From assembly GCA_021775575.1 (NCBI GenBank), contig JAJFHO010000109.1, positions 1 to 35,336 of the forward strand: a stretch of DNA of 35,336 nucleotides, written 5' to 3'. The stretch is from Hyphomicrobiales bacterium (GTDB taxonomy: Bacteria > Pseudomonadota > Alphaproteobacteria > Rhizobiales > Methyloligellaceae). The position numbers were made by a program, and so were the translations under genes. Positions 1 through 35,336 of the stretch are shown one piece after another (position 1 is the first letter of the stretch; the number at the start of each line of letters is the position of its first letter). The notes under the pieces were generated by a model. That model ran no database searches, had not been told where the DNA came from, and was given only the letters and a program-made list of their open reading frames with translations.

Positions 1-703
1 CATTGTCCGTTACGACTCTCCGTCAATCGCCGGTTGCACCATCTCCGCCTCCTGGGGTGAGAACGACCTCTGGGACGTTGCGGCGCGGTGCAAGAAGGAG
101 CTGAACTCGATCAAGATCCTGTTCGGCATCGGCTATATCGAATTCCAGGGCAACGAAGCTCATCCGCTCGGTGGCGGCACGACGGCGATCGACCGTGTCT
201 CCAACTCGGACTTCATCGTTTCGGGCTCGGTTCTGCATGATCCCACGGGTCTGTATATAACGGCCTGGTACGGCGACCGGAGCTTTGACCGGGTAACGTC
301 ACTGGCTGGCGCCAGCGGCGCGTGCGCGGTGAATGCGGGCAATCCTGGCGGCTGTAAGGACGGTTCGGTCTGGTATGTCAATGTTGGCGTCTACCGGCGC
401 TGGAACGACCTTGGCAAAACATCGATCTATTTCGACTATAGCCAGTTCGACGACGCCAATTCCGGAGTTGCATGGGGCGGCCCGACTGCCGTCGGTGCAA
501 GCTTCGTCAACTCCAGCGAGACCGATGTCTGGGGCTTTGGTGTCGTGCAGAAGGTCGACGCCGCGGCGATGGAATTGTACTTCGATTACAAACATCTCGA
601 AGTTGACATCCAGAACTGCGACAACGCGACCGGCCTGGTTTGCCAGAACCAGAACATCGACGATTTGGACCGCGTTTTGATCGGTGGCCGGATCAAGTTC
701 TAG
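1..703 (+). CDS. Outer-membrane porin, C-terminal part (5' end outside window)
   Basis: An open frame runs from the first bases of the window (full codons from position 2) to the TAG at 701-703, giving about 233 residues with no start inside. The protein has alternating polar/aromatic stretches typical of outer-membrane beta-strands, for example LYITAWYGDRSF, KTSIYFDYSQF and MELYFDYKHLEV. It ends in phenylalanine (GGRIKF), the usual C-terminal signal recognised by the BAM machinery. Two Cys-containing loops (near GACAVNAGNPGGC and QNCDNATGLVC) look like extracellular loops. Its role would be passive uptake of small solutes through the outer membrane. The pore class and substrate cannot be told without the N-terminus. 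A strong terminator follows directly, so it is the last gene of its transcript. Confidence 0.8.
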   Translation, partial: IVRYDSPSIAGCTISASWGENDLWDVAARCKKELNSIKILFGIGYIEFQGNEAHPLGGGTTAIDRVSNSDFIVSGSVLHDPTGLYITAWYGDRSFDRVTSLAGASGACAVNAGNPGGCKDGSVWYVNVGVYRRWNDLGKTSIYFDYSQFDDANSGVAWGGPTAVGASFVNSSETDVWGFGVVQKVDAAAMELYFDYKHLEVDIQNCDNATGLVCQNQNIDDLDRVLIGGRIKF

Positions 704-731
704 TCCATACAAATTTTTCCACTCCAAGATT

Positions 732-758
732 AAGCCGCCCTTCGGGGCGGCTTTTTTT
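732..758 (+). terminator. Rho-independent terminator of the porin gene
   Basis: A perfect 9-bp stem, AAGCCGCCC (732-740) with GGGCGGCTT (745-753), encloses the stable tetraloop TTCG. It runs into an uninterrupted run of T up to 758. It lies 29 bases after the porin stop codon. Confidence 0.95.
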
Positions 759-960
759 GTCCCCTCTCCACAAATGTAGCGCGACGAACGCACCTGCGCC
801 TGCCGGTTCAGTTATTGACGCGCTTCAATGTTCCGCACAATCAAAGGTAGCAATCGATTTTGCGACCGGCTAAGTTTCCGGATGCTTCCGGGTGTGGCTG
901 AATTTGCGGCCTGGGACTAGGTGTAATACTGGTGTTCTGGAGTAGCAGGAGGGTGCAGCA

Positions 961-1389
961 ATGTTAAAACGTCGGCGCCGCGTAACAATAATCGCTGAAG
1001 GATTGAATATCGAAGGGACTGTTTCCGCCGAAGGCCTTGTCGAGGTCCACGGGGAGATTGAAGGTGAATTGAACTGTTCGGCTCTTCATGTCTCGGAAAA
1101 GGGCCGCATCATCGGAAAAATAGTTTCCCAGGATGTCGTTGTGAACGGAACGGTCGACGGCCCGATTCACGGAGTTGATGTGTGCCTTCAGTCCAAGGCC
1201 CGCGTGACCGGCGACGTCCATCACAAATCCTTCGTTATTGAGAAGGGTGCGTTCTTCGACGGCCGGTCCAAGCAAAAGGACATGCCAGACAAGGATAAAT
1301 CCGCGAAGACAACTGCCAAGCGAGATGCGGCGAGCCGGGTTCAAAATGGATCGGGATCGAAAGCGTCGGCGGAAGCGACGGCGGCCTAG
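961..1389 (+). CDS. Bactofilin family cytoskeletal protein
   Basis: The 142-residue product fits the bactofilin (polymer-forming cytoskeletal) family. A core of about 95 residues (roughly 8-103) is built of short beta-helix repeats: EGLNIEGTVSAEGLVEVHGEI, then GELNCSALHVSEKGRIIGKI, then DVVVNGTVDGPIHG and KARVTGDVHH. It is flanked by a short basic N-terminus (MLKRRRRV) and a hydrophilic Lys/Ala-rich tail from about residue 105. Bactofilins form nucleotide-independent filaments, often membrane-bound, that organise local cell-wall synthesis or polar structures. The start is supported by AGGAGG at 947-952, about 8 bases before the ATG. No lytM-type peptidase gene adjoins it, so its local partner is unknown. 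The family assignment is firm and the cellular role is inferred. Confidence 0.88.
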   Translation: MLKRRRRVTIIAEGLNIEGTVSAEGLVEVHGEIEGELNCSALHVSEKGRIIGKIVSQDVVVNGTVDGPIHGVDVCLQSKARVTGDVHHKSFVIEKGAFFDGRSKQKDMPDKDKSAKTTAKRDAASRVQNGSGSKASAEATAA

Positions 1390-1534
1390 GCGATCAATTT
1401 CGGCACGCTGATCCTGCGATCTGTCAGGAAACGGCCTGAGACATGATCGGGCTCTGCCCTGTTTTTGGCGGGCATTGCCCGCTTGTGTGTGCACGAATAT
1501 GAAACTCGTCTTGGCGGCATCACAAACCGGTCAT

Positions 1535-1560
1535 ATTTGCGTGGGACGTTCCACGCAAAT
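1535..1560. repeat. Perfect 10-bp inverted repeat before the exported-protein gene
   Basis: ATTTGCGTGG (1535-1544) is matched by its exact reverse complement CCACGCAAAT (1551-1560) across the spacer GACGTT. The spacer itself centres on ACGT, so the 26-base site is almost fully palindromic. It ends 27 bases before the ATG at 1588. It has no T-run, so an operator or an RNA hairpin in the leader is more likely than a terminator. Confidence 0.6.
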
Positions 1561-1587
1561 CACCGCGTTAAACCTCGATGGACTGTC

Positions 1588-2040
1588 ATGAACCCAACTC
1601 TAAGAATTTGTGCCCTTTTCGCCACCCTGTTCACCGCGCAAGCCGCAAGCGCCGCGGATATTAGGCCGCCTTACGCGCCGCCGTCATACGCACCGCCGCC
1701 CGTCGTCGTCGACACCTATCAGGCGCCGTATTGCTACGCCATGTTCCACACGCTGCCCGATGCCGAAGGACACGCGGTGCTGCGCGAAGGGCCGGAGGAA
1801 GTCCCCGTCATCCGGGCACTGCGTTATGACAATGGCCTGCCGCTGTGGGGGCGCGTTCGATCCGTCACCACGTCTCCCGGCGCGCGCATCGAGCTGTTTC
1901 AGGGGCGGCGCTACCGCCGGCTGCTGTTCGATGTCGGTCCGGGGTCTATGATCAACCTGCGCCACCCGCGGCTTAACAGCTACCGGCTGATCTGCCCCGA
2001 GCCGCCGCCGCCGCCGCCCGTGCCGCACAGCTTCAAGTAA
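1588..2040 (+). CDS. Exported protein of unknown function
   Basis: From the ATG at 1588 the product has 150 residues. It begins with a clear Sec signal peptide (MNPTLRICALFATLFTAQAASA, cleavage expected after ASA near residue 22). A Pro/Tyr-rich segment follows (PPYAPPSYAPPPVVV), then a compact domain of about 100 residues with one Cys after YQAPY and another near the end (LICPE). The C-terminus is a run of prolines and PHSFK. I do not recognise the family. Secretion to the periplasm or envelope is inferred from the signal. An in-frame upstream extension to 1465 was not used because the signal peptide begins at 1588. The gene converges on ftsH, leaving only six bases between the stop codons. 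Confidence 0.7.
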   Translation: MNPTLRICALFATLFTAQAASAADIRPPYAPPSYAPPPVVVDTYQAPYCYAMFHTLPDAEGHAVLREGPEEVPVIRALRYDNGLPLWGRVRSVTTSPGARIELFQGRRYRRLLFDVGPGSMINLRHPRLNSYRLICPEPPPPPPVPHSFK

Positions 2041-2066
2041 GCCGGGCTACTGCCCGGCCCCGGCTT
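2039..2066. terminator. Hairpin between convergent genes
   Basis: AAGCCGGG (2039-2046) pairs with CCCGGCTT (2059-2066). A competing inner hairpin pairs GCCGGGC (2041-2047) with GCCCGGC (2052-2058) around TACT. The structure covers both stop codons and is followed on the plus strand only by a short T-run (TTTGCTG). A shared or bidirectional terminator is likely, but weak by U-tract standards. Confidence 0.5.
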
Positions 2067-3873
2067 TGCTGTCGGCCGGGATCAGCGGCGCGAACTCTTC
2101 CGGAGTGAGCGTTTCGCGCTCCAGCAGCAGTTTTGATCCCTTGTCGAGATCCCTGCGGCGCTTCTTCAGCACGGCGGTCGCGCGGGTAAAGGCTTCATCG
2201 ACCAGAGCGCGTATCGCCAGGTCGATCTCGCGCGCGGTTTCCTCCGAATATTCCTTCGTCTTCATGCCGAGCGCCGCCTCGCCCAGAAATGTCTGGCGCT
2301 GCGGCTCGTAAACCGACTGACCCAGCGCCTCGGTCATGCCGAAGCGGGTCACCATCTGCCGGGCGATCTCGGTCACCTTGTCGAGATCGTCCGCGGCGCC
2401 TGTCGAGATTTCGTTGAAGATCAGCTTTTCGGCGGCGCGCCCGCCCATCAGCACCGCCATCTTGTTCTTGAGGTCCCCGGTCGAGATCAGGAAGCGGTCC
2501 TCGGTCGGGCGTTGCAGCGTGTAGCCGAGTGCGCCGATACCACGCGGGATAATCGACACCTTGTGAACGGGGTCGGCGCCGGGCAGCGCCGAGGCGACCA
2601 GCGCGTGCCCCATCTCGTGATAGGCAACCGTTTTGCGCTCCTGCGGGTTGAGCACGCGCGAGCGTTTCTCGATGCCCGCGATCAGCCGCTCCACCGCCTT
2701 GGTGAAATCCTCCATGATCACATGCTCGCCGTCGCGCCGCGTGGCGAACAGCGCCGCCTCGTTGACCAGATTCTCGATATCGGCGCCGGTAAAACCCGGC
2801 GTTATCGCCGCCACCTGCTCCAGCTCGATGCCGGCGCCGGCCTTGATCTTCTTCATATGCACTTTGAGTATGGCCACGCGCCCTTCCTTGTCGGGGCGGT
2901 CGACGACCACCTGGCGGTCGAAGCGGCCCGCGCGCAACAGGGCCGGATCGAGAATCTCCGGACGGTTGGTGGCGGCGAGCAGCACGATACCCTCGCGCGG
3001 ATCGAAACCGTCCAGTTCCGACAGCAGCTGATTGAGGGTCTGTTCCTTTTCGTCATGGCCGCCAAGGCCGCCGCCCGCGCCGCGCGCGCGGCCAAGCGCG
3101 TCAAGCTCGTCGATAAAGATGATGCAGGGTTTGGCCTGGCGTGCCTGCTCGAACAGATCGCGCACCCGGGCAGCGCCTACGCCGACGAACATCTCGACGA
3201 ACTCGGAACCGGAAATCGAGAAGAAGGCGACACCGGCCTGCCCCGCGACCGCGCGCGCCAGCAGCGTCTTGCCGGTGCCCGGAGGCCCGACCAGCAGAAT
3301 GCCTTTCGGAATACGCGCGCCGAGCCGCCCATATTGTTCCGGATTCTTCAGGAAGTCGACAATCTCCTCCAGCTCGGCCTTGGCTTCGTCCACGCCGGCG
3401 ACATCGTCGAAAGTGACGCCGGTCTCCTTTTCCACATAAACCTTGGCCTTGGACTTGCCGACGCTCATAAGACCGCCGAGCCCCTGTTTCTCGGCCATCT
3501 TGCGGAAGACGAGCATCCACAGGCCGAAGAAGAACAGCACCGGCACGACCCAGGACAGCAAATCGCGCAGGAAGGTCTGCTCCGTTCCGCCGGTGAATTT
3601 GATGCCCTTGTCCGCCAGCTCCTTGGCGATATCGGGATCGACGCGCTGGGTGATGAAATAATTGCGCCCGCCGATCGGCGTCCTGAGTTTGCCCTGCAGA
3701 GTGGTTTCGCGGACGGTAACTTCCTCGATCTGGCCCTGGGCAAGCAGCTTCTCGAATTCCGAATAGGGAACCTGCTCGACCGAGCGCCAGTTCACCCACA
3801 GGCTCTGAAACAGAAAAACGAAACCGATGGTGATCGCGAGATACCAGAAGTTCAGCTGGTTCTTCTTTTCCAT
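2047..3873 (-). CDS. ftsH: FtsH-type ATP-dependent zinc metalloprotease, paralogue 1
   Basis: The 608-residue membrane-anchored AAA+ protease begins at [11 protein letters not shown]. The frame extends 18 codons further upstream, but the FtsH homology starts here. Two membrane segments (about residues 8-27 and 107-124) flank a small periplasmic domain. The AAA module has Walker A GPPGTGKT (about 196-203), Walker B IIFIDE (251-256) and the second region of homology with RAGRFDR. The peptidase domain has the zinc motif HEMGH (about 419-423). FtsH degrades damaged or unassembled membrane proteins and short-lived regulators. Compared with the second FtsH at 25124-27064 it has a different N-terminus (KKNQLNFWY type) and a shorter C-terminal tail. 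It stands alone next to purA instead of in the tilS-ftsH-glmM context, so it is the accessory paralogue. The ribosome-binding site is weak (AGGAATAT). Confidence 0.93.
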
Positions 3874-4047
3874 GACGAATATTCCTAACAGAGAAGCGAT
3901 GCACCATCTGTCCCCAAAGCGGACCATCCGGCGCAGCCGCTGTCAATGACCGGCATCATGCAATGATCTGGCTCAAGATCTCGGCCGCGCCGTGGCCGCG
4001 CGCAGCGCAAATTGCCGCGTGGAACCGCGCGCGGGGTTGCCCGGAAA

Positions 4048-5340
4048 TCAATCCTCGAACGGATCCTTCATCAAAATTGTGTCGTCGCGCTCGGGGCTGG
4101 TGGAAAGCATCGCTACCGGCGTCTCGATCAGCTCCTCCAGCCGCTTGACATATTTGATGCAATTGGCCGGTAGGTCGGCCCAGGAGCGCGCGCCGGCGGT
4201 CGATTCGCTCCAGCCCTCCAGCGTCTCGTAAACCGGCTCGACGCGCGCCTGTGCGCCTTGCGCCGCGGGCAGATGGTCAAGCTCCTCGCCGTCAAGCCGG
4301 TAGCCGGTACCGACGCTGAGCTTTTCTATTCCGTCGAGCACGTCGAGCTTGGTCAGCGCGATGCCGGTGATCCCGGAAACCTTGATGGTCTGGCGCACAA
4401 GGCAGGCATCGAACCAGCCGCAACGCCGCGCGCGGCCGGTGACCGTTCCGAATTCGCGGCCGCGCTTGCCGAGCAGCTGTCCCATCTCGTCATGCAGCTC
4501 GGTCGGGAATGGCCCCTCGCCGACGCGGGTCGTATAGGCCTTGGTGATGCCGAGCACATAGTTGATCGCGTCGGGGCCGATGCCGCAGCCCGTTGCCGCC
4601 TGGGCCGCGACCGTGTTCGACGAGGTCACATAAGGGTAGGTGCCGTGATCGATATCGAGCAGTGCGCCCTGCGCGCCCTCGAAGAGAATGCGCTTGCCCT
4701 GCCGCCGCTCGCGGTCGAGCAGCGACCAGACCGTATCCACATAGGGGAGGATTTTCGGGGCGATCTCCTCAAGCTGCGCGAATAATTCATCCCGCGACGC
4801 CTCGGCCTCGCCAAGCCCGCGCCTGAGCGCATTGTGATGGGCGAGAATGCGGTCAATCTTGGATTTCAGCGTCTTGAGATTCTGCAGATCCATGACCCGG
4901 ATGGCGCGCCGTCCCACCTTGTCCTCATAGGCCGGACCGATGCCCCGCTTCGTGGTGCCGATCTTGCCCGCGCCTGCGGCCGCCTCGCGGATTGCGTCCA
5001 GTTCCCGGTGCAGCGGGAGAATTAGGGTTGCATTCTCCGCAATTCGGAGATTGTCGCGGCTAATGGCGACGCCCTGCCCGGCTATTTTTTCGATCTCGCC
5101 GGAAAGCGCCCACGGATCGATCACAACGCCGTTGCCGATAACGCCGAGGGTCCCCTCGCGAACCACACCGGAAGGGAGCAGCGACAGCTTGTAGGTGACG
5201 CCGTCGATAACCAGCGTATGGCCCGCATTGTGGCCGCCCTGGAACCGCACCACAATATCGGCGCGCTCCGACAGCCAGTCGACAATCTTGCCCTTGCCCT
5301 CGTCGCCCCATTGCGAGCCGACTACCACTACATTCGCCAT
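4048..5340 (-). CDS. purA: Adenylosuccinate synthetase
   Basis: PurA couples IMP and aspartate using GTP to give adenylosuccinate, the first committed step to AMP. The 430-residue product has the usual family length. The N-terminus carries the phosphate-binding loop [11 protein letters not shown] with catalytic Asp13, and GGHNAGHT with catalytic His41. Further family blocks are [36 protein letters not shown] and GEGPFPTEL. In several Rhizobiales purA lies next to serA and serC, as it does here after two transporter genes. A strong inverted repeat sits about 31 bases upstream of the ATG (5372-5400). Function is certain at the family level and nothing is missing. Confidence 0.97.
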
Positions 5341-5371
5341 GACCCTGCCCCGTCCAGCCCATTAAACACCA

Positions 5372-5400
5372 AACGGCCCCGGACATCGTCCGGGGCCGTT
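5372..5400. repeat. 13-bp perfect inverted repeat between divergent purA and EamA genes
   Basis: AACGGCCCCGGAC (5372-5384) and GTCCGGGGCCGTT (5388-5400) are exact reverse complements around ATC. The site looks like a terminator stem, but it lies between two divergent start codons, only 31 bases upstream of the purA ATG. On the minus strand it is followed by TTTGGTGTTTAATGG, only moderately U-rich. It could be an attenuator in the purA leader, a terminator of an unseen minus-strand transcript, or a short dispersed element. Confidence 0.7.
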
Positions 5401-5526
5401 GGCCGTTATATCCTGAGTCTATCCCGTAGGCGAGTGGGATTGATTCATTTGCCGATTTGCTGTTCCTATGCGCACGCCTCGTCCCGGAAGCTTTCCGCAC
5501 CCACTTTTTCAGGTTCCTGTTCCTCC

Positions 5527-6426
5527 ATGATCCGCCGCCTCGCCGACGCACTCTATGCCAACGCTTATATCCTGCTCTCGGCGACATCGCTGTTCTGGGC
5601 GGGAAATTTCGTGGTCGGTCGCGCCATTCACGGCGATGTGCCGCCGATCGCTCTCGCCTGGACGCGCTGGTTGATCGCAACGCTGATTATCCTGCCTTTC
5701 GCGCTCCCGCATGTAAGGCGCGACTGGCCGGTGATCCGGGCCAACTGGCTGATCCTTGCATGCCTCGGAACCCTGGGTGCGGGGCTGTTCAATTCGATCT
5801 CCTATTACAGCCTCAACTATACGACCGCGCTCAACGCCCTCGTTCTGCAATCGAGCGGGCCGGTGCTGATCGTGCTGGCGACATATATCCTGTTCGGCGA
5901 CCGGATACGGCCGGTGCAGGGCCTGGGAATCGTCATATCCCTCGCCGGCGTCCTCGCCATGATCGCGCGTGGCGATCCCGCCACCCTGACCGGCATGTCG
6001 CTTAACAAGGGCGATATCGGCGTGCTGATTGCAATGATCACCTGGGCGATTTACGCCGCCTTCCTGCGCAAGCGCCCCGCCATTCACTGGCTGAGCTTCA
6101 TTGCCGTGACATTCGCCGTCGCCGTCCTCTTCAACACACCGCTTGTGGTGGCCGAGCATCTCTCCGGCTGGCAAATGCAGCCAAGTTTGCAGACGCTCCT
6201 TGCGGTTGGCTATGTGTCGATCTTCCCCGGGCTGCTGGCCTATATCTTCTTCAACCGGGGGGTTGAGCTGATCGGCGCCAACCGGGCCGGCGTGTTCATG
6301 CATCTGGTGCCGTTATTCGGGTCCGTCCTTGCAGTCGGTCTGCTCGGCGAAACGCCGCGGCTCTACCATCTGGCCGGCATAGCGCTCATCCTCGCCGGCG
6401 TAACGCTTGCCGTGCGCAACAGCTGA
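5527..6426 (+). CDS. EamA/DMT-superfamily transporter
   Basis: The 299-residue, very hydrophobic product has about ten membrane segments in two homologous halves, as in the EamA family of drug/metabolite transporters. The first half opens with LLSATSLFWAGNFVVGR followed by PPIALAWTRW, the typical family start. The second begins near DIGVLIAMITWAIYAAFLRKR. It ends LYHLAGIALILAGVTLAVRNS, the usual EamA end. Such proteins export amino acids, nucleobases or other metabolites across the inner membrane. The substrate is not readable from sequence. ATG 5527 was chosen because homology begins at MIRRLADALYANAYILL. The frame is open much further upstream, where it only overlaps purA in antisense. Confidence 0.88.
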   Translation: MIRRLADALYANAYILLSATSLFWAGNFVVGRAIHGDVPPIALAWTRWLIATLIILPFALPHVRRDWPVIRANWLILACLGTLGAGLFNSISYYSLNYTTALNALVLQSSGPVLIVLATYILFGDRIRPVQGLGIVISLAGVLAMIARGDPATLTGMSLNKGDIGVLIAMITWAIYAAFLRKRPAIHWLSFIAVTFAVAVLFNTPLVVAEHLSGWQMQPSLQTLLAVGYVSIFPGLLAYIFFNRGVELIGANRAGVFMHLVPLFGSVLAVGLLGETPRLYHLAGIALILAGVTLAVRNS

Positions 6427-6460
6427 CGCGGACACCCGTCCATCCAGCCCCGAAGCAGGT

Positions 6461-6781
6461 TTACCTGCAACGGTGATAACGCATGCAGCCGCGATAGTTG
6501 CGGCCACCATAGCCCCAATTCCGGGCGCACCGGCTGCGCCACCTGGAGCACCGGCTGCGATATGTCGGGCGCGGCGCGTAATAGGGCCTGGAATAGTAGG
6601 GCCGGTAATAATAGGGCTGGTAATAGTAGGGCCGGTAATAGTACGGACGCGGGCCCACATAGATGCTCAAGCCCGGTCCATAATAGCCGAAACCGACCCG
6701 TGGCCCGGCATCCGCCGGCTTCGACATACCGCAAACCGCCAGCAGCAGGGTTGCGGCAAAAACAGCACTGGCAACTCTCAT
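6461..6781 (-). CDS. Small exported Tyr/Arg-rich protein
   Basis: The product is 106 residues with a Sec-type signal peptide (MRVASAVFAATLLLAVCG, cleavage probably after the later ADA). The mature part is GPRVGFGYYGPGLSIYVGPR followed by tandem PYYYR/PYYYQ units and an Arg/Cys-containing tail. The Cys in the signal (LLAVC) fits a lipobox poorly because Val precedes it. Similar short Tyr-Pro-rich exported proteins are common in Rhizobiales and lack a known function. Codons 6779-6781 were chosen as start because the signal peptide begins there, with GGAGAG just upstream. The repeats correspond to a 15-base tandem repeat in the DNA. It is convergent with the EamA gene. Confidence 0.65.
   Translation of the reverse strand: MRVASAVFAATLLLAVCGMSKPADAGPRVGFGYYGPGLSIYVGPRPYYYRPYYYQPYYYRPYYSRPYYAPRPTYRSRCSRWRSRCARNWGYGGRNYRGCMRYHRCR
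6591..6650. repeat. Four tandem 15-base units within the Tyr-rich gene
   Basis: Units begin at 6591, 6606, 6621 and 6636. The consensus is TAATAGTAGGGCCGG read on the plus strand, and the last unit is divergent. Because the unit is 15 bases, each copy adds five residues (a PYYYR-type pentapeptide) on the minus strand. Gain or loss of units keeps the frame. Confidence 0.85.
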
Positions 6782-7119
6782 TGATCTCTCCGCAGGTTTC
6801 CCGAGCCCCCACGTCCGATCAAACATCAAAATGATGTTGGCACAATGGCCGCTTCGCGCGTTGATTTGCATCAATTAACCATGCAACCCAGAAGGGTGCA
6901 GCGCGCGAAGAACGCGAACATCTTCCCATCCCGGCCCAGTCTGCTAGTCTCGCGACTCCGATCTATGTGTGGCTAGGGTTCCGCTGTTTCCGCAGGCCCG
7001 GACCGAGCGCCACGGAAAGCCAAATACGGCAGACACCTTAAGGGCGAAAAAACCAGGGGGGATAGACGGGGCGCGGTTTTGCGCGCCTTGTTTCCGTCCC
7101 GACCCGAAGGTGTCAATCC
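6782..7119. other. 338-base intergenic region between divergent genes
   Basis: No gene is visible. It must hold the promoters of the Tyr-rich gene (minus) and the second EamA gene (plus). A CtrA-half-site-like TTAACCAT lies at 6875-6882. A 6-bp hairpin, GGCGCG (7070-7075) with CGCGCC (7082-7087) around GTTTTG, sits 33 bases before the EamA ATG and is followed by TTGTTT. It could be a weak leader terminator. Confidence 0.4.
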
Positions 7120-7977
7120 ATGTCCACTCTCGCACTTGCCCTCGTTCTCGCCGCCGCCTGCTGCCACGCAACCTGGAATTTCCTGGTCAAGCGCATCAAT
7201 GGCGGACCGGAGCTCGTTTGGCTCTTTTCAGCCATCGCCGCCCTGCTCTATCTGCCGGTGGCCATTGCTGTTGTCGTTATTCAGAAACCGGTTCTGGGCT
7301 GGTACGAAATCGCCTTCTGCCTGGTCAGCGCGCTGCTGCATATGGCCTATTTCCTGCTGCTGCAGCAGGGCTACCGGAAGGGCGACCTGTCGCTCGTCTA
7401 CCCGACCGCCCGGGCGACCGGGCCGTTCCTGGCGACCGCTTTCGCTGTTGTCCTGCTGGGCGAGCAGCTGACGGCGCCCGTGCTGGCCGGCGGCCTGGCG
7501 GTCATTACCGGCGTGTTTTTTCTCACCGGCGGGCTGAACCGGAGAGCAAGTCACGTGAGCAGCTCGCTGCTGTTCGGACTGATGGCCGGCGTCCTGATCA
7601 GCACCTATACGGTCTGGGACGCCTATACGCTGCGGGCGCTTCTGGTGCCGCCGCTGGTGCTTGAGTATGCGTCCATGCTTGCACGCACGGCCCTGCTTGC
7701 GCCCTATGCCGTAACCCGCAGGGCCGCGATGGCCGGCCATTGGCGCGACCACCGCCTCGCCGTCCTCGGCATCGCGGTGTTCAATCCGCTCGCCTATCTC
7801 CTTGTGCTCGTGGCGCTTGTCTTCACGCCGGTGGTTTATGTCGCTCCGGCCCGGGAGGTCAGCGTGCTGATAACGGTCCTGATGGGCACACTCATTCTCG
7901 GCGAGGGCGAGTTGAGGAAGCGGATGGTCTGGGCCTCACTCATTCTCGCCGGCATGGTGCTGCTTGCGACCGGGTAG
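7120..7977 (+). CDS. EamA/DMT-superfamily transporter (second)
   Basis: The 285-residue inner-membrane protein has about ten membrane segments. It starts LALALVLAAACCHATWNFLVK, with the His-Ala-x-Trp-Asn element characteristic of one EamA subgroup. It continues with ALLHMAYFLLLQQGYRKGDLSLVYPTARATGPF and a second half containing VYVAPAREVSVLITVLMGTLILGE. It is not closely similar to the EamA protein at 5527-6426, so the pair is not a recent duplication. The substrate is unknown. Its stop codon is five bases from the serA stop on the other strand, so the genes converge without room for separate terminators. Confidence 0.87.
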   Translation: MSTLALALVLAAACCHATWNFLVKRINGGPELVWLFSAIAALLYLPVAIAVVVIQKPVLGWYEIAFCLVSALLHMAYFLLLQQGYRKGDLSLVYPTARATGPFLATAFAVVLLGEQLTAPVLAGGLAVITGVFFLTGGLNRRASHVSSSLLFGLMAGVLISTYTVWDAYTLRALLVPPLVLEYASMLARTALLAPYAVTRRAAMAGHWRDHRLAVLGIAVFNPLAYLLVLVALVFTPVVYVAPAREVSVLITVLMGTLILGEGELRKRMVWASLILAGMVLLATG

Positions 7978-7982
7978 AGCCC

Positions 7983-9566
7983 TTAGGAAAAGCTCAACCG
8001 ATGTGCCTGCACGACATGCTGCAAGTCCCGCACCTTGCCCAGAACCTTATCGGTGATCGGCTGATCCAGCTCGATCAGCGCGATGGCGTTGCCGCCCGGC
8101 TTGTCGCGGCCGAGATTGAAGGTAGCGACGTTGACCCTGTTTTCCCCAAACAGCGTGCCGATTGCACCGATATAGCCCGGTTTGTCGGCATTGGTCGTGT
8201 AGAGCATGTTGGAACCGAGCTCGGCCTCCATGTCGATGCCCTTGACCTGGATGATGCGCGGCTTGCCGTCAGAAAAAACCGTGCCGGCCACGGAGCGGTC
8301 CTGACGCTCGGTGACCACACTCAGGCGCATATAGCTCCCATAAGCGCCCTCCTGCCCTCGGGTGACCTCTTCAAGCGCGATGCCCCGGTCCTTGGCCATG
8401 GCTGACGCGCTCACCATGTTTACATCCTGCAGAATTGGACGCAGAACGCCGGCAAGCGCCGCGGAGGTGAGCGCGCGCGTGTTCATTTCGGCGATTTCGC
8501 CCGCATATTCGATACGGATGCCTTTCAGGCCCGTCTCGGTCAACTGGCCCGCGAAGGATCCAAGCTGTTCGGCGAGCTTCACGAACGGCTTCAGCCGCGG
8601 CGCCTCTTCCGCTGAGATGGAGGGGAAGTTGATGGCGTTGCTGATCGCACCGGTCAGCAGATAGTCGGACATTTGCTCGGCCGCCTGAACGGCGACATTT
8701 TCCTGCGCCTCCGTCGTGGCGGCGCCGAGATGCGGCGTGCAGATCACGCCGGGAATGCCAAATAGTCCATTCTCCGTCGCCGGCTCCTCGGCAAACACAT
8801 CGAGCGCCGCGCCAGCGACATGGCCCGTCTCCAGCGCCACCTTCAACGCCTCTTCCACGATCAGTCCGCCGCGCGCGCAATTGATGATCCGCACGCCCTT
8901 TTTCGTCTTCGCCAGCGCCTTCGCATCGATGATATCGCGGGTTTTGTCGGTCAGCGGCGTATGAAGAGAGATAAAATCGGCCCGGGCAAGGAGACCGTCG
9001 AGTTCGACTTTCTCGACGCCGATTTCGACCGCGCGCTCCGGTGCCAGGAAGGGGTCATAGGCAATGACCTTCATGTGCAGGCCGAGCGCCCGGTCCGCGG
9101 CAATCGATCCGATATTGCCGCACCCGACAATGCCAAACGTTTTGCCCGTCACCTCGACGCCCATGAAGGCCGACTTCTCCCACTTGCCCAACTGGGTGGA
9201 AACGTCCGCGGCGGGAATTTGCCGCGCCAGCGCGAGCATCAACGAGATGGCATGTTCGGCGGTGGTGATGGAGTTGCCATGCGGCGTGTTCATGACAATG
9301 ACGCCGCGCGCCGTTGCCGCCGCAATGTCGATATTGTCAACACCGATCCCGGCGCGTGCGACGACCTTCAGATTATCGGCCTGCTCGACGATTTTTTCGG
9401 TGACCTTGGTGGCCGAACGGATTGCGAGACCGTCATACCCGCCGACAATCTTGGCTAACTCGGTTTTGTCGAGCCCGACCTTGACGTCGAAATCGATGCC
9501 GCGCCGCGTGAAGACCTCTTCGGCAAGCGGGCTGAGTTTGTCTGAAATCAGGACGCGTGGCGCCAT
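7983..9566 (-). CDS. serA: D-3-phosphoglycerate dehydrogenase
   Basis: SerA oxidises 3-phosphoglycerate with NAD+ to 3-phosphohydroxypyruvate, the first step of serine synthesis. The 527-residue product is the long form. It has a substrate domain, then the NAD-binding domain with GIVGCGNIG (about 145-153), and the catalytic set Arg232 (NCARGGL), Glu261 (FAEEP) and His279 (CTPHLGA). An intervening domain follows (about 320-450), and then a C-terminal ACT domain (about 455-527; NADKPGYIGAIGTLFGENRVNVATFNLGR). ACT domains of SerA usually bind serine for feedback control. serC lies 70 bases upstream on the same strand, so the two are probably co-transcribed. In the serine-cycle setting nearby, this enzyme would supply serine when no C1 source is used (inference). 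Confidence 0.97.
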   Translation of the reverse strand: MAPRVLISDKLSPLAEEVFTRRGIDFDVKVGLDKTELAKIVGGYDGLAIRSATKVTEKIVEQADNLKVVARAGIGVDNIDIAAATARGVIVMNTPHGNSITTAEHAISLMLALARQIPAADVSTQLGKWEKSAFMGVEVTGKTFGIVGCGNIGSIAADRALGLHMKVIAYDPFLAPERAVEIGVEKVELDGLLARADFISLHTPLTDKTRDIIDAKALAKTKKGVRIINCARGGLIVEEALKVALETGHVAGAALDVFAEEPATENGLFGIPGVICTPHLGAATTEAQENVAVQAAEQMSDYLLTGAISNAINFPSISAEEAPRLKPFVKLAEQLGSFAGQLTETGLKGIRIEYAGEIAEMNTRALTSAALAGVLRPILQDVNMVSASAMAKDRGIALEEVTRGQEGAYGSYMRLSVVTERQDRSVAGTVFSDGKPRIIQVKGIDMEAELGSNMLYTTNADKPGYIGAIGTLFGENRVNVATFNLGRDKPGGNAIALIELDQPITDKVLGKVRDLQHVVQAHRLSFS

Positions 9567-9636
9567 TTTCTTCTCCTCGCCGCCAGCGGCGGAATGCTTC
9601 CCCGCCAGCCAATCATTTCTAAATTCAATCGGGGGT

Positions 9637-10812
9637 TCAGGCTGCTTTGGCCAATTCCGCCTTGGCTGCCTCGAAGGCCCAGTCGAGCCACGGCATCAAC
9701 GCTTCCATGTCGCTGGTCTCGACCGTGGCTCCGGCCCAGATTCGAAGACCTGGCGGAGCGTCGCGATGGGCCGTGATGTCATAGGCGGCCTTCTCGCCCT
9801 CAAGCAGCGCAGCCATGCTTTTGACAAATGCCAGACGTGCCTCCGCGCCAAGCGCAGTCACCGCCGGGTCGACAATCTTGACGCAGACGGATGTGTTGGA
9901 GCGAATGTCGGGAGCTTCGGCCAGGAATGCGGCCCAGCCGGTACGCCCGACCCAGTCCGCGATGACGCCGGCGTTTGCATCCGCACGCGCGATCAATCCG
10001 TCAATTCCGCCAACACTCTCGGCCCAGCCGAGGGCATCGAGCCAGTCCTCGGTGCACAGCATCGATGGCGTGTTGATGGTTTCGCCGCGAAACACGCCGT
10101 CCATAAGCTTCCCGTCCTTGGTCAGCCGGAAGATTTTCGGCAGCGGCCAGGGCGGCGTATAACTCTCCAGCCGTTCGACCGCACGCGGAGACAGCACGAG
10201 CATGCCGTGCGCGGCCTCGCCGCCCAGCGCCTTCTGCCAGGAGAAGGTGGTCACGTCGAGCTTCGGCCAGTCGAGCCGTTGCGCAAAAGCGGCGGAGGTT
10301 GCGTCGCAAATCGTCAGACCTTCGCGATCGGCGGCGATCCAGTCGCCATCGGGAACCCTTACGCCCGATGTCGTGCCGTTCCAGGTGAAGACAACGTCGC
10401 GGGCGAAGTCGACGCTTGCCAGGTCCGGCAAAGCCCCATAGTCCGCTTCGAGCACGCGCGCGTCGTCGAGTTTGAGCTGCTTGAAGATATCGCTCGCCCA
10501 ACCTTTCCCGAAACTTTCCCAGGCCAGGATATCGACGCCGCGCTGCCCGAGCAGAGACCAGAGCGCCATCTCCATGGCGCCGGTATCGGATGCAGGGACG
10601 ATCGCGACACGGTAATCTTCCGGAACGCCGAGGATCTCCGCCGTCCGGTCAATCGCGCGTTTGAGGCGCGCCTTGCCTTCGGCCGCGCGATGCGAGCGTC
10701 CGAGAAAGGCTTGCTTGAGAAATTCGAGGGAATGACCGGGCCGCTTGGAACAGGGACCGGATGAAAAGCGCGGATTGGCCGGCCGCACGGCCGGTTTGGT
10801 CAGTTCTATCAT
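9637..10812 (-). CDS. serC: Phosphoserine aminotransferase
   Basis: SerC transfers an amino group from glutamate to 3-phosphohydroxypyruvate to give phosphoserine. The 391-residue PLP enzyme is of the alphaproteobacterial type (start [20 protein letters not shown], with the SGPC...RPG phosphate-binding region). The cofactor lysine is Lys194 in [12 protein letters not shown], and Asp170 (ICDATSA) should bind the pyridine nitrogen. It is the first gene of a serC-serA pair. The upstream leader resembles the serC RNA motif of Alphaproteobacteria, which suggests regulation at the RNA level. No phosphoserine phosphatase gene (serB) is present in the window. Confidence 0.96.
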
Positions 10813-10873
10813 GGCATACTACCCTTCCAGATAGATGCCCCTCGTTGGGGAGGGGTGTCCCACCCGGAGAACT
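10813..10873 (-). ncRNA. serC leader RNA (candidate serC RNA motif)
   Basis: Directly upstream of serC the minus-strand leader can fold into adjacent hairpins. CTATC with GGTAG-type pairing (10819-10834, one G-U pair) sits over the ribosome-binding site. CCCCTC (read from the minus strand) with GAGGGG occupies 10838-10855. GGGTG with CACCC occupies 10853-10865. The last two share bases 10853-10855, so they compete. A conserved serC RNA motif upstream of serC is known from Alphaproteobacteria, and position and general shape match. I could not align it to the published consensus. Confidence 0.5.
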
Positions 10874-11217
10874 AAGTTTTTTGGGAAAAACAGTCAATCC
10901 TTATTGCAGGTTCGTGCAGAAATAGACAGAACGATGCAAGAACGTCCAGGGGGTGCTGACACACCATTGGCACAACCGGTCAAGCGGTGTTTACGGAAAG
11001 TTCGAAGATGCTGATTGTCACTTTGCACATGCTTTTCTATCTCCGGTTTGGAGCTGTCACGGCGGCGTTGACACGTTAACGGCTGACTAATCGTGGTCTT
11101 CGCGATAGCGTCAGCGTATGCAACAGATCTCATATCGCCGTTTGGCAGGTCAGAAGGGTGAATATCCACGGGTCACTGTAGTTTCAGAGGGGTACAAGCC
11201 GAGCCTGGCGCGTGCCG
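10874..11217. other. 344-base intergenic region upstream of serC
   Basis: No convincing coding frame, tRNA or mobile element is seen. It lies between the 3' end of ppc (minus) and the serC leader. It should hold the ppc terminator region and the serC promoter. TTTTTTGGGAAAAA near 10877 is locally AT-rich. Nothing else stands out. Confidence 0.4.
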
Positions 11218-14043
11218 TCAACCGCTATTGCGCAGGCCCGCGGAGATACCGTTGATGGTGAGCTGAAGGCCGCGCAGGATCTTGGGATTCTTCTGTTTTT
11301 CGCGATGCGCCCTGAGCAATTCCACCTGCAGATGGTTCAAAGGATCGATATAGGGGAAACGGTTCTGGATTGAGCGTGCGAGCAACGGATTGCCGGCCAG
11401 CAGTTCCCCGCTTTGGGAGATCTCCAGCAGCGCCTCGATTGACGAGGCCCGCTCAGTGCTGATTCGGCCAAAGACGTCGCGTCTCAATGCTTCATCAGGC
11501 ACAAGTTCGGCATAGCGCGAGGCAATGGCCATGCTGGTCTTGGCGAGGACCATGTCCATATTCGACAGCAGTGAGCGAAAGAAGGGCCAGTCTCGATACA
11601 TGTCGCGCAAAAGTTCCATGCTGTTTTCCGGCGCATCGGCCAGCCAGGCCTTCACGCCTGAGCCGAAGCCGTACCAGCCCGGCAGCATCACGCGCGACTG
11701 CGCCCAGCTGAAGACCCAGGGGATGGCCCGCAAATCCTCGATCCCGCCATCTTTCTTGCGCGACGCCGGGCGCGAGCCGATATTCAGGGTGGAAATCTCC
11801 TCGATGACGCTCGAAGCACGGAAATATTCGTTGAAGCGCGGCGTCTCGTAAACCAATGCGCGATAGGCGGCGTAAGCATGGGCAGAAAGCTGGTCCATGG
11901 CATCGAGATAGGCGCCCGGAACCTCCTTCTCGCAAGCGCGCGGCAATGAGGCCTCAAGCGTCGCGGAGGCGAGAATCTCCAGATTTCGGCGGCCGACATC
12001 CGCATTGGTGTATTTGCTCGAGATGGTCTCGCCCTGCTCGGTGAGCCGGATCTGTCCGTTCACCGCGCCTGCCGGCAGGGCGAGAATGGCGTCATAGCTC
12101 GGGCCGCCGCCCCGCCCCACGCTGCCGCCACGCCCATGGAACAGGCGCAGCCGCACATCATGCCTGGCGCACAGCTCACCCAGTCCGACCTCGGCCTTGT
12201 AAAGCTCCCAGCCCGAGGTGATATAGCCGCCATCCTTGTTGCTGTCGGAATATCCGAGCATGACCTCCTGAACGCCGCCCCGGCTGTCGACCAGCCGCCT
12301 GTATTCCGGCATGGACAGCAGGCGGTCCATGATTGCCACGCAGTTGCGCAGATCGGTGATTGTCTCGAACAGTGGCACCATGTTGATGGCGCTCGCGCCG
12401 TCTGCGGTCACGAGCCCGGCTTCCTTCAGGAGGACCGCCAGGCCGAGCAGGTCCGACACGCGCTGGGTATTGGAGACGATTGAGGTGACTATCGATTGCC
12501 GGCCATATCTGTCATGGCCGGCCTTTGCCGCCTTCAGGATCGCCAGCTCTTTCGCTGTTTGCTCCGAGTAGGTCCAGAAGGAGCGCAGCAACGGGCGGCG
12601 TGAGCTCAATTCCTCGGCAAGCAGCGTAATCCGCTCGTCCTCTTCCTTGTTCAGATAATCCGTCTCTGGCGCGACCGCGGCGAATAACTCATCCAGCGTG
12701 GCCTCATGCACGTCCGAATTCTGGCGCAGATCAAGGCTCGCGAGGTGAAACCCGAAACAATCAATGGCGCGGCGAAGCCGCCGCAGCCGGCCCAGGGTCA
12801 GGGCGCGCGATCCATTTTCCACAAGCGAATCATGGATGATCCGCAAATCCGCCAGAAGGTCCTGGTAGCGGGCATAGGGCTCGGCCTCGCTGATCGGCGA
12901 TTTTGGCGGCCCCACGCCATTGAAGGCGAGCTGGGTCGCCGCGAGCCGTGCATAAACCCAGGATATGGCGCGGCGATAGGGCTCAACCTCCCTGTGGGGC
13001 GACTTGTCCGGCGACTGGTCAGCAAATTCGCGCAAACCTTCCGATATGCCGACAATGATCGAGGACAGGGACAGCTCACCGCCGAGCTTGTGCAATTCCT
13101 CCAGATAGAAATTCAGCGCCTTGGCGCTCTGCCTCCGCAAGGTTTCGCGCAACACATCCGCGGTGACGAAGGGATTGCCATCGCGGTCCGCGCCGATCCA
13201 GCTGCCGATGCGAAGGAAGGAGGCAATTGGCGCGTCCGCCACTTCAGGATCGAGACCCGCCAGCCTGTCTTCGAGAATGGCGTAAAGGCGCGGCAGTTCG
13301 CGAAAGAAGCTGTAGTCATAATAGGACAGCCCGTTGGCGACTTCGTCCAGCACGCTCAGCCGGGTCTGGCGCAGCAAATTGGTCTCCCACAGGACCAGAA
13401 TGGCCCGGCTCAGCTTGTCGTCGATATCCTGCAGCTCCACCGGCGTCCAATTGCCCCGCCCGCGCCGGTCGAGCAGCTCGGCAAGCGCCATTTCACGCCG
13501 CATGGTGCTCTTGCGCCGGACTTCCGTAGGATGGGCCGTCAGCACTGGGCGGATATGTGCGTCATTGAAGAACTCGGTCACGTCGGCGGGGGAAAGTCCG
13601 GCCTCGCGCGCGCGCGTCAAGGCCCTGTCGATAGTGCCCGGGCGCGGCGGCGAGCTGGCGATGACATGGGCACGGGTGCGGCGAATGTGATGTTGATCCT
13701 CGGCGATATTGGCCAGATGGGAGAAATAGCTGAAGGCGCGGATGACCTGGACCGCTTGTTCAGGAGAGAGTGTCTGGAGGATCTCCTCAAGCTCCCGCCT
13801 GGCCTTGGCGTCATCGTCGCGATGAAAGCTGATCGAGGTCTGACGAATCTTCTCGATCAGATCAAAGATCAGCTGGCCTTGCTGGGCGCGCACTGTGTCG
13901 CCGAGCAGCCGTCCGAGCTCGCGAATATCCTCACGCAGCGGGATATCCTTGTCGACGATTTCCTCAGAAATCTGCTCGAGCCGGTCCGCCGCACTTTTCT
14001 CGTTTTGTCTCAATTTCACTCCCTGTCGCTCTGCATTTGACAC
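11218..14043 (-). CDS. ppc: Phosphoenolpyruvate carboxylase
   Basis: PEPC carboxylates PEP with bicarbonate to oxaloacetate, irreversibly. The 941-residue product is full length. It has catalytic His171 in [13 protein letters not shown], the lysine motif [11 protein letters not shown] (596-606), the glycine-rich active-site loop [12 protein letters not shown] (635-646), and the C-terminal GLRNSG with the conserved Asn that belongs to the allosteric aspartate/malate site. It is 145 bases upstream of mcl in position and on the same strand, so mcl and ppc probably form one operon. In the serine cycle this enzyme supplies the C4 acid that malate-CoA ligase and malyl-CoA lyase later split, and all of these genes are present here. 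An anaplerotic role is possible as well. Confidence 0.97.
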
Positions 14044-14188
14044 TGCAACCTCACAACCGCCCCGGGCGAGACTGATTTCTCCATTCCAACGCCAGTCTCT
14101 TGACCTGAGCGGTTGTGATCAGCAAATGCGGCCGGCTCAGCTGCGACCGCCATGAGCGTGAATTGCACGGGGGGAAGCTGTGAGCCGG

Positions 14189-15178
14189 TTAATCGGGGGT
14201 CCTGTTTGAGGCGATTTGCTCGGCCTTTCCAACCAACACTTCGGCTTGGCGGATCGAAGCATAATCGATCAGGCGGCCATCCAGGGCGACGGCGCCCTTG
14301 CCGGCTTTTTCGGCTTCCGCCATCGCTTCCAGAATGCGCCGCGCCCGCGAAACATCTTCTTCACTCGGGCTCATGACCTCATTCGCGAGGGCAATCTGGG
14401 ATGGATGAATGGCCCATTTCCCTTCACAGCCAAGAACGGCTGCACGATTTGCCGCAGCACGGAAACCGTCGGTGTCGGAGAAATCACCAAACGGGCCATC
14501 GAGTGGCCTGAGCCCATTGGCGCGGGCCGCGACGACCATACGGCTGATCGCGTAATGCCACATATCACCCCAATGGTTTTCGCGGTTTCCATCATCATCG
14601 GGATCAGTTAGGACCGCATAGTCACGGTTGACGCCGCCGATCATTGTGGTCCGCGCACGGGTTGAGGCTGCATAGTCGGCAACACCGAAATGGAGCGATT
14701 CATTGCGCTTGCTGGCAGCGGCAATCTCAGCGACATTTTGCATACCCAATGCAGTCTCGATGATGTGCTCGAAACCGATACGCTTGCCATGGCCTTTCGC
14801 GTCCTCGATCTGGGTCACCAGCATATCGATGGCATAGACGTCTGATGCGGTCCCAACTTTTGGAATCATGATCAGGTCGAGATGCTCGCCAGCCTGCTCA
14901 ACAACGTCGACAACATCACGATACATGTAGTGGGTGTCGAGGCCATTGATCCGTATCGACATAGATTTGGAGCCCCAGTCGATGTCGTTCAAGGCCTGAA
15001 TTATGTTCTTGCGGGCCTGTTCTTTTTCGTCCGGAGCAACCGCATCCTCAAGATCCAGAAAGACAACATCCGCATCGGAAGTTGCTGCCTTTTCAAACAG
15101 TTGTGTTTGACTTCCCGGAACGGCAAGTTCGCTTCTGTTGAGCCGCGCCGGGGCCTGTTCAATGGTTTGAAAGCTCAT
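14189..15178 (-). CDS. mcl: L-malyl-CoA/beta-methylmalyl-CoA lyase (CitE-like)
   Basis: The 329-residue protein belongs to the HpcH/HpaI–CitE-like lyase family at the usual length of malyl-CoA lyases. Visible elements are the CoA/PEP-type start RSELAVPGSQTQLFEKAA, VVFLDLEDAV, substrate-binding RINGLD (Arg76), the Mg2+-binding IETALG (Glu141) and GVADYAAS (Asp168), and the C-terminal WAIHPSQI. It cleaves malyl-CoA to acetyl-CoA and glyoxylate, reversibly. Linkage to ppc and mtkAB supports the malyl-CoA reading over citrate lyase or citramalyl-CoA lyase. The start at MSFQTIEQ fits the family, and the 15-codon upstream extension is unlikely. The ribosome-binding site is poor, and the ATG is preceded by a run of seven A. 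Confidence 0.9.
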   Translation of the reverse strand: MSFQTIEQAPARLNRSELAVPGSQTQLFEKAATSDADVVFLDLEDAVAPDEKEQARKNIIQALNDIDWGSKSMSIRINGLDTHYMYRDVVDVVEQAGEHLDLIMIPKVGTASDVYAIDMLVTQIEDAKGHGKRIGFEHIIETALGMQNVAEIAAASKRNESLHFGVADYAASTRARTTMIGGVNRDYAVLTDPDDDGNRENHWGDMWHYAISRMVVAARANGLRPLDGPFGDFSDTDGFRAAANRAAVLGCEGKWAIHPSQIALANEVMSPSEEDVSRARRILEAMAEAEKAGKGAVALDGRLIDYASIRQAEVLVGKAEQIASNRTPD

Positions 15179-15315
15179 TTTTTTGGATACCCTATTCAAA
15201 GTCGATTTGTATAGGGGCGCCATTGATCAAGCAGGAATTGAACTCTGTCAAGGTCCAACTATCTGAATTAGCGACGACAGACTGGGCCTGTCCGGCCCGG
15301 GATCAGAGCGGTTGA

Positions 15316-15975
15316 TCAGGTCTCTTCGCTCAATGCCGATTGGGCCAGTGGACGCCCTGACTGAGTAGAATAATAATAGGCCATGGCCTGGGCACGGTTC
15401 TTCACTGAAAGCTTGTCAAACAGGTTGCGGAGGTGAAATTTAACCGTGTTGACCGAGATGCTATGATCATCGGCGAGCTCCTTGTTGGTGCGCCCCTGTG
15501 CCAGAGATATCAGCAGGGCCCGCTCGCGTTTGGTGAGTGAATGCATCGGATCATGGCGCAGGTCGCGCACATCGACGAACGGGAAAACCATTTCGCCGCT
15601 GGCAATCCGGCAGGTGGCATCAAGCAGATATTCTGGTGACCGGCTGCGCGCACAAAACCCGGCCGCACCGGCAGCCATCGCCTGACGCGCAATATCACTA
15701 TTTTCGCCATGGGCGTAGATCATCATGCGCGGCGGCACTTCATGGGTGCGGACAATATCGATTAGGCGCGCACTGCCGAGCTTCGGCAATATCCAGTCGA
15801 TCACGCCAACCGCTATCGGAGTGATCAGCGACACCTCCAGAAAACCTTCACCACTATTGACGGCGGCCACCAGGCTGAAACGGGGATCACGATCATAATG
15901 CTCGGACATTGCCGACAGCATCAGCGGGTTGCTGTCGGCAAGCGCGACCTTGATCGGGGGGATTTGGTCAGCCAT
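15316..15975 (-). CDS. LuxR/FixJ-type regulator with atypical receiver domain
   Basis: The 219-residue product has an N-terminal receiver-like domain (about 8-125) and a C-terminal LuxR helix-turn-helix (about 145-200; LTKRERALLISLAQGRTNKELADDHSISVNTVKFHLRNL). The receiver keeps an acceptor-like Asp60 (GVIDW) and Asp14. It departs from the consensus at two switch positions: Ala88 (IYAHG) replaces the usual Thr/Ser, and Arg110 (GFCARS) replaces the invariant Lys. Phosphorylation signalling may therefore be altered or absent. No histidine kinase adjoins it. It lies between mcl and the divergent mtkA, so control of both arms of the malyl-CoA cluster is the obvious inference. ATG 15975 (MADQIPPIKVAL) fits the domain start; an earlier start at 16008 would cover the inverted repeat. 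Confidence 0.85.
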   Translation of the reverse strand: MADQIPPIKVALADSNPLMLSAMSEHYDRDPRFSLVAAVNSGEGFLEVSLITPIAVGVIDWILPKLGSARLIDIVRTHEVPPRMMIYAHGENSDIARQAMAAGAAGFCARSRSPEYLLDATCRIASGEMVFPFVDVRDLRHDPMHSLTKRERALLISLAQGRTNKELADDHSISVNTVKFHLRNLFDKLSVKNRAQAMAYYYSTQSGRPLAQSALSEET

Positions 15976-16002
15976 CGGCACGGCATTCCTGTTCGCGGCA
16001 CA

Positions 16003-16018
16003 ACCCATTTTTATGGGT
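16003..16018. promoter_or_regulatory. Candidate operator between regulator and mtkA
   Basis: ACCCAT (16003-16008) and ATGGGT (16013-16018) are exact reverse complements around TTTT. The site is 27 bases upstream of the regulator start, in the AT-rich divergent intergenic region. Its two-fold symmetry and size suit a dimeric NarL/LuxR-type HTH protein, so autoregulation by the adjacent gene is a reasonable guess. There is no experimental or comparative evidence here. Confidence 0.4.
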
Positions 16019-16242
16019 AGGTGCCAATATGACGTTTTTTCATAAAACAGTCCAAAAGTATAGGTATCTCTTCATTCTAATGGATACTCAAAAGCGGGTG
16101 TTTCGGGTGTTGCTCAAAAATCGGTAAAGAATTTAGATTGCTGCAATCGCGTGTCGCTGCTGGGGAGGGAACCCGATCACGTTGCCGCTTCATGTCAAAC
16201 AGCAAAAGCCGCAAAGGCACTGGCCACCAGGGAGGGCCTGTG

Positions 16243-17439
16243 ATGGATATTCACGAGTACCAAGCGAAATCGATACTTGCAGGTTACGGCGTTCCCGTCC
16301 CTCGCGGCGGCCTTGCATACTCTCCGGAACAGGCGGCTTATCGGGCCCGTGATATCGGCGGCAACCGCTGGGTCGTTAAGGCTCAGGTGCACACGGGCGG
16401 CCGTGGAAAGGCCGGTGGCGTCAAACTTTGCAACACTGAGGATGAGGTTCTCGAAGCCGCCGATGAAATGTTCGGCAAGCGGCTGGTGACCAACCAGACC
16501 GGCCCCGACGGCAAGATTGTCTACCGGGTCTATGTCGAGGGCGGTGTCGCAATCGAACGCGAAATTTACCTGGCTTTCGTACTTGACCGGAAAGCCGAGC
16601 GCATCATGGTCGTTGCCTCGGCTGCCGGCGGTATGGAAATCGAGGAAATCGCCGAAAAAGAACCGGATTCAATCATCCGCAATATTGTTGAACCTGCCGT
16701 TGGAATCCGTGATTTCCAGGCCCGCGAGATTGCTTTCGGGCTCGGTATCGATGCAGGCCAGATCTCCCAGGCTGTTGAGACCATCAAAGGGTGCTACCGC
16801 GCGTTTCGTGACCTGGATGCAACCATGGTTGAGATCAACCCACTTGTCCTCACATCGGATGGCGGAATGGTTGCGCTCGACGCCAAGATGACTTTCGACG
16901 ACAACGCGTTGTTCCGGCACCCGGACATTTCCGAGTTGCGCGATAAATCGCAGGAAGATGCACGGGAGTCGAAGGCGGCTGACCGGGGGCTCAACTATGT
17001 CGGTCTCGATGGCGAGATCGGATGCATCGTCAACGGCGCCGGGCTCGCCATGGCGACCATGGATATGATCGAGCTGTCGGGTGGAAAGCCCGCGAATTTT
17101 CTCGATATCGGCGGTGGGGCAACGCCGGAACGCGTCGCCAAGGCGTTCCGGCTGGTAATGGCGGATGAAAATGTAGGGGTCATCCTCGTCAATATTTTCG
17201 CCGGCATCAATCGCTGCGACTGGGTCGCCAAGGGAATTGTGCAGGCCCTGCAAAATAACCCTGTCGGCGTACCCGTCATCGTCCGCCTGGCGGGTACGAA
17301 TGTCGAAGAAGGCAGAAAGATTCTAGTAGAGAGCGGCCTTCCGGTAGTCCGCGCCGCAACGCTTGGCGAAGCGGCAGAACGGGCAGTTGGCGCATGGCAG
17401 GCAGGCACTCAGGATACTGCAAAGGTAGTGGCGGAATGA
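16243..17439 (+). CDS. mtkA: Malate–CoA ligase (malate thiokinase), beta subunit
   Basis: The 398-residue protein has the ATP-grasp plus CoA-ligase arrangement of SucC/MtkA ([20 protein letters not shown] at the start, [58 protein letters not shown]). Several stretches match MtkA of serine-cycle methylotrophs better than SucC, notably [24 protein letters not shown] and [18 protein letters not shown]. With MtkB it makes malyl-CoA from malate, CoA and ATP. ATG 16243 has a good ribosome-binding site (GGGAGGG), and the frame is open upstream without homology. The mtkB ATG overlaps its stop codon (ATGA at 17436-17439), so the two subunits are translationally coupled. Confusion with succinyl-CoA synthetase is the main alternative, and the mcl/ppc context argues against it. 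Confidence 0.92.
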
Positions 17440-18326
17440 GCATACTTATTGATCGCACGACGCCGATCCTGGTCCAGGGCATCAGCGGCAAGATCGGACA
17501 ATTCCACGCAAAGGAAATGATTGAATACGGGACGAATGTCGTCGGCGGCGTGACGCCCGGCAAGGGTGGCCAGTCGATCGAAGGCGTCCCGGTGTTCAAT
17601 ACGGTAAAAGATGCTGTGGCATCGACCGGCGCGACCGCAAGCATCACTTTCGTGCCGCCGCCTGCTGCCGCCGACTCGATCATGGAAGCCGCCGATGCCG
17701 GAATAAAATTCTGCGTATCGGTCACTGATGGCATACCGGCCCAGGACATGATGCGGGTAAAACGCTACATGCGCCGCTATCGCAAGGACGACCGTATGCG
17801 TCTGACCGGTCCGAACTGCGCGGGTACCATCTCGCCCGGTCAATCCCTGCTCGGTATCATGCCGGGGCATATTTATACGCCCGGCCCGGTCGGCATCGTC
17901 AGCCGTTCCGGTACCCTTGGCTACGAAGCCGCTTCGCAGATGAAAGAGCTTGGCATCGGCGTGTCGACCAGTGTCGGTATTGGCGGCGATCCGATTAATG
18001 GCAGTTCCTTCAAGGACATACTTGAGTTGTTCGAGGCTGATCCGGAAACCGATACCGTGGTTCTGATTGGAGAAATCGGCGGACCGCAGGAAGCTGAAGC
18101 GGCCGAATTTATACGAGACCATATGACAAAACCGGTAATCGCCTATATTGCCGGTCTGAGTGCTCCGAAAGGACGCACCATGGGACACGCCGGCGCCATC
18201 ATTACCGCATTCGGTGAAGGTGCCAGCGAAAAACTGGAAATCCTTCGTGATGTCGGCGCGACCATTGCCCCCGACCCATCCCGGATCGGCGCGACTGTCG
18301 CTGATGTTTGCGCCAATGCGGCTTAG
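17436..18326 (+). CDS. mtkB: Malate–CoA ligase (malate thiokinase), alpha subunit
   Basis: The 296-residue protein has the SucD/MtkB layout: an N-terminal CoA-binding Rossmann domain ([31 protein letters not shown]), the ligase region ([35 protein letters not shown]), and the phosphohistidine loop TMGHAGAI with His251. This histidine carries the phosphate from ATP to malate before CoA attack. The start codon lies inside the mtkA stop (ATGA). The next reading frame, a hydroxypyruvate reductase remnant, begins 20 bases downstream, so all four frames from mtkA on are probably one transcript. Confidence 0.92.
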
Positions 18327-18346
18327 GTAACGGGAAGACGGAGCCA

Positions 18347-18538
18347 ATGGCCAAACCGAAAGTCATCGTCACTCGCCGGCTGCCTCGCGCTGTAGAGGAG
18401 TCCCTGAGCGAGGCGTTCGATGTCACTTTCAACAATGCCGACCGGGTACTGAATACGGTTGAGCTGAAAGAAACGATCATGACTGCCGACGCCGTTTTGC
18501 CGGTTGTTTTGTCCTCTAACCGCAAGAAAACCCCATGA
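18347..18538 (+). pseudogene. Truncated hydroxypyruvate reductase/D-glycerate dehydrogenase remnant
   Basis: A 63-codon frame starts MAKPKVIVTRRLPRAVEESL, a typical N-terminus of the D-isomer-specific 2-hydroxyacid dehydrogenase family (GyaR/HprA type). It continues recognisably to about residue 50 (TADAVLPVV). It then switches to an unrelated SSNRKKTP and stops. The NAD-binding domain and the catalytic Arg/Glu/His are absent. No continuation exists in other frames, because the next gene begins at 18535 inside its stop codon (ATGA). A deletion that removed about 250 codons explains this. The retained short frame may survive because its translation feeds ribosomes into the next gene. Hydroxypyruvate reductase is the usual partner of serine–glyoxylate aminotransferase in the serine cycle. 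Confidence 0.75.
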
Positions 18539-19770
18539 CCATATTCCCGCCGCTTATCATCCCTGAAACCCTCGCTGCTGGTCCTGGACCGGGCAATACA
18601 GACCCCCGCGTTCTCGCCGCCTTTGCCAACTCCGGCATTGCCGATCACATGCAAATCGACGTGTTGCGCGGCATGCAAGAGATTAAACTGATGCTCCGGG
18701 AGATGTTCGGCACGAAGAACATTCATACCTACGGCATCGCCGGAACGGGCTTCAGCGGTCTCGACTGCATGTTGAGCGCCATACAGCCAGGCGACAGTGT
18801 CGTCGCCTTCACCAACGGTACGTTCAGCGGTATCGACTGCCAGACAATCCGTATGAAGGCGTCCGCGCCGGACGATCTCGCCGCCAATCCGCTGCAGCCA
18901 AACCCCGAAAATGTCACCGTGATTGAGGTTCCGCATGGAACCTCCGTGACCGGCGAGATGGTTTACGCAGCCCTTGGTGAACACAAGCCGATGTGGGCGT
19001 TCATGGCCCATTGGGAAACCGGCAGCGGCCGTATCAACGACCTCCAGGGCTTTAATGGCGCCTGCGAAAAACACGGGGCCATGGGCCTCGTCGACGCGGT
19101 ATCTAGTCTCGGAATTGCGGACTTCAACGCCGATGATTATCCGGCAGTGGTCGGCTGGGCCTCCTGCCCCCAGAAAGGCGTTCTGGGCCTGCCGCTGACG
19201 TACGCGCCCGTGAGTTTTTCCGACGCCTATATCGAAACCGTCGCCAAGCGCGGCTGTTACACCTACGTTAACCACCCTATTTTGAGCGCACGCCACTGGG
19301 GCATCGTCGACGGCAAGGACGTTGATGTACCGGCCTACCACCAGACTCACTCCTGTTATGCGATCGCGTCGTTCCATGAGGCCTTGCGCATAAGCTTGAC
19401 CCATGGGCGAGCCGAAAAAGCCGCCGACTATGCATTCCATGAGGGCGTTCTGCGCGAGGCCGTGACCGCCATGGGATGCAAAGTGAGCTCGAACATGACC
19501 AGTCTGGTGGTTCTAAATTTGCCGGACGCGCTTTCCGGCCGTGAAAAGGAACTGGTTCAGGGGTGCCGTGCGGAAGGGTTCGCCATTTGGCCGACGCTGT
19601 CGGAGCCCGTTCAGGTTCGTATCGGTATTCTCAATCAGCTATCGGAAGAATCCATCAAAGATATCGTAAGCCGTTTTGCTGACGCGATGTTGAATATGGG
19701 CGCGAACGATGTGGACAAGGACGCTATACTGAAACAAGTAAAAGCGCGCTTCGCCGCCACAAAGGCCTGA
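18535..19770 (+). CDS. Class V PLP-dependent aminotransferase (AGT/serine–glyoxylate type)
   Basis: The 411-residue product resembles the alanine/serine–glyoxylate aminotransferase family. It has an AAGPGPGNTDPRVLAAF start, a GIAGTGFSGLDCML cofactor-phosphate segment, Asp187 in VDAVSSLG for the pyridine nitrogen, the presumed Schiff-base Lys214 (ASCPQKG), and the C-terminal VRIGIL with the carboxylate-binding Arg. It is atypical: the family's usual GSQK is SCPQK, and the N-terminal element reads IADHM. It is not close to methylotroph SgaA. In this operon the likely substrate is glyoxylate released by malyl-CoA lyase, giving glycine from an amino donor such as serine or alanine. That is inference. 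No good ribosome-binding site precedes it, which fits coupling to the overlapping truncated frame. Confidence 0.8.
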   Translation: MTIFPPLIIPETLAAGPGPGNTDPRVLAAFANSGIADHMQIDVLRGMQEIKLMLREMFGTKNIHTYGIAGTGFSGLDCMLSAIQPGDSVVAFTNGTFSGIDCQTIRMKASAPDDLAANPLQPNPENVTVIEVPHGTSVTGEMVYAALGEHKPMWAFMAHWETGSGRINDLQGFNGACEKHGAMGLVDAVSSLGIADFNADDYPAVVGWASCPQKGVLGLPLTYAPVSFSDAYIETVAKRGCYTYVNHPILSARHWGIVDGKDVDVPAYHQTHSCYAIASFHEALRISLTHGRAEKAADYAFHEGVLREAVTAMGCKVSSNMTSLVVLNLPDALSGREKELVQGCRAEGFAIWPTLSEPVQVRIGILNQLSEESIKDIVSRFADAMLNMGANDVDKDAILKQVKARFAATKA

Positions 19771-19777
19771 GCCGCAC

Positions 19778-19900
19778 CGCCGGCAATAAGCCTTGTTCTG
19801 TTTCCCCAGAAGCCCGTCACATGGCCGGGCCGCCACCTGGGGATTGATGTCACGGTGCCTCTCGGGCATCGGAATAACCTCATCTTCGTATACCGCATTA
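19778..19900 (-). ncRNA. RNase P RNA-like 3' fragment
   Basis: Read on the minus strand, the stretch ends with ACAGAACAAGGCTTA (19787-19801). This fits the universal 3' conserved element of RNase P RNA, ACAGAA-N3-GGCTTA. Upstream come CGAGAGGCACCGTGAC and a CCCCAGGTGGCGGCC segment in the order and spacing of the corresponding parts of alphaproteobacterial rnpB. CCCCAG/CTGGGG and GCCCG/CGGGC can pair. The 5' two thirds, including the usual GGAAAGTCCGGGCTCC region, is missing, and IS110-like sequence lies there instead. A broken or duplicated rnpB fragment is the best reading; chance similarity is possible. Confidence 0.35.
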
Positions 19901-19954
19901 ACGGCATGCACCAACATTCAAACTGGACCAGTCAAAAGGGCCGCTTAGGGTCTT

Positions 19955-20370
19955 GGCTGTTCTCTAACTCGGGGGTTGGTTGTCAAGCTCTCCATGTTGT
20001 CCCTGCCGGGTTCACTGTTCTCTCCGCAGTAGGGTCTATGCCCTCTGCATGATGGCGTTGGAGGACGTTGGCGGATCAATGTGTGAAGCGCGGTTGCCTT
20101 GATGAAGGCTCGCAAAGCCAAGGTCGATCTCGCCGACGCCACCGTCCCGACAGGGACATCGCTTCGGCTATCGCGGAATTTTCGGAGGTTGATTGTTCTA
20201 CGCCGGCGTCTCCTTGCTTGACCAAATGAAGTCGGTTCCGTCACGCCACGTGCGATGCAGGATGACCGCCAGCTTCCGTGCCACGGCAATCTTGGCCTTC
20301 TTGAAGCCTGTGTGATGCCAGCGCCTGACAAACAGATTGTTAGCGGTGAATAGAGGAGGGTTTTGGCTCA
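19955..20370 (-). mobile_element. IS110-family insertion sequence remnant (3' part)
   Basis: On the minus strand about 50 codons survive of an IS110-type transposase C-terminus. The recognisable part is [21 protein letters not shown] followed by [12 protein letters not shown] and a stop at 20198-20200. Upstream the frame degenerates at about 20368, so the catalytic RuvC-like and Tnp-20 parts are lost. Downstream is a non-coding tail of about 240 bases that ends near an AGAGAACAGCC element, as in the 3' ends of IS110 elements I know. The copy cannot move by itself. The ends are approximate. Confidence 0.6.
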
Positions 20371-20444
20371 TCGCAACCCTTGAGGTGGACAGGCAGGTTG
20401 TTGCGAACCGGATTATTGGTTCCGGGTTTTCAAGGAGAAGGCCG

Positions 20445-20714
20445 ATGTCCAAGCAACGCAACTATTCCACTGAATTCAAGCGTCAGGTGGTTCTGGAGTA
20501 CCTGGCTGGCGAGACTCTCTATGGGCTCTCCAAACGCCATGACGACTCGGCTAACATCATCCGGCTGTTGATTGCCAGATACGAAACCGATGGCGAGCTC
20601 AATGGCGACACCACTACTACCAAGGGGCGCAAAACTGGGTTGTGCAAAACACGCAAGAATGACTGCTCCGCAACCTCGGCCCTTGCGAGAATTGACGTGA
20701 ATCGATTCGGCTAA
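20445..20714 (+). pseudogene. IS3-family transposase OrfA, degenerate
   Basis: The frame starts [20 protein letters not shown] and continues AGETLYGLSKRHDDSANIIRL. This is the helix-turn-helix N-terminus of IS3-family OrfA proteins, with AAGGAG before the ATG. After about 55 residues the homology stops (TTTTKGRKTGLC and on) because of a frameshift or rearrangement. No OrfB (DDE integrase) is found downstream. It is therefore a dead fragment, next to the IS110 remnant, marking a hot spot of insertion and decay behind the mtk operon. Confidence 0.7.
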
Positions 20715-21311
20715 ACAGGCAGACATCAACGGGGAACCCGAAGGTGAATTACGATCCCTGGCTGGAAGCGGGTTGCACGCTAGCTGAAGCGCGTGAGCGC
20801 ACAGGCGATCGCGGATTTCTGGACCGCTTGCGCTGCTGCCGAGCGGCTACCAATGATCATCAAGCCCGCACGAATGCCGCTGCACTCGAGCGCATGACTG
20901 CCTCCGCGTTTTGCTCACTCCTCGAACAGAAACGTCCGATCGCTTATGGTCGCAAGAACGATCCAAGTGCAACATCTGAGCTGATGCCTTGTGACCTTTG
21001 GCCGGGGCTGAGCGTCGATTGGCTAGCCTCGAGCGTTAGAGACGATGAACCGGGCGGCTCAGCATATGATGAGGTGTGCGTTTTTTCCTGTCGTGAAAGC
21101 CCCCTGATGCCGTTCTGATTTCTGTCGCATCGTTCACTCCTGAATGGTGACGATGAGCCAAAAACACTCCCTTGCGCAAATCCCTCAACCAGGTCCCATG
21201 GGCGCTGTCGTCGGACACGCTGGGCGGCAGGTCATGTCAAGGCGATTGGTTAGCGGCAAAACCGGCGGGCCGATTTGGCGCAGGTTGAGCCCGGCATTCC
21301 CCAAAAGGAAA
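20715..21311 (+). other. Gene-poor stretch after the IS remnants
   Basis: Several short frames are open here, the longest on the plus strand at 20744-21118, but none has recognisable homology. Composition is less GC-biased at third positions than in the flanking genes. The most likely content is decayed mobile or foreign DNA. No tRNA or other RNA gene was recognised. Confidence 0.35.
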
Positions 21312-21337
21312 CCGCCCGCCACTTGCGTGGCGGGCGG
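21312..21337 (-). terminator. Terminator of the beta-barrel OMP gene
   Basis: A perfect 11-bp stem, CCGCCCGCCAC (21312-21322) with GTGGCGGGCGG (21327-21337), encloses a 4-base loop. On the minus strand it is followed by TTTCCTTTTGG. It lies about 30 bases beyond the OMP stop codon. Confidence 0.85.
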
Positions 21338-21369
21338 CACTGCCAATCCCTGCTCTGATGGGAAAGACG

Positions 21370-22221
21370 CTATTTGAATGGCGGCGTGTAAGTTGGCTGC
21401 GCATAGGCGGCCTGCTGACAGCAGGAGTCGTGCCCCCAATTCCAGCGCAGACCAACCATAATGTCGTGGGAGTCGATGTCTTCGACAGTCATCGGTCCAG
21501 GACTTGTAACGGCTGGGTTGAAGCTGGTGAATGTGCCCGTGACACCGTCGCCCATATTGACGTAGCGATAACCGACATCGAGCGTCAGATCCTGCGTTAC
21601 CTCATAGGCCAGTCCGGCGTGCAGCGCCCAGGCAAAATTCCACTCGCTGCCATCGCGCGCCCAATGGATCGCGCCGGCGATCTGGTTGATATCCTGGAAA
21701 TTGTCCAGATTGACGTTGGCGACGCCGATGCCGGCGCCGACATAAGGCGTAATGCCCCGGATTTCGCCGATGTCCCAATAAGCGTTGGCAAGGAACAGCC
21801 ATTCGGACTTGTGGCCCATATATTCGTTGGTGCACGTGCCTGTGCCGAGCCCGCATCCGGTGAAATAGTCGAGGCCCTTGAAATTCGACCTTGCGCGATA
21901 TTCACCGGTGGCGTCAAAGCGCAGCCAGTCATTATGCCGTATACCGACACCCAGGCCGACAAAAGGCGCACTGTCAAACTCGTGAGTGACAATCGTAAAC
22001 GCGCCGGGATTGCCGCTTATAATGTCGTTGTTGAAGCCCTCGGCTTGCTGGTTGCTGATTCCGAAGAACCCCTTCAGATACCAGTCTCCACCATAAACCG
22101 GAACCGGCACAGGCGCCGGAACCGCAATCGGCTCGGGAACCAGGTCAGCGGCATTCGCAGCGGCAAGGGGGCTTACAACAAGAGCCGACGCGAGGATCAT
22201 AGAAAATTTTATTTTTCCCAT
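21370..22221 (-). CDS. Outer-membrane beta-barrel protein (Omp25/RopB-like)
   Basis: The 283-residue product starts with a signal peptide (MGKIKFSMILASALVVSPLA, cleavage expected after ANA near 24). A short Pro/Val-rich linker follows (PEPIAVPAPVPVPVYGGDWYLKG as successive short units), then an eight-strand-type barrel. Barrel features include GDWYLKGFFGIS, ITPYVGAGIGVANVNLD, FAWALHAGLAYEVTQDLTLDVGYRY and HDIMVGLRWNWG. This is the layout of alphaproteobacterial Omp25/Omp31/RopB-like surface proteins. It ends not in Phe but in a short extension (PPFK) after two Cys. Two further Cys lie in a loop (TGCGLGTGTC). ATG 22221 has AAGGTGA before it. The AT-rich upstream region has three CtrA-type boxes, so cell-cycle control is plausible. 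Confidence 0.85.
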   Translation of the reverse strand: MGKIKFSMILASALVVSPLAAANAADLVPEPIAVPAPVPVPVYGGDWYLKGFFGISNQQAEGFNNDIISGNPGAFTIVTHEFDSAPFVGLGVGIRHNDWLRFDATGEYRARSNFKGLDYFTGCGLGTGTCTNEYMGHKSEWLFLANAYWDIGEIRGITPYVGAGIGVANVNLDNFQDINQIAGAIHWARDGSEWNFAWALHAGLAYEVTQDLTLDVGYRYVNMGDGVTGTFTSFNPAVTSPGPMTVEDIDSHDIMVGLRWNWGHDSCCQQAAYAQPTYTPPFK

Positions 22222-22314
22222 CTCAGTCACCTTTTCACTCAGGTCGAACACACGCGCCACGACCGGGCCCGATTCCTTCGAACTGTTTCATTTCGGGACT
22301 ATGGGATGATTTAT

Positions 22315-22406
22315 TTAATGTAAGATTAACCGTATCTATAAAGATGAATTAATTACTTATTAAATATTGTTAACAACAAGATAACGTCTAATTAAAAATA
22401 GATTAA
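22315..22406. promoter_or_regulatory. Array of CtrA-type boxes upstream of the OMP gene
   Basis: Three perfect matches to the CtrA consensus TTAA-N7-TTAA lie at 22315-22329, 22349-22363 and 22392-22406. A fourth near-match (TTAA-N7-ATAA) lies at 22370-22384. The block is strongly AT-rich against a GC-rich genome. It is about 95-185 bases upstream of the OMP start and just beyond the 3' end of glmM. CtrA is the master cell-cycle response regulator of many Alphaproteobacteria. Site identity comes from the consensus only. Confidence 0.6.
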
Positions 22407-22491
22407 CAGGAAAATATAGAGCAAAAAAGACTGATGGGCCGCAAGGAATACCCTGCGCCGGAAAGTGATAAAAATCCGCAGTATCAGATAA

Positions 22492-23838
22492 TCAGGCCGC
22501 TACGCTTCGCAAGACAGTGACGATGTCCTTGACGACGGTCCCGACGAGCTTCGCATCGTCGCCTTCCGCCATGACCCGGATTACCGATTCTGTGCCGGAC
22601 GGGCGGATCACAAGCCGGCCTTGCTTGCCGAGCTTGTCCTTGCTGTTGCTGATGACCTGCCGGACCGTCTCGTCGTCAAGCGGCTGGCCCTGCTTGTACC
22701 GGACATTTTTCAACACTTGCGGAAGCGGGTTGAATCGGTTGCAGATTTCACTCACCGGTTTGCCGCTCTGCACCACCACCGAGAGAATCTGCAGCGCGGC
22801 GACCAGCCCGTCGCCGGTGGTGGCGAAATCCGAAAGCACGATATGGCCGGATTGCTCGCCGCCGACATTGTAGCCGTGCTGGCGCATATACTCGACGACA
22901 TAGCGGTCGCCGACTGGCGTGCGGGCAAGCTTCAGGCCCAGCCCCTCCAGATAGCGTTCAAATCCCAGATTGGACATAACGGTCGCGACGACACCGCCTC
23001 CCGACAGCCGGCCCCGCTGCAGCCATGATTCGGCGACGACGGCCATCAGCTGGTCGCCGTCGATAACCTGCCCGGTTTCATCGGTGATCAAGACGCGGTC
23101 GGCATCGCCGTCGAGCGCAATACCGATGTCCGCACGCATCTCGCGGACTTTCTCACAGAGTATTTTGGGCGCGGTGGAGCCGCAATCCTTGTTGATATTG
23201 AAGCCATTGGGCTCAACGCCGAGCGTGATTACTTCCGCTCCCAGTTCCCACAGCGCCGCGGGCGCAACCTGATAGGCGGCGCCGTTGGCGCAATCGACAA
23301 CCACGCGCAGACCGTCGAAGCGGATATTGCGCGGCAAGGTGCGTTTGGCGAATTCGATATAGCGCTCCTGGGCGCTGTCGATCCGTTTGGCCCTGCCAAT
23401 ATCCGCCGGCGGCGCCAGCAACGGGGCTAAATCGCCATCGATCAGGGCCTCGATCTCAAGCTCTTTCTGGTCCGACAGCTTGTAGCCGTCAGGCCCGAAC
23501 AGCTTGATGCCATTGTCTTCATAGGGGTTGTGGGAGGCGGAAATCATAACGCCGAGATCGGCGCGGAGAGAACGCGTCAGCATCGCGACCGCCGGCGTCG
23601 GCATTGGCCCAAGCTGGAAGACATCCATGCCGGCGGCGGTGAAACCCGTCACAAGCGCCGACTCGATCATATATCCCGACAGCCGGGTATCCTTGCCGAT
23701 CACGACGCGGTGACGGTGGTCGCCATTGACGAAAATCTTGCCGGCGGCCATGCCGACCTTCATGGCGATTTCCGACGTCATGGGGCTGGAATTGGCCAGC
23801 CCTCGAATACCGTCCGTGCCGAAATACTTCCGCGACAT
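22492..23838 (-). CDS. glmM: Phosphoglucosamine mutase
   Basis: GlmM converts glucosamine-6-phosphate to glucosamine-1-phosphate for UDP-GlcNAc, hence peptidoglycan and LPS. The 448-residue product is full length. It starts [16 protein letters not shown], has the phosphoserine loop [17 protein letters not shown] with Ser102, the Mg2+ loop DGDADR (243-248), the sugar-specificity motif GGEQSGHI, and the phosphate-binding RPSGTES near the C-terminus. It follows ftsH and folP on the same strand, the order common in proteobacteria. A 109-base gap separates it from folP, so it may have its own promoter. Confidence 0.97.
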
Positions 23839-23947
23839 TACAAAAAAACCCTGTTCAGAAAGAAAAAATGGTGAGCGGTGCTCCCCTCGCCCACGCCATT
23901 ATGCCCTCAGTCATACCCTAAAAAGTTTCAAAAAATGTAAGCGAAAG

Positions 23948-25021
23948 TTACACCGCGCCCTCCGGCGAACCGTTTATGGCGGCACGCCAGAGCGTTAACG
24001 CCCGCACGGTTTCCCCAACATCATGGACCCGGTGTATCTGCACACCCTGGGCAACGGCGCTCAATGCCGCCCCAATCGACCCGTATGCCCGCTTGCGAGG
24101 ATCGTCCTCCCCGGTCAGCGTGCCGATGAACCGTTTTCGGGAAACGCCGAGAAGGACGGGCGCCCCGAGGGAATGATACAAGGCGATTGACTCCAGCAAC
24201 GCAAGATTATGTTCCAGTGTTTTGCCAAAACCGATACCCGGATCCACGACAAGCCTTTCCCTGGCAATCCCGGCCGCTTCGCATATGGCGATCCGCGCGT
24301 CGAGAAAATCATACACCTCAAGCACGACATCTTCATATACGGGGCTATCCTGCATCGTTTTGGGGTCGCCGAGCGCATGCATCAAAATGACCGGCAACCC
24401 GCTGGCGGCGACCGTGTCGAGGCTGTCGGGGTCATGTGTCAGGGCCGATACGTCGTTTACAATGCCCGCGCCCATTTCGGCCGCCCGCCGCATGACCGCG
24501 CTCTTGCGGGTGTCGGCGGAAATGACCGCCTTCACGCCCTTCAGGCCCTGGATGACGGGAAGCGTGCGTTCAACCTCGCGCGCGGCATCGACGGGGTCGG
24601 AACCGGGGCGCGTGGACTCGCCTCCGATATCGAGAATGTCGGCGCCTTGCTTTACAAGCGCGGCGGCGTGCGCAATGGCAGCATCGGTTGCGTCATAAAG
24701 ACCGCCATCTGAGAAGCTGTCGGGCGTAACATTGACGATGCCCATGACGCGCGGCCGGTCGAGAGTGAGGCCTGCAAGCGGGGCACGCGGCGCGGTCATC
24801 AAGGCCAGCCGCCCGGCCGCGGCTCCTTCTTTCGACGCGGCCAGATCGGCAACGGAGACAATACGCCTCGCGGCCTTGCCCGGCGCCCCTTCGATAATTT
24901 CGATGAGCGAGAAGGCAACCGGCCCCCCGGCCAGTAGCGCGGCATAGCCCTGCCCGACCGCCGCCTTGGCAGCCGCGCCATACAGAAATCCAAGCGGCCG
25001 GAAATATAGTCCTTCGGACAT
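23948..25021 (-). CDS. folP: Dihydropteroate synthase with N-terminal extension
   Basis: FolP joins p-aminobenzoate to dihydropterin pyrophosphate, the sulfonamide-sensitive step of folate synthesis. The classical domain occupies about residues 90-350. Its motifs are GIVNVTPDSFSDGG (94-107), DIGGESTRPG (131-140), SADTRK, NDVSAL, DPGIGFGKTLEHN and GVSRKRFIG. About 88 residues precede it (MSEGLYFRPLGFLYGAAAKA and on), making the protein longer than the usual 270-280. Comparable extensions occur in other Alphaproteobacteria, and their role is unknown. The gene sits between ftsH and glmM, 102 bases after ftsH, with a terminator hairpin in the gap. Confidence 0.95.
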   Translation of the reverse strand: MSEGLYFRPLGFLYGAAAKAAVGQGYAALLAGGPVAFSLIEIIEGAPGKAARRIVSVADLAASKEGAAAGRLALMTAPRAPLAGLTLDRPRVMGIVNVTPDSFSDGGLYDATDAAIAHAAALVKQGADILDIGGESTRPGSDPVDAAREVERTLPVIQGLKGVKAVISADTRKSAVMRRAAEMGAGIVNDVSALTHDPDSLDTVAASGLPVILMHALGDPKTMQDSPVYEDVVLEVYDFLDARIAICEAAGIARERLVVDPGIGFGKTLEHNLALLESIALYHSLGAPVLLGVSRKRFIGTLTGEDDPRKRAYGSIGAALSAVAQGVQIHRVHDVGETVRALTLWRAAINGSPEGAV

Positions 25022-25070
25022 ATTCTTGACCTAGCTGCGCTATTCCAGCGACGTCCCGGCACAAAGAGAA

Positions 25071-25095
25071 GGGAGCGGCGCCCGGCACCGCTCCC
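25071..25095 (-). terminator. Terminator between ftsH and folP
   Basis: GGGAGCGG (25071-25078) pairs perfectly with CCGCTCCC (25088-25095) around a 9-base loop. On the minus strand it is followed by TTCTCTTTGTG. It lies 28 bases beyond the ftsH stop and 50 bases before the folP start, so folP transcription probably relies on partial read-through or its own promoter. Confidence 0.7.
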
Positions 25096-25123
25096 GTTAT
25101 CTCATGCCGGAGTTCAAACAGTG

Positions 25124-27064
25124 TTACGACTGCGGCTGCGGCTCCATGCCGCCGGTGTCGGGCTCATCGGTGCCCTTCTTGGGCTTTTTCGCCTTGCCGG
25201 CCGTCGGCACCGCCGAAGGTCCGCCAGGCGACGAGGAATCGACATCGATGTCGCGGACGGGCGGCTTGCCCTTGAGCAAGCCATTGATCTCGTCACCGGA
25301 GAGCGTCTCATATTCAAGCAACCCTTCAGCGATGATGTGCAGCTGCTTGATTTGTTTCTTGAGGATCTTGTTGGCCATCTCATAGCCCTCGTCCACGATC
25401 CGGTGAATCTCTTCGTCGACGATTTTCTGCGTATCGTCGGAGAGATTCTGGGTGCGCGCGACGGAATGGCCGAGGAAGACCTCCTCTTCATTATCGCCAT
25501 AGGCAAGCGGACCGAGCTTTTCCGACATACCATATTGGGTGACCATGGCGCGGGCCATGGAAGTCGCCATCTTGATGTCGGCGGAGGCGCCAGAGGTTAC
25601 TTTCTCATGGCCGAAGATCAACTCCTCCGCGACCCTGCCGCCCATCGCCACCGCCAGATCGGCCTTGAGCTTGGCGCGCGTCACTGAAAGCTGGTCGCGT
25701 TCGGGCAGCCGCATGACCATGCCGAGAGCGCGGCCGCGCGGAATGATCGTCGCCTTGTGGACCGGATCGGAGGCCGACATATGCACCGCGACCAGCGCGT
25801 GCCCGCCCTCATGATAGGCGGTGAGTTTTTTCTCTTCGTCGCTCATCACCATCGAGCGGCGCTCGGCGCCCATCATCACCTTGTCCTTGGCGTCCTCGAA
25901 CTCCTGCTGGGTCACCAGCCGCTTGGAACGGCGGGCGGCCAGCAGGGCCGCTTCATTCTCCAGATTGGCGAGGTCGGCACCGGAAAAGCCGGGCGTACCG
26001 CGCGCGATCACGCGCAGATCGATATCCGGCGCGAGCGGAACCTTGCGAACATGAACCTTGAGGATCTTCTCGCGGCCGATAATGTCGGGACGCGGCACCA
26101 CGACCTGGCGGTCGAAGCGACCGGGCCGGAGCAGCGCCGGGTCGAGCACATCTGGACGGTTGGTCGCGGCTATGAGGATAATCCCTTCATTGGACTCAAA
26201 GCCGTCCATCTCCACCAGCAACTGGTTCAGCGTTTGCTCACGCTCGTCATTGCCGCCGCCAAGACCGGCGCCGCGATGACGGCCGACGGCGTCGATTTCG
26301 TCGATGAAAATGATGCAGGGCGCATTCTTCTTCGCCTGCTCGAACATATCGCGTACGCGGCTCGCACCCACGCCGACGAACATCTCGACAAAGTCGGAGC
26401 CGGAAATGGTGAAGAAGGGCACATTCGCCTCGCCGGCGATAGCGCGCGCCAGAAGCGTCTTACCGGTGCCCGGAGGTCCGACCAGCAGCGCGCCGCGCGG
26501 AATGCGTCCGCCCAGCTTCTGGAATTTCTGGGGGTCTTGCAGGAATTCGACAATCTCCTGCAGATCGTCCTTGGCTTCGTCGACGCCGGCCACATCCTCG
26601 AATGTAACCCGGCCCTGCCGCTCGGTCAGCAGCTTGGCCTTGGATTTGCCGAAGCCCATGGCCCGGCCGCCGCCCGACTGCATTTGCCGCATAAAGAAAA
26701 TCCAAACCGCGATGAGCAGAAGCATCGGGAACCAGGACACCAGGACGTCCATCAGCGAGGGAACATCGTCTTCCGACGGCTTTGCGGTGATCTTGACGCC
26801 CTTGTCATACAGGCGCTGAACCAGCGACGGATCATCTGGCGCGTAGGTCTGGAACGTCGCGCCGTCGGTATAATGTCCGGAAATCTGTTTTCCGGCGATA
26901 GTCACGTCGGTGACCCGGCTGCCGTCGACCTCGCTCAAAAGCTGCGAGAAACTGATCTCGTTGGAGCGCGCGCGCTGGCCCGGACTCTGGAACAGATTGA
27001 ACAAGGCGATCAGCAGCAAGCCGATGATTACCCAGATCGCGAAATTCCTGAAATTTGAATTCAT
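25124..27064 (-). CDS. ftsH: FtsH ATP-dependent zinc metalloprotease, main copy
   Basis: The 646-residue protease is the canonical alphaproteobacterial FtsH. Its first membrane helix is at about 8-24 ([18 protein letters not shown]) and the second at about 105-125. Walker A GPPGTGKT is at 196-203, Walker B IIFIDE at 251-256, RPGRFDR is the second region of homology, and the zinc motif HEGGH is at 418-422. A hydrophilic tail rich in Lys, Pro and Gly follows the peptidase domain. It controls membrane-protein quality and LpxC or regulator turnover in other bacteria. Position between tilS and glmM is the standard one. Residue 369 in [13 protein letters not shown] is Glu where a small hydrophobic residue is usual. 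Confidence 0.97.
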
Positions 27065-27310
27065 TGATTTCCTCTGGTCGCCGGATATGACCGACAGGTC
27101 CGGCCCGTAAAGTGTCAGCGGGCATACGCGGCGAAAGCGGGGCTCGTCTCAAGCCCTTTCCTTTCTTGCAACATAGGCATGTGCCGCCAGTTTCTCAAGC
27201 CGTGTCACGCTATCGTGCTGCCAATAACATGCCCCGTGCAAAGCTGCCTGGCGAGCTTCAGACGGATAGCGGCAAATTGCGTCAGGAACGAGTTTATTCC
27301 CGCAATGGCA

Positions 27311-28627
27311 TTAACGCGTCGAAATACCGTCGAAAAGATGCGCGCTGACGAAGCTCGCGGCGCATGGCGCGGTCGGCCCGGTTTCGTCGTCAGGGGCATA
27401 AAAGCCGAGCGGCGGGACGGCGACCAGGCGTTCCTCACGCCAGAATGACACGAGCGCCGCCGCCGCACCCGACGGCAACGCCATCGGCCGGCCGGCCCGG
27501 GCCCGCATTTCGCCCATGCCCTTTTGTCCCAGCGCCCGGACCGTGAGGGGAAATCGCGCATCGCACGCCACCGCCACCTTGAAGCGGCGATCCCAGATCG
27601 CTTCCTTGCCTGGTTCAAGCCTGATTTCCCCCAGCCCGCTGCGGCCGGCTTCGCGGACCATCAGAATTTGATTTTTCCGATACACGATCCGGCACCCGGC
27701 CAGCGTTCGCGGCTTCGCACCGCCTTCCCGCAGATGCCGGGTCAGGGCTTCAAGCCTGGTCAGGCTGATCGCCGCCGCACCGCCGCGAACGGCTTCGAGC
27801 GCCTGTTTGACGGCGCGCAGGCCGATTTCCTCCGGCGCGCGCGCAAATGCCGCGTAATCCAATTCGCAATATCCGCTCTGCGACAGCCGCGCATGGCTGC
27901 CGAGAAACACACTAGTGGCCGCATCGAGAGCCTGTCGGGCACGATGCATCCGCCGGGCGGTCCGCGCCAGTCCTTCGCTCGTAAAACCCAATGACTGCAG
28001 CACCGGCATCGCCTTGCGGACCCGCGCGCGCTCGAAACGCTCATCCTCGTTGCTGGGATCAGCAACCCAGTCTACTCCCGCCGCGCCGAGCGTGGCTTCC
28101 AAACGGCTCCGGGGAAGGCTCAGAAAAGGCCGAAACACGGGGAGCCCGGCCCAGTGGCTGACCTCGGCAATAGCGGCAAGCCCGTCCAGACCGCTGCCCC
28201 GGCCCAGGCGCATCAGCAGCGTTTCCGCCTGGTCGTCCAGGTGGTGGGCCGTTACCAGGCAGCCAATCGCGTGAGAATGGGCATATCCGGTCATCAGATC
28301 GTAACGCGCGGCCCGCGCCGCGGCCTGTACGCCGCTTGAAGGCTTGTGACCGGGCCAGCGTAATGTGCGATGCGGCAGGCCGAGCGAGCTTGCCTCGCGC
28401 GCCACGTGCCGGGCCTCCCCGGCGGAATCGGCGCGCAAACCATGATCGACCGTCAATACGCTCAGCGCCGGGGCGTCCGCGCCGGCCAACTGCCGCCAGC
28501 GCCCGGCAAGCAGCATGAGCGCCATGGAGTCGCATCCGCCCGACACCGCCAGGCCCCAATGCGCGCACGCACGCAGCGGGCGAAAGATCGCCTCAAGTTC
28601 GCACTCATGAACGGGTTGGTGTTCCAT
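27311..28627 (-). CDS. tilS: tRNA(Ile)-lysidine synthase
   Basis: TilS modifies the wobble cytidine of tRNA-Ile(CAU) to lysidine with ATP, so that it reads AUA and not AUG. The 438-residue product has the N-type ATP pyrophosphatase P-loop LAVSGGCDSMAL (Ser29-Ser34 core), the TVDHGLR strand-turn, TAHHLDDQAETLLMRLGRGSGLDGL, and the FRPFLSLPRSRLEA region. The C-terminal tRNA-binding part is less conserved. The start MEHQPVHECELEAIF fits the family. An upstream in-frame extension overlaps cpoB in antisense and is rejected. It lies 40 bases downstream of cpoB and 246 bases before ftsH, the order found throughout Alphaproteobacteria. Confidence 0.94.
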   Translation of the reverse strand: MEHQPVHECELEAIFRPLRACAHWGLAVSGGCDSMALMLLAGRWRQLAGADAPALSVLTVDHGLRADSAGEARHVAREASSLGLPHRTLRWPGHKPSSGVQAAARAARYDLMTGYAHSHAIGCLVTAHHLDDQAETLLMRLGRGSGLDGLAAIAEVSHWAGLPVFRPFLSLPRSRLEATLGAAGVDWVADPSNEDERFERARVRKAMPVLQSLGFTSEGLARTARRMHRARQALDAATSVFLGSHARLSQSGYCELDYAAFARAPEEIGLRAVKQALEAVRGGAAAISLTRLEALTRHLREGGAKPRTLAGCRIVYRKNQILMVREAGRSGLGEIRLEPGKEAIWDRRFKVAVACDARFPLTVRALGQKGMGEMRARAGRPMALPSGAAAALVSFWREERLVAVPPLGFYAPDDETGPTAPCAASFVSAHLFDGISTR

Positions 28628-28667
28628 CCGCTTAATATAAGCGCATTTCGGAGATCGGAAAACGCGG

Positions 28668-29714
28668 CTAGCAACCGCTGCGCTGGCGCTCGGAGGTAGC
28701 GCGCTGCTTGAGATGGGCCGGCGCGCGCGGGAATTTGCTCGAAAGCTCTTCGAATGTCGCGCATGCGGCATCCTTTTCGCCAAGCTGATGCAACGCCATG
28801 CCAAGCTTCAGCAGATTTGCCGGCGCTTTGTCGCTGGCGTTGTATTTCTGGTAGCCGGTGAGGAAAGAATCCGCCGCCTGGCGAAACTTCCCGCGCACAT
28901 AATATGTTTCTCCCAGCCAGTATTGGGCGTTTCCGGCCAGCGCATCTTTTGGATATTTCGCCAGAAAATCACGAAACCCCGCTTCGGCTGAATTGAAGTC
29001 GCGCTGGAGAAGCCGATTATAGGCCGCGTCATAGACCGCACGCGTATCGGCGCTGGGGGCTGCGGCCGCCTGCTGCTGCGGGACAATCGGCGCGGTCAGC
29101 GGCTGCTGGAACGGAATGGCGCCCGGCTGGGCGGCGGGTTGCTGCGGCTGGGCCGCCTGCTGCTCCGGTTCGATCTTCACGGTGCCGAAAATTGATTGCC
29201 GCTGTGTCTGCGCCTGCGGTTGCGGCTGCCCCTGGGTCTGCGGTTCCGGCTGGGGCGCGGGTTGCAGCTGGGGCGTTAGCTGTTGCTGGGGGAGCTGTCC
29301 CCCATTCAATGCCGCCTGGATTTGCGTGAGCTGGTTTGTGATCTGCTCCATTTGCCCCGACAGGGCGCTGATCTGGGTTTCGATCACATTGATCCGCTGT
29401 TCGACATCGCCTGACGCCACGCCCGGACCGGGGACCGTCACCTGGGGCGGCACCATTGGCGGCGCGCCGCCGGCGTCGGGCGCGGCCACAGTCCCCTGAT
29501 TCACCAGCGACTGGAGCGTGGCGACCATGGCGTTGAGATCGAATAGCTGCTCCTCAAGCCGTTGCATCCGCTGATCCTGCGCCGCCGGCGCAGCCGCCTG
29601 GGCCTTCGCGGGCTGCTGGGCGCGCACGCTCGCTGGTTGCGCGGCCAAAGCCGCAACGAGGGCCAGAACGCCCAGTAGAGCGCCTCTGATCGGAAACAGG
29701 GTGAAGCGTGCCAT
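28668..29714 (-). CDS. cpoB: Tol-Pal system protein CpoB/YbgF
   Basis: CpoB links outer-membrane constriction by Tol-Pal with peptidoglycan synthesis at the septum. The 348-residue product has a signal peptide (cleavage near 32, VRAQQ). A first coiled coil follows (about 46-73, RMQRLEEQLFDLNAMVATL), then a second (about 103-136, VEQRINVIETQISALSGQM). A long Gln/Pro-rich linker (about 140-220) leads to three TPR repeats (about 225-340, DAAYNRLLQRDFNSAEAGF and on). The two coiled coils and linker are longer than in E. coli CpoB. A free Cys ends the protein. It is between pal and tilS, in the usual tol-pal order. Confidence 0.92.
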   Translation of the reverse strand: MARFTLFPIRGALLGVLALVAALAAQPASVRAQQPAKAQAAAPAAQDQRMQRLEEQLFDLNAMVATLQSLVNQGTVAAPDAGGAPPMVPPQVTVPGPGVASGDVEQRINVIETQISALSGQMEQITNQLTQIQAALNGGQLPQQQLTPQLQPAPQPEPQTQGQPQPQAQTQRQSIFGTVKIEPEQQAAQPQQPAAQPGAIPFQQPLTAPIVPQQQAAAAPSADTRAVYDAAYNRLLQRDFNSAEAGFRDFLAKYPKDALAGNAQYWLGETYYVRGKFRQAADSFLTGYQKYNASDKAPANLLKLGMALHQLGEKDAACATFEELSSKFPRAPAHLKQRATSERQRSGC

Positions 29715-29821
29715 AACGTCAGACAAATGAAGTCCCGAAGATTTCCAGCCATGCAACATAAGTGCGGCCAGTCTTGTTATCCCAGATCGCGCATGTCAAT
29801 GCCTGCGCGCGGCGCAAACCC

Positions 29822-29852
29822 GCCGGACGCCGCGCAAATGCTTGCGTCCGGC
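29822..29852 (-). repeat. 9-bp hairpin between pal and cpoB
   Basis: GCCGGACGC (29822-29830) and GCGTCCGGC (29844-29852) pair around a 13-base loop in the 199-base gap. No T-run follows on either strand, so it may be an RNA stability or processing element within the tol-pal transcript and not a terminator. Confidence 0.4.
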
Positions 29853-29913
29853 CAGAGTCAGACCGCAAATTCGTTGACCAATGGGGCCAAACTTTGATGA
29901 TGCCGAAAGGGCG

Positions 29914-30414
29914 CTAGCTGCCCGGACGCTGCGCCGGCACTGTGACCGCGCGGCGGTTTTGCGACCAGCAGGAAATATCGTTGCACACGGCAACGGGGCG
30001 CTCCTTGCCATATGAGACGGTCCGGATGCGTGAGGGACTGACGCCCAGACCCGCCAGATAGCTGCGCACCGCGCTCGCTCGGCGGCCGCCGAGCGCAATA
30101 TTGTATTCACGCGTGCCGCGTTCGTCGGCGTGTCCCTGGACCGTCACCGTATAGGCGGGATAGCGCGCAAGCCACTGGGCCTGGCCGCGCAGAGTGGTCT
30201 GCGCCTGCCCGGTGAGTTGTGAGCTGTCGGTTGTGAACAATACACGGTCGCCGACAACGGCGGTAAACTCGCCCGGCGTACCGGGCACGACCTGACCGGG
30301 ACCGCCGAGATTGGCCTGGGCCTTGGGTTTCTTTGAACATGCGGCCGTTCCAGCCGCCAGAAGAACAACGCCTGAAAGCACGCAGGCGCGGGCAAAGCCC
30401 CCAGAAGACTTCAT
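29914..30414 (-). CDS. pal: Peptidoglycan-associated lipoprotein Pal
   Basis: Pal is the outer-membrane lipoprotein that binds peptidoglycan and TolB. The 166-residue product has a lipoprotein signal ending AGTAAC, with Cys26 as lipidation site. The lipobox is unusual in having Thr at -3 where Leu/Ile/Val is expected. The OmpA-like domain (about 50-160) contains VLFTTDSSQL, the peptidoglycan-binding VQGHADERGTREYNIALGGRRA, and a Cys pair VCNDISCWSQNRRAVTV. ATG at 30412-30414 starts the signal directly. It is flanked by the small lipoprotein frame and cpoB. Confidence 0.95.
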   Translation of the reverse strand: MKSSGGFARACVLSGVVLLAAGTAACSKKPKAQANLGGPGQVVPGTPGEFTAVVGDRVLFTTDSSQLTGQAQTTLRGQAQWLARYPAYTVTVQGHADERGTREYNIALGGRRASAVRSYLAGLGVSPSRIRTVSYGKERPVAVCNDISCWSQNRRAVTVPAQRPGS

Positions 30415-30671
30415 CAGCTAAACTCCCACTCCACCTTGATATGCGGGATTCAGCCTAGTCCTGAATCCGTTAACGCAACCCTACCGCCGACTCGTGGCGG
30501 CCATGGGGCATCAATGCGGACAGAGTGGGATTTTGCGCAAAAAAAAGATGGGGCTGGATTACCACTTCCCGCTCGCATCAAACGAGAAAGAAACGGTATC
30601 CAGCTTATCCATCTCAAGCGAGAGTCACCCCCCGCCAAACAGGCAATAATTTTTGGTAATCAGTGTCTTGC

Positions 30672-30815
30672 TTAGACACGCACCGCCTGCTCAACCGTGA
30701 CGTCCGCAGAACCGATTTTCATCGGCTTATGCGTAACTTGCTTACGGCAAGCACCCAGCGCAGCCGCGGTGGCCACGATAGAGGCGACAATGATCACGCC
30801 TTTTAAACCCTGCAT
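30672..30815 (-). CDS. Very small predicted lipoprotein
   Basis: A 47-codon frame starts with ATG at 30813-30815, behind a good ribosome-binding site (AGGAGAG). It encodes MQGLKGVIIVASIVATAAAL then GACRKQVTHKPMKIGSADVT and a short end. The first 22 residues form a lipoprotein signal with a proper lipobox LGAC, lipidated at Cys23. The mature peptide is only 25 residues, basic then mixed. I do not recognise it as a named family, though small Rhizobiales lipoproteins with a similar CR(K/R)-PM-K-G pattern exist as far as I know. It lies between pal and tolB, about 220 bases from tolB. Role unknown; a structural lipopeptide or entericidin-like factor are possibilities. Confidence 0.7.
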   Translation of the reverse strand: MQGLKGVIIVASIVATAAALGACRKQVTHKPMKIGSADVTVEQAVRV

Positions 30816-31035
30816 GGTCTTCTCTCCTGTTTTAACGGCAATAGCCATTACCGCGTGTACCCAACCTAGGCCATACAGATCAAGGATTCACTGCATTCCC
30901 GCCGCCAGTTTCTTGCCACATGGTGCGAAAATGCAACGCTGGAACCTTGGTCCACCGGCACTGAAAAATACAGTCTGAGCCAGTTATAAGCAATATGGTT
31001 AACGGCGCGTAAACAGGCTGAGAAAGGCTGACAGG

Positions 31036-32373
31036 TCAGTTGATTAGCGGTGACCAGGCCGGATCCGACCCAAATGACGGTGTGGCCACCGCGCGCTCGT
31101 TATAGCCGGTCAGATCAATGGTATAGAGCCTCGGGCCCCCCGCGGCGCCCGGAGTTTCGCGGAAAAACATCAAAACGCGCCCGTTCGGCGCCCATGTCGG
31201 GCCTTCATTGTGATAGCCCTCGGTCAATATCCGCTCGCCTGAACCATCGGGCCGCATGACGCCGATCAGAAACCGGCCGCCGATTTTCTTTGTGAAAGCG
31301 ATCAAATCGCCGCGTGGCGACCAGACCGGTGTCGAGTAGCGCCCGTCGCCGCGGCTGATCCGCAGCTGCCCGCTGCCATTGGCGTTCATGACATAGATCT
31401 GCTGCGTACCGCTGCGATCCGATTCAAACGCGATCCGGCGCCCGTCCGGCGCGTAGCTCGGCCCGGTATCGATTGCCGGCGTGTTGGTCAGGGCGCTGGT
31501 GCGGCGCGTCCGCAAATCCATCACGTAGATATTCGCGTTGCCGCCTTGCTGGAGGCTCATCACGACCCGGTGTCCGTCCGGCGAAAAGCGGGGCGAAAAG
31601 GTCATGTTGGGAAAATCGCCCACAATCTCCTTCTGCAGCGTCTCGATGTTCAGAAGATAGACACGGGGCCGCCCGCCCTCGTAAGACATGTAGGTGACTT
31701 CCTGGCTGTTGGGGCTGAAGCGCGGCGTCAGAACAAGTGCGCCGCCGCTGGTCAACATCCGTATATTGTGGCCATCCTGGTCCATGATCGCGAGACGCTT
31801 GACCCTTTTGTCCTTGGCCCCGGTCTCGTCCACAAAAACAATGCGGGTGTCGAAATAGCCCTTTTCGCCAGTCAGCCGCTGATAGACGGCGTCGGCGATA
31901 ATATGCCCGATCCGCCGCCAGTTCTTGCCGCGGGTAAAGAATTGCTGTCCCGCCAGCTGGGTCCCGGCCAGCACATCCCAAAGCCGGAATTCGGCCTTGA
32001 GCCGGCCATTTCCCTCCCGCGTCACGCGCCCCACGACCAGCGCCTGCGCGTTGATGACACGCCAGTCGGCGAAACGCGGCGTGCGGCCGGGATCGGTGAT
32101 CTTCTCGATGAATGCGGCCCGGTCGACCGGTGCGAACAGCCCCGAACGCTCGAGATCGGAGAGAATGACACCGGCGATATCCCCGCCCAGCTTTTGCTCG
32201 GTGGCGGTATTGCCCGTGAACGCGGTAATCGCGATCGGCACCGGTTTGAGTGTGCCGCGGGTAATGTCGAGCTCAACGACCGCCGCGGCCGGCCGCGCCA
32301 TCGCCAGCAGCAAGCCGGCAAGCATGAAAATACGCGTCAGACGCGCGCGCGCCGGGCTCATTGGAGAATTCAT
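31036..32373 (-). CDS. tolB: Tol-Pal periplasmic protein TolB
   Basis: TolB is the periplasmic propeller that releases and binds Pal during outer-membrane constriction. The 445-residue product has a signal peptide (cleavage near 31, RPAAA). An N-terminal alpha/beta domain follows ([18 protein letters not shown] to about 160). Then comes a six-bladed beta-propeller of repeated PRFSPDGxx/[27 protein letters not shown] units. The ATG overlaps the tolA stop (ATGA at 32370-32373), so translation is coupled. An alternative start four codons in (MSPARARL) is also possible. The frame is open further upstream, inside tolA antisense frame, without homology. Confidence 0.95.
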
Positions 32374-33293
32374 CCGCCAAACATCTCCCGTGGATCGAAA
32401 TTTAGTATCATGTCCTTCCACAACGCGTATTTCGTCGCCGGAAGCTGATAGGGCTGACACAGCATGACCGCGCGCACGGCGCTGTCGGCAGCGGCCAGGA
32501 AAAACGGCGAACCGCCCCTGTTCACCACTTGCGGCCGGTTGGCGAGCATGCCGTCGCTGTCGAGTTGAAGGCGGAGTTTAACCTTGATCGCGTCCGCGCC
32601 GAGACCGCCGGTCGGTGGACTCCAGCATTGCGAGATGCGCGCCCGGAGCGCGTCGATCTCGCTCAGCGTCATTTGCGCGTCGCGGCCCTGCGCCAGCCCC
32701 TGGGCGGGCTTGGGCGGCAACGGTTTGCGCTCGGGCGCCGCCGGCTGCAGCGCGCCGGAATCGGGCCGCTTGTCCAGCAGCGCGGAAATCCGGTCCGGAT
32801 CGAAGGCCTTTTTCACCGGCTTCTTCGCTTTCGCCACCTTGCGTTCCGGCTTCAGGGCTTCAGTGAATTTCGGTGCGGATGCAGGTTTGCGCAGCGGCAT
32901 CGGCAGCGGCGGTGCCGCTTTTGCCTTTTTTTCCGGTTTTGGTTCGGGCGTCTCGGCCACCGGCTTGGGCGCCGGTTCGCTGGGGCCTCGCGGCTTCGGC
33001 GCGGGCGCCGGCGCCTTCACACGTTTCAGTTTCGTCGGCTCTTTCTTCTTTTCTTTCGCCTTCACCGGTTTCGGCGTCTCGCGCTTTTGCAGGGCGGCCG
33101 TGCGGGTTTTCTCGGCGTCCTTTTTGCCAGCCTTGAGCTGCGAAACCTCGGCCGATGTCACGACCTCGACCGGTATCGGCTGCGCCGCCATGTCCAGATC
33201 GCGCGCGGACGGAAAGACGGCCACGGCCCAGAACAGGATCGCGGCGTGAGCGGAAAGCGAAATGGCAAGGCCCTTGCGCACTGTCGGTCTCAA
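32370..33293 (-). CDS. tolA: Tol-Pal inner-membrane protein TolA
   Basis: TolA transmits proton-motive-force energy from TolQR to the outer membrane. The 307-residue product has a single N-terminal membrane helix (about 8-28, [20 protein letters not shown]). A long Lys/Pro/Ala-rich spacer follows (about 55-200: [30 protein letters not shown]). The C-terminal domain (about 205-307, [20 protein letters not shown]) contains [12 protein letters not shown] and [10 protein letters not shown]. Lacking the long Ala-rich helix of E. coli TolA, it is of the alphaproteobacterial TonB-like type. Its ATG overlaps the tolR stop at 33290-33293. Confidence 0.93.
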
Positions 33294-33739
33294 AGCCTGT
33301 CTTCGAGTTCGGTCACCAGTGCAATGCGCCTGAATCCGGCGGCGCTGATCGTACCCATGACCTTCATGACCGCGCCATAGTCGGTCGAGCGGTCGCCGCG
33401 CACGAATATGCGCTGGTCATAACCCGAGCCGGTTATAGCAACGAGTTTTGGCACAATTTCGGCGAGCGGAATTTCTGTTTCCTGCAGGAACACCGCGCCC
33501 TTTCTGGTTACCGTGATCGTCAGCGGCTCCTTGTCGCCGGAAAGCTGCTGCGCCTCGGTCTTGGGCAGATCAATGGGCACACCCACGGTAAGCAGCGGAG
33601 CGGTGACCATGAAAATGATCAGCAGCACCAGCATGACGTCGACAAAAGGCGTCACGTTGATTTCAGCCATTGGCTGATAGCCGGAGCCGAAACGTCCGCG
33701 GCGGCGCCCTTTTCCTGCTCCCATTCCTGCCTGGCCCAT
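33290..33739 (-). CDS. tolR: Tol-Pal inner-membrane protein TolR
   Basis: TolR is an ExbD-like partner in the TolQR proton channel. The 149-residue product has a short basic Gly-rich N-terminus ([12 protein letters not shown]), then the helix [19 protein letters not shown] (about 29-47) with the conserved channel Asp34. The periplasmic domain ends [12 protein letters not shown]. The stop codon overlaps the tolA ATG, and only three bases separate its start from the tolQ stop. Confidence 0.95.
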
Positions 33740-33742
33740 CGC

Positions 33743-34456
33743 TCAGGTCCTCTGGTCGACCTGACGGGACAGGATGGAGGAAAACTCATCGGCGAACCCC
33801 TCCAGCCGGTGGGCGTGGCGCGACACCTCATTGGTGAACTTGTTGTAGAAAATCACCGCCGGTATCGCCGCCAGCAGACCGAGCGCGGTCGCGAACAGCG
33901 CCTCCGCGATACCCGGCGCCACGACCGCCAGATTTGTGCTCTTGGCGCCGGCAATGGCCTGGAAGCTGGTCATAATGCCCCAGACCGTTCCGAACAGGCC
34001 GACAAAGGGCGCGGTGGAGCCGACGGTCGCCAGGAACAAAAGCCGCCGTTCCAGCCGGTCGACCTCGCGCGACACCGTGACATCGAGCACCCTGTCGATG
34101 CGCATCTGCACGCCCGGCAGCAGCTTTGCGCTGGCCTCGACGCTGCGCTTCCATTCCCGCATCGCGGCGACGAAAAGGGCGGCCATGGACCGGTTGTCCC
34201 GCTGCCCCAGCGCCTGATAGAGCTCCTCCAGCGACTGGCCCGACCAGAACACATTCTCGAATTTGTCGGTTTCGCGCCTTGTGCCGGCCAGCAGCACGAT
34301 CTTCTCAGCGATAATCGCCCAGCTCCAGACCGAGGCGACGAGCAGTCCGATCATGACGATCTGGACGACGATATGGGCTTCCAGGAAAAGGCCGAGCATC
34401 GACAGATCCGTTTCGATGCCGGCGGCGGGTAAAATGGTTACTTCAGGCGGATTCAT
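33743..34456 (-). CDS. tolQ: Tol-Pal inner-membrane protein TolQ
   Basis: TolQ is the MotA/ExbB-like multi-spanning subunit of the TolQR proton channel. The 237-residue product has membrane segments at about 28-50 (IVVQIVMIGLLVASVWSWAI), about 140-165 (LLFLATVGSTAPFVGLFGTV) and about 178-205 (NLAVVAPGIAEALFATALGL). It includes the family signature APFVGLFGTVWGIM. MNPPEVTIL at 34456 was chosen, and the 49-codon upstream extension has no homology. The 186-base gap to ybgC probably contains the operon promoter. Confidence 0.95.
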   Translation of the reverse strand: MNPPEVTILPAAGIETDLSMLGLFLEAHIVVQIVMIGLLVASVWSWAIIAEKIVLLAGTRRETDKFENVFWSGQSLEELYQALGQRDNRSMAALFVAAMREWKRSVEASAKLLPGVQMRIDRVLDVTVSREVDRLERRLLFLATVGSTAPFVGLFGTVWGIMTSFQAIAGAKSTNLAVVAPGIAEALFATALGLLAAIPAVIFYNKFTNEVSRHAHRLEGFADEFSSILSRQVDQRT

Positions 34457-34642
34457 GGGGTTCCCCGCAGTAAGATCCGTTGTTACTCCCCCCGGGTCCC
34501 GCATCGTTCTCTTGTGCGCGGTTTGGGGTTCCAATGTGACAAAATTTGGGCCGGCAACCGCGTCCGGGAGACCATGAAGGCCCTGGGGCCCGCTGACATT
34601 CACGATTGCGGTGCCGGGAATGCCGGATTGTCGTACCGAGAG

Positions 34643-35125
34643 TCAGCTTTCTTGGTTAAGGAAGCGTTCAAGCGCGGAGCGGACGAGGACGCCGAGCCGC
34701 ATCGGTTTGCCGGATTGGGAAACGAGCACCACCTTGACCCGGATGCGCACCAGCAGCGCGGGCCCTCGCATCACTTTCTGCACCAGCGTCAGCGTCGCCC
34801 CGCCAATCTCCTCGCAGGCCGTCACAACTTCCAATATGTCGTCGATCCGCGCCGGTTTAAGGAAGTCGATATCCATATGGCGGACGACGAAGGCGGCCGG
34901 TTCCCCGCCGCCTTGCGCATCGATCAGCTCGCGGTGATGGATGCCGAGCAGGCGGACAAAATCGGAGCGCCCGCGCTCGCAAAAACGCAGATAGCTTGCA
35001 TGATAGACGAGGCCGGAGAAATCGGTGTCCTCAAAATAGACGCGGACGGGCAGGATATGGACCGAACCCTCGATGCGCCCGGCAATGTCGGGCCAGCCCT
35101 TTGCACCGTCCGGTATTTCCGCCAT
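34643..35125 (-). CDS. ybgC: Acyl-CoA thioesterase YbgC (Tol-Pal associated)
   Basis: YbgC is a hot-dog-fold thioesterase conserved at the head of tol-pal clusters. The 160-residue product contains the signature VYFEDTDFSGLVYHASYLRF, with catalytic Asp35 and His42, and ends in a typical hot-dog strand pattern. The ATG at 35123-35125 overlaps the stop of the preceding metallophosphoesterase gene (TGATG), so translation is coupled. A GTG one codon earlier is less likely. Confidence 0.93.
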   Translation of the reverse strand: MAEIPDGAKGWPDIAGRIEGSVHILPVRVYFEDTDFSGLVYHASYLRFCERGRSDFVRLLGIHHRELIDAQGGGEPAAFVVRHMDIDFLKPARIDDILEVVTACEEIGGATLTLVQKVMRGPALLVRIRVKVVLVSQSGKPMRLGVLVRSALERFLNQES

Positions 35126-35336
35126 CACGCCGGTGCTCCGCCGCCAAGTTCCACCACGAGGATCTCGGGCGGCGAACCGAAGCGCACGGGCATCATCGAA
35201 CAGCCGAGCCCGCCCGACACGATCAAATGGCGGCCCTCCTCCACGATATGGCCATAGGCGTAGCGGTTTCCATAGGCTGAGGGCACGACGGGCGCATAGC
35301 CGAAAAGACGGACCTGGCCGCCATGGGTATGGCCGC
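35125..35336 (-). CDS. Metallophosphoesterase, C-terminal part (5' end outside window)
   Basis: The minus-strand frame enters at the window edge and stops with TGA at 35125-35127, giving about 70 residues. It contains GHTHGGQVRLFGYAPVVPS, the GHTH metal-binding motif near the C-terminus of calcineurin-type phosphoesterases. Then come YGNRYAYGHIVEEGRHLIVS and GGLGCSMMPVRFGSPPEI, the normal ending of YkuE-like enzymes. Such enzymes use two metal ions to hydrolyse phosphoesters; YkuE-like ones are often membrane-linked. The substrate is unknown. It is coupled to ybgC through the overlapping TGATG. Confidence 0.85.
   Translation of the reverse strand, partial: GHTHGGQVRLFGYAPVVPSAYGNRYAYGHIVEEGRHLIVSGGLGCSMMPVRFGSPPEILVVELGGGAPA

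Follow-up and report, generated by a model that had tools for sequence, protein, structure and literature searches.

A conserved CtrA-type box before an outer-membrane barrel gene of a Hyphomicrobiales bacterium: a probable CtrA-activated promoter with two additional upstream boxes

The window, i.e. the whole stretch of 35,336 bases that was analysed, carries a gene for a predicted outer-membrane barrel protein (OMP), which is read leftwards from its ATG at 22221. The neighbouring glmM gene ends at 22492, and the 270 bases that separate the two genes hold a cluster of TTAA-N7-TTAA boxes located 94-185 bases upstream of the OMP start codon, as the preliminary description had placed them before an OMP gene. 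Past glmM, the folP, ftsH and tilS genes were recognized by Pfam, and the further genes past tilS, which were read from translations alone, are presumably a CpoB-like gene, pal, tolB, tolA and tolQ. A 411-aa ORF on the plus strand (18535-19770) had no Pfam match and may be no gene. The features of the locus are given below.

21370-22221, minus strand: outer membrane beta-barrel gene, 283 aa, PF13505 (Pfam and predicted structure)
22144-22149, minus strand: Ala25-Asp26 codons, presumed mature N-terminus and candidate peptidoglycan attachment site (alignment)
22222-22291, minus strand: predicted 5' leader of ~70 bases, with the transcription start inferred from the -10 position
22298-22303, minus strand: -10-like hexamer CATAGT, within the block CATAGTCCC-N3-ATGAAACAG (profile of 103 promoters)
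22315-22329, minus strand: box 1, TTAATCTTACATTAA on the coding strand (exact match; same position in relatives)
22338-22352, no strand assigned: one-mismatch box with a half-site in common with box 2 (motif scan)
22349-22363, minus strand: box 2, perfect, 34 bases from box 1, start to start
22370-22384, no strand assigned: one-mismatch box, the near-match of the preliminary description (motif scan)
22381-22395, no strand assigned: one-mismatch box with a half-site in common with box 3 (motif scan)
22392-22406, minus strand: box 3, perfect, starting 43 bases from box 2 and 77 from box 1
22492-23838, minus strand: glmM (phosphoglucosamine mutase), conserved upstream neighbour (four PGM_PMM domains; synteny)

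The OMP protein was assigned to PF13505 with a score of 46.1 bits (cut-off 28.7). Its predicted model reached a mean pLDDT of 80.8, and its strands number eight when 75-82 and 85-95 are taken together as a single strand. The structure matches of the model included the OmpA, OmpW and NspA barrels, at query-normalised TM-scores of only 0.39-0.49, and a sequence search of the PDB with the protein matched no chain. The residues A24, A25 and D26 were invariant in 21 aligned OMP proteins (that of the window and 20 picked from 84 matches), and a looser Ala-Asp-type pattern was present in 96 of 113 OMP N-termini; the signal cleavage site was judged by eye. This invariance fits the alanyl-aspartyl N-terminal motif of peptidoglycan-attached Hyphomicrobiales OMPs. 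Hence, the OMP of the window may be attached to peptidoglycan via Ala-Asp by LD-transpeptidases.

The only exact matches to TTAA-N7-TTAA in the window start at 22315, 22349 and 22392, the very positions that had been claimed, when 0.03 matches were expected. When boxes with at most one mismatch were counted, 10 were found in the window (2.18 expected), and six of them were located inside 22315-22406. The start of the near-match, 22370, is 21 bases away from that of box 2 and 22 from that of box 3, i.e. about two helical turns from its neighbours as described earlier. The half-sites TTAA or ATAA start at 22315, 22326, 22338, 22349, 22360, 22370, 22381, 22392 and 22403, so that the nine step by 11, 12, 11, 11, 10, 11, 11 and 11 bases.

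The earlier judgement that three boxes so close together were unlikely by chance held in the shuffling controls. At least three perfect boxes occurred in none of 100 dinucleotide shuffles of the window. The AT-rich tract 22310-22432 is 80% AT, and the GC content of the window is 57-64%; three boxes were found in none of 5000 dinucleotide shuffles of this tract, which was picked once the boxes were known, its shuffles being descriptive controls. Seven TTAA occurred in 54 of the 5000 tract shuffles, none of which had the seven in a single 10.5- or 11-base phase, and among the 254 shuffles with at least six TTAA there was none with all of them in phase. The 4.06-Mb assembly as a whole contained 29 perfect boxes, compared with 40 for a reversed control pattern, and this was counted against a CtrA reading. 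Thus, the three boxes within 92 bases are a real cluster, though the motif shows no genome-wide enrichment. Since the reversed control was commoner than the motif, the motif by itself is weak evidence, and the argument is carried by position and conservation.

The conservation of the boxes was followed in related bacteria. The OMP was sought in 60 relatives and matched in 49, the best 29 of which were examined at the locus and the 20 weaker left out. A box with at most one mismatch was located at -88 to -117 from the OMP start, as picked by script, in 27 of these 29. It was perfect in 15 of the 27 and had one mismatch, mostly TTAG in the first half-site, in the other 12. The two relatives where the box was not found were L038, with only 79 upstream bases, and L048, with an uncertain start.

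Further, glmM loci from a named genome collection were inspected; 585 were confirmed, and the best 80 of them were used. An OMP was matched in 58 of these 80 loci (84 matches), and no OMP match was obtained in the remaining 22 within the 3 kb, or less in some, searched downstream. A perfect box was present within 200 bases of at least one OMP start in 53 of the 58 glmM-OMP loci and absent from five; many of these loci come from Rhizobium and Microvirga relatives and are hence not independent. The best 80 glmM loci span 551,636 bases and contain 76 perfect boxes, 70 of which were located within 200 bases before OMP starts; the control region of 200 bases before position 3001 (the usual glmM start) had a perfect box in one of 79 loci. 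The preference for the spacing was investigated in 113 OMP upstream regions: TTAA-N7-TTAA was found in 83, and the N6, N8, N9 and N2 variants in 1, 0, 37 and 14, respectively. AATT-N7-AATT was found in none of the 113, and shuffles of these regions gave on average 0.57 regions with a box and three at most.

A class-wide sample was also examined, where 71 other genomes matched the OMP and 29 loci were inspected. A perfect box was found in both loci from the same order and in one of 27 weak barrel matches from other orders, where start codons were often uncertain. Surface-level searches of one open-access library turned up no description of a box shared across the order ahead of these OMP genes. 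It was also observed that genus g2 has two OMP genes about 17-19 kb apart (G001:C45, G006:C16, G009:C192, G011:C63, G013:C12 and G015:C27); in G001, the OMP adjoining glmM was 35% identical to the protein of the window and the other copy 52%.

The promoter geometry was derived from the same family. A box was located at -160 to -45 in 106 of 114 upstream regions, and 103 distinct ones were anchored on it for a profile; 82 of these 103 rows remain once similar promoters are removed. Counted from the box start, positions +26 to +31 of the anchored promoters form a conserved -10-like hexamer, whose position 2 is A in 85% and position 6 T in 81%. The full block CATAGTCCC-N3-ATGAAACAG was present in 10 of the 103 rows, namely in the window and nine others. 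As the window carries this block, box 1 rather than box 2 or 3 aligns with the ancestral box, and box 1 is accordingly taken as that box on the alignment. If the -10-like hexamer is the -10 element, a -35 hexamer set the usual 17 bases before it would fall within the box, and box 1 would lie at about -38 to -24 relative to the inferred transcription start.

A generic sigma-70 scan listed no promoter on the OMP strand, and this was counted against a CtrA reading. Several other explanations of the tract were tried and rejected. An ordinary sigma-70 promoter gave two matches at the tract, both on the plus strand, when 0.9 were expected; no terminator was found by the scan; and the cluster does not serve as a glmM promoter, since glmM ends at 22492 and reads toward the boxes, which are therefore downstream of it. 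A single GANTC site, which we take to be the CcrM methylation motif, is located at 22271 within the presumed OMP leader.

Additional half-sites were observed among the anchored promoters. In 29 of the 103, e.g. L073, L086 and L116, the box is preceded at 13 bases by a third half-site, often ggTTAA, which gives an N9 spacing. In six promoters from different genomes (L047, L053, L054, L060, L064 and L079), a second box with no more than one mismatch precedes the main box at a distance of exactly 43 bases, and a TTAA often stands between the two at -19 or -13. The window has neither an exact -13 half-site nor a -43 second box relative to box 1.

Among the family relatives that were examined (the best 29 of 49), boxes 2 and 3 were without a perfect counterpart, and this was counted against a CtrA reading. 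The conservation before related OMPs, which had been proposed as a check, was observed in 27 of 29 relatives and 53 of 58 loci, and only box 1 had clear counterparts. In L039 and L049, a box with one mismatch precedes the main box by 83-84 bases. Among the 113 OMP upstream regions (200-230 bases, with the window included and G166 left out), three perfect boxes were found in one, that of the window, two in four, one in 80 and none in 28.

Triple perfect boxes with gaps of 4-34 bases were recorded in four of 397 genomes of the order; a reversed control of the pattern gave one genome, G110, among the matches listed. Apart from the genome of the window, these include G166, where four boxes are located between glmM and an OMP_b-brl gene. 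The triple boxes of G079 (L155, G079:C45:81865-81937) are placed between hemE and maf, and those of G115 between a glutamine synthetase gene and a Tad-type gene. Two of the four triple clusters are at the glmM-OMP pair, which suggests that extra boxes were recruited there repeatedly, four being a small number. From the comparison of the upstream regions, boxes 2 and 3 appear as a rare local elaboration.

The genome assembly (281 contigs, 98.75% complete, 4.45% contamination) was searched for the regulator and its partners. The gene for CtrA, which the preliminary description had left to be looked for, was present: its product scored 423.5 bits against NCBIfam NF045991 (cut-off 350) and, over 228 residues, shared 89% identity with the typed Caulobacter query. 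SciP and CpdR are also encoded, both over the NCBIfam cut-offs, and a ChpT-type phosphotransferase and SciP share a contig with CtrA.

Further, 26 of the 29 perfect boxes of the genome fall outside the window. The reading covered 27 box loci, some of which overlap at one place, and at least one neighbouring or containing ORF was scanned at each place. Among the genes near these other perfect boxes were cpdR, minC, flagellar genes, one for a class A PBP and a divergent bactofilin pair, along with two GH3 genes and a sigma-70 gene. The neighbours cpdR, minC, flagellar, class A PBP and bactofilin belong to typical CtrA classes, and this was counted for the CtrA reading. Other boxes adjoin atypical CtrA targets (genes for a YebC-type regulator, an argininosuccinate synthase and an aminotransferase), which was counted against the CtrA reading; some are inside ORFs such as mnmE, and several neighbour genes had no family. 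At L015 (G000:C56:5792) a perfect box is located between the two divergent bactofilin genes, and at L143 (G000:C222:23082) one separates cpdR from an N-formylglutamate amidohydrolase gene.

Several other explanations of the cluster were weighed. The preliminary description had also allowed for another CtrA-governed locus such as an origin, and the triple boxes between hemE and maf in G079 speak for it, as this neighbourhood is, we assume, origin-like in alphaproteobacteria. Here, the cluster is flanked by the OMP gene on one side and by glmM, folP and ftsH on the other, with the tol-pal genes further on, and hemE is on a separate contig (C57), where no box with at most one mismatch was found in the part of its surroundings that was inspected. 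The DnaA-box patterns tried gave no exact match in 22222-22491, and the GC skew, which had been proposed as a check, swings from -0.07 to +0.03 with no lasting switch. A replication origin at the cluster was therefore regarded as very improbable, and the suggestion was abandoned. Chance in AT-rich DNA draws on the composition of the tract and on the lack of genome-wide enrichment of the motif, and is opposed by the shuffles and by the conservation of box 1; it was rejected for box 1 on the window and tract shuffles and the conservation in relatives, and it is scarcely credible for the cluster.

It is possible, though rather doubtful, that box 1 alone works and that the AT-rich tract has another purpose, e.g. 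as an UP element, flexible DNA, or a MucR silencer platform with CtrA counter-silencing at box 1, boxes 2 and 3 being its by-products. The lack of perfect counterparts to boxes 2 and 3 among the family relatives that were examined, the 80% AT of the tract within a window of 57-64% GC and the MucR-family matches encoded in the genome agree with such a tract. However, none of the 5000 tract shuffles produced three boxes, the TTAAs are in phase, and second boxes occur in other genomes, six of them at exactly -43, with four boxes in G166. An OmpR-family regulator other than CtrA is an improbable reader of the boxes. The CtrA query had 37 matches in the genome, mostly in the receiver part only, OMP genes are often under OmpR-family regulators, and BvrR binds upstream of Brucella omp25 according to a passage of PMC10538546; but TTAA-N7-TTAAC is given as the CtrA ChIP-seq consensus in a stalked budding alphaproteobacterium in the cited part of PMC7200025, and further perfect boxes of this genome precede cpdR, minC and flagellar genes.

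Based on all the evidence, the best explanation, held with considerable confidence, is that the cluster marks a CtrA-activated promoter of an Omp25/RopB-like outer-membrane barrel, with box 1 at -35. Because most of the related bacteria that were examined share one of the boxes, this envelope gene is very probably under CtrA control. The earlier suggestion of cell-cycle control of a surface protein thus gained support from the CtrA gene and from the box conserved before related OMPs. It was proposed that CtrA~P would occupy box 1, which would span the -35 position, and would recruit RNA polymerase to the CATAGT -10 element, so that production of the barrel would come in a burst timed by the cell cycle, probably when cells divide. 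With its presumed Ala-Asp start, the mature OMP may be tied to peptidoglycan by LD-transpeptidases, and a barrel tethered in this way would link the anchoring of the outer membrane with division.

Boxes 2 and 3, together with the phased degenerate half-sites, would probably load more CtrA, and the promoter would probably change in threshold, level or timing as a result, in the way described for the upstream sites of Caulobacter pilA. By this analogy, the role of boxes 2 and 3 may be like that of the pilA upstream sites; added activation or cooperative loading are the alternatives. A bolder proposal, which is tentative and rather unlikely, is that the nine TTAA-like half-sites with a mean spacing of 11 form one continuous CtrA platform, where cooperative monomers would sit on one helix face and the OMP promoter would fire as a sharp late switch. 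On this proposal, the tether between the outer membrane and peptidoglycan would serve throughout the order as a division component timed by CtrA, and individual lineages would retune it through additional boxes.

Apparently, a known kind of regulator acts at an old target, with a promoter that is unusually elaborate in this lineage. If this is right, CtrA control of an outer-membrane barrel would be an old feature of the order rather than a peculiarity of Brucella; the barrel would possibly be a peptidoglycan tether, and its control would be marked by a very regularly placed site. The multi-box promoters of the window and of G166 would be natural variants for studying extra CtrA sites.

PMC10538546 and PMC10787603, citing Francis et al. 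2017, place the omp25 promoter of Brucella abortus in the CtrA regulon. In the passages concerned, a CtrA-bound region is reported at -389 to -337 (PMC10538546), and CtrA is said to govern envelope genes of Brucella, with select OMPs dropping on CtrA loss (PMC10787603). As at omp25, CtrA would be implicated here in the abundance and placement of an outer-membrane barrel. Unlike the region bound in omp25, the conserved box of the window adjoins the -10-like element and is accompanied by two perfect boxes upstream; as the Brucella region is far upstream, the promoter layout may differ, and this was counted against a CtrA reading. The N-terminal alanyl-aspartyl motif is described as attaching Hyphomicrobiales OMPs to peptidoglycan (PMC12729407, in the part cited). 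The OMP of the window shares with the tethered Omp25 and AopB (PMC12729407 and PMC11527210, cited parts) the Ala-Asp at the presumed mature N-terminus and a predicted beta-barrel; the two are tethered, and the OMP of the window is likened to them from sequence and predicted structure.

According to PMC7200025, the CtrA motifs of other species are very similar. For pilA of Caulobacter crescentus, the cited part of PMC11264516 reports that the CtrA site at -35 drives expression, and that the upstream CtrA sites lower and delay expression and raise the sensitivity to the CtrA level. The window resembles pilA in having upstream sites in addition to a CtrA-type site, which in the window is at the predicted -35 position; in pilA, 31 bases separate the -35 site from the nearest site upstream. 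As described there, the pilA sites are all off consensus and sites 2 and 3 have a 6-base spacing, when the window has three perfect 7-base-spaced boxes with half-sites running between them, and its target is a barrel OMP. The single-site CtrA promoters with a box at -35 that are described in the same source have the geometry predicted for box 1 and its -10-like element, to which the window adds two more perfect boxes upstream.
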